Assembly (NCBI GenBank): GCA_903945375.1
Contig: CAJAVP010000069.1
Location: 1 to 62,101 of the forward strand
Reading direction: 5' to 3'
From: an uncultured Methylococcaceae bacterium
GTDB taxonomy: Bacteria > Pseudomonadota > Gammaproteobacteria > Methylococcales > Methylomonadaceae
Length of the DNA: 62,101 bases
This document shows, piece after piece, positions 1 to 62,101 of this stretch (position 1 is the stretch's first letter; every line of letters begins with the position of its first letter). The position numbers and the translations under genes are program-made. The notes beneath the pieces are model-generated. The model was not told where the DNA came from and searched no databases. It saw only the letters and a list, made by a program, of their open reading frames with translations.

Positions 1-1680
1 CTAGGAGGCTGTCCGAAAATGGTATAATTACCGCATGACTTTTGGCATACAATCAATGAACATTCCTTTCAAAAAATCCCCCATTGAAATTGATCAAGCT
101 TTGTTGTCTCCCAGCAATATTTTTGATTTGCTTCCAGACAGTCACGAGTGTTTTGTTTACCGCGACCTTTTTGATCAACTTAACACCTCCACTATCGAGG
201 GTCTTTACAGTGATAAAGGCCAGCACGCTTACCATCCAAAGCTGATTGTCTCGATTCTTATCTATTCTTACAGTCGTGGTGTATTCAGCTCCCGCGAGAT
301 AGAGAGGCGCTGTCATGAAGACATCTCTTTCATGTACATCGCCCAGATGGGCTGCCCTAACTTTCGGGTGCTAAGCGACTTTCGCAAAGACCATCCCGAG
401 TTTTTCCATGAGTGCTTTAAACAAACCGTTAAGCTTGCCATGGAACTCAAGCTGGCCTCACTGGGGCATATCAGCCTGGACGGCTCTAAATTCAAGGCCA
501 GCAGTTCCAAGCACAAGGCGATGAGTTACAAGCGCCTAAAGGAAAAAGAACAGCAACTGACCGGCGAGATTGAAGCTTTGGTGGCACAAGCCAAACGCTG
601 TGATAAAGAAGAAGACCAGGCCTACCAAGATAAAACCGGTTACGAGATTCCAGAAGACCTAAAATACAAACAAGAACGGCTAGACAAGATAAAAAGGGCT
701 AAAAAAGCCCTTGAGCAGCGCGAAGCCTTGGTTAATCCGGGCAAAGAAATTGACGATAAAAAACAAATCAGCTTTGCCGATACCGATGCCCGTATCATGG
801 GCAAGAAGGGCGATTTTGACTATCGCTACAATGCCCAAATCAGCGTTGATGCAGACCTGCAAATCATCGTTGGCCAGCACCTTAGCTTCAATGCCAATGA
901 CAAGCAAGAAATCCTACCGGCCCTGGAAGCGCTGCAGGCAACCACCGGCAGGCTACCCGAAAAAATGACCATGGATAATGGCTATATGTCGGGTGACAAT
1001 TTACAGGCGCTGGAAGGCGGCGTTGATGCTTATATCGCTACCGATAAAGGTGAAAAGCAACATCTGAGTCCCTTGGACGAATCTGACCGTCAGTTGACCA
1101 AAGCCGATTTTACCTACCACGAAGAAACCAATACCTTCACTTGTCCAGGAGACCAGACTTTAAATCTTGTGAGCCAAAGCAAAGATGGCGATCGGGTTTA
1201 TCAAGGCAATGCGGAGGTCTGTGCAAACTGCCCTTATCAGCCCCGGTGTTGTCATTCTAAAAAAGGCGAAGCGCGTACCATTAGTACCGATGACAAAGAA
1301 CCGTTAAGACAACAGATGAATGCTAAGATGTCAAAGCCGGAGTCAAAAGCTATTTACAGCAGACGCAAAACGATTGTCGAACCCGTCTTTGGGCAGCTCA
1401 AGAATAGCGGATTTCGTGGTTTTAGTGTTCGAGGCAAAGAAAAAGTCGCTGGTGAGTTTTCGCTGGTGTGTGCCTCGCATAATTTTAAAAAGATCGCTAA
1501 AGCTATTTTTACGGGATTAATCCGTCCAGAATTTGGGCAACGGGTAATAAGTGCCGCAATATAGGAAAAAAACAAGCTATATTGCCGAAATTATCGTGCG
1601 TTAAGAAAAAATACTGCGAATAATAAAAAATTAGCTTCGTAAAACGGACGTGGGTTAGCTATTTTCGGACAGACTCCTAG
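1..1680 (+). mobile_element. Complete IS1182-like insertion sequence
   Basis: The element is bounded by near-perfect terminal inverted repeats of about 20 bp that differ at one internal base; both ends read CTAGGAG inward and share the core CTGTCCGAAAAT. The outermost CTAG is palindromic, so a CTAG target or a duplicated target cannot be separated from the repeat itself. One transposase gene fills the element. The right end sits inside a PAS-GAF sensor gene on the opposite strand, so this is an insertion into coding DNA. The left end coincides with the first base of the window, so the left flank cannot be seen. Confidence 0.93.
35..1564 (+). CDS. IS1182-family DDE transposase
   Basis: This is the transposase of the insertion sequence, 509 residues and apparently intact. 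The N-terminal part (about residues 65-130) is the DUF772-type transposase region. The likely catalytic triad is D149 (in LDGSK), D314 (in MDNGYMS) and E449 (in VEPVFGQLK). The tail after E449 is the usual GFRGFSVRG...LVCASHN region of this family. A Cys-rich patch (CANCPYQPRCCHS, around residue 400) sits between the second D and the E, as is usual in IS1182-type enzymes. The ATG lies 34 bp inside the left end. The gene has no frameshift or stop, so the element may still be active. Family placement is by motif only. Confidence 0.93.
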   Translation: MTFGIQSMNIPFKKSPIEIDQALLSPSNIFDLLPDSHECFVYRDLFDQLNTSTIEGLYSDKGQHAYHPKLIVSILIYSYSRGVFSSREIERRCHEDISFMYIAQMGCPNFRVLSDFRKDHPEFFHECFKQTVKLAMELKLASLGHISLDGSKFKASSSKHKAMSYKRLKEKEQQLTGEIEALVAQAKRCDKEEDQAYQDKTGYEIPEDLKYKQERLDKIKRAKKALEQREALVNPGKEIDDKKQISFADTDARIMGKKGDFDYRYNAQISVDADLQIIVGQHLSFNANDKQEILPALEALQATTGRLPEKMTMDNGYMSGDNLQALEGGVDAYIATDKGEKQHLSPLDESDRQLTKADFTYHEETNTFTCPGDQTLNLVSQSKDGDRVYQGNAEVCANCPYQPRCCHSKKGEARTISTDDKEPLRQQMNAKMSKPESKAIYSRRKTIVEPVFGQLKNSGFRGFSVRGKEKVAGEFSLVCASHNFKKIAKAIFTGLIRPEFGQRVISAAI

Positions 1681-2730
1681 GCTTTCTCGCAGACTGACTT
1701 GATATTGAATTTTGGCGGTTGCGGTCTGAAGTGCGGCAATTCCAAAGGCGAGATCTGCAGCAATTTCTTGCAACAGCTGGCGTTCAGGTGAAGACCAAAC
1801 ATCAATTTTTGGACTGTAGAGTGTTAAGCAGGCCATCAATTCGTTAGGCAGTTGGAACGGTACGGCAATGACAGATTGATAGCCACGCTTTAAAGCTTCA
1901 TCACGCCAAGGTGTCATTATTGGGTCGATAGCAATATTATCGACGAACTGAGCTTGGCGTGATCGTATTGCACGAGCAGTAGGGTTATTCCCCAGCTCGC
2001 TTTCTGCCCAAGTTATTTTGAATAACTCTAAAAATCCCTCATCTTGCCCGAAGAATGAAAGTGTTTTAACCATTTTGTCGTGCCCGTCTTCAGCCAGGCC
2101 AACCCATGCCATGCGATAACCACCTGTCTCAACCGCGATGCGGCAAAACTCCGCAAGCAGGATGTGCTCTGTCTCTGCTCTAAGTAGCGCGACATTACTT
2201 TCACTGAGCATTTTGAGCGCACGAGTGGTTGCCCTTAACGCGATCTCTGCAATATGCCGCTTGGTGTTGTCTCGTATATTGCATTGAATGACTTGAATGC
2301 CTTCACAGTCATAAGCATTGCTTACAAATTCGACAGAAAAGCGCGTTCCATTTTTCGCGACAAGCGGTAGGTCGTCATAACGAATAAAACGTTTGGTTTG
2401 TAATTCTATGAATGCATCTTTACTCAGTGCTGTGTCTTTGAATGCGCCGATTTCCCAAATCTTTTTCCCCAAAAATTCTGCGTGTGAGTAACCCAACATA
2501 TCGATCAAAAAAGGATTGACGTCCTCAATCTGCGCGGTCTCCGCATTCAAAAGCAGAATTCCGTCCTGAGCTGTTTCAAACAAACGGCGATAACGGGTTT
2601 CTGAAACTCGAATGGCTCTGTCTATAGCGGACAACAAAGCCGTATGATCCTCAAAAGCTTGGGGGGTGTTTGTGTCAGTTTTTGGAATTTTTTTGAGGAG
2701 GGCACGATTCAGTCCTTCTGATGAGGTGGA
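1681..2730 (-). pseudogene. PAS-GAF sensor protein, cut off at its C-terminus by the insertion sequence
   Basis: The reading frame encodes a PAS domain (from about SETRYRRLFETAQDG, with DVNPFLIDMLGYS and a PAC-like IQCNIRDNTKRHIAE end) followed by a GAF domain (about 150-300 residues in: GYRMAWVGLAEDG, FVDNIAIDP, SVIAVPF). Authentic coding sequence stops near the motif YQVSLRESL where the IS end begins; beyond it the frame runs about 90 bases into the IS. The output domain, probably GGDEF/EAL or histidine kinase, is missing. The 5' end is also unclear. The first usual start is a TTG at 2637, but the frame stays open to a TAA at 2731-2733 and the extra residues (for example QAFEDHTALLSAIDRA) read as genuine protein. 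The gene may therefore be truncated at both ends. It is probably non-functional. Confidence 0.8.
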
Positions 2731-2769
2731 TTAACTCTATTATTACTATAACTCGATATATTTCGCTTG

Positions 2770-2816
2770 TTCCTAAGCTCCGCTTGGGAATGTGGCGAGG
2801 GAAGCTTTCGCTTCCC
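2770..2816. repeat. Two adjacent palindromes in a gene-free gap
   Basis: The gap from 2731 to 3146 holds no convincing gene. It contains an imperfect palindrome (2770-2790, TTCCTAAGC...GCTTGGGAA) followed by a second one (2799-2816, GGGAAG...CTTCCC). These look like dispersed REP-type repeats of the kind that give short spurious reading frames. The rest, including a stretch around 2950-3040 with CATCCA/TGGATG pairs, also looks like decayed repeat DNA. No promoter or RNA gene was recognised. Confidence 0.55.
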
Positions 2817-3146
2817 GCTCATCTGTTGAGCAAAGACACGAAGTCGGAGCTTGAGAGCGAGTGCATAGAGCGTTTTACGATAACAAACCGCGCTATACCA
2901 CAAAGGTATGCCAGAATGACGACTTAATCGTAGTTATTTTAGGAGGGGCTAGCGCATCCAAAAGCCACGGATGGAAAGAGGCTAAGTACATCCCTGTACT
3001 CTGGATTGTAGTCATCCATGCCGAGATGACGTTGTTGTTCTTCGTCTTTACCTAGATTGTCCCGTATTAAGGGGTAGCCTATTTGCACAATCCCTGAAGC
3101 TATCGGATTCCGTGTTTACTGTGATTGCCATAATGAGAATTGCTGC

Positions 3147-4373
3147 TTACTTCACGTGTGCACCATAATGGGATTCAATATAACGCTGAACAATGACTTG
3201 AAATTCTTCAGCTATTTTATCGCCTTTCAAGGTGACTGTTTTCTCACCATCTTCATAAACAGGCGCAACAGGTGTTTCACCGGTACCTGGCAAGCTGATG
3301 CCAATATTGGCATTTTTACTTTCACCTGGACCGTTTACCACACACCCCATAACGGCGACTTCCATACTTTCAACGCCAGGATATTGGGTGCGCCAAATAG
3401 GCATTTGATCACGCAAATAGCTTTGGATGTCCATTGCCAGCTTTTGGAAATAGTCGCTGGTGGTGCGTCCACAACCTGGACAAGAAATCACCATTGGCGT
3501 AAAGGAACGAAATCCCATTGTTTGCAAAATTTCCTGACCAACAATCACTTCTTGCGTTCGAGATGCGCCAGGCTCTGGCGTTAAAGAAATACGAATCGTA
3601 TCGCCAATGCCTTGCTGCATCAAGACAGACAATGCGGCTGAAGAGGACACAATTCCTTTAGAACCCATGCCTGCTTCGGTGAGTCCTAGATGCAACGCAT
3701 AATCACAGCGTTGCGACAAATCTTCATAAATAGAAATCAACTCTTGAACATTGCTGATTTTGCAAGAAAGAATAATTTTATCTTTGCCCAAGCCTAATTC
3801 TTCAGCTTTAGCGGCACTTTCCAATGCTGACAGAACAATCGCTTGGCGCGTAATCGCGGCTAAAGGTTCAGGATTTTGTAATAAGCGATTTTCATCTAAT
3901 AAACGTGTCAAAACCGCTTGATCCAGACTTCCCCCGTTGACACCAATCCGTACCGGCTTGTTGTATTGGCAGGCAAACTCTATCATTTGTTGAAATTGTG
4001 GATCACGGCTCTTGCCGCGCCCAACATTACCTGGATTAATGCGATATTTATCCAGAGCCGCCGCACAATCAGGATATTTCTCAAGCAACTTATGCCCGTT
4101 AAAATGAAAATCCCCGATAATCGGTACAGTCTGAGATTTTTGTAAGAGCTGGTTTTTTATTTCAGCAACAGCGCTAGCGGCTTCTTCGCTGTTGACCGTA
4201 ATGCGAACCAGCTCAGAGCCAGCCGCCGCTAGTTCGATGATTTGTTTGACGGTTGCTGCAACATCGGCGGTGTCGGTATTGGTCATGGATTGAACCACGA
4301 TTGGTGCACCGCCCCCAACTTTAACATCCCCTACTAAGACTTGATGGGTGATTTTTCTAAGGCTAATAGACAT
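3147..4373 (-). CDS. ispG: 4-hydroxy-3-methylbut-2-en-1-yl diphosphate synthase (IspG/GcpE)
   Basis: IspG converts 2-C-methylerythritol 2,4-cyclodiphosphate to HMBPP in the MEP isoprenoid pathway. The enzyme is cytosolic and uses a [4Fe-4S] cluster. At 408 residues it is a little longer than the E. coli protein. The N-terminal TIM barrel starts with [17 protein letters not shown] and includes [13 protein letters not shown]. The C-terminal cluster domain has SCPGCGRT and, later, [10 protein letters not shown], which supply the three cysteine ligands. The gene stands alone on the reverse strand, divergent from the chaperone operon. No pilW/rodZ or hisS neighbours, often seen beside ispG, are visible. 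Confidence 0.97.
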
Positions 4374-4500
4374 ATACAGAATCTTTTAAAAAGGTTGTAG
4401 TTACGTGCTAATTATACGCTATCCTTCTGCAATGACACGATAATTGACGCTAACCAGCAATACTCATTATGATATTCAAGGTAAATGAGGCGCTCTGCCT

Positions 4501-4570
4501 GCAAGCTGAGCTTGCCCTCCACACGTCATAGCCTATTCACGCTGTCCCGTGCTATGTGGGTAACCAGAAT
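4501..4570 (-). repeat. Dispersed repeat, copy A (inverted relative to the copy near 34.03 kb)
   Basis: The gap from 4374 to 4756 has no convincing gene. Its clearest content is a block that, read on the reverse strand, matches the segment at 34033-34106. The shared core includes CACGGGACAGCGTGAATAGG followed by CTA(T/C)GACGT(G/A)TGGAG and a GCAAGC/GCTTGC palindrome, with GGT(T/A)(A/G)CC and CAGAAT at one end. The two copies lie in opposite orientations. This looks like a short non-autonomous dispersed repeat. The remainder of the gap is A+T rich and may hold the promoter of the downstream operon, which I could not fix. Confidence 0.75.
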
Positions 4571-4756
4571 TAAAAACGTGAACATTGAATATCAGAGCAT
4601 TATGTCAATGCGAAGCGCCAACAAAAATTCTGCATTAAATACAAATAATCCTGTAAAATTTCCGCTTATATTATTATCCTGTTCAATATTATTTACCCAC
4701 TCATATTTGAAATGGAATTTGCTTCAAATGAAAACCCATTTTTAATCTCACATTAA

Positions 4757-7258
4757 ATGAAAAAAATTATCCCAACAAAAAAAGCATTAAACCCAGATGA
4801 GCTCGCACAACTCGCTTTGTCTCAATTTAACGCTGGCTTGTATAAAGAAGCGAGTGATCACTATAAAAATCTATTAAAAATAGAGAATAAAGCGCTCTGG
4901 CGAACACTGTTGGGATTGTGCTATTTGAATAGAGCGCGAGAGATGGGGGCTAGAGAGATGGTTAAAGAAGCCATTATCATGTGGGATAATTATGCAGAAC
5001 AATCTGCCCCCCCGTTGCAAAGTTTCGATCACTATTTGGTTTGGCTATTAGTCTCTAAAAACTCAGCCAAATTAAAAGCCAATCTTAGCAAATTATCTGC
5101 GACCGACTTGGATGAGAGCTACCCAGAACTTGCTGGTGTCTTGGGTTTTTTAATTATCACCTCTCAACCCCACTTAGAATCTCTACTACCACAAGATGCC
5201 GTGTTTCATGTGCATTTACAGATTGTCCGTGATGCTTTACAGGCTTTTCGTGATAACGATGTCGATAAACTTGAAGCCGCATTAAAAGAACTGCCATTTC
5301 GTTCAGCTTTTCGAGATTTTCGCAGCCTAATGAAGGCCGTTTTGTTGAGCTCAAGCGACACTAGTCAAGCGCAAGAATCTTTGCTTAAAATCTCTGATAA
5401 TTCGCCTTATCAAGCTGTTGCACAGGCTATTTTAACGTATTTGAGTGATGGCAAAGTCTTTGTCGAGCGAATTATTCAACACAATGCCTCGCAGCGTAAA
5501 ACCTTGATCCAAGCCAAAGGCTTAAGTAAAAAGCATCTTGACTTGCTCGAACTGGTCAGCAAGCAAAAAAACCTAAACGCAAAACTTACCTTCAATTTGG
5601 CGATTCAATACCAAGCTCTCTTTGAAAAGGATCAAGTAAAACAATTTTGTCATGATTTATTGCCCACTTATAACCTGGGGCTCAAAGATTATATCAGGCA
5701 TTTTGGTGAGAGTAGTCAATCCGATAAATATCGATTAACGGCATTACAAGCGGAGCGTGAACGTAATTTTGATGAAGCTTATTTTTGTTGGGAACGCTAC
5801 ATCAATCACTTAAAAAACAATGTGCCAGATAATGCCTACAAAATTGCGTTGATTCAACGTCATTTAGCAAAGCACGTGTCGCCTAAAGAAGCCCTTGAGT
5901 TTTGGATAGAAAGCCTTACTCATGATCCGGAGGATCGTGAGAGTTATTTTAGAATATTAACGCATTATGAAACGAAAAAAAACAAAGAAGGTCAGGCGCA
6001 ATACAAGTATTGGCTGGAAAAAAGCCTGAGTCAATTTCCACAAAATGTCGAGTTTCTCGCATTAGCCGTTAAACTGGCAATGTGTACTAAGGCATATAAA
6101 AAAGCGGCGAAATATGCAAAATCCTTGTTAATCTACGATCCTGTCAATACGATAGCCAAACAATCTCTGTTTGAATGCCATTTAGCGCATGCGCGTCGCT
6201 TGTTAAATACGAAAAAATTTCATTTGGTTGCACAAGAAATACAGGCGGCTGAACAAATCAGCTTACCCAAGCGATTGCAAACACAAACGCAATTATTGCG
6301 AGGCTTTTATCAATATTTATCAGGAGATAAAGAACAAGGATTGCTCACTATAAGGCAAGCGCTGAATACGGATACAAGCTATACACATTTTCAGGTGATA
6401 GTAGAGAGCCTATTATTAAACCTACCCGCCACTCCTTTTTTAAAAGGCTTACCTGCACTTAAAGGAGCGCGGTTGTCGGCGTCCACTATGAATCAGCTGC
6501 TGATAATGATTAAAACCTATCAAGATCAGCAAGTTAGCAATACCATATTGAATACAGCTCTAGATAAAATAAAAACTGTATTGAGAACCTCCGTACAAAA
6601 ACAGAATTTTAGTGAGGAGCTAACGCTGTCCTTGTGTCAAACATTAGAATCTGTTGGAAATTTTGTATTGTTAAGCTACGTGGCAAAATTGGCACACGCA
6701 AAGTGGGAAAAACCAATCTGGGTTTATTATCAAATCTATGCTAATGCCGATGGTGATGTTCACAAACTTGGAAACATGGCGGTCTATCAATTAGAAGATA
6801 GCGCTTATGAGGCACATCAGCAAAACGATCATCGAACTGAAATGCTGATTAATCGTTTAATCGATCGCTATCATAAATCGATGCACAGTTTTCCATTCAA
6901 TAATTTCAATTTTCCGTTCGCCCAATATGAGGATGAGGATGAGGATGAAGATGAAGGCGATATGTTGAAGAATTTATTCAATCATTTACCGGATGCGGTA
7001 ATGAATAAAATTAGTTGCAAGATAGAATTGATAGAGCAGACCAACAAATCAGAGAACATTGTATTGGAAGTTGCCAAAGCTATACCTCAAAATATTCCTC
7101 TACCAAAGAAAATGTCTATGATGATTAATTCAGATTTCATCACCGCTTTCCTAATATTAAAGGCAGCTAAAGAATTAAATATAGCGATTGGCGTTACGCT
7201 TGCTGACGTAATCAAGTATTTTGAAACGGAAACAAAATTGCCACAATCCCCTTTTTAG
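4757..7258 (+). CDS. Large TPR-like repeat protein heading the Hsp70 operon
   Basis: This 833-residue protein is probably cytosolic, with no signal peptide or membrane segment. It is helical throughout, with degenerate tetratricopeptide-like repeats. The N-terminus (ALNPDELAQLALSQFNAGLYKEASDHYKNLL, split here as AQLALSQFNAG and YKEASDHYKNLL) is a clear TPR, and similar blocks recur to about residue 560. An acidic tract made of repeated GAGGAT codon pairs (about residues 724-735) breaks the C-terminal part. It is first of five genes that overlap or nearly abut, ending in DnaK-like and zinc-ribbon proteins, so it may recognise substrates for, or scaffold, that Hsp70. The exact family was not recognised. 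No strong Shine-Dalgarno sequence precedes the ATG. Confidence 0.85.
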   Translation: MKKIIPTKKALNPDELAQLALSQFNAGLYKEASDHYKNLLKIENKALWRTLLGLCYLNRAREMGAREMVKEAIIMWDNYAEQSAPPLQSFDHYLVWLLVSKNSAKLKANLSKLSATDLDESYPELAGVLGFLIITSQPHLESLLPQDAVFHVHLQIVRDALQAFRDNDVDKLEAALKELPFRSAFRDFRSLMKAVLLSSSDTSQAQESLLKISDNSPYQAVAQAILTYLSDGKVFVERIIQHNASQRKTLIQAKGLSKKHLDLLELVSKQKNLNAKLTFNLAIQYQALFEKDQVKQFCHDLLPTYNLGLKDYIRHFGESSQSDKYRLTALQAERERNFDEAYFCWERYINHLKNNVPDNAYKIALIQRHLAKHVSPKEALEFWIESLTHDPEDRESYFRILTHYETKKNKEGQAQYKYWLEKSLSQFPQNVEFLALAVKLAMCTKAYKKAAKYAKSLLIYDPVNTIAKQSLFECHLAHARRLLNTKKFHLVAQEIQAAEQISLPKRLQTQTQLLRGFYQYLSGDKEQGLLTIRQALNTDTSYTHFQVIVESLLLNLPATPFLKGLPALKGARLSASTMNQLLIMIKTYQDQQVSNTILNTALDKIKTVLRTSVQKQNFSEELTLSLCQTLESVGNFVLLSYVAKLAHAKWEKPIWVYYQIYANADGDVHKLGNMAVYQLEDSAYEAHQQNDHRTEMLINRLIDRYHKSMHSFPFNNFNFPFAQYEDEDEDEDEGDMLKNLFNHLPDAVMNKISCKIELIEQTNKSENIVLEVAKAIPQNIPLPKKMSMMINSDFITAFLILKAAKELNIAIGVTLADVIKYFETETKLPQSPF

Positions 7259-7269
7259 TCAACACGCAG

Positions 7270-7608
7270 ATGAAAACACCCTATCAAGAATTAAACGTTA
7301 CCGAACAGGCAACAGATTCTGAAATTAAGCAAGCCTATTTGCAAAAAGTCAGAGAAAATCCACCTGATCGCGATCAGCAACGCTTTCAACAAATACAAAC
7401 GGCTTATCAAGCTATCAAAGATGCTAAAAGTCGTACGTCTTATGAATTATTTAATTTTTCTGAGCCCGATTTTATCGAGTTGCTCGGGACGGTTTGTCAA
7501 TGTGATATGCCGCCTCCCGTTTTGTCTGCCAATGATTTTATGAGCTTACTAGGGGGTAGTATTGAAGATAAAATGTTACTAAACATCTTTCCTAAAAATC
7601 GAACATGA
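7270..7608 (+). CDS. Divergent J-domain protein (PPD in place of HPD)
   Basis: At 112 residues this is a J-domain with a short tail. Residues 1-60 follow the J-domain pattern: YQELNVTEQATDSEIKQAY (helices I-II), then the loop, then FQQIQTAYQAIKDAKSR and YELF (helices III-IV). The loop that normally reads HPD, the tripeptide that triggers Hsp70 ATP hydrolysis, reads PPD here (VRENPPDRDQQ). I recall other Hsp70-linked J-like proteins with PPE/PPD loops, so this may be a real subfamily rather than decay. The C-terminal 50 residues have no recognised domain. The stop overlaps the next start (ATGA), which implies translational coupling to the GrpE-like gene. Confidence 0.85.
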   Translation: MKTPYQELNVTEQATDSEIKQAYLQKVRENPPDRDQQRFQQIQTAYQAIKDAKSRTSYELFNFSEPDFIELLGTVCQCDMPPPVLSANDFMSLLGGSIEDKMLLNIFPKNRT

Positions 7609-8255
7609 TCAGCGAAAGCCAAAAAGAAAATTTGCTCCAAGAAATTGGGGCGTATCTTGACGAATTTGAATTAACGTCGTATTCAGCACATGAAAAACCT
7701 GATTTAGCAAGCGTATTTACTGAGCTGGCTAGTCTGAAAAGTGAAGTAAAAATCGAAGCACGGCAATTTAAAACAGCTCTTGACACCTTGAATGATGCGC
7801 TGAATTACGTTGAAAAGACTAATCAAGTATTAACAATCGAGCTTGACGCTTATGCCATGCGTTTGCAACAGCAGCGGCTAGAAATTTTACGTCCAATGCT
7901 ATTAGAAATGGTTGATCTTTATGATCGATTTAGTACGGGGCTTGATGTGTTGCATCATTATCGTCCCGTATCATCCTTGTTTAAAAAATCTCGAAAACAG
8001 GATGTGCGCTTTATCACAAGCTTTCGACAAGGCCAAGAGCTGAGTTTGAAACGTTTTGAGCAAGTTTTGCAAAAACAGCGGGTATATCCCATCAGGTGTT
8101 TAGGTAAAATGCTCGATCCACACACCATGAATGCGGTTGAAATTGACCGTGACCCAAAAATTGATAACGGCATCGTATTAGAAGAGCTTCGTAAAGGTTT
8201 TTTATTTGAAGACCAAGTTCTACGTATTGCTGAAGTCAAAGTTAATAAACTTTAA
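7605..8255 (+). CDS. GrpE-like nucleotide exchange factor
   Basis: This 216-residue protein has a long N-terminal helix rich in E, K and Q (about residues 40-120), the dimerising coiled coil of GrpE. The C-terminal beta-domain is recognisable: YPIRCLGKMLDPHTMNAVEI, NGIVLEELRKGFLFEDQVLR and AEVKVNK align with the usual FDPxxHEAV...VLRKGYxxxxRVLRPAxVxV of GrpE. It would release ADP from the DnaK-like protein encoded next. It is divergent from housekeeping GrpE (no clear GxPFDP motif), which suggests a partner specific to this operon. The gene overlaps the J-domain gene by 4 bp and ends 16 bp before the Hsp70 start. Confidence 0.86.
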   Translation: MISESQKENLLQEIGAYLDEFELTSYSAHEKPDLASVFTELASLKSEVKIEARQFKTALDTLNDALNYVEKTNQVLTIELDAYAMRLQQQRLEILRPMLLEMVDLYDRFSTGLDVLHHYRPVSSLFKKSRKQDVRFITSFRQGQELSLKRFEQVLQKQRVYPIRCLGKMLDPHTMNAVEIDRDPKIDNGIVLEELRKGFLFEDQVLRIAEVKVNKL

Positions 8256-8271
8256 TTTAATTTATCCCATC

Positions 8272-10032
8272 ATGAATGAAATTATCATTGGTATCGACTT
8301 AGGTACTACCAACTCTGAAGTGGCCATTGTAGAAAATGGTCAAAGTCACATCATTACTTTTGAAAACAAAAAAATTCTGCCATCTGTCGTGGGGATTGAT
8401 GATGAAGGTCATGTTTTGGTTGGCGAAACTGCGCGTAACCAGTACTTGGTCTATCCCGATCGCACGGTGAAATCCATTAAACGCTTAATGGGACAAGATA
8501 CCCATGTTGTTATGGCAGATAAAACCTATCAACCACAAGAAATATCAGCCATTATCTTAAAACGCTTGAAAACTATCGCTGAAGACTATGTGGGGCAACC
8601 GCTTGATAAAGCGGTGATTACGGTTCCTGCTTATTTTTCCGATGCTCAACGACAAGCGACTCGTGAAGCGGGAGAAATAGCTGGCTTGAATGTCGTTAGA
8701 ATGATTAACGAACCGACAGCCGCTGCCTTGTGCTACGGTGCGGCACAGAGCGAAGCAAAACGCATGTTGGTTTATGATTTAGGCGGTGGTACGTTTGATG
8801 TGTCGATTGTCAATATTGATGCAGGTGTTGTTGAGGTACTGTCTAGCCACGGCGACAATCACTTGGGCGGTGATGATTTTGACCAACAAATTATCAACTA
8901 TTTGTCGGATCATTTATTAGATCAGTACGGTGTTAATGTGGACTTACACAGTAAGGCGTTGGCACGCATCACTCGTGCAGCGGAAAATGCCAAACTGCGA
9001 CTATCCGATGAACCGTTTGTACAAATTGATGAAGAATATTTGTTGGAATATGAGGGCAACCCCATTCATTTGTCTATCGAATTGTCACGCGTAGATTATG
9101 AGGAAATGATCCAGGACTACATCAACGCTACCTTAGATGCCGTGCATATAGCCTTAAAAGGTGCAAAGCTAATCGCATCAGATATTGATGAGATTATTTT
9201 AGTGGGCGGCTCAACACGAACTCCTATTATCCGTGAACGTCTTTTTGATGAATTTGGTTTTGAACCCCATAGCGAGATTAATCCAGACCTGTGTGTTGCA
9301 ATGGGCGCGGCAATTCAAGCCGCGATGATTAATGGTCAAAATATCGATACAGTGTTGGTTGATGTCACGCCTTATACCTACGGCACGAGCGCGTTAGGTG
9401 AGTTGTACGGACAAAATTACCCTTACATGTATGTGCCTATTATCCACAAAAACAGCGTATTACCCAGCCGCAAAACAGAAGCATTTTACACGGTTCATGA
9501 CGGTCAAGAATCGGTTAATGTTTCGATTTATCAAGGTGAAGATCCTGATGCACTAGCTAACGTACAAATAGGCGAGTTTAACATTGAAGGGCTTCGTGAT
9601 GTACCAGCTGGTAATGTTATTACAATGACATTAGATTTGGATTTAAACGGTATTTTGCACGTTTCTGCTCGAGAAAAAGCGAGTGGAAAAGAAAAATCTA
9701 TTGTGATTAACAACGCTATCTCTCGCTTTGATAACGAGGCATTATCTAATGCTAAGCAACGTGTTCAGCATCTGTTTGGTCAAAATGATGGTAGTCGTGC
9801 ATGGGATAGTGATCATGAAAACTCTGCTCAGAATGAAAAACCTTCAGTGAGTGCTGCCCGTCAACTGATTAGCAAGGCGGAGAATTTATTAGACACCGTT
9901 TCAAATGAAGACAAAGAAGATTTAATCAACTTAATTGAAACCATCAATAATTGTATCGATGCGGATGATGACAGTGGACTGACAACCGCGACAGAGCAAT
10001 TGACAGATGTCATTTACTATCTGGAGTCTTGA
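8272..10032 (+). CDS. DnaK-like Hsp70 chaperone (paralogue)
   Basis: This 586-residue Hsp70 keeps all nucleotide-binding signatures: IIGIDLGTTNSEVAIV (phosphate 1), VYDLGGGTFDVSIV (phosphate 2) and IILVGGSTRTP (adenosine). The substrate-binding domain begins near VDVTPYTYGTSALGE, and the C-terminal lid is short and ends without the disordered tail of housekeeping DnaK (about 638 residues). A longer frame opens at 8206, but the ATG at 8272 puts MNEIIIGIDLGTT exactly at the family N-terminus and avoids overlap with the grpE-like gene. Given its co-transcribed GrpE- and J-like partners, it is probably a specialised Hsp70 rather than the cell's main dnaK. Client unknown. Confidence 0.95.
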   Translation: MNEIIIGIDLGTTNSEVAIVENGQSHIITFENKKILPSVVGIDDEGHVLVGETARNQYLVYPDRTVKSIKRLMGQDTHVVMADKTYQPQEISAIILKRLKTIAEDYVGQPLDKAVITVPAYFSDAQRQATREAGEIAGLNVVRMINEPTAAALCYGAAQSEAKRMLVYDLGGGTFDVSIVNIDAGVVEVLSSHGDNHLGGDDFDQQIINYLSDHLLDQYGVNVDLHSKALARITRAAENAKLRLSDEPFVQIDEEYLLEYEGNPIHLSIELSRVDYEEMIQDYINATLDAVHIALKGAKLIASDIDEIILVGGSTRTPIIRERLFDEFGFEPHSEINPDLCVAMGAAIQAAMINGQNIDTVLVDVTPYTYGTSALGELYGQNYPYMYVPIIHKNSVLPSRKTEAFYTVHDGQESVNVSIYQGEDPDALANVQIGEFNIEGLRDVPAGNVITMTLDLDLNGILHVSAREKASGKEKSIVINNAISRFDNEALSNAKQRVQHLFGQNDGSRAWDSDHENSAQNEKPSVSAARQLISKAENLLDTVSNEDKEDLINLIETINNCIDADDDSGLTTATEQLTDVIYYLES

Positions 10033-10289
10033 TGGAGCGTTGTCCATCCTGTAAATCACGGCTTAAAGCGGAGAGCATTGACTGTTCGCGTTGTGGGGCT
10101 GAATTACAATGGGTTATCCTTTGCGAAATGATCGCCAAACAACAACTTAATGAAGCGATTTATTCATTAGTTCAACAACAGCCGCAGCAAGCTGCGGCTG
10201 CCTTGGCACAATCATTAAGCTATCAAAAAACGCCTATGGCATTACTCCTACGCGATTTTTTGCATCATAAATATGGGCGTTTTGGTTAA
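10032..10289 (+). CDS. Small zinc-ribbon protein at the end of the Hsp70 operon
   Basis: This 85-residue protein carries two CxxC pairs at its N-terminus (CPSCKSRL and CSRCGAEL), a zinc ribbon. A helical, Gln- and Ala-rich segment follows (AIYSLVQQQPQQAAAALAQS). The ATG overlaps the Hsp70 stop in a TGATG arrangement, so the two are very likely co-translated. No catalytic motif is seen. By context it may be an adaptor or co-chaperone of the adjacent Hsp70, comparable in idea to the zinc domain of DnaJ, which the short J-protein here lacks. Not recognised as a named family. Confidence 0.75.
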   Translation: MERCPSCKSRLKAESIDCSRCGAELQWVILCEMIAKQQLNEAIYSLVQQQPQQAAAALAQSLSYQKTPMALLLRDFLHHKYGRFG

Positions 10290-10442
10290 CGTGAAATCTG
10301 GCAGATAGGCGATTGTTAGGCTATCTGTCATTCTTGACCCATTGTCATCGCATTAGATTTTTCCTCAATACTTTGAAATACAGATTCCTTACCCGACAGA
10401 AATTGAGGCTATCAACTTAACGCAGGACACTCAAACAAAACT

Positions 10443-10502
10443 AACCGTTCGACAAGGCTCTCCTGAGCCTAGCCGAAGCGCTTACCACGAACGACTTAAC
10501 CT
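10443..10502. repeat. Dispersed inverted repeat, shares an arm with 39.1 kb
   Basis: This lies in the 291-bp gap after the Hsp70 operon. It contains an imperfect inverted repeat, GTTCGACAAGGCTC / GAGCCTAGCCGAAGC, then ACCACGAACGACTTAACC. That last motif is nearly identical to the right arm of the inverted repeat at 39061-39120, so the two are probably members of one dispersed family. It could also act as a transcription terminator, although no U-rich tract follows closely. Confidence 0.6.
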
Positions 10503-10580
10503 TTAGCTGTGCTCCGCTTTTATATTAGTAACCGATATTTGTAAAAAATTGTTCATTTGTTCTTGTCTGAATGATGCAAT

Positions 10581-12392
10581 ATGATAGATGTCAACAGAGT
10601 TGTTTTTAGACTACTTCTAAATGGGTATCCGATGTCGTTTTTGCTTGATGAACTAACTAAAACCCTTGACGGTGAAGCACTCATACCGTTTTTTCAACCC
10701 ATTTTTTCTTTGCTTAATCGTGATTTTGTGGCGTACGAGGTATTCACCTATGGGCTATCAAATAGTCCCTTACATAATCCGTTGGTACTTTTCAATACTG
10801 CTGAACGTTATAACTTGAGTGCAAAACTTGAGCATATCAGCCAGAAGATTTGCTTTGAGCGTTTTGCCGCATTGCATGTCAAAAAAAAGCTGTTTATCAA
10901 TGTCAATGCCTCACTCACTAGCGAAGCCAGTTTTAAAAACAGTCAGTTACTTAGGTTATTAAACGACAATGGCATTAATCCTCAGGCGGTGGTGATTGAA
11001 TTGACCGAGCTTAGGTCTTACGTCAAACTCGACGTATTGCAAAACGCCGTCAATTTTTACCACGGACTGGGTTTTGAAGTAGCGTTGGACGATCTTGGTG
11101 CAGGCTATTCGGGTTTGAGGCGTTGGACTAAGTTACTTCCTGATTACGTCAAACTAGACAAACATTTTATTCGGGGCATTGACCATGATAGCGTTAAGCA
11201 AAGTTTTGTACGCGATATTCAAGCAATGGCAAGTTCGCTTCATTTTAAGTTGATTGTCGAAGGTGTAGAAACGGAAGGAGAATTTAATACCATTGAGCAG
11301 CTAGGGGTGACACTGGCACAAGGTTATTTTTTCGCTAAACCCAGCCAGAATCCCTTAGAAGAATCGGATAAGGTGTTTTCGAATAGCCAGCCGGTCAAAT
11401 CCCATCCCAAAAAATACTTAGCCAATGTTACAACCGCCGCGCAAATTGCTAAATTTATTCAGCCTATTTCTGCAAAGACGCCTGTATTTGAGGTACTGGA
11501 AATTTTTCAGCATCATCAGTTGACCATGTTGCCGCTGGTAGATAATAAGATTGCCACTGGCATTATTTACCAAGATCGTTTTTTATCTAAGTTGTTTTCC
11601 AGTCGTTACGGCCTAGAGTTATATGGCAAAAAAACCATTCGTAGCTTTGTCACAAAAACACCGCAGAGCATTGATCAAGATACCCCGCTCGAAACAGTTA
11701 GTCAGAAATTAACGGCAAATACGGATCATGAATCGGCATTTATTGTTACGCAAAATGGTGAATATGTAGGGATTGCGACATTGCTCGATTTACTCGAAGA
11801 AATCACCCATTTACAAATCAAAAATGCTAAACATGCCAATCCATTAACCTTGTTGCCGGGCAGCGTGCCCGTCAACGAGCAGATCAACCAATTGCTAGAG
11901 CAACATATCCCTTTTGCAATCGCCTACTTTGACTTAGATAATTTTAAGCCGTTTAATGATGTCTATGGCTACAGTGCGGGGGACACTATCATTAAGGTCG
12001 TTGCGGAAACATTGACATCGCATGTTTCCGAGCAAGAAGGTATCGTGGGACATATCGGTGGTGATGATTTTATTGTCGTTCTGATTTGCGAAGACTGGAG
12101 GCAACGATGCCAAGCGATATTAGATGATTTTGCTGCACAAGTGCCAGGTTATTACAAGCCTGAAGATGTGAGTGCAGGAGGGATTTATAGCGAAAATAGA
12201 CAGGGAGGAAAGTGCTTCTTTTCATTAGTCAGTCTTTCAGCCGGCGTTGTTGCTCCAGATGCAACTTGCGGTTGCCGCTCGCATGTTGATATTGCGGATT
12301 TGGCCAGTGGTGCTAAAAAGCAGGCAAAAGCACTCGAGGGTAATAGCTTGTTTGTCAACCAACGTAAAGTCCAACATGATCATTCCGTTTAA
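10581..12392 (+). CDS. EAL - tandem CBS - GGDEF cyclic-di-GMP enzyme
   Basis: The protein has 603 residues and no membrane segment. An N-terminal EAL domain (about 20-265) reads EVF at the signature but keeps its Glu and the other metal and catalytic positions (FINVNA, VIELTE, LDDLGAGYSGL, KLDKHF, IVEGVET, QGYFFAKP), so phosphodiesterase activity is plausible. Two CBS motifs follow (about 290-410), which usually bind adenine nucleotides and could regulate the enzyme. The C-terminal GGDEF domain (about 430-595) has AYFDLDNFKPFNDVYGY and GGDDF, an accepted active-site form. A start at 10632 (MSFLLDEL) fits the domain edge equally well; neither has a good ribosome-binding site. Confidence 0.9.
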   Translation: MIDVNRVVFRLLLNGYPMSFLLDELTKTLDGEALIPFFQPIFSLLNRDFVAYEVFTYGLSNSPLHNPLVLFNTAERYNLSAKLEHISQKICFERFAALHVKKKLFINVNASLTSEASFKNSQLLRLLNDNGINPQAVVIELTELRSYVKLDVLQNAVNFYHGLGFEVALDDLGAGYSGLRRWTKLLPDYVKLDKHFIRGIDHDSVKQSFVRDIQAMASSLHFKLIVEGVETEGEFNTIEQLGVTLAQGYFFAKPSQNPLEESDKVFSNSQPVKSHPKKYLANVTTAAQIAKFIQPISAKTPVFEVLEIFQHHQLTMLPLVDNKIATGIIYQDRFLSKLFSSRYGLELYGKKTIRSFVTKTPQSIDQDTPLETVSQKLTANTDHESAFIVTQNGEYVGIATLLDLLEEITHLQIKNAKHANPLTLLPGSVPVNEQINQLLEQHIPFAIAYFDLDNFKPFNDVYGYSAGDTIIKVVAETLTSHVSEQEGIVGHIGGDDFIVVLICEDWRQRCQAILDDFAAQVPGYYKPEDVSAGGIYSENRQGGKCFFSLVSLSAGVVAPDATCGCRSHVDIADLASGAKKQAKALEGNSLFVNQRKVQHDHSV

Positions 12393-12426
12393 TTCATACA
12401 CTCAAGGTGTACTTTAGGATGTTTGT

Positions 12427-12774
12427 ATGGTTTTTTTTAAAGTGAGTACCAACCTTGTTTTTGATGCCGCGCAAGCGCAACAAATCAACTATTCACTGTC
12501 TGAATTCATTGCACAGCAAACTAATCAGCCAGCGTCATTTGTAATGGTAGAATTAGCCGATGCAAAGCATATAATGTTTGCCGGCAACAATGCCCCGACC
12601 GCTTATGTAGAATGTAAAAGCATTGGCATGAATGCAAGCCAAGCTAACATCATGAGTGCGGCTATTTGCAAGACCTTACACACATTAATGGCCATTTCAG
12701 TTGATCGCATTTATATCGAATTTAGCCACCAACCTGCTGAATTATGGGGCTGGAATCGTGTTACGTTTGAATAA
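12427..12774 (+). CDS. MIF/tautomerase-superfamily protein lacking the catalytic N-terminal proline
   Basis: This 115-residue protein matches the macrophage migration inhibitory factor fold along its length: MVELADAKHIMFAGNNAPTA, VECKSIGMNASQAN and DRIYIEFSHQPAELWGWN are typical. Family members use a proline immediately after the initiator Met as catalytic base. Here the start reads Met-Val-Phe-Phe (ATG GTT TTT), so that proline is absent. The start is supported by the position of the first beta-strand (FFKVSTNLVF) and by AGGA upstream. The protein may lack tautomerase activity or have another role. The gene follows the cyclic-di-GMP enzyme by 34 bp and may be co-transcribed. Confidence 0.85.
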   Translation: MVFFKVSTNLVFDAAQAQQINYSLSEFIAQQTNQPASFVMVELADAKHIMFAGNNAPTAYVECKSIGMNASQANIMSAAICKTLHTLMAISVDRIYIEFSHQPAELWGWNRVTFE

Positions 12775-13021
12775 CTGTAAGTGTTCAGCTCTGCCCTACT
12801 TCGGCGCGAGTATGAAATAAAGTGAACAACTGTGTGCGGCTGGAGTGCTTTTTTTTCGCCTAAAACGCCTACTGTTGATGCTTGCCTAAGTTATCCATGC
12901 TCATTCCTTAGTTAAAAGAGATCGCGAATCCCGGCTGGAATGACAACTTGATGGCAGTAATTTTTAGGAGAGGTCTAAATAATTACAAACTAAGAAATAA
13001 CTTGATGGATAATGAGCAAAA

Positions 13022-13138
13022 ATGAAATCCTTTAAAATTTTACTGCTATCGCTGCTATTGCTGCTAAACTTTGCCCTCGCCGCGTGCGGGCAACCCGGCC
13101 CTTTATATTTGCCTGATAAGGCATCACCCACCCACTGA
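13022..13138 (+). CDS. lptM: LptM (YifL)-like small lipoprotein
   Basis: This is a 38-residue lipoprotein, easily missed because of its size. It starts MKSFKILLLS, has a leucine-rich signal segment, then a lipobox LAAC with the acylated Cys at residue 22, followed by GQPGPLYLPDK. The CGQxGPLYxP sequence just after the lipid-bearing cysteine is the hallmark of LptM, which assists folding and disulfide maturation of the LptD-LptE outer-membrane LPS translocon. Its position immediately upstream of lysA (18 bp gap) is the conserved gammaproteobacterial arrangement, which strengthens the call. Confidence 0.9.
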   Translation: MKSFKILLLSLLLLLNFALAACGQPGPLYLPDKASPTH

Positions 13139-13156
13139 ATCGACTCATTCGTAGAT

Positions 13157-14410
13157 ATGGATTATTTTAATTACACTAATAACGCGTTGTTTGCGGAAGA
13201 TGTTGCTATCGCAGACATCGTTAGCCAGCACGGTACACCGAGTTACATCTATTCACGGGCAACGATAGAGCGGCATTGGCGGGCTTTTGATCAAGCGTTT
13301 GACGCGCACCCGCACTTAATTTGCTATGCGGTGAAAGCCAATTCCAGTCTTGCCATTTTAAATATCTTGGCAAAGCTAGGCTCAGGTTTTGATATTGTCT
13401 CGCAAGGTGAGCTAGAGCGTGTTTTGGCGGCCGGTGGGGATGCTCAAAAAATTGTTTTTTCAGGGGTTGGCAAACGGGAAGATGAAATTGTAGCGGCATT
13501 GAAAGCCGGTATTCGTTGCTTTAATATTGAAGTCAATGAGGAATTAGATCGTTTAAACCGTTTAGCAGGGCAACTGGGCGTAATTGCGCCCGTGTCTTTT
13601 CGAGTTAATCCGGATGTTGATGCGAATACCCACCCTTATATTTCTACGGGCTTAAAAGAAAATAAATTTGGTATTGATATTACTCACGCCTTAGCTGAAT
13701 ATCGCCGAGCCGCCGCGCTGCCAAATATCAAAATCATGGGTATTGACTGCCACATTGGTTCGCAACTGATCGAAACACGCCCCTTCTTAGATGCCTTAGA
13801 CAAAATTTTAGATTTACTTAACACCTTACAAAACGATGGCATTGTCATTCATCATTTGGATTTAGGTGGGGGCTTAGGTATTTGTTACAAAGACGAGCAA
13901 CCACCTGAGCCTGCTGAGTATATTCACAAGGTTTTGGCAAAAATCAAACCATTAGGTTTGGAAATTTTGCTGGAGCCCGGACGCGCTATTGTCGGTAATG
14001 CCGGTATTTTAGTGACGCGTGTGGAGTATTTAAAAACCACAAGTGCTAAGAATTTTGCCATTGTCGATGCGGCAATGAATGATTTGTTGCGCCCGTCTTT
14101 ATATAAGGCGTGGCAAGCTATTGTGCCGGTTAACTTAGATAGCCCATTCGAGTCTATACCCTGGGATATTGTCGGGCCGGTTTGTGAAACAGGGGATTTC
14201 TTGGGCAAAGATCGCTTATTAGCATTGTCGGCGGGTGACTTACTCGCTATTCGTTCTTCAGGAGCGTATGGCTTTAGTATGAGCTCCAATTATAATAGTC
14301 GCCCGCGTGCCGCCGAATTAATGGTGGATGGCGACAAGGTCTATGTCATCAGGGAGCGTGAAACGTTGTCCCAGCTTTGGGCGGGTGAACAAGTGCTGCC
14401 GTCATCGTAG
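13157..14410 (+). CDS. lysA: Diaminopimelate decarboxylase
   Basis: LysA removes CO2 from meso-diaminopimelate to give L-lysine, the last step of the pathway, with pyridoxal phosphate. It has 417 residues, the usual length. The PLP lysine lies in YAVKANSS (about residue 60). Other family motifs are GFDIVSQGEL, CHIGSQL, LDLGGGLG, LLEPGRAIVGNAG, and CETGDF supplied by the partner subunit of the dimer. The C-terminus with GAYGFSMSSNYNSRPR is complete. It sits directly after lptM and is followed by a 303-bp gap before the hydrogenase genes. Confidence 0.97.
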   Translation: MDYFNYTNNALFAEDVAIADIVSQHGTPSYIYSRATIERHWRAFDQAFDAHPHLICYAVKANSSLAILNILAKLGSGFDIVSQGELERVLAAGGDAQKIVFSGVGKREDEIVAALKAGIRCFNIEVNEELDRLNRLAGQLGVIAPVSFRVNPDVDANTHPYISTGLKENKFGIDITHALAEYRRAAALPNIKIMGIDCHIGSQLIETRPFLDALDKILDLLNTLQNDGIVIHHLDLGGGLGICYKDEQPPEPAEYIHKVLAKIKPLGLEILLEPGRAIVGNAGILVTRVEYLKTTSAKNFAIVDAAMNDLLRPSLYKAWQAIVPVNLDSPFESIPWDIVGPVCETGDFLGKDRLLALSAGDLLAIRSSGAYGFSMSSNYNSRPRAAELMVDGDKVYVIRERETLSQLWAGEQVLPSS

Positions 14411-14614
14411 CATCGCAAGCTCTGTTGGTGAATTTTGGCGAAAAGCGTATTTCGTCATATAGCGGTCAAAGAGACCCTTTATAATTTGGCGTTAACATAA
14501 AGCGACGTCAATAATGGATAATATAATCGAACAATAACACAAGCTTAGGCTGGCAGGACATCCCCAACAGCCTGTTGTGACTCAATTAGCAGTTTTTTTT
14601 GGAATAACGCCATG

Positions 14615-14676
14615 ACTGTTGATTTAATTTACTTGCGATCAATTTAGAACGATGGGCGTGTGATTAAATCAACAGT
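14615..14676. promoter_or_regulatory. 14-bp perfect inverted repeat ahead of hoxF
   Basis: The arms ACTGTTGATTTAAT and ATTAAATCAACAGT match perfectly and are 34 bp apart. They lie 38-99 bp upstream of the hoxF start, in a gene-free gap (14411-14713). The arms could be two binding sites of a dimeric regulator of the hydrogenase operon, or an RNA stem in the leader. No U-tract follows, so it is not a simple terminator. A TATAAT-like hexamer lies at 14522-14527 but has no convincing -35 partner. The function is inference. Confidence 0.5.
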
Positions 14677-14713
14677 GCTGGCAAATACCCACCCCTTTAT
14701 ATAAGGAAAAGCC

Positions 14714-16501
14714 ATGCAAGTCTTTATAGAAAATCTGGCAGCAAACCATAATTATCAGTCGACGCGTCTTATGCTGATATTAAGGGCAATACAAGCGCGT
14801 TATTACTGTATTCCTGAAGCAGCAATTGAGCAGCTATCAGGTTTACTCAATATCCCTAGTACTCAAATCAAAGGGGTTGTTGAATTTTACAGTTTTTTTC
14901 ATCTTAATCCGCGCGGGCAATATGACGTACTGATTAGTGATTCCATCACCGATGCTATGCTGGGTAAAGCGCAGATCATGGAGCAATTAGTCGATAAGCT
15001 CCAAGTGGCAGTAGGTGACGTTCGTGCGGACGGCGTGGTTAGCTTAGATAACGCCTCATGTACCGGATTATGCGATCAAGGGCCGGCTGGATTGATCAAT
15101 GGCATGGCGATAGCGCATTTGGATGACGCGCGAATTGCTCAAATTGCGGACTTGATTAACCAACAAAAACCGCTGGCAGACTGGCCGGTTGAGTTATTTC
15201 ATGTCGATGACAATCTCATTAAGTCAGACATGTTGCTTAATCAAGCGATAATACCGGGTGCGGCACTCGAGGCGACATTTAAACGCGGCATCAAATCGAC
15301 ATTGGCTGAGATAGATAGTTCTGGCTTACGGGGTCGTGGAGGCGCAGGCTTTAAAACGGCGATGAAATGGCAGTTTTGCTCTGAAGAAGCCGAAACCGTT
15401 CGCTATGTTGTTTGTAATGCGGATGAGGGAGAGCCGGGCACGTTCAAAGATCGTGTCTTATTAAACAGTTATACCCATCATGTTGTTGAAGGCATGACCA
15501 TTTGTGCAGCTGTCATCGGTGCTAGCCAAGGCTTCTTATATTTACGTGGCGAATACTTGTTCTTGTATGACAAATTGCTGGCCATCTTAGAAGAGCGGCG
15601 TCAATCAGGGTTATTAGGCAATAATATACAAGGTCAAGGACTCAACTTTGATATCGAAATTTGCCTAGGCGCAGGGGCGTATATTTGCGGCGAAGAATCG
15701 GCATTGATTGAATCCTTGGAAGGCAAAATGGGCGTTCCAAGAAACCGCCCGCCGTATCCTGTTTCTCAGGGCTATCTAAATAAACCCACCGTAGTCAATA
15801 ACGTTGAAACCTTTTTAGCTGCATCTTGTATCGCGCTCAATGGGGGGCGGTGGTTTGCTGACATCGGTACAGAAAAATCCAACGGAACTAAAATCTTAAG
15901 TATCAGTGGCGATTGCCAACAACCTGGCATTTATGAATACCCATTTGGGACGACTATCCAAACCATTTTAAATGACTGTGGTGCAAGCGATGTGCTGGGT
16001 GTTCAAATTGGCGGGCCTTCTGGCACATTCATTTCCAATCAGGAATTTGAGCGTAAACTGGCGTTTGAAGACTTAGCAACCGGCGGCTCGTTTATCATCT
16101 TTAACAATAGCCGTAACATTCTCGACATAGTTAATAATTTCACTCATTTCTTCGCTCATGAGAGCTGTGGTTTTTGTAGCCCTTGCCGCGTTGGCACATC
16201 ACTACTCAAAAAACAATTAGATAAAATTATTGAAGGACATGGTTCGGCTGGCGATGTGGTGGCTTTGGAAGAATTGTGTCGATTGGTTAAAAGTTATAGT
16301 CATTGTGGCTTAGGGCAAACTGCCGCCAATCCAATCATCACAACCTTAGATCGCTATCCCGAGTTGTATCAAAGTCAACTGAAAAAAATCAGCTACGAAC
16401 CCGGGTTTGATTTAGATGGGGCTTTAGAAACCGCAAGACGCATGGCAAAACGCAACGATGCCGCTGCACATTTGACACAAACAGGAGAAGAGCATGAGTA
16501 A
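14714..16501 (+). CDS. hoxF: NAD-reducing hydrogenase diaphorase subunit HoxF
   Basis: HoxF is the NAD(H)- and FMN-binding subunit of the cytosolic bidirectional [NiFe]-hydrogenase. Its 595 residues fuse a NuoE-like N-terminal domain (1-160) to a NuoF-like domain. In the first part only one Cys pair is obvious (SCTGLCDQGPA); the region where NuoE has its first pair reads ISDSITDAML. I recall the same in Ralstonia-type HoxF. The NuoF part has GLRGRGGAGFKTAMKW and CNADEGEPGTFKDR for FMN and NADH, GAGAYICGEESALIES, and the [4Fe-4S] ligands in ESCGFCSPCRVG plus HCGLGQTA. It overlaps hoxU by 8 bp. A short GGAAA precedes the ATG. Confidence 0.96.
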   Translation: MQVFIENLAANHNYQSTRLMLILRAIQARYYCIPEAAIEQLSGLLNIPSTQIKGVVEFYSFFHLNPRGQYDVLISDSITDAMLGKAQIMEQLVDKLQVAVGDVRADGVVSLDNASCTGLCDQGPAGLINGMAIAHLDDARIAQIADLINQQKPLADWPVELFHVDDNLIKSDMLLNQAIIPGAALEATFKRGIKSTLAEIDSSGLRGRGGAGFKTAMKWQFCSEEAETVRYVVCNADEGEPGTFKDRVLLNSYTHHVVEGMTICAAVIGASQGFLYLRGEYLFLYDKLLAILEERRQSGLLGNNIQGQGLNFDIEICLGAGAYICGEESALIESLEGKMGVPRNRPPYPVSQGYLNKPTVVNNVETFLAASCIALNGGRWFADIGTEKSNGTKILSISGDCQQPGIYEYPFGTTIQTILNDCGASDVLGVQIGGPSGTFISNQEFERKLAFEDLATGGSFIIFNNSRNILDIVNNFTHFFAHESCGFCSPCRVGTSLLKKQLDKIIEGHGSAGDVVALEELCRLVKSYSHCGLGQTAANPIITTLDRYPELYQSQLKKISYEPGFDLDGALETARRMAKRNDAAAHLTQTGEEHE

Positions 16502-17213
16502 GACCCTCACGATTGACGGTAAAATCATCCCCTTTGAGGATGGTCAAACCATTATGGAAGCGGCAACCGCAGCCGATGTCTATATTCCGCATCTTTGCCA
16601 TCACCCTGAATTTACACCGCATGGCAGCTGCAAATTATGTACGGTTAAAGTTAATGGTCGCAATTGTTCCGCCTGCACGTTTCCGGCGACTGAAGGACAA
16701 GATGTTTTAAACAATACCAAAGAATTAAATGATGATCGGCAAAAAATCACCCAAATGCTGTTTGTTGAAGGTAATCATTTTTGCCCATCTTGTGAAAAAA
16801 CCGGTAACTGCCAATTACAAGCCGTTGCTTATCATCTCAATATGCTGGATAGTCACTTCCCGCTGTTTTATCCAAAACGAGAAATGGATGCCTCACATCC
16901 TGATGTTATGATTGACCATAATCGCTGCATCTTCTGTACACTTTGTGTCAGAGCCAGCCAACAATACGATGGCAAAGATGTTTTTGCGATCAGCGGTCGT
17001 GGCATTAACAAACATCTAATTATTAATTCACCTAATGGTCAGTTAAACGAGTCCGATTTGGAGGTTAACGATAAAGCCGCTCATATTTGTCCGACCGGCG
17101 CTATATTAATCAAACGTACAGGTTACCAAATCCCAATCGGTCAGCGCACGTATGACCATCACCAAATAGACGAAATCAGTCTGGCAATGGAGCATCCTCA
17201 TCATGGCGAATAA
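16494..17213 (+). CDS. hoxU: NAD-reducing hydrogenase diaphorase subunit HoxU
   Basis: HoxU is the electron-transfer subunit linking HoxF to HoxY, 239 residues, equivalent to the N-terminal part of NuoG. The ferredoxin-like [2Fe-2S] domain has CHHPEFTPHGSCKLC and a later CSAC. Next is the HxxxCxxCxxxxxC motif (HFCPSCEKTGNC) and a [4Fe-4S] domain with CIFCTLC and CPTGA. It starts inside the end of hoxF (8-bp overlap) and ends 11 bp inside hoxY, so the three diaphorase and small-subunit genes are tightly coupled. Confidence 0.96.
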   Translation: MSKTLTIDGKIIPFEDGQTIMEAATAADVYIPHLCHHPEFTPHGSCKLCTVKVNGRNCSACTFPATEGQDVLNNTKELNDDRQKITQMLFVEGNHFCPSCEKTGNCQLQAVAYHLNMLDSHFPLFYPKREMDASHPDVMIDHNRCIFCTLCVRASQQYDGKDVFAISGRGINKHLIINSPNGQLNESDLEVNDKAAHICPTGAILIKRTGYQIPIGQRTYDHHQIDEISLAMEHPHHGE

Positions 17214-17742
17214 AATCAGAGTTGCAACGACCTCATTAGCGGGTTGTTTTGGCTGTCACATGTCGTTTTTAGATATTGATGAACGTATGCTGCAATTGGC
17301 AGAAGCGGTTGAATTTGATCGCTCACCGATTACCGATATCGAGCATTGTACAAATTGCGATATTGGTTTAATTGAAGGTGGCGTTTGTAATTCAGAAAAT
17401 GTACATGTACTACGAGAATTCCGTAAAAATTGCAAAATTTTGGTTGCCGTTGGCGCATGTGCAATTAACGGCGGCTTACCGGCTATGCGTAACTTTATCC
17501 CACTTGAAGAGTGCTTAAATGAAGCGTATTTGGACGGTATCGGTGTAGAAAACGCGCAAATACCCAGCGATATCGAATTGCCTTTATTGCTGGATAAAGT
17601 CCGCCCGATTCATGAAGTCGTAAAAATCGATTACTTCTTACCCGGCTGTCCACCATCAGCCGATGTATTTTGGAAATTTTTGACGGATTTACTGGAAGGG
17701 CGCGAGCCTTCATTATCGTATGACCTTGTTCATTATGATTAA
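17203..17742 (+). CDS. hoxY: NAD-reducing hydrogenase small subunit HoxY
   Basis: HoxY is the small hydrogenase subunit, holding the [4Fe-4S] cluster next to the NiFe site. It has 179 residues, short as expected for a cytosolic group 3d enzyme without a Tat signal. Cluster and family motifs are LAGCFGCHMSFLDID, EGGVCNSENV, VAVGACAINGGLP and PGCPPSADVFW. Together with hoxF, hoxU and hoxH it forms the NAD-reducing heterotetramer. The partner hoxH does not follow directly: a secreted LamG-domain gene lies between. Confidence 0.96.
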   Translation: MANKIRVATTSLAGCFGCHMSFLDIDERMLQLAEAVEFDRSPITDIEHCTNCDIGLIEGGVCNSENVHVLREFRKNCKILVAVGACAINGGLPAMRNFIPLEECLNEAYLDGIGVENAQIPSDIELPLLLDKVRPIHEVVKIDYFLPGCPPSADVFWKFLTDLLEGREPSLSYDLVHYD

Positions 17743-17857
17743 GCAACGTCAATAACTGTTTTAAAATGACAGCGTGTTCAGTATCGCTTAGGACTGTAGT
17801 CGTGACAGATTCGCACAGTGTGGATAAAACGTTATTAACCTAATCTGGAGAGCAACA

Positions 17858-18733
17858 ATGATTAAAAGTAAAACAGTAACATTCATTGCCGCGTTGGTAT
17901 TAAGCGGAGTCGCATCAGCCGGTATAGATAATGGCTTAACAGCGTATTATCCCTTTAATGGAAATGCCAACGATGAATCTGGAAACAAAAATCACGGCAT
18001 TGTCAGCAATGCGGTACTGACAACTGACAAAAACGGTAGCTTGGACAGTGCCTACAAGTTTGATGGTGATGGCGATAGTATTATATTGCCGAACAACGTT
18101 GTTAATGGACTCGGGAATCTGTCGTTTTCAGCTTGGGTTAAGATCGAAGATGCTGGTGATTCTTCGCTAATTTCAGGTGCAAACGTATCTGGAGATAATG
18201 AGATGTTAGTTTTTTTGCCTCATCAAGATATTGCTACAATAAAAGGGGTTTCGCATACACCAAAAGCAACCCTAGCCCCCAAAAAGTGGTATCACATTCT
18301 TTTTACGAGAAATGGGGTTACTGGCGTAATGTCCATGTATTTTAATGGTGTCCTTGATTCTACGGCAACACTGCCCGCCGGTGCTCTTAATGTTGATGTC
18401 AATGGGCTGCTCTTAGGGAGGGAGCAAGACTGTGTAGGTGGATGTTTTCAGGCAGGACAGGATTTCAATGGCATCATTGACGAAGTGCGCGTGTATAACC
18501 GCATTTTGTCGCCCTCGGAAATAAAGCAACTGTATTTTGTTGGCTTACAGATAGAAGGCACAGTATCGAAAAAAATGAACAGTTTTGGCGCTGTCTGCGA
18601 GAACTTGACTACCGGTGAATCTGTAACCATTCCAGAAAAAAAGCAGGCAACACAATGGAATTGTGAGAAAGCGGGCTTGACTATCAAAGCTGATGATAAA
18701 TTAAAAATTACGATTGAGGGGAGTTCGAAGTAG
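17858..18733 (+). CDS. Secreted LamG (concanavalin-like) domain protein inside the hox operon
   Basis: The 291-residue product has a Sec signal peptide (MIKSKTVTFIAALVLSGVASA, cut after the ASA at residues 19-21). A LamG/jellyroll domain follows (about 28-230): LTAYYPFNGNANDESGNKNHG, LSFSAWVKIED and FNGIIDEVRVYNRILSPSEI are typical. A short C-terminal beta region with two Cys (CENLTTGE and WNCEKAG) follows. Such proteins often bind carbohydrate or sit at the cell surface; no catalytic site is visible. It has a good ribosome-binding site (CTGGAGAG). It lies between hoxY and hoxH, genes normally adjacent, and has no evident connection to hydrogen metabolism, so it probably entered by insertion. 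Confidence 0.9.
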   Translation: MIKSKTVTFIAALVLSGVASAGIDNGLTAYYPFNGNANDESGNKNHGIVSNAVLTTDKNGSLDSAYKFDGDGDSIILPNNVVNGLGNLSFSAWVKIEDAGDSSLISGANVSGDNEMLVFLPHQDIATIKGVSHTPKATLAPKKWYHILFTRNGVTGVMSMYFNGVLDSTATLPAGALNVDVNGLLLGREQDCVGGCFQAGQDFNGIIDEVRVYNRILSPSEIKQLYFVGLQIEGTVSKKMNSFGAVCENLTTGESVTIPEKKQATQWNCEKAGLTIKADDKLKITIEGSSK

Positions 18734-18823
18734 CGGACGCCCGTATAACTTGTGCCATCCCGTTTCCAATCTATGAAGTGGGCGGGTACAAGCAACCCAA
18801 CAACCATTTTATAGAGAACCGTC

Positions 18824-20326
18824 ATGTACGAACATTTAGAAACCACCACAACCAGCAGAGAAAACTTAAAACGTGTTGTTGTTGATCCAGTCTCTCGTGT
18901 TGAGGGTCACGGTAAAGTCACGTTGTTACTCGATGACGACAATAAAGTTCAGCAAGCTCGTTTACATATCGTTGAATTCCGTGGCTTTGAACGCTTTATC
19001 CAAGGCCGTCCTTATTGGGAATTGCCGGTATTAGTACAACGCTTATGCGGCATTTGTCCAGTCAGCCACCACTTAGCGGCGGCAAAAGCAATTGACCAAT
19101 TGGTCGGCGTTGACCCTGAAAATTTGCCGGTTTCCGCCGACAAACTGCGCCGCTTGCTGCATTTTGGGCAAGTTTTACAATCCCACGCACTGCATTTCTT
19201 TCATTTATCCAGCCCCGATTTATTGTTTGGTTTTGAAAGTGACATTGGCAAACGAAATATCATCGCGGTGTTAGCAGATTACCCTGAACTGGGTGTACAA
19301 GGTGTTAAATTGCGTAAATACGGACAAGAAGTCATCCGTATGGTTTCAGGCAAGCGCGTACATGGAACCGGTGCGATTGCTGGTGGAATGAATAAAGCAC
19401 TGACCAAAGAAGAGCGTGATTATCTATTGGCGGATATTGATCAAATGATTGCTTGGTCGGCGGCATCCGTGGCATTGATTAAAAAAGTTCATTGCAGCAA
19501 TTTGCCTTATTACGATGAATTTGCAACCATCCGCACCAATTACTTAGGCTTGGTCAAACCTAATGGCGCACTTGAGCTGTATCACGGCGGCATTCGCGCC
19601 AAAAATGCAAACGGCGAGACCATTGTCGACCATCTCGATTATTGCCAATACAACAATTATATCCATGAAGAAGTGCGCTCGTGGACGTATATGAAATTCC
19701 CGTATCTATTATCGCTGGGCAAAGAAGACGGCTGGTATCGTGTCGGTCCATTAGCTCGCGTCAATAATTGTGACAGCATCGACACGCCGCTGGCAGAAGC
19801 CGCTCGTGTTGAATTTAAAGCACATGGTGGCGAAGCAATGGTACACAGCACCTTAGCTTTCCATTGGGCGCGTCTGATTGAAGTATTGCATTGCGCGGAA
19901 AGCATTAAAACCCTATTGCATGATCCCGACATTCTAAGCGGCGAATTAGTCACACAAGGTGAAAAACGCTACGAAGGTATTGGTGTTATTGAAGCGCCTC
20001 GCGGCACCTTATTCCATCATTACCAAGTTGATGAAAACGACATCGTGACCAAGGCCAATCTCATTGTTTCAACGACTAGCAACAATATGGGCATGAACGA
20101 ATCGGTACGACAAGTGGCGGCTGAGTATTTATCGGGACGTGAATTAACCGAGCCCCTGTTAAATAACCTAGAAGTAGCCATTCGGGCTTATGACCCGTGT
20201 TTGTCTTGCGCTACCCATGCCGTTGGCAAAATGCCATTGCAATTGGAATTAGTAAACAGCCAAGGCGAGGTGATTGATACGCTGGTTAAACGCAGTAATG
20301 GTCACATCGAGCGGCCGAATGCTTAA
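18824..20326 (+). CDS. hoxH: NAD-reducing hydrogenase large subunit HoxH
   Basis: HoxH is the catalytic large subunit with the NiFe(CN)2CO site, 500 residues. The L1 motif is RLCGICPVSHH and the L2 motif is DPCLSCATH; together they supply the four Cys ligands. The N-terminus has the usual VDPVSRVEGHGKV. After the L2 motif about 35 residues remain, the C-terminal extension that a dedicated protease removes once Ni is in place. That protease gene, hoxW, follows with an 8-bp overlap. hoxH has its own ribosome-binding site (AGAGAA), as expected after the intervening LamG gene. Confidence 0.97.
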   Translation: MYEHLETTTTSRENLKRVVVDPVSRVEGHGKVTLLLDDDNKVQQARLHIVEFRGFERFIQGRPYWELPVLVQRLCGICPVSHHLAAAKAIDQLVGVDPENLPVSADKLRRLLHFGQVLQSHALHFFHLSSPDLLFGFESDIGKRNIIAVLADYPELGVQGVKLRKYGQEVIRMVSGKRVHGTGAIAGGMNKALTKEERDYLLADIDQMIAWSAASVALIKKVHCSNLPYYDEFATIRTNYLGLVKPNGALELYHGGIRAKNANGETIVDHLDYCQYNNYIHEEVRSWTYMKFPYLLSLGKEDGWYRVGPLARVNNCDSIDTPLAEAARVEFKAHGGEAMVHSTLAFHWARLIEVLHCAESIKTLLHDPDILSGELVTQGEKRYEGIGVIEAPRGTLFHHYQVDENDIVTKANLIVSTTSNNMGMNESVRQVAAEYLSGRELTEPLLNNLEVAIRAYDPCLSCATHAVGKMPLQLELVNSQGEVIDTLVKRSNGHIERPNA

Positions 20327-20801
20327 ACCGGTTTTAATTTTTGCTTATGGCAACTTAAGCCGAGGCGATGATGCCTTAGGGCCGTTATTGTTGGAACATC
20401 TGGAAACGAGTGCCGCGCCTTTGCTGCACTCGGTTGACATCCTGACAGATTTTCAGTTACAAATCGAACATGCGTTGGATTTGGAAAACCGTGACTTAGT
20501 GTTGTTTATCGACGCATCAGTCGCCTGTCAACACGCCTATGATTTTACCGAGCTAGAACCCGCCTTCGATCATACGTATACAACCCATGCTATGAGTCCA
20601 GCGGCGGTCTTAGCGGTTTATCAATCCATCAAAAAGCACATGCCCCCGCCTTGTTTTTTGTTAAGTATAAAAGGCGAGCACTTCGAACTTGGCGAGAGCT
20701 TGAGTGTGGCAGCTGAGCAGCATTTGTTGCAAGCTGCGCAATTTGCCGAGCAGCTATTGAACCGACCCCATGTCGCGGCATGGCGGCAGGCGGTTATTTA
20801 A
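20319..20801 (+). CDS. hoxW: Hydrogenase maturation protease HoxW
   Basis: HoxW is the endopeptidase that trims the HoxH C-terminus. The M52-family N-terminus LIFAYGNLSRGDDALGPLLLE carries the Ni-sensing Asp, and HAMSPAAVLAVY is the region of the second metal ligand (His). The frame is open from 20274, but the ATG at 20319 gives the family start (MLKPVLIFAYGN) and a coupled 8-bp overlap with hoxH; the product has 160 residues. No hypA-F genes occur in the window, so general NiFe maturation must be encoded elsewhere. Confidence 0.92.
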   Translation: MLKPVLIFAYGNLSRGDDALGPLLLEHLETSAAPLLHSVDILTDFQLQIEHALDLENRDLVLFIDASVACQHAYDFTELEPAFDHTYTTHAMSPAAVLAVYQSIKKHMPPPCFLLSIKGEHFELGESLSVAAEQHLLQAAQFAEQLLNRPHVAAWRQAVI

Positions 20802-20873
20802 GCAAACCCCAAAAACCACAGAAAGCTCGATCTCAATCAGCTACGGGTTATGAACGTGATTGGTTTATTTTTG

Positions 20874-20941
20874 CTGATCAGCACGATGCTTCAGCAAGTC
20901 GACATACCGGCAAGGATTCGCTAGAGCATCGTGCTAATCAG
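20874..20941. terminator. 17-bp inverted repeat after hoxW
   Basis: The arms CTGATCAGCACGATGCT and AGCATCGTGCTAATCAG pair at 16 of 17 positions across a 34-bp loop. The repeat lies about 70 bp after the hoxW stop. It could end the hydrogenase transcript or protect its 3' end, but no clear U-run follows. A small open frame crosses it (20780-20974) and I do not consider that frame a gene. Confidence 0.4.
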
Positions 20942-21076
20942 GCGTTTTTTGAAAAAGCTGGAGGAGTGAGATGAATAGATAGCTACTTTTAGACTCATAG
21001 CAATCTAATTTGCAAGCTGGACAAATTCATCTAAACTTTGCGCATCAATCCTTTAAAAATGCCTTAAGGAATCATC

Positions 21077-22195
21077 ATGGCTTTTTCTAACCTCTTAAGT
21101 TTGCTATTGATTTATTGTTTTAGTGTTGTTACCCATGCTGAAACATTACAAATTAACCCTTCACATCCAAATCAATATACCGTTGTGCATGGTGATACGT
21201 TATGGGAAATTTCTGCAAAATTTCTTAGAAATCCAGGGCAATGGCCTGATTTATGGCGCTCTAATACGCAAATTAAAAATCCCCATCTGATCTATCCAGG
21301 CGATACTATTTATTTTTCTATGCTTAATGGCACACCTCAATTAAGCCTGTCTAGGCCTTCGTTGAACACCACAACCGTGGCAAATGATGGCACTTGTGTT
21401 CTTCTCGAAGATGACGTTAAAAACGGTCGCTCTAAATTTTCCGTTACTAAAGATGGCAAACTTCAGCCGTGTATTCGTGAGAGTAGTCTGAATCAGGCGA
21501 TTAAACTGATCCCATTAGATAAAATCTCGCAATTTTTAAATTCACCTAGTGTAGTGGGAGCTAATGATCTTAATGCCTCGCCTTATGTTGTGGCATTGGC
21601 TGGTGAACATTTGATTGCAGGAGCGGGCGATAAACTTTATGTGCGCGCTATTACCCATACCCAACCTAACACCTATACGATTTATCGTGCAGGTAATACC
21701 TACATCAATCCGGATACTGGCGAAATTTTAGGCTACGAAGCTAAGTATATTGCTGATGCGAGCCTACTTCAGCCGGGCGATCCAGCAACGCTGATGACTG
21801 TTAAATCCAGTAGTGAAATCCGTACTGGCGATCGCCTTATGCCGAATGCAGAAGCGGAATTAACCTTAAACTATTTTCCAAGACCCCCTGATAAGCCTAT
21901 CAAAGGTAACATCATCAGTGTCTTAGAGGGTGTTTCGCAAATCGGCTTGTACAATGTCGTCGTAATCGACAAAGGCATTCGAGACGGATTGGCTGTTGGT
22001 CATCAATTAGACGTGTATCAAAAAGGCGCAATGGCGTTGGATAATTTTAGTCCAGTCAAAAATGATCTTGTCAAACTCCCCGATGAACAAGCAGGTATTG
22101 TTATGATATTTAGGGTCTTTAATACGGTTAGTTATGCCTTGGTCATGAAAGCCAACCAAGCCATTCACCTCCTTGATAAAGTCCAATCCCCCTGA
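21077..22195 (+). CDS. LysM-domain protein of the TsaP type
   Basis: This 372-residue exported protein has a signal peptide (MAFSNLLSLLLIYCFSVVTHA). A LysM peptidoglycan-binding motif follows at about 34-80 (YTVVHGDTLWEISAKFL, WPDLWRSN, HLIYPGDTIYF). The remaining 290 residues resemble the C-terminal region of TsaP-like proteins, which anchor the type IV pilus secretin to peptidoglycan. In Pseudomonas the equivalent gene precedes dprA and the same order holds here, which supports the assignment. A second member of that region, a tsaC/sua5-type gene, lies far away at 39.2 kb. Confidence 0.85.
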   Translation: MAFSNLLSLLLIYCFSVVTHAETLQINPSHPNQYTVVHGDTLWEISAKFLRNPGQWPDLWRSNTQIKNPHLIYPGDTIYFSMLNGTPQLSLSRPSLNTTTVANDGTCVLLEDDVKNGRSKFSVTKDGKLQPCIRESSLNQAIKLIPLDKISQFLNSPSVVGANDLNASPYVVALAGEHLIAGAGDKLYVRAITHTQPNTYTIYRAGNTYINPDTGEILGYEAKYIADASLLQPGDPATLMTVKSSSEIRTGDRLMPNAEAELTLNYFPRPPDKPIKGNIISVLEGVSQIGLYNVVVIDKGIRDGLAVGHQLDVYQKGAMALDNFSPVKNDLVKLPDEQAGIVMIFRVFNTVSYALVMKANQAIHLLDKVQSP

Positions 22196-22251
22196 TTACT
22201 CACACGACCTCTAGCAATAAAGACAGCGAGCTTAAATACTGGCTGTCTTTA

Positions 22252-23304
22252 TTGCGTACACCGAATGTTGGCTGCCGGACGTTTCTTAAATTACTGGAAA
22301 CGCATACGCCCGCGCAAGTGTTCTCAGAATCTACTGCCGCGCTAACGGCATTGGGATTAAAACCGACCAGCATTCAGGCGATAAAAAATCCAGACTGGGC
22401 AGCGGTCGATTATGATTTAGAATGGCTAAGTCACCCAAATAATCAGGTGATTCATTTACTAGACCCCTTATATCCTGAGCTTTTAAAAGAAATTTCTGAC
22501 CCACCTCCGCTGTTGTTTATCAGAGGTCACGCTGAACTGTTATCTTTGCCGCAACTGGCAATGGTTGGCAGCCGTAATCCATCGAGCTTAGGTAAAGAGA
22601 CTGCGTTCAGTTTTGCTCAAACCCTGAGTCATTGCGGATTTGTCATCACCAGTGGTTTGGCTTTAGGCATTGATGCCGCTAGTCATAAAGGCGCATTACA
22701 TGCCCAGGGCTATACGATTGCCGTGGCTGGTACCGGTTTAGATCGCGTGTATCCTGCCAATCATAAAGAATTGGCGCTGGAAATTGTCGCAACCGGCGCC
22801 ATGATTTCCGAGTTTCCGCCGGGCACAACCGCTAAAGCGAATCACTTTCCTAGGCGCAATCGAATTATTAGTGGACTAAGTCAGGGCTTACTCGTGGTAG
22901 AAGCGGCGAAACAAAGCGGTTCCTTAATCACCGCCAGAATGGCCTTGGAGCAAAACCGTGAAGTCTTCGCTATCCCAGGCTCGATTCACAATCCGTTAGC
23001 ACGAGGATGCAATGCCTTAATCCGTGAAGGCGCAAAACTTGTCGAAACAACGGAAGATATTCTTGAAGAACTTCATCAATACATTCAACAAGATACAAAA
23101 AATGTATTAACAGTAACACAATCAATGCTTGACCTAGAGCAACAAACATTATTGAATCTTGTCATGTTCAGTCCAACTTCAGTGGATAATCTGGTTGAAA
23201 ACACCGGCTTATCTGTTGAAGCTATTTCCTCAACCCTACTCATTTTAGAGCTGCAAGGCTACTTGGAAGCAACTGCTGGCGGTTGCTATACGCGCATAAA
23301 ATAA
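22252..23304 (+). CDS. dprA: DNA-processing protein DprA (Smf)
   Basis: DprA loads RecA on incoming single-stranded DNA in natural transformation. The Rossmann-like core reads LAMVGSRNPSSLGKE, TSGLALGIDAASHKGAL, AVAGTGLDRVYPANH, SEFPPGTTA, FPRRNRIISGLS and EQNREVFAIPGS. The C-terminal winged helix runs from about VMFSPTSVDNL. The start is uncertain. TTG at 22252 is the first common start codon, but in-frame coding of DprA character (for example ELKYWLSLLRTPNVG) extends upstream. CTG at 22192, which overlaps the LysM gene stop, or the following ATT are candidates, giving about 20 more residues. Confidence 0.93.
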   Translation: MRTPNVGCRTFLKLLETHTPAQVFSESTAALTALGLKPTSIQAIKNPDWAAVDYDLEWLSHPNNQVIHLLDPLYPELLKEISDPPPLLFIRGHAELLSLPQLAMVGSRNPSSLGKETAFSFAQTLSHCGFVITSGLALGIDAASHKGALHAQGYTIAVAGTGLDRVYPANHKELALEIVATGAMISEFPPGTTAKANHFPRRNRIISGLSQGLLVVEAAKQSGSLITARMALEQNREVFAIPGSIHNPLARGCNALIREGAKLVETTEDILEELHQYIQQDTKNVLTVTQSMLDLEQQTLLNLVMFSPTSVDNLVENTGLSVEAISSTLLILELQGYLEATAGGCYTRIK

Positions 23305-23317
23305 ACATTGATAAGCT

Positions 23318-23785
23318 ATGAAAGAAAATATTTTTGATGTCCTGATGTACCTATTTGAAAACTACATGGAAGATGAAGTGGACTTTCTTCCCGATAGCGA
23401 AATCATAAAAACGGAATTAGAAGAAGCCGGATTCGAGCTAATGGAAGTCAATAAAGCTTTCGACTGGCTGGAATCTTTAAGTTTGCAGCGTGCTATTCAC
23501 TCAACTATCCCGCATACGTTCCGTATTTTTTGTAGTGAAGAAATAGCAAAGCTCGACCTAGAATGTCGTAATTTGATTATGTTCCTTGAGCACAACAGTA
23601 TTTTAACCGCCGCTAATCGTGAAATTGTTATCGATCGTGCTATGGCCTTGGAATATGAAGAAATCTCTATAGAAAACTTAAAATGGATTGTGTTGATGGT
23701 TTTACTGAGTCAGCCGGGCGAAGAGCTGGCATTTTCTCGTATGGAAGACATTGTTTATGATCTAGTCCCCACGTATTTACACTAA
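23318..23785 (+). CDS. smg: Smg protein (DUF494)
   Basis: This 155-residue acidic protein begins MKENIFDVLMYLFENYM, the typical Smg opening. The family is widespread in beta- and gammaproteobacteria between dprA and topA, exactly this arrangement. Its molecular role is not established. It is 13 bp after dprA and 35 bp before topA, so the three are likely one transcript. Confidence 0.95.
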   Translation: MKENIFDVLMYLFENYMEDEVDFLPDSEIIKTELEEAGFELMEVNKAFDWLESLSLQRAIHSTIPHTFRIFCSEEIAKLDLECRNLIMFLEHNSILTAANREIVIDRAMALEYEEISIENLKWIVLMVLLSQPGEELAFSRMEDIVYDLVPTYLH

Positions 23786-23820
23786 GCGAGTATTGCCGTG
23801 ATTATTATAGGGCAGATGAA

Positions 23821-26130
23821 ATGAGCAAAAATCTCGTTATCGTAGAATCCCCAGCTAAAGCTAAAACTATTGAAAAATATCTAGGTAAAGACTTCCACGT
23901 ACTTGCATCCTATGGTCATGTTCGCGATCTAATCCCTAAGGAAGGTGCCGTTGATCCCGCGCATGATTTTGCGATGAAATATGAAGTTATTGAACGCAAT
24001 CTAAAACATGTTCAGGCCATCAGCAAAGCACTTAAAACCGCAGAAACGCTCTATCTAGCCACCGATCCAGATCGCGAAGGTGAAGCGATTTCATGGCATT
24101 TGCATGAATTACTCAAAGAAAAAAAGCTGCTTAAAGATAAACCGGTGCATCGAGTCGTCTTCCATGAAATCACCAAAAAAGCGGTAACAGAAGCGATTGC
24201 CAACCCTTCACAGCTAGCTAACAATTTAATCAATGCTCAACAAGCGCGTCGTGCCTTGGATTATTTGGTGGGTTTTAATTTATCCCCATTGCTTTGGAAA
24301 AAAATTCGTCGGGGCTTATCGGCAGGTCGTGTACAAAGTCCCGCACTGCGTTTGATTGTTGAACGTGAACTGGAAATCGAGGCCTTTGTTTCCCGTGAAT
24401 ATTGGACGATTGAGGCGGCCTTAAGCGCTCAAGAACAAAGCTTTAATGCCAAATTAACGTATTTAAAGGGTGAAAAACAGTCGCAATTTAGCCTCATCAC
24501 TGAAGACCAAGCCCAACAGGCACGCCAGATGCTGTTAGATGCCGCAGATGGTCAGTTAATTATCAGCAAGCTTGAAAAAAAGCAACAAAAGCGCAATCCG
24601 GCGCCACCATTTATCACATCAACCTTGCAGCAAGAGGCTTCGCGTAAATTAGGCTTTACCACCAAGCGTACCATGTTGGTTGCACAGCAATTGTATGAAG
24701 GTATCGATATTGGCGGAGAAACCGAAGGCTTGATTTCCTATATGCGTACCGACTCAGTCAATTTATCGGTAGAAGCTGTTGAGGACATTCGCGCCTTGAT
24801 TGCAGAAAATTACGGCGCCGAAAATGTACCTGCTGAGCCGCGTTTATTTAAAACCAAATCCAAAAACGCACAAGAAGCGCATGAAGCCATACGCCCAACT
24901 TCCGCAAGACGCTTACCGGCACAAATCAAAACCTATTTGACCCCCGAGCAATTCAAACTGTATGAGTTAATCTGGAAACGTACTATCGCCTGCCAAATGA
25001 TTCACGCCGTATTGAATCGCGTCAGTGTGGATTTAAGCTGTGAGAACGGTTTGCATGTGTTCAGAGCAAATGGCTCCTCCATTGCGTCTCCGGGTTTTAT
25101 GGCCGTTTATCTGGAAGGAAAAGATGACAGCAATGAAGGCGATGATAAAGAAAACTTTTTGCCAACATTGGAAGAAGGCCGCCCTGTCCAGCTCAATGAT
25201 ATTCTCGCCGGTCAGCATTTTACCGAGCCTCCACCACGCTACGGTGAAGCGAGTTTAGTCAAATCGCTAGAAGAATATGGTATTGGTCGACCCTCAACTT
25301 ATGCCACCATTATTTCAACGCTACAAAACCGTGAATATGTCACGCTAGATAACAAACGTTTTTACCCAACCGATGTCGGGCGCATCGTTAATAAGTTTTT
25401 AACCGAGCATTTCACTAAATACGTGGATTACAGTTTTACCGCCAATCTGGAAGACGATTTAGATGCCGTATCTCGCGGTGAAAAAGATTGGATTCCCTTA
25501 ATGCACGCTTTTTGGGAGCCTTTTACCCATTTAATTCAGCAAAAGGATGCCAGCGTTCAGCGTAAGGATGTCACGCAAGAGGCTATTGACGAGAAATGCC
25601 CAGAGTGTGACAGTCCGCTGTCTATTCGCTTAGGACGTAACGGTCGTTTTATTGGTTGCACGCATTATCCAGAGTGCTCTTATACGCGTAATTTAAACGA
25701 TGATGGGCATTCTGAAGAAGCCGATGTGGTCGAAGGACGAGTTTGCCCCTTGTGCGAGTCGCCTTTAGTGCTTAAAGCCGGTCGCTATGGCAAATTTATT
25801 GGTTGCAGTGCGTATCCCACATGCCGTCATATCGAGCCTTTAGAAAAACCTTCAGATACCGGCGTCAGTTGCCCTGAATGTAAAACAGGGACTATTCTCA
25901 AGCGTAAATCTCGTAATGGTAAGATTTTTTATTCTTGCTCCGGTTATCCTAAATGCGCCTATGCCCTGTGGAATGCGCCGATCAAAGAAAGCTGTCCACA
26001 CTGTGACTGGCCGATTCTGACGGTCAAAATCACTAAACGCCAAGGTGCTGAAAAAGTGTGTCCGCAAAAAGAGTGTAAATATGCGACCCCTTATGAAGGC
26101 GATCCCGCTGATGCTAATGGCCCTGTTTAA
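23821..26130 (+). CDS. topA: DNA topoisomerase I
   Basis: This type IA topoisomerase relaxes negative supercoils. It has 769 residues. The Toprim domain at the N-terminus has VIVESPAKAKTIEKYLG and the acidic TDPDREGEAISWH. The active-site Tyr lies in GLISYMRTDSVNLS. The C-terminus carries four Cys4 zinc ribbons (CPECDSPL, CPLCESPLVLKAG, CPECKTGTIL and CPHCDWPIL start them). It is followed by polA after 19 bp. No unusual features. Confidence 0.98.
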   Translation: MSKNLVIVESPAKAKTIEKYLGKDFHVLASYGHVRDLIPKEGAVDPAHDFAMKYEVIERNLKHVQAISKALKTAETLYLATDPDREGEAISWHLHELLKEKKLLKDKPVHRVVFHEITKKAVTEAIANPSQLANNLINAQQARRALDYLVGFNLSPLLWKKIRRGLSAGRVQSPALRLIVERELEIEAFVSREYWTIEAALSAQEQSFNAKLTYLKGEKQSQFSLITEDQAQQARQMLLDAADGQLIISKLEKKQQKRNPAPPFITSTLQQEASRKLGFTTKRTMLVAQQLYEGIDIGGETEGLISYMRTDSVNLSVEAVEDIRALIAENYGAENVPAEPRLFKTKSKNAQEAHEAIRPTSARRLPAQIKTYLTPEQFKLYELIWKRTIACQMIHAVLNRVSVDLSCENGLHVFRANGSSIASPGFMAVYLEGKDDSNEGDDKENFLPTLEEGRPVQLNDILAGQHFTEPPPRYGEASLVKSLEEYGIGRPSTYATIISTLQNREYVTLDNKRFYPTDVGRIVNKFLTEHFTKYVDYSFTANLEDDLDAVSRGEKDWIPLMHAFWEPFTHLIQQKDASVQRKDVTQEAIDEKCPECDSPLSIRLGRNGRFIGCTHYPECSYTRNLNDDGHSEEADVVEGRVCPLCESPLVLKAGRYGKFIGCSAYPTCRHIEPLEKPSDTGVSCPECKTGTILKRKSRNGKIFYSCSGYPKCAYALWNAPIKESCPHCDWPILTVKITKRQGAEKVCPQKECKYATPYEGDPADANGPV

Positions 26131-26149
26131 ATAGGCAGACTCGCTTTAT

Positions 26150-28855
26150 ATGTCAACACAACCGACACACCGCATCATCTTAGTCGATGGCTCATCTTTC
26201 TTATTTCGCGCCTATCATGCCGTACCCCCACTCAGTAGCCCAGCGGGTCTACCGACTAACGCGATTCATGGCGTAACCAATATGTTACGCAAGCTCATGG
26301 CGGAATATCACAACGATGATATCTGCGTGGTTTTTGATGCGCCCGGCAAAACCTTTCGCAATGAGTTATACGCCCAATATAAAGCACATCGTCCGCCGAT
26401 GCCTGAGGATTTGCGTGTGCAAATTGAGCCGTTACAGCAGCTTATTCGGGCAATGGGCTTGCCATTAATCATCGAACCCGGTGTTGAAGCAGATGATGTT
26501 TTGGGCTTTTTAGCGCAACAGGCCGCCGCGCAAGATTTTTCTGTCATCATTTCTACGGGCGACAAAGATATGGCGCAGCTGGTTAATGAGCAGATTATTC
26601 TCGAAAATACCATGACGGATACGCGCATGGACATTCAAGGGGTTATGACGAAATTCGGCGTGCGCCCTAATCAAATCATTGATTATCTCGCCTTAATTGG
26701 TGATACCGCTGATAACATTCCGGGTGTGCCCAAAGTGGGCTCAAAAACCGCTGCAAAATGGCTAGAGCAATACGATAACCTAGAAAATCTCATCGCCCAT
26801 GCCGATCAAATCAAAGGCAAAATTGGTGAAAACTTACGTGCCAGCTTGGCTATGCTGCCATTATCCCAGGAACTCGCCACAATTCGATGTGATCTGGACT
26901 TGGCTTATTGCTTGTCTGATTTAAAACAACGTCCAGCCGATCACGTCGAACTTAAACGTTTGTTGACTGAGCTGGGATTTTCTTCTTGGCTAAAGACTCT
27001 CGCTAACGATGTCAGAACCAAGCCGGTCGATATGCCAGCTGCTATTACAGCGGATTATGAAACCATTTTGACAGAAGCGCAGTTAGATGACTGGCTCATA
27101 CAATTAAACGCAGCGAGTCTGATTGCATTCGATACCGAAACAACCGGTTTGGATTATAACAACGCACAAATTGTCGGTATCTCGTTTGCAGTCACTGCGG
27201 GCAAAGCCGCTTATTTACCCTTGGCGCATGACTATCTGGATGCGCCTGCTCAGCTTGACCGCACCGCCACGCTAGAAAAACTACGTCCCTTACTGGAAAA
27301 CCCCGAGCACGCAAAGCTAGGGCAAAATAGTAAATACGATTGTCATGTGTTAGCCAATCACGGGATTGATTTACAAGGCATGACCCATGACACCATGTTG
27401 GCATCGTATGTCCTAAATAGCACCGCTACCCGACATAATATGGACGATCTAGCGAAGGAATATTTGGGTATTACCCCCATTCCTTATGAGGCGGTTGCCG
27501 GTAAAGGCGCGAAACAAATTAGTTTTCAAGCCGTGTCGATAGAGCAAGCAACCCCTTATGCGGCTGAAGATGCCGATATTACCTTGCGTTTGCATCAGGT
27601 CTTGCAAAGTAAATTAACAAATAGTTCACGCTTATCTGCGTTATACAGTGAACTGGAAATCCCATTAATTCGAGTATTAGTGCGTATTGAACGCAACGGA
27701 GTCTTGCTTGACATGCCCATGCTGACGCAGCAAAGTCTTGAACTGGCTCAGCAAATAAACACACTTGAGCAACACGCGTATGAGCTGGCTGGGCATCCAT
27801 TTAATTTAGGCTCACCTAAACAAATTCAAGAAATTCTTTATGGACAATTGAATTTACCCGTATTGAAAAAAACGCCCAAAGGTCAACCTTCAACCGATGA
27901 GTCGGTCTTACAAGAGCTGGCATTGACCTTTCCACTGCCTAAATTACTTTTAGAACACCGTAGCTTAAGTAAGCTAAAATCCACCTACACCGATAAATTG
28001 CCTCAACAAGTCGATCGCAAAACCGGTCGCATTCATACCTCTTATCATCAAGCGGTAGCCGCGACTGGCAGACTATCTTCTGCCGATCCTAACTTACAAA
28101 ATATACCCATTCGCAGTGCAGAGGGTCGTAAAATCAGACAGGCGTTTATTGCCCCGTCCGGCTATAAAATCTTAGCCGCCGATTATTCGCAGATTGAACT
28201 ACGCATCATGGCGCATTTGTCGGCCGACCCAGGTTTATTGACCGCATTCAGCAGTGGCTTAGATGTTCATCGCGCCACTGCCGCCGAAGTCTTTGATGTT
28301 GCACTTGAAGAGGTCACGCAGGATTTACGTCGTTCTGCCAAAGCCATTAATTTTGGTTTGATTTATGGCATGTCAGCATTCGGACTTGCCCAGCAATTGG
28401 GTATAACCCGCAGTCAGGCACAAGCCTATATTGATTTATATTTCGCCCGTTATCCGGGTGTAAAAAATTATATGGACGTTACCCGTGAACTGGCGCGTGA
28501 ACAAGGTTATATCGAAACGCTATTTGGTCGACGCTTGTATTTACCAGAAATCAATTCCCGCAATGCCGCAAGGCGACAATATGCAGAACGCACGGCGATT
28601 AATGCGCCTATGCAAGGCACAGCGGCGGATATTATCAAACGAGCCATGCTAGCAGCGGATCATTGGCTAATTCAGCAACAGAGCGCGGCAAAGATGATTA
28701 TGCAAGTGCACGATGAACTGGTTTTTGAAGTGCCCGACAATCAGATAGACGATTACACGCAGAACATCCGCAATTTAATGAGTTCAGCGGCGCAGTTACG
28801 TGTGCCGCTGATTGTTGATATCGGTATTGGTGATAATTGGGATGAAGCGCATTAA
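26150..28855 (+). CDS. polA: DNA polymerase I
   Basis: PolA has 901 residues and three domains. The 5'-3' exonuclease (about 1-290) includes ILVDGSSFLFRAYHA, PGVEADDVLGFLA and GDTADNIPGVP. The 3'-5' proofreading domain (about 305-490) has the intact acidic motif IAFDTETTGLD, so proofreading should be active. The polymerase domain has ADYSQIELRIMAHLS (motif A), RRSAKAINFGLIYGMS (motif B) and MQVHDELVFEV (motif C). It is probably co-transcribed with topA and ends at a terminator stem shared with the convergent thiC. Confidence 0.98.
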   Translation: MSTQPTHRIILVDGSSFLFRAYHAVPPLSSPAGLPTNAIHGVTNMLRKLMAEYHNDDICVVFDAPGKTFRNELYAQYKAHRPPMPEDLRVQIEPLQQLIRAMGLPLIIEPGVEADDVLGFLAQQAAAQDFSVIISTGDKDMAQLVNEQIILENTMTDTRMDIQGVMTKFGVRPNQIIDYLALIGDTADNIPGVPKVGSKTAAKWLEQYDNLENLIAHADQIKGKIGENLRASLAMLPLSQELATIRCDLDLAYCLSDLKQRPADHVELKRLLTELGFSSWLKTLANDVRTKPVDMPAAITADYETILTEAQLDDWLIQLNAASLIAFDTETTGLDYNNAQIVGISFAVTAGKAAYLPLAHDYLDAPAQLDRTATLEKLRPLLENPEHAKLGQNSKYDCHVLANHGIDLQGMTHDTMLASYVLNSTATRHNMDDLAKEYLGITPIPYEAVAGKGAKQISFQAVSIEQATPYAAEDADITLRLHQVLQSKLTNSSRLSALYSELEIPLIRVLVRIERNGVLLDMPMLTQQSLELAQQINTLEQHAYELAGHPFNLGSPKQIQEILYGQLNLPVLKKTPKGQPSTDESVLQELALTFPLPKLLLEHRSLSKLKSTYTDKLPQQVDRKTGRIHTSYHQAVAATGRLSSADPNLQNIPIRSAEGRKIRQAFIAPSGYKILAADYSQIELRIMAHLSADPGLLTAFSSGLDVHRATAAEVFDVALEEVTQDLRRSAKAINFGLIYGMSAFGLAQQLGITRSQAQAYIDLYFARYPGVKNYMDVTRELAREQGYIETLFGRRLYLPEINSRNAARRQYAERTAINAPMQGTAADIIKRAMLAADHWLIQQQSAAKMIMQVHDELVFEVPDNQIDDYTQNIRNLMSSAAQLRVPLIVDIGIGDNWDEAH

Positions 28856-28866
28856 CACCTAACAAC

Positions 28867-28900
28867 GGAGTCAAAACACATGTTGTTGACTCCATTTTAT
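28867..28900. terminator. Terminator hairpin between polA and thiC
   Basis: The stem GGAGTCAA / TTGACTCC has an 11-nt loop and is followed on the plus strand by ATTTTATTA. It lies 12 bp after polA. It fits an intrinsic terminator for polA. thiC converges from the other side, ending 13 bp beyond, so the stem may serve both directions. Confidence 0.75.
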
Positions 28901-28912
28901 TATGACGCAGTT

Positions 28913-30787
<1,875 letters not shown>

Positions 30788-30829
30788 TTACTCCAAAAAT
30801 AAAAACAAAAGGGCGCAGGGAAGTCTGGG

Positions 30830-30910
30830 CTTTCCTACGCCGGTATTAACCGGAGTCAGGTTCAAAGGGTTTCTCTCAGCCTTATGTGTGACACAAAGCA
30901 CCCCTAGCCT
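30830..30910 (-). promoter_or_regulatory. TPP riboswitch (THI box) of thiC
   Basis: On the reverse strand the leader reads CTAGGGGTGC, then GGCTGAGA, CCTTTGAACCTGA, CCGGTTAATACCGG and GTAGGAA in order. These are the conserved core elements of the thiamine-pyrophosphate riboswitch, including the CUGAGA pyrimidine-sensing loop and the ACCUGA segment. It lies about 45 bp before the thiC start. The short distance and the absence of a U-tract suggest control of translation initiation rather than transcription termination, which is inference. Confidence 0.96.
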
Positions 30911-31071
30911 TTACGGATGTAGAGCTAAGGTAAAGGAAAATATAGCAGATTGCAAGCCATGTACCGCGTTGCTTTACCAGCAAAAAAGCTAAAGTCCAAC
31001 AATAGCATTGAATTTAATCCCGTAATAAATGTTAAAATTAAGCCTACAAGCTATTGAACGGCTAATGAAAA

Positions 31072-31830
31072 ATGATAACTATCCAACCCAATGAAGCACC
31101 CGTGAATATTTCGATTGTTGTTCCTGTTTATAACGAGGCAGACAATATTGCTCCGCTACTTGAGGAAATAATCCGCGCAATGGCATCAATGTCCGCTTAT
31201 GAAATTATTTTTGTCGATGATGGTAGCACTGATCAATCAGAGCTGTTATTGACACACGCATTAACGCAAACGGAGCATTTGCGCGTGATTCGGCATTTAC
31301 GCTGTTGTGGACAAAGTACCTCATTGCACACCGGCATCAAATCGGCTCACTATCCACTCATTGCGACCTTAGACGGGGATGGTCAAAATGATCCTGCGGA
31401 TATTCCGCGTCTCTGTGCGTTGTTTTGGCAACAAAGAGCTGTAAATAGCCAATTATCACTGGTTGCAGGCTGGCGCAATAAACGTCACGATTCAGCGTGG
31501 CGACGTTTTTCATCAAAACTCGCCAACACCATCAGAGCCGCGTTATTAGGCGATAACACGCCAGACAGTGGTTGTGGTTTGAAAGTGTTTTTAAAAGATG
31601 ACTTTCTGGCATTGCCTTATTTTGATCACATGCACCGATTTTTACCGGCCTTGATGTTGCGAGCCGGTGGACAGGTACTCTCTGAGCCGGTCAATCATCG
31701 CCCACGTGTCAAGGGCTATTCAAAATACGGCACGATTGATCGCTTGTGGGTGGGTATCAGTGATGTATTAGGTGTGATTTGGTTGCAAAAACGCGCCAAA
31801 ATTGCCGAGGTAAAAGAACTTGGACATTGA
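31072..31830 (+). CDS. Family 2 glycosyltransferase (polyprenyl-phosphate sugar transferase type)
   Basis: This 252-residue GT-A enzyme has VVPVYNEADNI at the nucleotide-sugar site, EIIFVDDGSTD, TLDGDGQNDPADIP (DxD region) and GCGLKVF. It has no C-terminal membrane anchors, unlike ArnC. It resembles dolichol- or undecaprenyl-phosphate mannosyl/glucosyl transferases that feed lipid A or protein glycosylation. The following LAB_N gene, overlapping or 7 bp downstream depending on start, usually belongs to the same lipid-linked sugar pathway. The ArnT-like transferase that often completes the set is not present nearby. Confidence 0.88.
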   Translation: MITIQPNEAPVNISIVVPVYNEADNIAPLLEEIIRAMASMSAYEIIFVDDGSTDQSELLLTHALTQTEHLRVIRHLRCCGQSTSLHTGIKSAHYPLIATLDGDGQNDPADIPRLCALFWQQRAVNSQLSLVAGWRNKRHDSAWRRFSSKLANTIRAALLGDNTPDSGCGLKVFLKDDFLALPYFDHMHRFLPALMLRAGGQVLSEPVNHRPRVKGYSKYGTIDRLWVGISDVLGVIWLQKRAKIAEVKELGH

Positions 31831-31837
31831 TACCGAC

Positions 31838-32104
31838 ATGATTTGGATCGGCATTGGCTTTTTAGGTCAAGCTTTATTTTCAGCGAGATTTATCGTGCAA
31901 TGGCTGAGTAGTGAACGCGCCCAAAAAAGTGTGTTCCCTGTTGCCTTTTGGTATTTCAGCATCGCGGGCGGCATCACTTTATCCGCCTACGCGATTTATC
32001 GAAAAGATCCGGTTTTTATTGTCGGTCAGTTAACTGGGCTGTTGATTTATTTCCGCAACTTATATTTTGTCGTTTACGGTCAAAAAAACCAGCCAGCCGA
32101 TTAA
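31838..32104 (+). CDS. Small membrane protein with LAB_N (lipid-A-disaccharide synthase N-terminal) domain
   Basis: At 88 residues, with about three membrane helices, this is a stand-alone LAB_N domain: GFLGQALFSARFIVQWLSSE, VFPVAFWYFSIAGG and FIVGQLTGLLIYFRNLYF are characteristic. In this context such proteins are thought to take part in moving or modifying polyprenyl-linked sugars for lipid A, probably with the preceding glycosyltransferase. A TTG at 31820 would overlap that gene; the ATG at 31838 is preferred. It ends only one base before the converging apeB stop. Confidence 0.88.
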   Translation: MIWIGIGFLGQALFSARFIVQWLSSERAQKSVFPVAFWYFSIAGGITLSAYAIYRKDPVFIVGQLTGLLIYFRNLYFVVYGQKNQPAD

Positions 32105-32105
32105 A

Positions 32106-33407
32106 TTAAGCCATAAAAAAATGCGTTAACGCCCTAATCATAAAGGCATGATCTAACACGCCAGCGCTTTCTCGAATGCTGTGCATCGCCCACATTGGAT
32201 TACCGACATCCACTGATCGAATACCCAATTTAGCAGACGTAATCGGCCCTATGGTGCTGCCACACGGTAAATCACAGCGGTGTGAATATTTTTGATACGG
32301 TACACCCGCTTCTTCACACCAATTGGCAAACAAGGCTTCCGAGTGACTTTCCGTGCTATAGCGTTGTCCCGCATTGACCTTGATGACAGGGCCTTGATTG
32401 ACGATCACTTTATGGTCTGGCTCATAGGCTAAAGGAAAATTAGGCTGATACGCATGTGCCATATCAACACTAATCTGGAAACTTTTTGCCAATGTCCGCG
32501 CATAATCTTGTTGCGCCGTCCCAGTGGCTAAGGCAATCCGCGCCAAAATATCAGGAAGAAAGCTGCCGTCCGCGCCTTTATGGCTTTCACTGCCCACTTC
32601 TTCGTGATCAAACAGCGCACAAACGCGCGTGGCATCAGTAAACAAAGTGTGTTCATCTAATAACGCCATAATTGCAGCATGACAGGATGCCAAATTATCC
32701 AACTGACTATTGGCGTAAAACTCCTGTTCCGCCCCCCAAAATACGCCCTTTTGCGTATCGTAGACGACTAAATCCCACGCCAAAATCCTATCCTGATCAA
32801 GCGCTAACTGATCGTGTAACAAGTCCATAAAATAGGCTTGCGGCAATTGCTGCTCAGAAATACTGCTCAATAACAGCGGCAACTCATTTTGCTTATGTAG
32901 TTTTAAGCCCTCATCATTGACTGAACGGTTCATGTGAATAGCCAGATTAGGTAAACGCAGCAAGACCTTATCAAAACGGATTAAGCGGCTTTCAAGTTGA
33001 CCTTGTTCGGTTTTAACGCTCACTCTACCCGCCAAACTCAAATCGCGATCGGTAAAGGTCGCCAAAATGGGACCACCATAAATTTCCACACCCACGCGTA
33101 AAAAGCCATCGAGATAATTCGCCGCATTGGGTCGAACTCTAAGTCCGGGTGAGTCGGTATGTGCGCCAATGATTTTAAAGCCAGTCTCTGGCAAGGCTTT
33201 TTGCCCTAGCACAAAGGCAATGATCGAAGAACCGTCGCGGACGACATAATAACGACCTGAGGGTTTTAATGCCCACGTCTCGGTCTCATCCAGACGGATA
33301 AAATTACAACGCGTCAACTGCGCTTCCAGCGTTTGCACAACATGCCAAGGACTGGGGCTGGCATCAATAAAATCGAGTAAATGTTGGACTTGGAGACGAC
33401 TATTCAT
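32106..33407 (-). CDS. apeB: M18 family aminopeptidase (aspartyl aminopeptidase type)
   Basis: This metalloaminopeptidase has 433 residues, the family length. Zinc-site motifs are visible: [14 protein letters not shown] (first His and Asp), [16 protein letters not shown] (Glu-Glu and metal ligand), and near the C-terminus [15 protein letters not shown]. It releases acidic N-terminal residues from peptides in the cytosol. It overlaps the upstream msrB by 4 bp (ATGA), so the two reverse-strand genes are coupled. Confidence 0.95.
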
Positions 33408-33802
33408 AAGCTTTCGTGTAAATTCAATGCGGCGGAATTAATGCAGTAACGCAAGCCAGTGGGTTTAGGGCCATCGGTAAACACATGCCCTAAGTGCGCG
33501 TCACACGCTTTACAGCAGACTTCAACGCGGCGCATCCCATGTGTGGTATCTGGATGCTGTGCAATGCTATCCGCGTTTAACACATCCCAAAAGCTCGGCC
33601 AGCCTGAGCCAGAATCGTACTTAGTTATCGAACTAAACAAGGCATGGTCACAACACGCACAATGGTAGATTCCAACGGTTTTGCAATCGGTATATTTGCC
33701 GGTAAATGGGGGCTCGGTCGCTTTCATACGGCAGATATTGAACTGCTCCGGCGTTAATATCGATTGCCAATGGGTGTCGTTGTTGATGGTATTTTCAGTC
33801 AT
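33404..33802 (-). CDS. msrB: Peptide-methionine (R)-S-oxide reductase MsrB
   Basis: MsrB repairs methionine-R-sulfoxide. It has 132 residues. Two CxxC pairs bind zinc (CACCDHALF and [13 protein letters not shown]), the substrate loop is [12 protein letters not shown], and the catalytic Cys lies in [10 protein letters not shown]. The product is cytosolic, with no signal peptide. It precedes apeB in a two-gene unit. Confidence 0.96.
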
Positions 33803-34032
33803 TGCGGCTGCCTAAAAAGTTTAAAGAGCGACATTGTAACCCGTCTTAAGCCACAACAAAATGCACCACACCTTTGGCAATCGTATTGCCAAAATTCCGA
33901 TGTCTAAAATGAGCGTTCTCAACAGGATTTTCTGGTTAGAAATTGAATTATTTCTTAAAATCCGTTCCACTTAGGTTACAATTGCCACAGCTTAAATCCT
34001 AGTGAGAATAATCGTTCGTCATTATTAGGGCG

Positions 34033-34106
34033 GCTACCCACTAACACGGGACAGCGTGAATAGGCTACGACGTATGGAGCGTAAGCTTTGCTTGCCTTTA
34101 CGTTGG
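34033..34106 (+). repeat. Dispersed repeat, copy B (partner of the 4.5-kb copy)
   Basis: The gap from 33803 to 34219 contains no convincing gene. This block has the shared core CACGGGACAGCGTGAATAGG and a GTAAGCTTTGCTTGCC palindrome, and matches the reverse complement of 4501-4570 with scattered differences. It lies upstream of the large sensor gene. The remainder of the gap shows no recognised promoter or RNA gene. Confidence 0.75.
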
Positions 34107-34219
34107 TAGCCAGAATTTTGATCCAATGCTGATAGCAAGATAAAGCAGTAGTGTCAGTTAGAAGCAGAGCGACCTAACGTACAAAACGTTTTAAAATTTA
34201 GCCAATTTTGGGGTAATCC

Positions 34220-37200
34220 GTGCGTGATTTGATTGAGTTTTTCTTAGGTAGTGAGGCCATGCAACCGCATGGCTATTGTTTTCTTTGGCAACCCACCTTG
34301 CTTTGGTTATCAGTCATCGCCAACCTTTTAATTGCGGTGGCTTACTTTTCCATTCCGGTCGCTTTGCTGTATTTTAGCTATCGGCGTAAAGATTTTCACT
34401 TTCGCAATCTCGCGCTATTTTTCAGTTTATTTATATGCGCTTGCGGTCTCTCACATTTAATTTCCGTGTTCACCATCTGGACACCAATCTATGGTTTACA
34501 AGCCGTTGTTGAGGCCATAACAGCTTTGGTTTCCTCAACTGTGGCAATCGCCTTATGGGTCATGATGCCCGAAGCGTTAAAACTTCCCAGTACCCAAAGC
34601 TTACTCAGTGCCAATCAAGAGTTAGCCGAAGAGATTAAACAACACGAGGCGACTAAAGTCGAATTACTGCACTTAAACGCATCCTTAGATGAATTAGTGG
34701 CGTTAAAAACCAGAGAATTACAGATAAGTGAGCAGCGTTTTTACAGTATTTTTGAAAAAGCCCCGCTGGGTATCGCTGTAATCAATTCGCTGACCAGTAA
34801 TTTCATGGATGTCAACCCAACCTGCGAGCAAATCATAGGTCGCCGCAAAGAGGAAATTTTGGGTTTAAATTGGATGGAAATCACCCATCCTGACGATGTG
34901 AATGACATCCGCAAAACGATTGCGCTGTCTATGCTTAATGTGGGCAACAGTGCGGCAGTCAAAATCACCAAACGCTATGTCCGACCAGATCATACGCAGG
35001 TTTGGGTTAAAATGACCACCGTGCCAATTCTCTCTGAAAAAACCTCGCCGTATTATTTGCAGCTTATCGAAAATGTCACCGATACTTATCTAGCAGAACA
35101 ACAAGCGCAAAAACAAGCCAATATCTTAGAACAATCCCTCAATGAAATTTATATCCTGAACGTTGACAGCCTGCGCTTTGATCATGCCAACCAAGGTGCG
35201 ATCAACAACATTGGTTTTAATTATGAGGAGCTGCAAAAGTTATCACTTTGGGATATAGCCGTTGGATTTGACGAGGTCGATTTCAGTGCCAACCTTGAAC
35301 GATTAAAAAATAATGTACAAAATCAATTTCGCTTTGAAAGCACGCATCGGCGCAAAAATGGTAGTCAATATCCTGTAGAAGTCTGTTTACAGATTTACCG
35401 CAACACACCCGATTATCTGGTCGCCATTTGTTTAGATATCAGTCAACGCCAAGCCGCTGAACAGGCTTTAACTGATGAGCGCAATTTACTGTTGAACCTT
35501 ATTAATCACATACCTGATTTTATTTCCTATAAAAACTTAGAGGGTAAATATGTTTTTTGTAACGAACGTTTTGCAAACTCCTTAAATCGTCCAGTGAGTC
35601 AGATTATGGGGCAAACAGACGCGAATGTGATGGATTTTGACCGTTTACAACGTATAGCCAAACGAGATCAGGCGGTTTTGGATCAAGATCAACCATTAGT
35701 CTTTGAAGATCAAATCATTTTGCCAAATGCTCAGACGATTGAAACTGAAATTGTTAAAGCCCCTTTCAAAAATGCTGAAGGCAAAACATTGGGTTTGCTG
35801 AGTGTGGTGCGTGATATTACCGAGCGCAAGGCGCAAGAAGAAAAAATAACGCGCTTAAGTCATTTGTACAGTTGTTTATCCAAAGCTAGCCACGCCTATA
35901 TACAGGTGAATAATATCCACGATTTATTTACCATCGTTTGTAATGTCACCGCTAAACTACCCAACGTTGAATTGGTTTGGGTTGCCCGACCTGACAAAAC
36001 ACTGTTTATGACACCTGTCGTTTCAGCTGGACACATGCAAGAAGTATTAAAATATCAGCGCATCGCTATCGATGCACTAACACCCGAAAATCAAAATCCC
36101 CTGGCTCGTTGCTACCATCATAACCGCATGATTATCGATAATAGCGATTATTTCCGTGCATTTGGTATGGAGAAAGGGGCTTTTTGCTCAGTACCCATTT
36201 GGGAAAACGGTAAAAAATATGCGGTGTTGACGGTTTTAAGTGCTGATCCCAATTATTTTGATGATGCGGCTATGATTTTAATGGCAGAACTGGGGCTAGA
36301 TTTATCGTTTGCCTTAGACTCATATGTGAATATTGCCGCCAAAAAAATCGCAGATGAAAAATTACGTGTATCTGCACAAGTTTTTAACCAAACGCTAGAA
36401 GGCATCATCATCACTGATGCCAACAATAACATTTTATCAGTCAATCCCGCATTTACTCAGCTGACCGGCTATGAAGAGCATGAGGTCTTGGGTAAAAATC
36501 CAAGTATTTTAAGTTCTGGGCAAAACAATGACAGTTTTTATAAAAAGCTGTGGAGTGAGTTATTAGAAAATGATTTTTGGCAAGGTGAAATCTGGAATCG
36601 CCGCAAAAATGGCGATCTTTTTGCTGAATGGATGTCGATTAGTTTAATTCGGGACTGCCAGGGCAACATATCGAATTATATTGCCCTGTTTAGTGACATC
36701 ACCACCCATGTGAACACTCAAAAACATATCGAATTTTTAGCGCACTATGATGCACTGACGAAGCTGCCAAACCGTGCACTGTTACAATCGCGCTTGGAAT
36801 ATGAGCTTCTAACATCGAGTCGTAACAAACAATCGTTTGCTCTGTTATTTATTGATTTAGACCACTTTAAAAGTATCAATGATGCACTCGGTCATGCCAT
36901 GGGTGATTTAGTCTTAATTGAAGTCGCCAAGCGTTTACTGAGCACGGTACGCGAAGAAGACACGGTCGCACGACTGGGCGGCGATGAATTTAATATTTTA
37001 TTACCGCATTGCAATGCTAATGGTGCGGCCATTGTTGCTAATAAAATCATTTCCTTCTTGGCTGAGCCACTCTTAATTGAAAGCTATAAACTGCATGTTT
37101 CACCGTCTATCGGTATAAGCTTATTTCCTGACAATGGGCAAACTTATGACATATTAGCCAGAAGTGCAGACACCGCTATGTATCAGGCCAAACATGGGGG

Positions 37201-38032
37201 ACGTAATCAATTCCAGTTTTATACCCCATTAATGCAGGAACAAACCCAAAAACGTCTCATTTTGGAAAATGACTTACGCACGGCGTTGGTTAATCAAGAG
37301 TTACTGGTCTATTTTCAACCGCAAGTCGATACCCGCTCTGGGCATATTATTGGCGCTGAGGCTTTGTTACGCTGGAATCATCCAACGCTGGGAAATATCC
37401 CCCCATCAGAATTTATTACCATTGCTGAAGATTGTGGCTTAATGGGGAACATCAGTAATTGGATTCTGGAGCAAGCCATCGCTCAAACCTGTGCTTGGCA
37501 TAAATCGGGTTTTCTATTAACGGTTTCTGTTATTCTGTCCCATACTCAAATCAGCGATGCCCATATAGTTGAAAAAGTGCAGGATTTATTAACGACGTAT
37601 AGTTTGCCCGCCAACTATCTCGAGCTGGAGATAACCGAAGGCGTAGCCATGAAAGATATCCAAAAAACCCTAGATGTGACACGGCAATTGGCGGGGCTGG
37701 GTCTTAAATTGTCGATTATCGATTTTGGTATGGGCTATTCCACCTTTAATTACTTGCAAGATTTGTCTTTGTATAAACTTAAAATTGATCGTTTTTTCAT
37801 TAAAGGCATTGCTGAGAATATTGATAAAGAAAACTTAGTGGATGCTATCATTCACATGGCGAGAAGCCTCAATCTCAAAATCATCGCGCGAGGAATTGAA
37901 ACGGAGCAGCAATTAGCCGTGTTCAAGGATAAGAGTTGCGACGAATTTCAAGGGTTTTATTTTAGCAAGCCGATTCCGGCAGACGAGTTTTTAACGTTGA
38001 TACAACAGCAACCCCACATAGACTCAGAATAG
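34220..38032 (+). CDS. Ethylene-receptor-like sensor with multiple PAS, GAF, GGDEF and degenerate EAL domains
   Basis: The 1270-residue protein is membrane-bound. Residues 1-125 form three helices of the ethylene-receptor type (PHGYCFLWQPTLLWL, FSIPVALLYFSYR) with CGLSH in place of the plant CxxxH copper site. Successive PAS/PAC domains follow (about 170-420 and 420-545), then GAF (about 550-710), another PAS, GGDEF with an intact RLGGDEF, and EAL. The EAL domain looks inactive: the EALLRW Glu and LEITEG remain, but the Asn of the VNLS motif is Ile (VSVILS), DDFG is IDFG, and AEGVE is ARGIE. The net activity is probably diguanylate cyclase. Ligand unknown. Confidence 0.9.
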   Translation: MRDLIEFFLGSEAMQPHGYCFLWQPTLLWLSVIANLLIAVAYFSIPVALLYFSYRRKDFHFRNLALFFSLFICACGLSHLISVFTIWTPIYGLQAVVEAITALVSSTVAIALWVMMPEALKLPSTQSLLSANQELAEEIKQHEATKVELLHLNASLDELVALKTRELQISEQRFYSIFEKAPLGIAVINSLTSNFMDVNPTCEQIIGRRKEEILGLNWMEITHPDDVNDIRKTIALSMLNVGNSAAVKITKRYVRPDHTQVWVKMTTVPILSEKTSPYYLQLIENVTDTYLAEQQAQKQANILEQSLNEIYILNVDSLRFDHANQGAINNIGFNYEELQKLSLWDIAVGFDEVDFSANLERLKNNVQNQFRFESTHRRKNGSQYPVEVCLQIYRNTPDYLVAICLDISQRQAAEQALTDERNLLLNLINHIPDFISYKNLEGKYVFCNERFANSLNRPVSQIMGQTDANVMDFDRLQRIAKRDQAVLDQDQPLVFEDQIILPNAQTIETEIVKAPFKNAEGKTLGLLSVVRDITERKAQEEKITRLSHLYSCLSKASHAYIQVNNIHDLFTIVCNVTAKLPNVELVWVARPDKTLFMTPVVSAGHMQEVLKYQRIAIDALTPENQNPLARCYHHNRMIIDNSDYFRAFGMEKGAFCSVPIWENGKKYAVLTVLSADPNYFDDAAMILMAELGLDLSFALDSYVNIAAKKIADEKLRVSAQVFNQTLEGIIITDANNNILSVNPAFTQLTGYEEHEVLGKNPSILSSGQNNDSFYKKLWSELLENDFWQGEIWNRRKNGDLFAEWMSISLIRDCQGNISNYIALFSDITTHVNTQKHIEFLAHYDALTKLPNRALLQSRLEYELLTSSRNKQSFALLFIDLDHFKSINDALGHAMGDLVLIEVAKRLLSTVREEDTVARLGGDEFNILLPHCNANGAAIVANKIISFLAEPLLIESYKLHVSPSIGISLFPDNGQTYDILARSADTAMYQAKHGGRNQFQFYTPLMQEQTQKRLILENDLRTALVNQELLVYFQPQVDTRSGHIIGAEALLRWNHPTLGNIPPSEFITIAEDCGLMGNISNWILEQAIAQTCAWHKSGFLLTVSVILSHTQISDAHIVEKVQDLLTTYSLPANYLELEITEGVAMKDIQKTLDVTRQLAGLGLKLSIIDFGMGYSTFNYLQDLSLYKLKIDRFFIKGIAENIDKENLVDAIIHMARSLNLKIIARGIETEQQLAVFKDKSCDEFQGFYFSKPIPADEFLTLIQQQPHIDSE

Positions 38033-38119
38033 ATAGACTCGATGTTCATTAGGCGCGATTTTTGCTAATCTTTTCTTGCTAACCGATTACGTTTTTTATT
38101 TTTTATCAACAGGTACCTT

Positions 38120-39025
38120 ATGACAAGCAAATACACGCCTTTAAAAGATCACGATACGCCGATTAAAGTGTTATTCACCGGCTATCTTTGTACAGTGGGA
38201 ATAGGCTATTTATTTGCCTTATTACAAATATTGTTCACGCATGGTATGGCCGATGGAAAGTTTGGCTTATCCATTGATGATATTGTTTACAGTTATTATG
38301 GTAACCGCTCTGGAACAGTCATGGAAACCCAACTAAACGGTGCAATGAAAGAAAACGCCTCGGCTCAAGAGCGTTTCGATATGATCAAATGGGTCAGAGA
38401 TGGTGCAGATAAGTTTGATTATAAAGATGACGGTATCGAAAAAATCGTGGAAACTCGCTGCGTGATGTGTCACAACGAAAATGCTTCGGGCATCCCAAAC
38501 TTTAAAGATTTTGAACAATTAAAAGCCGTCACCACGCAAGATCAAGGGGCGACGTTCTCTTCTTTAACCCGTGTGTCGCATATCCATTTGTTTGGTATTA
38601 GCTTTATTTTTATGTTTGTGGGTTTGATTTTCAGTTTTGCAGAAACCACCACAACAGAATATAAATGCCTTGCTATCGGAATGCCTTACGCCTTCTTAGC
38701 CACCGATATTTTGTCATGGTGGCTAACCAAAATTCACCCGATGTTTGCATGGTTAGTTATTTTTGCCGGTATGGGCATGGGCATTTCATTTTTATTTATG
38801 TGGGTGACCTCTATTTTGGAAATGTGGTTGTATAAAACGGTGTTCCTCAATGGCATGGGTTCTAAATATTTAGCATGGCGCGATAAACCGGAAGCCTCTT
38901 TGTTGCACCGAATTGGCTTAGGCATTAAAACACTGACAACTCAGGCTCGCCCGACTTTTGCAGCATTAAAAGAGTTATGTATCAATAAAATTTGGCCATA
39001 CTTCCGAGGTCTGTTTAAAAAATAA
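38120..39025 (+). CDS. Membrane protein with a periplasmic-type haem c motif
   Basis: This 301-residue protein has a membrane helix near residues 14-40, a soluble region with CVMCH at residues 114-118 (a c-type haem site), then about three more helices between 148 and 240 (IHLFGISFIFMFVGLIF, MFAWLVIFAGMGM). The haem domain must face the periplasm to be matured. Similar proteins are common in methane-oxidising gammaproteobacteria as far as I recall, but I know of no assigned function. It could pass electrons to a membrane partner. It stands alone between a sensor gene and sua5. Confidence 0.75.
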   Translation: MTSKYTPLKDHDTPIKVLFTGYLCTVGIGYLFALLQILFTHGMADGKFGLSIDDIVYSYYGNRSGTVMETQLNGAMKENASAQERFDMIKWVRDGADKFDYKDDGIEKIVETRCVMCHNENASGIPNFKDFEQLKAVTTQDQGATFSSLTRVSHIHLFGISFIFMFVGLIFSFAETTTTEYKCLAIGMPYAFLATDILSWWLTKIHPMFAWLVIFAGMGMGISFLFMWVTSILEMWLYKTVFLNGMGSKYLAWRDKPEASLLHRIGLGIKTLTTQARPTFAALKELCINKIWPYFRGLFKK

Positions 39026-39060
39026 GCCGCATCTCCCTAAAGCTTGACTACTTACATTAA

Positions 39061-39120
39061 GGACAAACGGTTAAGTCGTTCATGGTTTAATAAACTCACC
39101 ACGAACGGCTTAACCTGTCC
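39061..39120. repeat. 60-bp inverted repeat between the haem protein gene and sua5
   Basis: Almost the whole block folds on itself: left arm GGACA...GGTTAAGTCGTTCATGGT, right arm ACCACGAACGGCTTAACC...TGTCC, with a few mismatches and an 11-nt loop. The right arm is also found, slightly altered, at 10485-10502. It is a dispersed repeat that may double as a terminator for the preceding gene. Confidence 0.7.
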
Positions 39121-39167
39121 CACCTAAGTAGGTAGCCAAACGTCCTTCTCAGCAGTTTGATAACCCA

Positions 39168-40151
39168 ATGAACACTGTCACCGTGGCTGATGAAGCCGCT
39201 ATTCAATACGCCGCCGATTTACTACGTCAAGGTAACTTGGTCGCTTTTCCAACCGAAACTGTTTATGGCCTAGGTGCAGATGCGCTGAATCCCTCGGCAG
39301 TAAAACGAATTTTTGCCGCCAAAGGGCGTCCTACCAATCACCCATTGATTGTGCATATAGCCAGCGCTCATTTATTAAGCGATTGGGCAATCAATGTGCC
39401 GGATGAGGCGTATCAACTCGCGGCACAATTTTGGCCGGGGCCGTTAGCCATGATCGTCAATAAGCGTTCCCATATTCCTAATGAAGTCACAGGCGGTCAG
39501 GATACCGTCGGCTTGCGTGTCCCCAATCATCCCATTGCCCTTAAGCTGTTACACACCTTCGGCGGCGGCATTGCCGCTCCGTCCGCTAATCGTTTTTGTC
39601 GCATTAGTCCAACTCAAGCGCAGCATGTTGCCGAAGAGCTGGGTCGTGCAGTTGAACTGATTCTTGATGGGGGCGCGTGTCAAGTGGGTGTTGAATCGAC
39701 AATTATCGATTTAACAGGCAAGCAACCGCGTTTATTAAGACCCGGACAGATTAGCGTAACCGCCCTAGAAGAGGTATTACAAACGAAGTTGTTGACGGTA
39801 CTAAGTCATGAAACGAATCAGCACATAGCACCCGGAATGATGGCGGTACATTATGCCCCTAGCACACCCGCCATTTTATGCTCCGGTGCTGATATCGATA
39901 ATATGGCTGAGACTTGGATAAGACAGGGCAAGCGTGTCGGTAAATTGCTTTTGCAACCGTCTTTAACAGTGAGCCAAGAGCACGACCTGTGTTTACCTGC
40001 ACAAGCAGAGGACTATGCACAAGGTTTGTATGCCGCGTTACGCATTCTCGATAGTTGGCAATTAGGGGTGATTTTAATCGAACAGCCACCGACCTCGATA
40101 ACATGGCAAGCCGTCAACGACCGTTTGAAAAAAGCAACGCACAGGGCTTAA
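39168..40151 (+). CDS. L-threonylcarbamoyladenylate synthase, Sua5 type
   Basis: This enzyme makes threonylcarbamoyl-AMP for t6A37 modification of tRNAs that read ANN codons. It has 327 residues: a YrdC domain (about 1-205) with VAFPTETVYGLGADA, FAAKGRPTNHPLIVHI and PSANRFCRISPTQ, and a C-terminal Sua5 domain (about 215-327), which the short TsaC/YrdC proteins lack. It is transcribed alone, with repeats on both sides. Confidence 0.95.
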   Translation: MNTVTVADEAAIQYAADLLRQGNLVAFPTETVYGLGADALNPSAVKRIFAAKGRPTNHPLIVHIASAHLLSDWAINVPDEAYQLAAQFWPGPLAMIVNKRSHIPNEVTGGQDTVGLRVPNHPIALKLLHTFGGGIAAPSANRFCRISPTQAQHVAEELGRAVELILDGGACQVGVESTIIDLTGKQPRLLRPGQISVTALEEVLQTKLLTVLSHETNQHIAPGMMAVHYAPSTPAILCSGADIDNMAETWIRQGKRVGKLLLQPSLTVSQEHDLCLPAQAEDYAQGLYAALRILDSWQLGVILIEQPPTSITWQAVNDRLKKATHRA

Positions 40152-40210
40152 CCGCTTATGTGTCTAACACTCATACGGGCATAAACATTGCTTATTGTAA
40201 CTATTCACCT

Positions 40211-40302
40211 CCCCTTTGAAAAAGGGGGATTGAGGGGGATTTATCTAATAAAATCCCCCCTAACCCTTATGCCCTTTGGGTACCCTTTTTCAAAGAGAGG
40301 GG
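40211..40302. repeat. Imperfect long inverted repeat upstream of flhA
   Basis: The left arm begins CCCCTTTGAAAAAGGGGGAT and ends GAGGGGGATTT; the right arm mirrors it (AAATCCCCCC...CCCTTTTTCAAAGAGAGGGG) but carries about 16 extra bases. It resembles small MITE-like palindromes that occur in many copies in some proteobacteria and cyanobacteria. A shorter relative (CCCCCTTTAAAAAAGCGGGA) lies at 55.42 kb. It fills much of the 231-bp gap. Confidence 0.75.
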
Positions 40303-40382
40303 CTGAATACTTACTGCTCATTTACCAAAATAATTTTCCCGACTTCAACGGGACACCAAAATCACCTGCTTAAGGTTAAGGT

Positions 40383-42485
40383 ATGAATTTTGAAAAAGTA
40401 GTCGCTGGATTTAGATTGTTGGCTAAGGCGGAATTGGGTGCACCACTCATCATCATGCTGATTTTAGCGATGTTGATGCTCCCGCTGCCTACGTTTGTAT
40501 TGGATTTGCTGTTCACGTTCAATATTGCTTTTTCTTTAATCATCTTATTAGTCGTGGTTTATACCCTGAAACCACTGGAATTCGCTTCTTTCCCAACCGT
40601 TATCCTACTGGCTACCTTATTGCGTCTGGCATTAAATGTTGCATCTACACGTGTGGTGCTCTTAGAAGGACATAAAGGCGGTGATGCCGCCGGAAAAGTG
40701 ATCGAGGCGTTTGGTGCGTTTGTTATCGGCGGTAATTTTGCTGTGGGCTTAGTGGTTTTTTCCATTTTAGTCATCATCAATTTTATCGTGGTAACCAAAG
40801 GTGCCGGACGTGTTGCGGAAGTTGGGGCTCGATTTACGCTGGATGCTATGCCCGGTAAGCAAATGGCGATTGATGCCGACTTAAATGCGGGTTTAATTAG
40901 CCAAGATGAAGCCCGTTCACGCCGCGCTGAAGTGGCTACTGAAGCGGATTTTTATGGCTCTATGGACGGCGCGAGTAAGTTCGTTCGAGGTGATGCTGTT
41001 GCAGGGATTATCATCCTATTCGTCAATATCATCGGTGGTCTTGCAATTGGTGTGGGGCAACATGGATTAAGTTTTGCCGAGGCTGGGGAAATCTATGTTT
41101 TGTTGACGATTGGTGACGGTTTAGTGGCGCAAATTCCTTCCTTACTGCTGTCATCCGCCTCGGCCTTGGTGGTAACCAAAGTTGGCAGTAGTGGTCAAAA
41201 TATTGGTCAACAAGTCAGTATGCAGTTGTTCGATAACCCCAAAGCCTTATTAATTACGGCAGCTGTTATCGGCGCATTGGGTTTAATTCCCGGCATGCCT
41301 AACTTGGTTTTTATTCTCTTGGCGGGCGGCTTAGCAGGCTCGGCTTATCTCATTAATAGACGACACAAAAAACAAGAACAGCTCAGCTCGCCTGCGCCAG
41401 GTTCCGCACTAGCGCCTCTCAATGAGCCGCCTAAACCGGTGGAATTAAGCTGGGACGATGTCATGCCGGTTGATATCATTGGCATGGAAGTAGGGTATCG
41501 ACTCATTTCTTTGGTAGACCAAAACCAAGGCGGACAATTGATGTTGCGGATTAAAGGGGTGCGTAAAAAACTCTCACAGGAACAGGGCTTTTTGATTCCC
41601 TCCGTGCATATCCGAGATAATCTGGATTTAAATCCAACCACATATCGAATTTCCTTAATGGGCGTAGCGGTTGGCGAGGCGGATATCATGCCTGAGATGG
41701 AAATGGCGATTAATCCGGGGCGAGTATTTGGCACCTTGCAAGGTCGGCCCTGTCATGATCCTGCTTTTGGTTTGGAAGCGGTTTGGATAGACCCCAGTCA
41801 ACGCGATCACGCACAAACCTTAGGTTATACCGTTGTTGACCCTAGCACGGTGATGGCGACTCATCTTAATCATATTTTACAAACCCATGCCCACGAGTTG
41901 CTTGGCTATGAAGAAACTCAAAAATTACTAGATAATTTGGCTAAATCCGCGCCTAAGCTGGTTGAAGATTTAGTGCCTAAAACGATGCCATTGGGTATTG
42001 TTGTCAAAATCCTGCAAAACTTGCTATTGGAGCGTGTGCCCATTCGCGATATGCGTACGATTGTCGAAACTTTGGCGGACTACGGCACTAAGAGTCAAGA
42101 TCCTGACGTTTTAACCTCCGCCGTACGTGCCGCCTTAGGCCGTTTAATTATCTTTGAAATCAGTGGGATGCTGGACGAGCTACCGGTCATTACCTTGGAT
42201 CATGAGCTGGAACAGTTGTTGCATAGATCATTGCAGACAGCGAACGAGACAGGGATCGGTATTGAACCTGGGCTGGCAGAACAAATGCACGAGTCATTAC
42301 AAGAGAATGCTCAAAAAATGGAAATGGAAGGACAAACGCCGATTTTGTTAGTTTCTTCTTATGTCCGCCCTTGGTTAGCCCGCTTCGTTCGTCATTCAAT
42401 CCAGAGCTTGTATGTTTTGGCCTATACTGAAATACCTGCGGATCGTCAAATCAAAGTAGTTGCTACGGTTGGACGGCGGGCTTAA
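40383..42485 (+). CDS. flhA: Flagellar export gate protein FlhA
   Basis: FlhA is the large export-gate component of the flagellar type III secretion apparatus. It has 700 residues. Eight membrane helices occupy about 1-330, with the FHIPEP-type conserved loop region TLDAMPGKQMAIDADLNAG between them. The cytoplasmic domain (about 360-700), which docks chaperone-substrate complexes, is complete and ends in KVVATVGRRA. It heads flhA-flhF-flhG-fliA. flhB is not in the window. Confidence 0.98.
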   Translation: MNFEKVVAGFRLLAKAELGAPLIIMLILAMLMLPLPTFVLDLLFTFNIAFSLIILLVVVYTLKPLEFASFPTVILLATLLRLALNVASTRVVLLEGHKGGDAAGKVIEAFGAFVIGGNFAVGLVVFSILVIINFIVVTKGAGRVAEVGARFTLDAMPGKQMAIDADLNAGLISQDEARSRRAEVATEADFYGSMDGASKFVRGDAVAGIIILFVNIIGGLAIGVGQHGLSFAEAGEIYVLLTIGDGLVAQIPSLLLSSASALVVTKVGSSGQNIGQQVSMQLFDNPKALLITAAVIGALGLIPGMPNLVFILLAGGLAGSAYLINRRHKKQEQLSSPAPGSALAPLNEPPKPVELSWDDVMPVDIIGMEVGYRLISLVDQNQGGQLMLRIKGVRKKLSQEQGFLIPSVHIRDNLDLNPTTYRISLMGVAVGEADIMPEMEMAINPGRVFGTLQGRPCHDPAFGLEAVWIDPSQRDHAQTLGYTVVDPSTVMATHLNHILQTHAHELLGYEETQKLLDNLAKSAPKLVEDLVPKTMPLGIVVKILQNLLLERVPIRDMRTIVETLADYGTKSQDPDVLTSAVRAALGRLIIFEISGMLDELPVITLDHELEQLLHRSLQTANETGIGIEPGLAEQMHESLQENAQKMEMEGQTPILLVSSYVRPWLARFVRHSIQSLYVLAYTEIPADRQIKVVATVGRRA

Positions 42486-42502
42486 TAAACGGAGTCAACA
42501 AG

Positions 42503-43963
42503 ATGAAAATTAAACGTTTTTTTGCAAAAGATATACGTCAAGCTATGCGTATGGTTAAAGATGAACTGGGCGCGGATGCGGTCATTATGTCTAACCGATC
42601 AGTCGATGGCGGTGTCGAAATTGTTGCCGCCCAAGATTTTGACGCGCAAGCGATGCAAAGCCAAGCCAGTCCGAGTAAAACCGCCGAAGCCAGTGTGCCT
42701 GAACAAGCTAATGCAGAATCTAAAAAGCCCGCTTTAACCAGTTTTGAAGCCGCTAAAAAACATCTGCATTTACTCAGCAGCAGCCGTAAACAAAATGCCG
42801 ATACCACCAAGTCCGGTTCTGATTTATATGCTGCAGATCGCCCCGCACCTGCTCGAGCTAAACCTTCCCGATTGGATGTTGAGCAATATGTCGGTTATGC
42901 TGAAAAGGTGCAGCTGCGTAGCAAAACGGAATCTAGTATTGCTCCTGTCTCACATTTTGAGCCGCCCGCAAACCGTCCACAGATGAATCAAGACCTTAAA
43001 GCTGCCGTGCAACCTGAAACGCTATCAAGCCAATTGTCCGATAAGTTGTTAATTGAAATGAGCATGGAGCTAAAAAGTTTACGTGCAGCTTTTGACACCA
43101 AGTTATCCGGTGCTCTTAATTCCAGTGCACCAGCTACACCATTCCGAATGGATTTGTTGCAAAAACTCATGGGCATGAGCATTTCTAAGCGTTTAGGTAT
43201 TAAAATTGCCAACCAGTTGACGGGGATTTCTGATCATGAGCTGGCATTCACTAAAGCCCAAGACATCTTAGCTAAGTCTTTGCCGATTGCAGAAGACGAT
43301 TTATTAGAAAATGGTGGCATTGCCGCCTTAGTCGGGCCTACCGGTGCGGGCAAAACGACGACAATTGCCAAATTAGCCGCCAAATTTATTTTAAGACACG
43401 GCTCAAGGCAAGTGGCGTTGATAACCACCGACAATTATCGGATTGGTGCTTACGAGCAATTAAATACTTATGGTCGTATTTTAGATATACCCGTGCGTGT
43501 TGCCACTAATGCCGCCGAATTAAACAACCTCATCAACAGCTTTTCCGACAAACGCTTAATTTTGATTGATACTGCTGGCATGAGCCAACGTGATATGAAA
43601 TTGGCAGAACAAATTAACACGTTGAAACAAAGTAATATACCAATTAGATCTTATCTGGTAATGTCTGCAGCCACTGAGTACAAGGCAATGAATGAAATTA
43701 TCAAAGCCTTTAAAATTTTTGAACCACAAGCCAGTATTTTGACTAAATTGGACGAATCTGCCACTTTAGGCTCGGCGATTTCTGCAATCACTGAACAGAA
43801 TTTACCGTTATTTTTTATTACTGATGGTCAACAAGTACCCGAAGATTTGCACAAACCTTGTGCTCGTAGTTTAGTTAAGCAATGTGCGGCTGAATTACAC
43901 AAAGAAAACGATTATACTGACGATCTAAACGATAGTTTATGGGTGGCACAAGGGTATGCATAA
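42503..43963 (+). CDS. flhF: Flagellar placement GTPase FlhF
   Basis: This SRP-family GTPase sets the position of polar flagella. It has 486 residues: an N-terminal B domain (MKIKRFFAKDIRQAMRMVKDELG), a variable Ala/Ser/Lys-rich linker, and an NG domain with VGPTGAGKTTTIAKLAAKF (G1), TTDNYRIGAYEQL (G2), LIDTAGMSQRD (G3) and LTKLDE (G4). It follows flhA by 17 bp and overlaps flhG by 8 bp. With flhG it indicates polar flagellation. Confidence 0.97.
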   Translation: MKIKRFFAKDIRQAMRMVKDELGADAVIMSNRSVDGGVEIVAAQDFDAQAMQSQASPSKTAEASVPEQANAESKKPALTSFEAAKKHLHLLSSSRKQNADTTKSGSDLYAADRPAPARAKPSRLDVEQYVGYAEKVQLRSKTESSIAPVSHFEPPANRPQMNQDLKAAVQPETLSSQLSDKLLIEMSMELKSLRAAFDTKLSGALNSSAPATPFRMDLLQKLMGMSISKRLGIKIANQLTGISDHELAFTKAQDILAKSLPIAEDDLLENGGIAALVGPTGAGKTTTIAKLAAKFILRHGSRQVALITTDNYRIGAYEQLNTYGRILDIPVRVATNAAELNNLINSFSDKRLILIDTAGMSQRDMKLAEQINTLKQSNIPIRSYLVMSAATEYKAMNEIIKAFKIFEPQASILTKLDESATLGSAISAITEQNLPLFFITDGQQVPEDLHKPCARSLVKQCAAELHKENDYTDDLNDSLWVAQGYA

Positions 43964-44828
43964 TCAAGTCGATCAAGCAGCCGGACTAAGAAAGATGAAA
44001 AAGATGAAGCCCGTCCGCGTCATCGCCATTACCAGTGGCAAAGGGGGCGTAGGTAAAACCAACTTGTCCGTTAATATTGGCATTGCGCTGGCCGACATGG
44101 GGCGACGCGTGGCTTTGCTTGATGCCGATATGGGCTTGGCCAATGTCGATATTTTGCTAGGGATGTATCCTAAATTTAATCTATCACATGTTCTATCCGG
44201 CGATAAAACTTTAGATGAGATTATGCTAAATGGTCCGTCTGGTTTAAAAATCATACCGGGTGCATCGGGTATCCAAAAGATGGCCGAATTAACAACCATT
44301 GAGCAAGCGGCGATTGTTCGTGCCTTCAGCGATATTGATGCCGACTTAGATGTCTTAATTGTCGATACCGCCGCCGGTATTTCCAGTAGTGTTGTTAATT
44401 TTGCTAGAGCCTGTCAAGAAATCGTCGTCGTCGTTTGTGATGAGCCGACCTCATTAACTGATGCCTATGCCTTTATCAAACTACTCAACCGTGATTACGG
44501 GTTAAGTCATTTCCATGTCATTTGTAATATGGTGCAATCAGTTCAGCAAGGCATGGCACTTTTCCAAAAGTTAACCAAAGTCACCAGTCATTATCTGGAC
44601 GTCACTTTGCAATTTGATGGTGCAGTCCCCTATGACGAGTATTTACGTAAATCTGTGCAAAAACAAAATCCTGTGGTGGTTGCTTTTCCAGGCTGCCAAG
44701 CCGCTCAAGCCATAAAAGGGATTGCCGGAAAGATTGATCATTGGCCACTAAAATCACAAGCGGGTGGCTATATAGAATTTTTTATTGAAAAAATGCTTCA
44801 GTATGGCGCAGAGGAATATGCAGCATGA
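43956..44828 (+). CDS. flhG: Flagellar number regulator FlhG (FleN), MinD-like ATPase
   Basis: FlhG is a ParA/MinD-type ATPase limiting flagellar number by acting on FlhF and on the flagellar transcription activator. It has 290 residues. The deviant Walker A is TSGKGGVGKTNLSVNI, then LLDADMGLANVDILLG and VDTAAGIS. The C-terminus is amphipathic (GYIEFFIEKMLQ) and may be the membrane-targeting helix. Overlaps with flhF (8 bp) and fliA (4 bp) indicate coupled translation. Confidence 0.96.
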   Translation: MHNQVDQAAGLRKMKKMKPVRVIAITSGKGGVGKTNLSVNIGIALADMGRRVALLDADMGLANVDILLGMYPKFNLSHVLSGDKTLDEIMLNGPSGLKIIPGASGIQKMAELTTIEQAAIVRAFSDIDADLDVLIVDTAAGISSSVVNFARACQEIVVVVCDEPTSLTDAYAFIKLLNRDYGLSHFHVICNMVQSVQQGMALFQKLTKVTSHYLDVTLQFDGAVPYDEYLRKSVQKQNPVVVAFPGCQAAQAIKGIAGKIDHWPLKSQAGGYIEFFIEKMLQYGAEEYAA

Positions 44829-45553
44829 GCGGTGCGGCGATGTATGCTTCAGTTAAATCTGGTGGAACAGATGGTCTCATTATGCAGCATCTCCCCCTGG
44901 TCAAACGAATCGCTTTCCACCTGTTGAGCCGCTTACCTGACTCCGTGCAAGTGGATGATTTAATTCAAGCGGGCATGCTAGGTTTACTCGAAGCCATTAA
45001 ACAATATGATGCCACGCAAGGGGCGAGTTTTGATACCTACGCAGGAATTAGGATTCGAGGCTCGATGATTGATGAAATCAGGCGCTCTGATTGGACGCCT
45101 CGCTCAGTTCATAAAAAATCTCGTGGTGTTGCAGAAGCTATCCGCGTCATAGAAAATAGAACTGGACGCTCTGCCAGCGATATTGAAGTTGCAGAGTATT
45201 TGAATATCAGCCTGAATGAATATCATCATATTTTGCAAGATGCCAGCAGTTGCCGTGTTTTTAGTGTCGAAGAATTGGCGCAATCGGGTGATAATTATCT
45301 CGAAGAAGCTGTGCCAGATAACGCTCAACCCATTGATGCCTTAAGCCGCGAGAAATTTCAACAAGCATTGGCTAAAGCGATTGCCAGCTTGCCAGAACGA
45401 GAACGCTTAGTGATTTCTCTTTATTACGAAGATGAATTCAATTTACGTGAAATTGGTGAAATTTTAAATGTCAGTGAATCGCGCGTGTGCCAAATTAGCA
45501 CTCAAGCGATTTTACGTCTGCGCTCAAGAATGGCAGAATGGATAGACGAATAA
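44825..45553 (+). CDS. fliA: Flagellar sigma factor FliA (sigma-28)
   Basis: FliA directs RNA polymerase to late flagellar and chemotaxis promoters. It has 242 residues. Region 2 reads LVDDLIQAGMLGLLEAIKQYD-like (VDDLIQAGMLGLLEA), region 3 IRRSDWTPRSVHKKSR and region 4 LPERERLVISLYYEDEFNLR with the helix-turn-helix IGEILNVSESRVCQI. It overlaps flhG by ATGA. No recognisable fliA-dependent promoter was found in the 219-bp gap before motC. Confidence 0.97.
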   Translation: MSGAAMYASVKSGGTDGLIMQHLPLVKRIAFHLLSRLPDSVQVDDLIQAGMLGLLEAIKQYDATQGASFDTYAGIRIRGSMIDEIRRSDWTPRSVHKKSRGVAEAIRVIENRTGRSASDIEVAEYLNISLNEYHHILQDASSCRVFSVEELAQSGDNYLEEAVPDNAQPIDALSREKFQQALAKAIASLPERERLVISLYYEDEFNLREIGEILNVSESRVCQISTQAILRLRSRMAEWIDE

Positions 45554-45772
45554 AGCGCTCGCTTTTAACTTCAAGTTTGCCGCAACGACTGCTGATGAGT
45601 TATTCAAATATCCTTTTGATAAGCCCCTGTTATCTAATAGCAAGAGGCTATTAAGACGCTGTATTGAAAAGATTTTCGAATAATTACTACACTAAACCAT
45701 CATGATTAGACAATCGAGCCCATTAAACCTGTTCACCCGCACAATTAGCGAGCAAGGCTGATTAAAGTATTT

Positions 45773-46579
45773 ATGTTTCGCTTTTTAAGTTTTAATTCAG
45801 GGGATAACAAACGCCGTATGCTTGATATCTTAAGCGTACTTGGCTTAATCACCGGCATCGCGGCGATCATTATTGGCAACCTACTTGAAGGTGGGCAAAC
45901 CAGTTCATTAGTCAATATTCCGGCGTTGATTATTGTCTTTGGCGGTACCTTAGGTGCTTCACTATTACAATTTCCACCAACTATTTTTTTTCGGAGTATG
46001 AAAATGCTGTTCTCGGTTTTTGTGCCTAGAATATACGATGCTCAAGCGCAGATTGATCAAATTGTCGGCTGGAGTCAATTGGCACGTAGAGACGGACTAC
46101 TTAAACTAGAAGATGAAATACTAGAAATTGACGAAGTGTTTATCCAAAAAGGCTTGCAATTATTAGTCGATGGTAATGACCCTGAGACCATTTTGAATAT
46201 TTTGGAACTGGATATTGGGATTAAAGAAAACCTTGATTATCAAGCCGCTAAACTCTTTGAGGCAATGGGCGGTTATGCGCCAACGATTGGCATATTAGGT
46301 GCGGTTATGGGCTTGATTCATGTAATGCAAAATTTAGCCAATCCAGAGCTTTTAGGTGCCGGTATTGCTACGGCATTTGTGGCAACCATTTACGGGGTCG
46401 CCTCGGCTAATTTGATCTTTTTACCGATCGCCAACAAATTAAAAATGCACATTGCCTCGGCAACTCAACTGCAAGAACTTATTGCAACAGGTTTAGTGGA
46501 AATTGCTAAAGGTGAAAATCCAAAAAATATCGAATTAAAATTAAGCGGCTATCTGGATACTAGCCATGTCAATAGTTAA
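45773..46579 (+). CDS. motC: Flagellar motor stator protein MotC (MotA family)
   Basis: This is a proton- or sodium-channel stator subunit with four membrane helices, 268 residues. Family features are ALIIVFGGTLGASLLQFP, the cytoplasmic loop, GGYAPTIGILGAVMGLIHVM and ATIYGVASANLIFLPIANKL. An internal ATG at 45818 (MLDILSVLGLI) matches the usual MotC N-terminus better; the 15 extra residues at the annotated start are plausible but lack a ribosome-binding site. It is joined to motD by a TAATG overlap. Confidence 0.94.
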   Translation: MFRFLSFNSGDNKRRMLDILSVLGLITGIAAIIIGNLLEGGQTSSLVNIPALIIVFGGTLGASLLQFPPTIFFRSMKMLFSVFVPRIYDAQAQIDQIVGWSQLARRDGLLKLEDEILEIDEVFIQKGLQLLVDGNDPETILNILELDIGIKENLDYQAAKLFEAMGGYAPTIGILGAVMGLIHVMQNLANPELLGAGIATAFVATIYGVASANLIFLPIANKLKMHIASATQLQELIATGLVEIAKGENPKNIELKLSGYLDTSHVNS

Positions 46580-47499
46580 TGGCTCGTCTTAAAAGAAAAA
46601 AAACCGATCAAACCGAAGCACACCAAGACCGCTGGATGGTCTCGTACGCCGACTTTATTACCTTGTTGTTTGCTTTTTTCGTAGTGATGTATTCTATTTC
46701 CTCGGTTAATAACGCCAAATATCGTAGCTTAACGCATTCGATAGGCTCAGCCTTTTCAAAAACCAATCAACCCGGTGGCAGCGTTGATGACCCCCTATCC
46801 TTACGTCCTTACACAACTGTTTTTCAGAATTTAGAGCCCTCGAAAAGCGAGACTCTTAGCTCGATCATACCCACACCTCCCAGTCAAACAGAGCTCACAA
46901 GTAAGGAGGAGGATGCAAAAAAGCGTAAATTGAGTGATGAGATTTTACAAGAGCGCGAACGCTTGGCCGAGGTATCTGAACAATTACATAATGCCTTAGA
47001 GCCGTTTGTCGATATCAATATGGTCTCTGTTACCAGTAGTGATTACTGGATTTCGTTGGAAATGAACAGTGAAATGTTATTTATGAGCGGTGCAGCGGAA
47101 TTATCCAAAAAATCGATACCTGTCTTACAAAAAATAGCTCAAGTGATAGCACCGATGGACAATGCGATTAATGTTGAAGGGCATACGGATGACGTTCCGA
47201 TTGCCAACGCAAAATTTAGATCAAACTGGGATTTATCGGCTGCTCGCGCCTCAACTGTCGTTCAAGCCTTTGTCGATATAGGTATTGACCCAGTGCGCTT
47301 ATCCGCCATTGGTTACGGTGAATACCATCCGATTAGCAGTAATGAAAACGAAGAAGGTCGTTTTAAAAATCGACGTGTCATACTGGTCTTGATGTCACGC
47401 GCATTCTCTCGTTATGGGGCGAATGATGTAGAACGCGCTAAATTGTTAAATCTTGCGCCAACGCCGCCCTTGAATGACGGTTTTATTGCGCCCCCTTGA
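46579..47499 (+). CDS. motD: Flagellar motor stator protein MotD (MotB family)
   Basis: This is the peptidoglycan-anchoring stator partner of MotC, 306 residues. The single membrane helix near the N-terminus contains the ion-binding Asp (WMVSYADFITLLFAFFVVMY). The periplasmic OmpA-like domain (about 150-280) has INVEGHTDDVPI and the SAARASTVVQAF...GYGEYHP pattern. Between them is a linker predicted to be disordered or helical. In Pseudomonas the motCD pair follows che genes; here it is separated from fliA by only 219 bp with no che gene. Confidence 0.95.
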   Translation: MARLKRKKTDQTEAHQDRWMVSYADFITLLFAFFVVMYSISSVNNAKYRSLTHSIGSAFSKTNQPGGSVDDPLSLRPYTTVFQNLEPSKSETLSSIIPTPPSQTELTSKEEDAKKRKLSDEILQERERLAEVSEQLHNALEPFVDINMVSVTSSDYWISLEMNSEMLFMSGAAELSKKSIPVLQKIAQVIAPMDNAINVEGHTDDVPIANAKFRSNWDLSAARASTVVQAFVDIGIDPVRLSAIGYGEYHPISSNENEEGRFKNRRVILVLMSRAFSRYGANDVERAKLLNLAPTPPLNDGFIAPP

Positions 47500-47581
47500 T
47501 TGCTTGCCAGAACTCTACTATGCTAAAAAGCAAGACCAAATGACTGCACTCCATTTAATGTAAGCTAACACCAACAAACTG

Positions 47582-48064
47582 ATGAGCCCTATGCAGAACG
47601 ACCCAATCCAGATAGTTATATTGACAGTATTTGTTATGGGTGTCTTCATCATGGCACTGGTGTTAGTTTGGTTAGTACGTGCGTTGCTGGAGCTTAAATT
47701 AGATTACCAGCGCCTTAGCGAACGTCTTCATAGTGGTCATCATGATATTGCCGGATTATGTGCCGCTGCGGTAATCATCGATCGGCGTATTGATACCCAT
47801 GAAGAATTATCAAGACAGCTGGCTGAAAAAGTAAACGAGTTATCCGCTATTTCTGTCACAGTTATGCAGACATCAGAGCCCCCACCTATCGCCTCGCCTG
47901 AACCAGAGCCGGAATCTCAAGAGCAATCAGAACATCCTTACCGCTTAGCCATTCAGCGCGTGCGTAGTGGTGCGAATATTCAGGAACTGATGCAAAGCTC
48001 CGGTCTTAGCCATGACGAGGCCGCGCTGCTAATTCGCTTGCACGGCAATAAAGACGCTTTTTGA
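47582..48064 (+). CDS. DUF2802 membrane-anchored protein of the flagellar locus
   Basis: This 160-residue protein has one N-terminal membrane helix (IVILTVFVMGVFIMALVLVWLV), a coiled-coil region (about 35-95), a Pro/Glu linker, and a C-terminal helix-turn-helix-like segment (QRVRSGANIQELMQSSGLSHDEAALLIRLH, split here as QELMQSSGLSHDEAALL). DUF2802 genes close the motCD-parA-cheW block in Pseudomonas; its presence after motD matches that order with the intervening genes missing. The function is unknown. An ATG 9 bp downstream is an alternative start. Confidence 0.85.
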   Translation: MSPMQNDPIQIVILTVFVMGVFIMALVLVWLVRALLELKLDYQRLSERLHSGHHDIAGLCAAAVIIDRRIDTHEELSRQLAEKVNELSAISVTVMQTSEPPPIASPEPEPESQEQSEHPYRLAIQRVRSGANIQELMQSSGLSHDEAALLIRLHGNKDAF

Positions 48065-48073
48065 GAATACCGA

Positions 48074-48355
48074 CTACTTTGCCGCGCGTTGCCGACGCGC
48101 TTCTTTGGGGTCGTACACAAGAGGGCGATAAATTTCTACGCGATCACCGGATTTTAAGACGTGTGTCATTGAACAAACATGACCAAAAATACCCACCGTC
48201 AAGCCCTGTTTGGGAATATCAGGAAAGTCTTTTAACACGTTCGAGGCATCAATAGCGGCTGAAACAGTCGCTGATTCGGGTAATTGCACCACCACCAGTT
48301 TTTGCCGCTTTGGCAAGGCATAAGCCACTTCAACCGCAATAATCCCTTCAGACAT
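48074..48355 (-). CDS. rnfH: RnfH-family ubiquitin-like protein
   Basis: This is a 93-residue beta-grasp protein: IAVEVAYALPKRQKLVVVQL, GLTVGIFG and LKSGDRVEIYRPLVYDPKEARRQRA (split here as GDRVEIYRPLVYDPKEARR) are typical of RnfH/YfjF. A longer frame opens at 48424, but MSEGIIAVEVAYA at 48355 is the family start and gives the usual 8-bp overlap with ratA. ratA-rnfH is a conserved pair. The function is not well established. Confidence 0.93.
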   Translation of the reverse strand: MSEGIIAVEVAYALPKRQKLVVVQLPESATVSAAIDASNVLKDFPDIPKQGLTVGIFGHVCSMTHVLKSGDRVEIYRPLVYDPKEARRQRAAK

Positions 48356-48779
48356 AAATTTCTTTGGCGCGATGTGTGAAAGAGCTGACCATTGTGTTGC
48401 AAATTTGATTAAACACTGCGCCAAAAGCCAGACTCGCTAATTTTCCAGACATCTCAAATTCCAAGTCCAGCGAGATTTTACTGGCATCCTCGCGCAATGG
48501 CATAAAACTCCAAACGCCTTCCAGATAGGAAAAAGGGCCGTCTAATAGCGAGACGGATATTTTGCCACCTAGGTCAATTCTATTACGGGTAGAAAAGGCT
48601 TTTTTAAACCCACCTTTGGAAATTTGCAGCTCGGCTTCGACGATATCATCCACGCGCTTAATGATTCGACTGCCACTACACCAAGGCAGAAATTGGGGAT
48701 AGGATTCGATATCGTTAACCAAATCAAACATTTGCTGTGCCGAATATTTGACTAATGCACTTTTTTGAACAATAGTCAT
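48348..48779 (-). CDS. ratA: RatA-like START/COQ10-family protein
   Basis: This 143-residue single-domain protein of the polyketide cyclase/START fold includes MFDLVNDIESYPQFLPWCSG, EAELQISKGGFKKAFSTRN and SLDLEFEMSGKLASLAFG, all typical. Members have been described as a ribosome-association toxin in E. coli and as a coenzyme-Q-binding protein in others, so the role here is open. It overlaps rnfH by 8 bp and starts 2 bp after the transporter stop on the same strand. Confidence 0.93.
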   Translation of the reverse strand: MTIVQKSALVKYSAQQMFDLVNDIESYPQFLPWCSGSRIIKRVDDIVEAELQISKGGFKKAFSTRNRIDLGGKISVSLLDGPFSYLEGVWSFMPLREDASKISLDLEFEMSGKLASLAFGAVFNQICNTMVSSFTHRAKEIYV

Positions 48780-48781
48780 GG

Positions 48782-50143
48782 TTACAGCACTCCTACGACG
48801 TGCAGGAAGACTAAAAATACCGCAGCGGGCGCTAAGTATTTAGTCAACATAAGCCATAATTTAAAATATTCAGGGTCAACGATGTTCAATTCTTGTGCGC
48901 TGTGCTGTTGTTTCATCTTCCAACCCACAAAAATCGCGATTGCTAATCCCCCCAAGGGCAACATTAAATTGGCTGTCACGTAATCGATTAAGTCAAATAA
49001 CGTCAAACCAAAAGGCTTAAACGCTGCCCAAGCATTAAAAGAGAAGACCGTCGCTAAGCCAATGAGCCACGCTATGCCACCCGCTTGTAAAGACGCGCGT
49101 TGACGACTGATGCCACGGTTTTCGACTAACCAACTGACAGTCGGCTCAATTAAGGCAATCGCCGAAGATAACGCGGCAAATACTAAAATAATAAAAAATA
49201 GTACACCAAACAGCCACCCGCCGGTCATGGTGCCAAAGGCTATCGGTAGCGTTTCAAAAATCAAACCAGGGCCAGAGCCAGGGTTTAATTGATAGGTAAA
49301 AACAATAGGGAAAATAATAATACCGGCGAGTAACGCAACTAAAGTATCCACGGCGGCGATGATTATCGATGTTTTGGCAATAGAAATATCGTTAGGTAAA
49401 TACGCCCCGTAAGCCATGACGCAACCCATACCTAAACCTAAACTAAAAAATGCCTGCCCCATAGCAATGAGAATGGCATTACCGGTTAATTTACTAAAAT
49501 CAAAACTGAATAAGAAATGGATACCCTGAAAATAGCCGCTGGTCGTCATGGCATACATGACCAACAAAATTAACAGAATAAACAAGCCCGGCATCAAAAT
49601 TCGTACGGATTTTTCTAAGCCTTTATCAACGCCACGGGCAACGATAAATAAAGTGGCGGCCATAAATAGCGTATGCCAGAAAATCAACTGCAGTGGACTA
49701 CCAATAAAATCGCTAAATAGCTGCTTAATCGCTGCGGCATCGGCATTAAAAAAACTGCCCGTAAATGCTTTGAAGACATAAGCCGATGCCCAGCCTGCGA
49801 TTACGCTGTAATACGATAAAATCAACAAGCCCGCCGCCATGCCCACCCAGCCGACATATTGCCAACGTGGATCCTGCTCGGCTTCTGCGCTGAGCAATTG
49901 CATGGTATTGACAGGATTTTCGCGGCCACGTCGACCCAGTAAGGTTTCCGCAATCATGATCGGAATGCCAATAAGCGCGACACACAACAGATAAACGATC
50001 ACAAACGCACCGCCGCCGTGTTCGCCGGTGATATATGGAAATTTCCAAATATTTCCCAAACCGACAGCCGAACCGGTTGCCGCTAAAATAAATGCCGAAC
50101 GTGATGACCATTCGCCATGTATCGATTTCTTTGTGTCTGTCAT
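48782..50143 (-). CDS. Sodium-dependent transporter of the neurotransmitter:sodium symporter (SNF) family
   Basis: This inner-membrane symporter of 453 residues has about 11-12 helices, LeuT fold. The first helix has the unwound Na+/substrate site AATGSAVGLGNIWKFPYITGEHGGGAF, given here as SAVGLGNIWKFPY and EHGGGAFV. Further features are YYSVIAGW and SLGLGMGCVMAYGAYLP. It likely imports an amino acid; the substrate cannot be told from sequence alone. It lies on the reverse strand ahead of ratA-rnfH and may be co-transcribed with them. Confidence 0.94.
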   Translation of the reverse strand: MTDTKKSIHGEWSSRSAFILAATGSAVGLGNIWKFPYITGEHGGGAFVIVYLLCVALIGIPIMIAETLLGRRGRENPVNTMQLLSAEAEQDPRWQYVGWVGMAAGLLILSYYSVIAGWASAYVFKAFTGSFFNADAAAIKQLFSDFIGSPLQLIFWHTLFMAATLFIVARGVDKGLEKSVRILMPGLFILLILLVMYAMTTSGYFQGIHFLFSFDFSKLTGNAILIAMGQAFFSLGLGMGCVMAYGAYLPNDISIAKTSIIIAAVDTLVALLAGIIIFPIVFTYQLNPGSGPGLIFETLPIAFGTMTGGWLFGVLFFIILVFAALSSAIALIEPTVSWLVENRGISRQRASLQAGGIAWLIGLATVFSFNAWAAFKPFGLTLFDLIDYVTANLMLPLGGLAIAIFVGWKMKQQHSAQELNIVDPEYFKLWLMLTKYLAPAAVFLVFLHVVGVL

Positions 50144-50255
50144 GTCTGTCTACCTTATTTCATCGAGGCGCGTTAAAAACCCACGTAAATTATTTTTTCG
50201 CGTAAAATAGCAAAATTATTCAGTTACGTCAGTTATAAAATCATTTCCTTAGATC

Positions 50256-50741
50256 ATGGCCGATAAAAAGTCCAAAAAAGCAGCTGCTAAACAAAACGCC
50301 AACATCGCAGTTAACCGTCAGGCAACGCATGAATATTTTATCGAAGAACGCTTTGAAGCGGGTCTCGTCCTAGAAGGCTGGGAGGTCAAAAGCCTTAGAG
50401 ATGGGCGTATTCAGTTGAAAGAAAGCTATGTTGGCTTAAAGCGAGGTGAAGCTTGGCTATTAGGCGCACATGTTTCGCCCTTATTATCTGCCTCCACGCA
50501 TGTCAATCCTGAAGCAGTCCGTCCCAAAAAATTACTTCTGCATCAGCGTGAGCTGCATAAGCTCATTGGTTCTGTCGAGCGCAAAGGCTATACCATCATG
50601 CCACTGTCCATGTATTGGAAAAATGGTCGCGCCAAACTGGAAATCGGCCTAGCAAAAGGTAAGCAGTTACATGATAAACGTGCGGCCAACAAAGATCGTG
50701 ATTGGCAGCGAGAAAAAGCCCGTATTATGAAAAAAGGCTAG
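50256..50741 (+). CDS. smpB: SsrA-binding protein SmpB
   Basis: SmpB delivers tmRNA to stalled ribosomes. It has 161 residues. Motifs are [44 protein letters not shown] and the basic C-terminal tail [20 protein letters not shown], given here as [14 protein letters not shown]. The gene is divergent from the SNF transporter. No tmRNA gene (ssrA) was seen nearby. Confidence 0.97.
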
Positions 50742-50751
50742 AGGTTCTTAC

Positions 50752-51324
50752 ATGAGTACACACCCCAATTTATTGGATACTGAACACAGCTTATTAGTTG
50801 TTATTGATGTTCAGAGTAAATTACTTGCTGCTATGCCAGAAAAATCGGCTGAACTTTTGCTCGCTAATACTGGCATTTTGGTAGAAGCGGCAGGACGCTT
50901 AAAAATTCCGCTCTTATTAACTGAGCAATATTCAAAAGGATTGGGTGTAACCGACACCGCTATCATCCAAAAATTGCCGGTTACATTTCAAGTTTTTGAT
51001 AAAACAAGTTTTTCCTGTTGCGCCGCCAGCGGCTTTATGGATGCCTTAGCATTTAGTCGGCGTAAGCAAATCGTTTTAGTGGGCTTAGAAGCACATGTTT
51101 GTGTCTTACAAACCGCACTGGAGCTATTGCAACTAGGCTATCACGTTCAGGTCGTTGAAGATGCACTTTGCTCTCGTTTTGCAGAACACAAGCATTACGC
51201 ACTGCAACGGATGCAACAGCAAGGTGTGACGATTACTAACCATGAGTCGGTATTATTTGAATGGCTAAAAAACTCGGCTCATCTCGAATTCAAGCCCATT
51301 TCAAGCTTGCTCCGTAAATCATAA
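50752..51324 (+). CDS. Isochorismatase-family (cysteine) hydrolase
   Basis: This 190-residue protein is of the YcaC/nicotinamidase-like fold. The catalytic triad positions are visible: Asp in LLVVIDVQSKLL, Lys in DKTSFSC, and Cys in LVGLEAHVCVLQTALEL. The substrate is unknown; related enzymes hydrolyse isochorismate, amides or peroxides. It starts 10 bp after smpB and probably shares its transcript. Confidence 0.93.
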   Translation: MSTHPNLLDTEHSLLVVIDVQSKLLAAMPEKSAELLLANTGILVEAAGRLKIPLLLTEQYSKGLGVTDTAIIQKLPVTFQVFDKTSFSCCAASGFMDALAFSRRKQIVLVGLEAHVCVLQTALELLQLGYHVQVVEDALCSRFAEHKHYALQRMQQQGVTITNHESVLFEWLKNSAHLEFKPISSLLRKS

Positions 51325-51344
51325 TCATTGGGGTGTTGTGCTTT

Positions 51345-51707
51345 ATGTCGCTCACTATCTTTCTTAACCAAGTAACGAACAATAAGCCGGTTAGTTTTGA
51401 TGAGACGATCGCGATGATTAACGATCATTATCATTACCAGCCGACGGATTTTAAAAATGGCTTGACTGAACCTGTCTTGTACAACAAAGCAGGGACTAAT
51501 GAGGGTTCATGCCGAATTTTTGCTTTTGCTCAGTGGCATGGTTTAAATGAAGAACAAACCTTAAATCTATTTGGCGATTTTTATCGCCAAGATGTTTTAG
51601 CTGATCCAAATGGCAGCAGCCATCCGAATATCAGAAATTTTCTACGCGATGGTTGGAAAGGTATTATTTTTGACGGCGTGGTATTAACTCCCAAATCCTT
51701 GGTTTAA
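51345..51707 (+). CDS. HopJ type III effector-like family protein
   Basis: This 120-residue cytosolic protein has the conserved features of the HopJ family: [46 protein letters not shown]-like ([17 protein letters not shown]), [16 protein letters not shown] and [12 protein letters not shown]. The family name comes from a plant-pathogen effector, but the proteins are widespread in non-pathogens and the function is unknown. The ATG at 51345 has GGGGTG upstream; a longer GTG-started version adds four residues. Confidence 0.9.
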
Positions 51708-51735
51708 CAAACTGATTAACGCTAGGACTCCCTAT

Positions 51736-52629
51736 ATGAACGCACCCGAAGCCCTTTATCAATCGTCACTGACTTCCTTACCATTGCTGGCACGCGGCAA
51801 AGTCCGCGATATTTATGATGTTGACGGGCAAACTTTATTAATCGTAACGACAGATCGTCTGTCTGCGTTTGATGTCATCTTACCTGACCCCATTCCCGGC
51901 AAAGGGCGAGTTTTGACCCATGTTGCTAATTTTTGGTTTAAGCAATTACAACACATTATCCCCAATCATTTGTCTGACATACCTTTGGCGCAAATTCTTC
52001 CTGATGCAACAGAACGCGAGCCTATAGAGGGTCGAGCCTCTGTGGTTAAAAAACTGCGCCCCTTGCCGGTTGAAGCGATTGTGCGCGGCTATTTAATCGG
52101 CTCAGGTTGGAAAGATTACCAAGCAAGCGGCTCAATCTGCGGTATTCCGTTACCCAAAGGTTTACAACAAGCCGAGCAACTCCCACACGCGATTTACACA
52201 CCTTCGACGAAAGCAGAGGCGGGTTTGCATGATGAAAACGTCAACTTTGAACAAACGGTTAAATTAATGGGTGATTCTTTAGCTGAGCAAGTCCGCGACG
52301 CGAGCCTGCGCTTGTACACAACCGCCGCCGCTTATGCAAAAGAGCGCGGAATTATCATTGCCGATACTAAATTTGAATTTGGCTTAGATGAGGACAATAC
52401 GCTTTATTTAATTGATGAAGTGCTCACACCTGATTCTTCACGATTTTGGCCAGCCGATCAATATCAAGTAGGGATTAGTCCACCGAGTTTCGATAAACAA
52501 TATGTCCGTGATTACTTAGAAACACTCGATTGGGATAAAAAGGCACCTGGGCCTCGTTTACCGGCTGAGGTTGCGGAATTTTGTGCGGCTAAATACCGTG
52601 AAGCCGAGACGCGCTTGACGCAAGCTTAA
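51736..52629 (+). CDS. purC: Phosphoribosylaminoimidazole-succinocarboxamide synthase
   Basis: PurC joins aspartate to CAIR to give SAICAR in purine synthesis. At 297 residues it is the longer type found in many bacteria and yeast rather than the short E. coli form. Motifs are [55 protein letters not shown], and [14 protein letters not shown]. No frameshift is seen. It may be co-transcribed with the following Nudix gene (39-bp gap). Confidence 0.97.
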
Positions 52630-52668
52630 GTTAGGTCGAGTGTAAAATAACTTAAATTTGGAGCAACT

Positions 52669-53103
52669 ATGTACAAACCCGTAACACCCCTACTTGCCGC
52701 CGATACAATTATTGAACTCGCTGATTTGCCTGGCCGCCCCTTTGTCTTAATTGAACGCGCCAACCCACCTTATGGTTGGGCGATACCTGGAGGCTTTGTT
52801 GATGTCGGAGAAACCCTCGAACAAGCGGCCATTCGAGAAGCTCAAGAAGAAACCGGACTAAACGTAACACTGATCACCTTATTAGGCCTCTATTCCAATC
52901 CCCAACGTGACCCGCGCAATCATACTGTCACCGCAGTGTATGTGGCAGAGGCGACAGGAACTCCGGTAGCGGCTGATGATGCCAAATTATGTGGTGTGTT
53001 TAGTATGGATACCTTGCCTGAGAAATTGGCTTTTGATCATGCATTGGTGCTGGCGGATTATCAATGTTTTCGTCGTACTGACAAGGTTGCCCCCTTACGA
53101 TGA
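52669..53103 (+). CDS. Nudix hydrolase
   Basis: This 144-residue protein contains a complete Nudix box ([20 protein letters not shown] followed by ETGL), which binds Mg2+ and cleaves X-linked nucleoside diphosphates. It starts with [19 protein letters not shown] and has no extra domain. The substrate cannot be predicted. It resembles small ADP-ribose or dNTP pyrophosphatases of purine-gene neighbourhoods. It converges on the crp-like gene. Confidence 0.94.
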
Positions 53104-53122
53104 GCTTGTTTTTTCTTCATCG

Positions 53123-53782
53123 TTAACGCCCCACAAAAACCACAATGGTTTTACCGTGTGCAGTAAGCAGTTTTTTATTTTCCAGTTCTTTGATCACCCG
53201 CCCCGCCATTTCTCTGGAGCAACCAACCATTCGACTAATTTCTTGACGGGAAATATGCAATTGCATGCCATCGGGATGGGTGATAGCATCCGGTTCTTTA
53301 CAAAGATCCAGCAGGATACGCGCAATTCGACCTTCAACATCCATAAAGGCTAAGTCCGTAAATTTACGGCTGGCCAACAAAAGACGCGTTGATAATTGAC
53401 AGCCCAATAAAAAAAGCAAGTCTGGCGCATAAGCTAATAACTCATGTTTTAACGCTAATCGAAATTTTTCATAGCCAATTTCTGCGAGTATACATTCACA
53501 GCGGGTTCTAATCGTAACTTGACGGATTTCTTTGGCACTGTGAAAAACACCAATTTCTCCGATAAATTCGTGCTTATTCAAATGAGCCAAGATTAACTCT
53601 TGACGCGTTTCAGTGTCTTCTGTGCTAACACTGACCGAGCCTTCAATCACAAAATATAATTTGTCGTCCTTGTCACCCGGTCTAAACAAGCAAGTTCTCG
53701 CCGGAAAAACTCTTTTCTGACAAATTTGTAATAAATGTTCTAACGCTTCATGGTATTGCTCATTTTTGAAACAGACAGTCAT
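53123..53782 (-). CDS. CRP-family transcription regulator (Vfr/Clp-like)
   Basis: This 219-residue protein has a cyclic-nucleotide-binding beta-roll (about 20-125), a dimer helix and a C-terminal winged helix ISRQEISRMVGCSREMAGRV that keeps the residues contacting TGTGA half-sites. The nucleotide pocket departs from E. coli CRP: GELG is GEIG, the following RSAW region reads IRQVTIRTR (Arg kept, Ser replaced by Gln), and the VTS of the dimer helix is LAS. This resembles Xanthomonas Clp, described as responding to cyclic-di-GMP. The crp-osmC-speD neighbourhood matches that of Pseudomonas vfr. Ligand assignment is inference. Confidence 0.9.
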   Translation of the reverse strand: MTVCFKNEQYHEALEHLLQICQKRVFPARTCLFRPGDKDDKLYFVIEGSVSVSTEDTETRQELILAHLNKHEFIGEIGVFHSAKEIRQVTIRTRCECILAEIGYEKFRLALKHELLAYAPDLLFLLGCQLSTRLLLASRKFTDLAFMDVEGRIARILLDLCKEPDAITHPDGMQLHISRQEISRMVGCSREMAGRVIKELENKKLLTAHGKTIVVFVGR

Positions 53783-53918
53783 AAGAAAAATTTCCGATAG
53801 CGATAAGTTAAGCGTCTATAAAATCCCGCACAAACTATTGCTAATCGGCAGTGAGGGAAATGATTTGAACGAGGTTTACGAATAAGGCGAAAATTAATCC
53901 CACCAAAGCGTTTGTATA

Positions 53919-54038
53919 ATAAGTAGTCGTGCAAAAGTTTTTTAACAAAAGTGGGAGCGGCTTTAGCTGCGATTGTCACGGCTAAAGCCGCTCCCACGGA
54001 TATCCATAATGTCAATAAACGTATGAACCCCTACGTAG
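53919..54038. repeat. MITE-like element, copy 1 (with nested REP)
   Basis: This lies in the 386-bp gap between the crp-like gene and osmC. Its left part (AAGTAGTCGTGCAAAA, TTTTTTAACAA, AGTGGGA) and right part (CATAATGTCAATAAA, ending CTACGTAG) match the element at 57040-57112, but about 45 bp are inserted in the middle. That insert is a REP-type palindrome, listed separately. The terminal repeats are less well preserved than in the other copy. Confidence 0.75.
53951..53997. repeat. REP-type palindrome nested in the MITE-like copy
   Basis: The arms GTGGGAGCGGCTTTAGC and GCTAAAGCCGCTCCCAC match perfectly across a 13-nt loop. The sequence is of the GGGAGCGGCTTTAGC REP class well known from Pseudomonas and other gammaproteobacteria, often mobilised by a RAYT transposase. 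No such transposase is in the window. Confidence 0.85.
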
Positions 54039-54168
54039 AAGGATATTGATTTATCCCAAAGAACAATCCATTAAACAAATAAGAAAGACGCACTTCTAGA
54101 ATTTAACAATACAATACGACAGCTCAATGTTATGTTATTCTACGCGCTTTTTTGTTAGGGTAGATTAA

Positions 54169-54585
54169 ATGCAAGCAACAGTCAAATGGGTTGACGGCGT
54201 GATGTTTGTCGGTGAAACTGGCAGCGGTCACGCTGTTGTAATGGACGGGCCACCTGATCACGGAGGGCGTAATATGGGCATACGTCCCATGGAGATGATG
54301 TTATTGGGAGTGGGCGGTTGCTCATCTTTCGATGTCGTGCAAATTTTACAAAAAGGTAGGAATAATATTGTAAACTGCACAACTGAAGTTACCGCTGAGC
54401 GCGTTGATGCCATTCCTAGCGTGTTTAGCAAAATTCATTTGCATTTTATTGTCACCGGTCATGATTTAAAAGCATCGGCTGTTGAGCGTGCGGTGAAGTT
54501 ATCTGCGGAAAAATATTGTTCCGCCACCATCATGCTAGGCAAATCGGTGGAAATCACCCATGATTTTCAAGTTATCGAGGTTTAA
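54169..54585 (+). CDS. OsmC-family protein
   Basis: This 138-residue protein is of the OsmC/Ohr superfamily, many of which reduce peroxides. PMEMMLLGVGGCSSFDVVQIL contains the first conserved Cys, and SAEKYCSATIMLGKSVEI the second. It belongs to the YhfA-like subgroup found beside crp/vfr and speD, as here, rather than to the organic-hydroperoxide Ohr group. It ends 3 bp before speD. Confidence 0.93.
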   Translation: MQATVKWVDGVMFVGETGSGHAVVMDGPPDHGGRNMGIRPMEMMLLGVGGCSSFDVVQILQKGRNNIVNCTTEVTAERVDAIPSVFSKIHLHFIVTGHDLKASAVERAVKLSAEKYCSATIMLGKSVEITHDFQVIEV

Positions 54586-54588
54586 AAA

Positions 54589-55374
54589 TTGAACAAGCTG
54601 CAATTACACGGTTTTAACAATTTAACAAAGTCGCTGAGTTTTAATATTTACGATATTTGCTACGCACCTGCTGAACAGCAACAAGCCTATATCCATTATA
54701 TTGACGAAGCGTATAACGCTACCCGCTTAACGCAAATTCTCAAGGATGTCGCCGATATTATTGGCGCACAAATTCTGAATATTGCTCATCAGGATTATGA
54801 CCCACAAGGCGCGAGTGTCACCATGCTGATTTCTGAAGGTGATATGCCGCCGCCATCTAGCATGAATAGCCAATCGCCGGGGCCTTTGCCTGAAACGGTG
54901 TTAGCGCATTTAGATAAAAGTCATATTACCGTCCATACCTATCCAGAAAGCCATCCAGATAACGGGATTAGCACGTTCCGTGCAGATATTGACGTATCGA
55001 CCTGCGGCCGTATTTCACCATTAAAAGCATTGAATTATTTGATTCACAGCTTTGAATCAGATGTCGTGATTATGGATTATCGAGTACGCGGTTTTACCCG
55101 TGACATTTCGGGTAAAAAACATTTTATTGACCATAACATCACGTCTATTCAAAACTATATCGCCAAAGATACGCAACAAAGCTATCAGATGATTGATGTT
55201 AATGTTTATCAAGAAAATATTTTCCACACCAAAATGATGTTGAAAGAAACGGAAGTGGAAAAATATTTGTTTGAAAAAGAAAGCAATTTGACAGCCAGCA
55301 AGAAGGCAGAGATCGAAAAGAAATTACACCGCGAAGTCACTGAGATTTTTTACGGTCATAATTTCCGCCGCTAA
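54589..55374 (+). CDS. speD: S-adenosylmethionine decarboxylase proenzyme
   Basis: SpeD makes decarboxylated SAM for spermidine synthesis. It has 261 residues, the large E. coli-type class. The protein cleaves itself between Glu and Ser of HTYPESHPD (about residue 122), creating the pyruvoyl cofactor. [21 protein letters not shown] and [20 protein letters not shown] are diagnostic, given here as [14 protein letters not shown] and [11 protein letters not shown]. The start is a TTG just after osmC with no ATG nearby in frame. speE is not in the window. Confidence 0.96.
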
Positions 55375-55411
55375 AAACGCAACAAAGATTAACAAAAGAG
55401 CAAGTGTAAGC

Positions 55412-55444
55412 ATTCAATCCCCCTTTAAAAAAGCGGGATTGAAT
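55412..55444. repeat. Small palindrome after speD
   Basis: ATTCAATCCCCC and GGGATTGAAT pair across a TTTAAAAAAGC loop. It resembles a fragment of the larger inverted repeat at 40.2 kb. It sits just ahead of the speD terminator in the gap from 55375 to 55784. Confidence 0.6.
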
Positions 55445-55450
55445 ACTGAC

Positions 55451-55475
55451 GAGCAAGTTAGCTTGCTCTTTTTTT
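55451..55475 (+). terminator. Intrinsic terminator after speD
   Basis: The stem GAGCAAG / CTTGCTC has a four-base loop and is followed directly by seven T residues. It is about 75 bp after the speD stop and fits a classical Rho-independent terminator. An upstream AAAAGAGCAAG at 55395-55405 could pair with the same right arm in a competing fold. Confidence 0.88.
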
Positions 55476-55529
55476 GTAATTGCATTGATTTGTAGAGATT
55501 CCAAGCAAATACAAAAACGAGATTTTCGA

Positions 55530-55706
55530 ATGAATGAACCCACTAAAATTAAATCTGAAGAGGGTTATACCTTTTATCGCTTAAACAATGGTCGTTATAC
55601 TGATTCTAAGAAGGGAGAGAATACTGATATGAGCTGAGATTCCTTCGCTGAAATTGTTGCTTCTTTCCATAATAAGAAAATAGGATATTGCGTTTATTTT
55701 GATTAA
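55530..55706 (+). pseudogene. Small unknown gene interrupted by an in-frame TGA
   Basis: An ATG opens a frame that reads MNEPTKIKSEEGYTFYRLNN, continues to NTDMS, meets TGA at 55635-55637, then goes on in the same frame as DSFAEIVASFHNKKIGYCVY before a TAA. Both halves have protein-like composition, so a 58-residue gene with one nonsense change (for example TGG to TGA) is the simplest reading. Selenocysteine at this codon is possible in principle but no obvious SECIS hairpin was seen. The family was not recognised. Confidence 0.4.
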
Positions 55707-55784
55707 TTTTAAATGTCATTTTTTCAAAAAAAACAATACCTATTTCTGCGGTTCATCAGATCATTGTGATAATAGGATTTAATT

Positions 55785-56951
55785 ATGCCAATAAAAACTC
55801 CAATTTATCTTGATACCGCATCAACAACACCAGTTGATTCGTTTGTGGTATCAAAAATGATGTCCTTTTTAGGTGTTGAGGGTTGTTACGCCAACCCATC
55901 CTCTACAGCTCATCGATTAGGTCAAGAGGCGGCATCTGCGATAGCTGTGGCTCGAAAAACTGTCGCCGCCGAATTTCGGTGTAAATCGGATGAAATCATA
56001 TTCACTTCCGGAGCAACAGAGGCTAACAATATGGCTTTACTGGGTATTGCGCGTGCGTACTCATCTCGGGGAGGTCATATTGTTACGTCTGCTATAGAGC
56101 ATAAATCTGTACTTGAATGCTGTCACGCGTTAGAGCGAGAAGGATTTGAAATTACTTATCTTACGCCCAATTCCGCTGGTTGGATTGACGCAGAATCAGT
56201 TAAACAGGTCTTGCGACCGGATACCCTAATGGTTTCACTCATGCACACCAATAATGAAACAGGGGTGCAACAGCCAATACCTGCCATAGCCGAGATATTA
56301 ACTGAAGCGGGTATACTTTTTCACGTTGATGCTGCCCAAGCTGCGGGTAAATTTTTACTTGATTTAGATGAAATACCCATTGATATGCTTTCAGTGTCGG
56401 CTCACAAATTTCATGGGCCTAAAGGCGCCGGGTGTTTAATTGTTCGGAATCGCCGACGGTTACATATGAAGCCGCTCATTTATGGTGGTGGTCAAGAATT
56501 TAACCTGCGATCAGGCACGTTAGCCACGCATCAAATTGTAGGTTTTAGTGAAGCCTTACGCATAGCCGCTAATAACCGAGAGCATGATTTAGCTCACGTA
56601 ACAAAACTTAAGCTGTTCTTTCTTGCACAACTAAGATCAAAATTGCCCATTCAAGTTAATGGAGACATAGAGCATAGCTCACCTTACATTATGAATATTT
56701 CGCTAGCGGGTATTAGTAGCGATGCACTAATTAATCAACTTTTGAATGAAATTGCCATTTCTTCAGGCTCAGCCTGTTCATCAGGAACCATAGAGCCTTC
56801 CTATGTGCTTAGAGCCATGGGTATAGAAGGCGATGCGTTATATGGTGCGGTACGTATAAGCTTTAGCCGTCATCATTCAGTGAACGAAATAACTCAGGCA
56901 GTAACCTCCATCATTGCAGCTGTGTACCGTATTCAGGCTCTGAGTGAATAA
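55785..56951 (+). CDS. Cysteine desulfurase (IscS/DndA type)
   Basis: This PLP enzyme takes sulfur from cysteine as a persulfide. It has 388 residues. The PLP lysine lies in SVSAHKFHGPKGAG (about residue 205). FTSGATEANNMALLG, MHTNNETGVQQP and HVDAAQAAGK are typical, and the catalytic Cys sits in SSGSACSSGTIEPSY. There is no iscR, iscU, sufB or tusA-like neighbour, so it is not in an iron-sulfur operon. The next genes (DUF4007 and a BrxC-like ATPase) suggest it serves a phosphorothioate-type DNA modification system as a DndA-like enzyme; that is inference from context. Confidence 0.92.
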   Translation: MPIKTPIYLDTASTTPVDSFVVSKMMSFLGVEGCYANPSSTAHRLGQEAASAIAVARKTVAAEFRCKSDEIIFTSGATEANNMALLGIARAYSSRGGHIVTSAIEHKSVLECCHALEREGFEITYLTPNSAGWIDAESVKQVLRPDTLMVSLMHTNNETGVQQPIPAIAEILTEAGILFHVDAAQAAGKFLLDLDEIPIDMLSVSAHKFHGPKGAGCLIVRNRRRLHMKPLIYGGGQEFNLRSGTLATHQIVGFSEALRIAANNREHDLAHVTKLKLFFLAQLRSKLPIQVNGDIEHSSPYIMNISLAGISSDALINQLLNEIAISSGSACSSGTIEPSYVLRAMGIEGDALYGAVRISFSRHHSVNEITQAVTSIIAAVYRIQALSE

Positions 56952-57039
56952 AGTACAAATTACGTAGCAACGAACGTAATCGTTTAATCCTCATTTATTT
57001 GTAAAGGTCATCCCTCCCTATCCACTCATGCCTATGCTA

Positions 57040-57112
57040 CTAAGTAGTCGTGCAAAAATTTTTTAACAACAGTGGGATCATAATGTTAATAAATTTATAA
57101 ACCACTACTTAG
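57040..57112. repeat. MITE-like element, copy 2
   Basis: This is a 73-bp element with 9-bp terminal inverted repeats CTAAGTAGT / ACTACTTAG, sharing TAGTCGTGCAAAA and TTTTTTAACAA with the copy at 53.92 kb. It contains no gene. The rest of the gap (56952-57435) holds further small palindromes, such as GAAGCTCAAGCTTC and ACAGCTTTAGCTGT and a GCAAGC/GCTTGC pair, and no convincing gene. The gap separates the desulfurase from the DUF4007 gene. Confidence 0.78.
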
Positions 57113-57435
57113 CTTGAGAATGCAGTATGCGAAGCTCAAGCTTCACATGGCAATAGACAGCTTTAGCTGTTTACTCCATATTAGCTTATCATCAACAGAG
57201 ATTGACAACGCTGTCATATCACCAGCAATTCTCATTATGAAAAGTAATGCAAGCTCTGCTTGCCTGTGTTGACTTGCAGGCAAAGCCTTCACTCCTTTAA
57301 TTTGCGGTGAATGTCCTAATGAAAATTGCTGTCATATCACAACAAATTAAATCTCATTGATAATAAGTGTTAGAATGCGGAAAATTTAGTTTTGCCAATC
57401 AAATTAAACTACATTAAATAACAACGATTCGAAAG

Positions 57436-58359
57436 ATGGAAAGTCTGCTCAAACCATTTTCCCCGCAAAAAGCTTCGTTTGGTCGTCATGAGACTTTTAC
57501 GCTACGTTACTCTTGGCTAACTAAAGGCTACCAAGCATTTATACAAAATCATGCTATTTTTTCATCAGATGAAGCCACTATTGACTTAGGGGTCGGTAAA
57601 AACATGGTTAACGCAATCAAATATTGGTTGCGAGCAACTACCCTACTCACCGACACGGCTGATGGTTTGCTTGCAACACCAATAGGAAAGGCAATTTTTT
57701 CCGAGGATGGTTGGGATCCTTATCTTGAAGACGAAGCGACTATTTGGCTAATTCACTGGTTACTGGCTACTAATTCCGAATTAGCGACCGCGTGGTATTG
57801 GTTTTTTAACTGTTTTCATAAATCAGAATTTACTAATGAAGAAGCCTCAGAAGCATTGGCTGATTTTGTCAGAATCAATTTATCAGGCAAACATTCAGAA
57901 AAAACTGTCAAACAAGAAATTGCAATGATGTTAAGAATGTACTGTCCACCCAAGTTAACTGCAAAATCCCAGCTTGAAGAGGGTTTAGATGCACCTTTAA
58001 CATCATTAAATTTGGTTATGGCGGCTGAGGGATCACATCTATATCGCTCCTATGCAAGCACACAACCTAACCTGCCGATAAGTTTGATTGGCTACGCAAC
58101 GAATGAAGTGTTAAATCAACGACGTGTTGAAACGCTTCCCATTAATGATCTGATGTATGGACAAGCTCACGGTATTGCTATCGGCGGCGTGTTTAGACTG
58201 ACAGAAAACGCGCTGTTGGCAAAATTAGAAAATCTGGTTGCAGCGTATCCAAAAGTTTTCCAAATCAACGAAACAGCAGGCATTAACCAATTATTTAGAA
58301 TTGATAACAGCGTTTCATCGTTAGATTTCTTAAGTGATCATTATCAAGCAACGGAATGA
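57436..58359 (+). CDS. DUF4007 family protein of a defence-type locus
   Basis: This 307-residue soluble protein has an N-terminal signature typical of DUF4007 (FGRHETFTLRYSWLTKGYQA), and then helical segments including WLIHWLLATNSELATAWYWF. I recall DUF4007 genes beside DndC-like sulfotransferase genes and BrxC-like ATPases in BREX type 4 and phosphorothioation-linked defence islands; the molecular role is unknown. Its stop overlaps the start of the large P-loop ATPase gene (ATGA), so the two are certainly linked. The frame is intact. Confidence 0.87.
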   Translation: MESLLKPFSPQKASFGRHETFTLRYSWLTKGYQAFIQNHAIFSSDEATIDLGVGKNMVNAIKYWLRATTLLTDTADGLLATPIGKAIFSEDGWDPYLEDEATIWLIHWLLATNSELATAWYWFFNCFHKSEFTNEEASEALADFVRINLSGKHSEKTVKQEIAMMLRMYCPPKLTAKSQLEEGLDAPLTSLNLVMAAEGSHLYRSYASTQPNLPISLIGYATNEVLNQRRVETLPINDLMYGQAHGIAIGGVFRLTENALLAKLENLVAAYPKVFQINETAGINQLFRIDNSVSSLDFLSDHYQATE

Positions 58360-61300
58360 AGGCTTACAACATGGATAAACTAATTCAACTGGATACCCAT
58401 TACACACGCTCTATTAATTTGGAAAGAGATGCAGATTCGACTGACATCCTTAACGCCTATATTCCAACTTCACGAGCCATACAGACGCTGGACAAGATTG
58501 CAGAAACCTTCACTAAAAAATCTACGCCAAGAGCGTGGTCGCTAGTAGGCCCGTATGGGTCGGGAAAATCTTCTTTCGCTATTTTTTTGTCACATTTATT
58601 AGAAAACCGAAAGCTTGATACAAATCTAAAGGCAGAAACTATTTTGCAACGCTATAACCCGGCGGTTGCAGAAAAAATCACTGCACATACAAAGGGTTCT
58701 AATGCCTACTGCATCGTATTGTTAACAGGTAGTCCTGAATCTTTAAGCAAGCGTTTTATTGATGCACTCTATCAAGCGGCGCTTCGATATTGGACAGGAA
58801 AAAAAACGTCTGTAATTATTGAAGAAATTGAGCAAGCGCGGCAGGAGCCATTAACAACCTCCATCATCATAGTATTGCTGAAGAAATTACAACTGGCAGT
58901 TAGTGAGCAATCAGGTAAAGGCATACTCATCATTATTGATGAATTAGGCAAATTTTTGGAGTACGAAGCCCGACACTTAGGGGCAAACGATATTTTCTTA
59001 CTGCAAGCGCTTGCCGAAGTGGCTTATGACGGTGGAGAAGCCAACATTCTCTTGTTGGTGTTGATGCATCAAGCTTTTGAGCAGTATTCAAAAGGCTTGG
59101 GAGCCAATCTGAAAAACGAATGGGTCAAAGTACAAGGTCGATTTGAGAGCGTCCCCTTCCTTGAGTCAGCAGAACAAACTTTACGCGTTATTGCCGCTGC
59201 GTTTCGTAACCAGCTGACGGCAATACAGCAACAAGAGATAAAACACCATACAGCAGTCATAGTTGAAGTTTTAGGCCAGCAAAATGCATTATTACCTGGA
59301 CTAAATGTTGAGCCTGCCATAGAGATTCTAAGTCAATGTTATCCGTTACATCCTATGGCAGCATTGATCTTACCGACACTCTGTCAAAAAGTAGCTCAAA
59401 ACGAAAGAACCTTGTTTAGTTATCTGGGCAGTCAGGAATACTTTGGATTTAAACACGGCGTACAACGATTAAAAGACGTAGGCGATTGGGTTTTACCTTG
59501 GGAGATTTTTGAATACTTCATCCAAAATCAACCCTCATCAACGACCGATCATCTGACCCACAGACGCTGGGCCGAGGTTATTACCGCTTTAGAACGCTTA
59601 GGTGATGCAAACGATTTAGAAAACCAACTGGTAAAAACCATCGGCCTATTTAATATTATAGGCAGTCAGGCGGGGCTTAAGGCAAGTAAAGAATTATTAA
59701 CACTGTGCTTTCCATTGTCCGTTGATGTTGATCAATACCTGACTAACCTACAAAACAAGTCCATCATCAACTATCGACAATTTAGCTCCGAATACCGGAT
59801 ATGGGAAGGCAGTGATTTTGACCTAGAAGTGGTCTTGCAAGAAACCATTCAACAGTTAGGGCGTTTTAATTTAGTAGAAACACTCACGCATCGAAACAAA
59901 TTGCCACCCATAGTTGCCAGAAAATATTCGATTCAAAACGCCACATTGCGGGTATTTAGTCCTTTTTACATCGACTCCGCAACCAAGCAGAGTTTTTACA
60001 GCAATACTGATCATCCTAGAATTCTCTTCTTCTTATCAGAGAGCCAAGATGATATTGTCAATTTTGAGAGACTTGTTAAAGAACACAGCAATCCATTAAA
60101 TATTTATGTTTTATGCGATAACGCAGCTCAACTTAAAGCTATTGTTACTGAGGCTATTGCTTTAGAAAACATTCAATCAGAACGCGCAGAGATTAAATCT
60201 GATCCGGTTGCACAAAGAGAATTGAAAGATCGTTTAGCCACTATCAAACAAACCGAATTGGAATTGCTGAATCAATATCTTGAGCAACCCGAAGTGAATC
60301 AATGGTTTTGGCAAGGCAAGCGTTTAGAGTTAGCTACGCGACGCGCATTACAACATCAGCTATCCACCGTGTTAGAAACGGTGTATGACCAAGCACCCTG
60401 GATTAAAAATGAACTGGTAAATCGCAACAAAGTGTCAGGACAAGCGAATGGCGCTAAAAATAAACTGATAGCGGCATTATTAACCAAAAGCCATTTAGAA
60501 GATCTTGGTTTTGATAGTAGCAAATATCCCGCTGAGAAAACCATCTATCGTGCCGTGTTTAAAGAACCGGGCATACACATAAAAAAGAACGATGTCTGGC
60601 AGCTAGTTAACCCGTCTGATGACAATAAATATCAATTTGCAAAAGTTTGGGATTGTATCAGAACAGTATTGGCAGACAGTTCTGCGCCAACGTCGCTGAC
60701 AACTATTTATGCACTGATGGAAAAGCCGCCTTATGGTGTTCAAAAAGGCGTGTCGTCATTAATTTTTATCGCCTACTATTTGGCCAATCAACGGTCACTG
60801 GCGCTCTATGAGAGCGGTGTCTTTTGTCCACTGGTGACTCAAGAGCTTTTTGAGATTTTAGCTAAACGACCAGAACTATTTTCTGTTGAAGCGTTTGACT
60901 TTACCGGCATAAGAGCAGACCTGTTTAATAGCTACCTAGAAAAACTGATTGGAAAAGTACCTGAAGAAACTACCTTGCTCGATATCGTCAAGCCCTTAGC
61001 GAAGTTTATTGGCCAATTACCTCAATACACGCTTGCAACAAAATCTCTGGATACACAAACCATTGCCGTGCGTGATGCGTTTCAGAATACGCAAAGTCCT
61101 ATGAAGCTTTTATTTGAAACCTTGCCTTTAGCGTGCGGTTATCAATCGTATATTGGAGCAGACTTGGTAAACGGTAATCCCAATGAATTTTTAAACGAAT
61201 TGGTTAGACATTTAAATAGTCTAAATCGAGCTTATCCAAATCTCCTTAAAAGTTTTAAAAATCAGCTCGCCGTAGCACTTAAAGAATCGACCGAATTAAG

Positions 61301-61760
61301 TCTTGCCGAACTCAGAGCAACCATAACCAAAAAATATGTCGGCTTAGAAAAATACACAGTTGATTTACAGGGACTTAAAGCGTTTATCTTACGGTTGCAA
61401 AATAACAAAGAAACTGATGAGGCTTGGCTAGAATCGGTTGCAGCTTTTTTGGGCAAAATGCCACCTGATAAATGGCTGCAAAATAATAGCTTGGACGCAG
61501 AATATCGTCTAATTGACCTGAGTGGACGCTTAGAGCAATTAGCCGTAGTGCATGCGCATCAATTACACGTTAATGCAGACACCCAAGTCACTGTATTTAG
61601 GGTAGTCAACCAAGATGGAGAAACAGATCAAGTGGCGTATTTAACTCTACAACTTAGAGATCAAGCGAGAACGATAGTTAACAATCAGCACGATTTTAAA
61701 CAGGTCGACAAACAATTAAAACTGGCAATTATTGCCCAACTTCTCAGTGAAGTTGAATAG
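58356..61760 (+). CDS. Large P-loop ATPase, BrxC-like
   Basis: The 1134-residue protein has an AAA-like ATPase domain near the N-terminus: Walker A GPYGSGKSS (residues 65-73) and Walker B ILIIIDELGKF (about 189-199). The long remainder is helical, with no methylase, nuclease or helicase motif visible. The size, position of the ATPase and pairing with DUF4007 match BrxC/PglY-type proteins, the ATPase core of BREX defence systems. A second ATG 15 bp in (MDKLIQLDTHY) is equally likely as the start. No PglX, PglZ, BrxL or DndC-like gene is in the window; they may lie beyond its right end. Confidence 0.85.
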   Translation: MKAYNMDKLIQLDTHYTRSINLERDADSTDILNAYIPTSRAIQTLDKIAETFTKKSTPRAWSLVGPYGSGKSSFAIFLSHLLENRKLDTNLKAETILQRYNPAVAEKITAHTKGSNAYCIVLLTGSPESLSKRFIDALYQAALRYWTGKKTSVIIEEIEQARQEPLTTSIIIVLLKKLQLAVSEQSGKGILIIIDELGKFLEYEARHLGANDIFLLQALAEVAYDGGEANILLLVLMHQAFEQYSKGLGANLKNEWVKVQGRFESVPFLESAEQTLRVIAAAFRNQLTAIQQQEIKHHTAVIVEVLGQQNALLPGLNVEPAIEILSQCYPLHPMAALILPTLCQKVAQNERTLFSYLGSQEYFGFKHGVQRLKDVGDWVLPWEIFEYFIQNQPSSTTDHLTHRRWAEVITALERLGDANDLENQLVKTIGLFNIIGSQAGLKASKELLTLCFPLSVDVDQYLTNLQNKSIINYRQFSSEYRIWEGSDFDLEVVLQETIQQLGRFNLVETLTHRNKLPPIVARKYSIQNATLRVFSPFYIDSATKQSFYSNTDHPRILFFLSESQDDIVNFERLVKEHSNPLNIYVLCDNAAQLKAIVTEAIALENIQSERAEIKSDPVAQRELKDRLATIKQTELELLNQYLEQPEVNQWFWQGKRLELATRRALQHQLSTVLETVYDQAPWIKNELVNRNKVSGQANGAKNKLIAALLTKSHLEDLGFDSSKYPAEKTIYRAVFKEPGIHIKKNDVWQLVNPSDDNKYQFAKVWDCIRTVLADSSAPTSLTTIYALMEKPPYGVQKGVSSLIFIAYYLANQRSLALYESGVFCPLVTQELFEILAKRPELFSVEAFDFTGIRADLFNSYLEKLIGKVPEETTLLDIVKPLAKFIGQLPQYTLATKSLDTQTIAVRDAFQNTQSPMKLLFETLPLACGYQSYIGADLVNGNPNEFLNELVRHLNSLNRAYPNLLKSFKNQLAVALKESTELSLAELRATITKKYVGLEKYTVDLQGLKAFILRLQNNKETDEAWLESVAAFLGKMPPDKWLQNNSLDAEYRLIDLSGRLEQLAVVHAHQLHVNADTQVTVFRVVNQDGETDQVAYLTLQLRDQARTIVNNQHDFKQVDKQLKLAIIAQLLSEVE

Positions 61761-61828
61761 CTTAGCTATTGACATAAAAAAGTTAAAGCTGTTTTACGCC
61801 AGCTTAGGTCATCATTAACAAAGATTAA

Positions 61829-62101
61829 CCGCGCTTTCATTCATTCGCTCTTGAACAAGAAATTTTAGCCAGTAATCGTGATATTAATTTCGACATAAAG
61901 CAGGAGTTTGAAATGTTACAAATAGAAATAGAAAAGCTGCCCAGCTTTATGATGGGGCAAGAAAAAGGCATTGTCGCAGGTGAAAGAAAAAAAGCTTTAA
62001 TGATTGCCAGGCAATTACTGAAAAAGAATTTTTCGATGCAAGACATAGCGCAAATGACCGGACTTGATATTACGGAGCTAGACTCATTGGATCAGCATTG
62101 A
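61829..62101 (+). pseudogene. C-terminal remnant of an Rpn/PD-(D/E)XK-type transposase-like nuclease
   Basis: The frame opens after a TAA and has an ATG at 61913 that would give 62 residues, but in-frame protein-like sequence precedes that ATG (ALEQEILASNRDINFDIKQE, then FE). The end reads GQEKGIVAGERKKALMIARQ, then LLKKNFSMQDIAQMTGLDIT. This is the tail of Rpn-family recombination-promoting nuclease/transposase-like proteins, where a charged EKG/EGE stretch is followed by a small helix-turn-helix-like end. The catalytic nuclease domain is absent, so this is a remnant. The window ends at its stop codon. Confidence 0.6.

Follow-up and report, generated by a model that had tools for sequence, protein, structure and literature searches.

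Does the five-gene Hsp70 locus of an uncultured Methylococcaceae bacterium encode a chaperone machine of its own beside housekeeping DnaK, with a J-like protein that has lost the histidine of the HPD motif? We analyzed the locus in its window (the whole stretch of 62,101 nucleotides, contig CAJAVP010000069.1) and examined 69 loci in total. Judged from the sequences, a dedicated and complete Hsp70 machine with its own GrpE, a TPR-J client receptor and a non-HPD J-domain is the reading we consider probable.

Genetic composition of the locus

The earlier note had described five tightly packed genes for TPR, J-like, GrpE-like, Hsp70 and zinc-ribbon proteins, and the ORF coordinates confirm this arrangement (Table 1). 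The TPR and J-like genes are separated by 11 nt and the GrpE-like and Hsp70 genes by 16 nt. The J-like and GrpE-like genes overlap by 4 nt (ATGA), the Hsp70 and zinc-ribbon genes by 1 nt (TGATG). Pfam assigned the J-like protein to the DnaJ family (47.1 bits, cut-off 27.8), the GrpE-like protein to GrpE (74.3 bits, cut-off 25.8) and the Hsp70 to HSP70 (510 bits, cut-off 20.6).

Table 1. Genes and sequence features of the Hsp70 locus (positions within the window)
Feature	Position	Strand	Description
TPR gene	4757-7258	+	833 aa, alpha-solenoid; would receive clients jointly with the J-like protein
J-like gene	7270-7608	+	112 aa, PPD in place of HPD; Pfam DnaJ
PPD codons at the HPD position	7360-7368	+	sequence
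GrpE-like gene	7605-8255	+	216 aa; putative nucleotide exchange factor dedicated to this Hsp70; Pfam GrpE
Hsp70 gene	8272-10032	+	ATG 8272, stop 10030-10032, 586 aa; Pfam HSP70
Interdomain linker TVLVD	9349-9363	+	E. coli DnaK equivalent is VLLLD
Hsp70 C-terminal YYLES	10015-10029	+	ends the final helix of the lid, with no long disordered tail after it
Zinc-ribbon gene	10032-10289	+	ATG 10032, 85 aa
Zinc knuckles CxxC-x10-CxxC	10041-10094	+	four cysteines

An ordinary grpE-dnaK-dnaJ locus was found on contig C73 of the source genome. The operon is hence a second complete Hsp70 set, as had been supposed, and not the main set, which it would have become had the housekeeping genes been absent. 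The HPD-type J proteins of this genome sit on other contigs than the operon. The genome also carries a PmoA/AmoA-family gene.

Conservation of the five-gene set

A search of genomes for the five-gene order, as the earlier note had advised, recovered all five genes in 53 of the 69 loci. Each of these 53 complete loci kept the order TPR-J-GrpE-Hsp70-Zn on one strand. The TPR and zinc-ribbon genes, whose lack of conservation had been named as an argument against the proposal, are thus conserved with the Hsp70 set, a co-occurrence that is conditional because the loci were chosen by GrpE or TPR matches. Sixteen loci were incomplete, five of them cut by a contig end. L080 lacked the Hsp70 and zinc genes, L078 the TPR and J genes and L124 the GrpE gene, and eight loci were TPR-only or TPR-J. 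The TPR and J genes adjoined in three loci without Hsp70.

The set is present in the taxonomic order of the window, in further members of its class and in other classes of its phylum (26 genomes of other classes with a TPR match, loci taken from 19). The GrpE-like protein was matched at at least 70 bits in 40 of 121 related genomes, the source genome included, the next best match scoring 37 bits. A Nostoc plasmid carries the five-gene set in an order identical to that of the window, and copies are present on three Acaryochloris plasmids, where the profile search detected no zinc gene. Homology of the cyanobacterial TPR protein is not clear: there was no profile match at E 0.01, hhalign gave a probability of 26%, and the window TPR protein searched against plasmids gave no match.

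The distance matrices of the five proteins correlated at 0.80-0.94 (53 loci). Nine pairs of relatives, one of them without the zinc gene, gave dN/dS values of 0.06-0.56, and by this measure the operon genes are under purifying selection. Since order and strand were kept in 53/53 loci and dN/dS was at this level, the gene set appears to be more than a chance assembly. The immediate neighbours vary widely, and other families lay near 7 of the 69 loci at most; the idea that a conserved neighbourhood might point to the client was therefore rejected.

Lineage and structural features of the Hsp70

Phylogenetic analysis was based on a 48-row tree with 25 of the 58 operon Hsp70s, chosen by hand and not including the long-branched L078 and L124. 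The counts below exclude the fragments L076 and L123 and an MreB-type match in L142. The 25 operon Hsp70s formed a clade (100/99), also when joined by Nostoc (100/99), and the five HscC formed another (100/100). DnaK and HscA were joined at 100/99 with the operon clade outside. In this sampling the operon Hsp70 stands as a lineage apart from DnaK, HscA and HscC; to name its sister group, the tree would need a root. The DnaK-like paralogue L151 was ungrouped in a larger 91-row tree and left out of the 48-row tree.

All 58 operon Hsp70s kept the ATPase residues K70, E171, T199 and D201. The J site is likewise kept, because R167, Q378, E217, D393 and P419 were found in 58/58. The GrpE loop (DnaK 290-295) had 6 residues in 58/58 and in Nostoc and was shorter in 7/7 HscA and 5/5 HscC (2 residues in HscC), a contrast that depends on the alignment for the HscC L006, with 6 residues in one alignment and 2 in another. 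The linker reads [ATSG][VCI]L[VI]D and is not of the VLLLD type. Position 389 within it was a small residue in 58/58 and in Nostoc versus V, I, L or M in 38/38 DnaK, HscA and HscC.

The Hsp70 is short in that it has neither the NBD insert (DnaK 76-101) nor the long disordered tail, with at most 8 residues beyond position 600 in 58/58. A pattern [YF]Y[LMV][EDQ] ended 57 of the 58 proteins. A single-sequence model (mean pLDDT 40.5) showed a confident C-terminal helix bundle with the last helix at 567-585. We had considered [YF]YLE[ST] as an EEVD-like docking tail for the TPR protein and dropped this idea, since the tail ends the last helix in the model and a structural reason for its conservation is equally likely, the Hsp70 model being poor.

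The J-like protein and its altered HPD motif

The GrpE and J partners had been called divergent, which was borne out. The HPD histidine was missing in 63/63 J-like proteins of the set, mostly in favour of PPD or PPE (PPD, for example, in L075). With the TPR-J-only loci set aside, 60 J proteins remained; position 33 was P or S in 60/60, P34 was kept in 59 and D/E35 in 58. The two proteobacterial proteins without D/E35 read PPA (L051) and PPS (L124), and the TPR-J-only loci carried the degraded motifs SKT, SKA and PQE. On the Hsp70 side, R167 was kept in 58/58, which together with the two J proteins lacking D/E35 weighs against our reading. All four copies from cyanobacteria, of which one strain supplied three, combine a PAH motif in the J protein with Q at Hsp70 position 167. 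This joint change on both sides of the D35-R167 contact is seen in the alignment and counts as one event at most, because the copies belong to one clade.

One review describes HPD as essential and states that H-to-Q or D-to-N changes abrogated stimulation in every system tested (PMC8215388), which speaks against our reading. A 2026 review names HPE as the only replacement that is apparently tolerated and calls it enigmatic whether altered-HPD J proteins are accidents or positively selected (PMC13254874).

The TPR and zinc-ribbon proteins

The window TPR protein alone stayed under the Pfam cut-off (best E 0.038). TPR_19 was matched at E 0.01 by 15 of 18 other members of the family that were scanned, and the family profile matched designed TPR proteins in the PDB (9.5e-18). 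The single-sequence model of the window protein is all-helical (mean pLDDT 46, highest around 400-530) and of too low quality for a fold search. In an Oscillospiraceae MAG, an HscC-like Hsp70 adjoins a fused J-TPR protein, which, like the adjoining TPR and J genes in loci without Hsp70, favours our reading.

The zinc-ribbon protein was also under its Pfam cut-off (19.6 vs 27). Its four cysteines were present in 54/54 homologues found. In the window the protein is 85 aa long, whereas the 17 relatives in the alignment reach about 126-164 aa and have additional helices. A single CxxC-CxxC knuckle pair comes first and is followed by the helical part, with TPR matches in the Nostoc copy. The zinc-finger domain of DnaJ has four CxxCxGxG motifs. 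The suggestion that the zinc ribbon replaces this domain is not supported, given the single knuckle pair and given that the copies scanned (window, L057, Nostoc) did not match the zinc-finger family of DnaJ, although the protein might do the same job without being homologous. This was the part of the earlier note that found no support, while the separate second set, the divergent partners and the conserved TPR and zinc-ribbon genes did. Beyond the earlier note go the lost HPD histidine, the separate Hsp70 lineage with its kept GrpE loop, the plasmid copies in cyanobacteria and the reason why the Hsp70 is short.

Alternative explanations

The operon might be the known HscC system (HscC with DjlB/DjlC), only rearranged and with extra genes, which we regard as improbable. 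Both systems have a specialised Hsp70 without long tail, non-HPD J partners and a longer L1,2 loop (34-36 residues in operon Hsp70s and 30-35 in HscC, whose trait is a 4-8 residue insertion, versus 26 in DnaK), and Sel1-repeat genes lie near E. coli hscC. The J profile matched DjlB and DjlC (7e-14 and 1e-12), which likewise have L at position 26. By eye, the motifs of HscC-neighbour J proteins vary, with HPE in DjlB, DjlC and Erwinia, RPD in P. oryzihabitans, KPE in G124 and NPE in L006. The 91-row tree drew the operon Hsp70s with HscC at 96 (midpoint root, long-branch warning), and lid helix B may be interrupted, since the Hsp70 model, poor as it is, shows a coil over residues 503-525. The deletion of DnaK 76-101 (58/58 operon Hsp70s) and the loop deletion that removes D211 (58/58, also 7/7 HscA) are not diagnostic of HscC, because both occur in 4/4 non-proteobacterial DnaKs as well. 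Protein length is 586 aa in the window and mostly 575-590 aa in relatives, the HscC trait being 550-580 aa. The HscC trait in the lid, a nine-residue deletion in helix B, falls in a poorly aligned region; total lid length was 94-102 in the five commonest classes (29/58 shown) versus 83 in 5/5 HscC. Older work by others is said to have counted GrpE into the HscC system. However, neither GrpE nor a zinc-ribbon gene is annotated in the E. coli HscC cluster, the operon Hsp70 keeps the GrpE loop that is shortened in HscC, and its linker is unlike that of HscC. One review considers HscC unlikely to interact with GrpE (PMC8215388). Membership in HscC was attractive as long as the tree contained no short Hsp70 besides HscC and the operon proteins; it was rejected because the operon clade stayed apart after non-proteobacterial DnaKs and HscC from plasmids had been added.

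A more serious but still doubtful possibility is that the J-like protein acts as a scaffold or brake, like mitochondrial Pam16, which has no HPD, and that a client-loaded TPR protein or another J protein in trans triggers hydrolysis. The loss of H33 in 63/63, the apparent tolerance of HPE alone (PMC13254874) and the degraded motifs of the TPR-J-only loci would fit this; the retained P34 and D/E35, the intact Hsp70 side of the site and a set that includes no second J gene, with HPD-type J proteins on other contigs, argue against it. We think it quite improbable that the operon is a spare copy of the DnaK system for times of stress, redundant and without special clients. Its pocket is DnaK-like (V436 in 57/58, F426 in 54/58), which would permit broad binding, and 3 of 67 loci scored 11 of 13 against the sigma-32-like consensus, where shuffles gave 0.3. 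There was no overall signal upstream, though (mean best score 8.76 vs 8.78 for shuffled sequences, window 9), so heat-shock control was rejected, the three high-scoring loci aside; two conserved partners foreign to DnaK systems and the deep separate Hsp70 lineage also speak against a duplicate. There is similarly little likelihood of a mobile cargo module, e.g. a chaperone-based defence or plasmid-fitness system. The patchy distribution, with the set in the source genome yet in 0/19 other same-genus genomes searched, and the copies on Nostoc and Acaryochloris plasmids are in its favour, but PADLOC matches were weak (the best, between the zinc protein and LmuB, at E 0.0066), none of the five proteins looks effector-like, neighbours recurred in 7 of 69 loci at most, and the distances of the five proteins are correlated.

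Comparison with known systems

Like housekeeping DnaK-DnaJ-GrpE, the operon has an Hsp70 with GrpE loop, a J protein and a GrpE; it differs in the lost HPD, the changed linker, the missing long tail, the separate clade and the extra TPR and zinc-ribbon partners. HscA-HscB is a dedicated Hsp70-J pair as well, but E. coli hscA lies among isc genes, of which the operon five include none, and the operon Hsp70, which forms a separate clade, keeps the GrpE loop that HscA has lost. Eukaryotic TPR-J proteins such as DNAJC7 resemble the operon in that TPR and J modules act together. DNAJC7 carries an HPD and both modules on one chain, whereas the operon has two genes and no HPD. DnaK1-DnaJ3-GrpE of motile cyanobacteria is another specialised bacterial Hsp70 system, set apart here by its description: the genome has one GrpE, and dnaK1 lies between grpE and dnaJ11, yet its partner is DnaJ3; the word 'tetratricopeptide' was not found in the available text of that paper (PMC9239167). 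A literature search, with the main bacterial J-protein survey (Barriot 2020) outside its range, returned no account of the five-gene set.

Proposed mechanism and significance

For the dedicated machine we propose the following cycle. Clients would be received by a complex in which the TPR protein is joined by the small J-like protein. With P-P-[D/E] in place of H-P-D, the J-like protein would dock on its partner Hsp70 where J-domains normally do, at the NBD/linker/SBD site, and stimulate ATP hydrolysis and thereby the trapping of clients particular to this system, presumably without serving housekeeping DnaK. Through the retained loop, the GrpE of the operon would then exchange ADP for ATP and release the client, and the zinc-ribbon/TPR protein may be an accessory adaptor.

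Three bacterial Hsp70 types are named in one review (PMC8215388). We see about an even chance that the operon is a fourth kind of machine, occurring in several classes of Pseudomonadota-level relatives and on cyanobacterial plasmids, in which a histidine-less J-domain (mostly with proline) triggers ATP hydrolysis, matched by a re-tuned [ATS]VLVD linker in the partner Hsp70 and served by a GrpE that belongs to the set and by a TPR protein as client receptor. A non-HPD J protein that is conserved across classes and under purifying selection here shares an operon with an Hsp70 and an exchange factor of its own, which makes the question of altered HPD motifs testable with one defined protein set. 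Some bacteria would thus have a second self-contained folding machine, usually of five neighbouring genes, that offers a direct test of a residue thought essential for the switch, and the set could be a naturally insulated chaperone set.

Gene content and the housekeeping set

Re-checking of the sequence confirmed the five genes of the earlier note (TPR, J-like, GrpE-like, Hsp70 and zinc-ribbon), with positions, gaps and overlaps all as described. The J, GrpE and Hsp70 proteins each exceeded the Pfam cut-off, and the zinc-ribbon and TPR proteins had weak Pfam support when scanned singly. As families, both can be regarded as secure: all four cysteines were present in 54/54 zinc-ribbon homologues found, and TPR_19 matched in 15 of the 18 TPR homologues scanned.

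Positions of the features discussed
Feature	Sequence	Position	Strand
Five-gene operon	window	4757-10289	+
ORF resembling an IS transposase	window	35-1564	
J-TPR fusion upstream of HscC-like Hsp70	L006 (Oscillospiraceae MAG)	4870-9695	

The operon is indeed a second Hsp70 set, as had been supposed, besides an ordinary grpE-dnaK-dnaJ locus on contig C73 of the same genome (3.59 Mb, 133 contigs, completeness score 100%). The C73 copies scored 169 bits for GrpE and 872 bits for DnaK/Hsp70 versus 73 and 502 bits for the operon copies. Two more large proteins of this genome (loci L003 and L004) each have an Hsp70-like part. A PmoA/AmoA family gene (430 bits) suggests that the organism is a methanotroph.

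Distribution, gene order and surroundings

A search with the operon GrpE gave scores of at least 70 bits in 40 of 121 genomes, the window's own genome among them. The best score below this group was 37 bits, and the low-scoring group is consistent with housekeeping GrpE. High-scoring GrpE was absent from 19/19 other genomes searched in the genus. Near the operon lies an ORF that, by reading alone, looks like an IS transposase; its genome is the sole bearer of the operon GrpE among the 20 searched in the genus. The TPR profile matched 11/369 genomes of a class sample, 9 of them outside the order, and 27/398 genomes of a phylum sample, 26 of them from other classes.

In total, 69 loci were fetched: the window, those of all 39 other GrpE-positive relatives, those of all 9 class matches outside the order, and 20 from 19 of the 26 other-class genomes with a TPR match. 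All five genes were found at 53 loci, and the conserved order for which the earlier note had proposed a search was present in every one, on the same strand. Among the 16 incomplete loci, five end at a contig edge (L061, L066, L076, L117 and L123). L080 lacked Hsp70 and the zinc gene, L078 lacked TPR and J, and L124 lacked GrpE, its zinc gene possibly lying beyond the contig. The others carried no Hsp70 and either TPR and J only (L138, L139, L144) or TPR only (L119, L140-L143).

The immediate neighbours were highly varied, and any other gene family was present in the stretches fetched for at most 7 of the 69 loci. A few families were seen in 4 to 7 loci that carry at least two different family labels. 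The clearest case is a gene which we take to be gatB-like: in six loci from two families (L072-L075, L081, L082) it immediately precedes the TPR gene, which follows within 21 bp or overlaps it.

In nine pairs of related loci, the genes common to both, J and zinc genes among them, had dN/dS values of 0.06-0.56, the highest for the J gene of pair L077/L079; these proteins are therefore maintained.

Lineage and features of the Hsp70

In an unrooted tree of 48 sequences, including 25 of the 58 proteobacterial operon Hsp70s, these formed one clade (100/99), joined by a Nostoc plasmid Hsp70 (100/99). Five HscC (100/100) and DnaK with HscA (100/99) stood apart. Since such a tree is a three-way split, we claim from sequence a separate lineage and assign no sister group. 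A 91-row tree placed the operon Hsp70s with HscC (96), under midpoint rooting and with long-branch warnings. The operon Hsp70s have neither the insert at 76-101 nor the loop with D211 (DnaK numbering), a lack shared with HscC and with the four non-proteobacterial DnaKs. Their L1,2 loop is lengthened as in HscC, and the GrpE loop of DnaK is retained. In the classes shown, the lid as a whole has a DnaK-like length, but its helix B may be interrupted, as judged from modelling.

The R56-E264 salt bridge of DnaK is lost, because R56 is replaced by N in 56/58 and E264 by R in 55/58 operon Hsp70s; R56 is retained in the Nostoc protein. Linker position 389 is a small residue in all 58, in contrast to V, I, L or M in all 38 comparison DnaK, HscA and HscC proteins.

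The J-like protein

Histidine was found at the HPD position in none of 63 J proteins. The motifs were PPD (29, L075 counted here), PPE (24), SPE (2), SPD (2) and, once each, PPA, PAE, PPS, PQE, SKT and SKA. The last three belong to the TPR-J-only loci, and in two of these pairs (SKT, SKA) the HPD region is wholly lost. The DnaJ K26 position is L in 59/63, as in DjlB and DjlC. A review (PMC8215388) describes D35 of DnaJ as bound by R167 and Q378 of DnaK, and both residues are retained in 58/58 operon Hsp70s. Four cyanobacterial copies have the J motif PAH and Q167 in Hsp70 (Acaryochloris positions read by eye), so that both sides of the D35-R167 contact are altered, in one clade. As the HPD motif of HscC-neighbour J proteins is variable as well, a loosened first position may be a broader habit of specialised Hsp70 pairs.

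TPR and zinc-ribbon proteins

TPR and J remain paired in three loci without Hsp70, and in L006 a fused J-TPR protein (1046 aa), with NPE at the HPD position, is encoded directly upstream of an HscC-like Hsp70. From this we infer that TPR and J form a putative client receptor. In the zinc protein, helices follow the ribbon; the Nostoc copy has TPR matches there, and the L057 protein had none at E 0.01. None of the copies scanned matched the DnaJ zinc domain. All 17 relatives in its alignment are longer than the window copy, and some other relatives are similarly short.

Cyanobacterial plasmid copies

A set ordered as in the window lies on a Nostoc plasmid and encodes TPR (846 aa), J (98 aa), GrpE, Hsp70 (586 aa) and a CxxC-CxxC/TPR protein. 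The proteobacterial profiles hit four of these proteins (J, GrpE, Hsp70 and zinc); the fifth, TPR, had no profile match at E 0.01 and aligned weakly by hhalign (probability 26%, E 7e-4), and its gene is therefore equivalent by place and kind, descent not being proven. One Acaryochloris strain has TPR, J, GrpE and Hsp70 on each of three plasmids (L183, L190, L191), where the profile found no zinc gene. Several reading frames there seem broken. Hsp70 is absent from the listed gene tables of all three, and its profile matches spread over more than one ORF.

Conclusions

In the literature collection searched, no paper on the five-gene set was found. On the sequence evidence, the gene set is real, conserved and self-contained; it is predicted to provide a working Hsp70 machine with a non-HPD J partner, and its Hsp70 belongs to a separate lineage.
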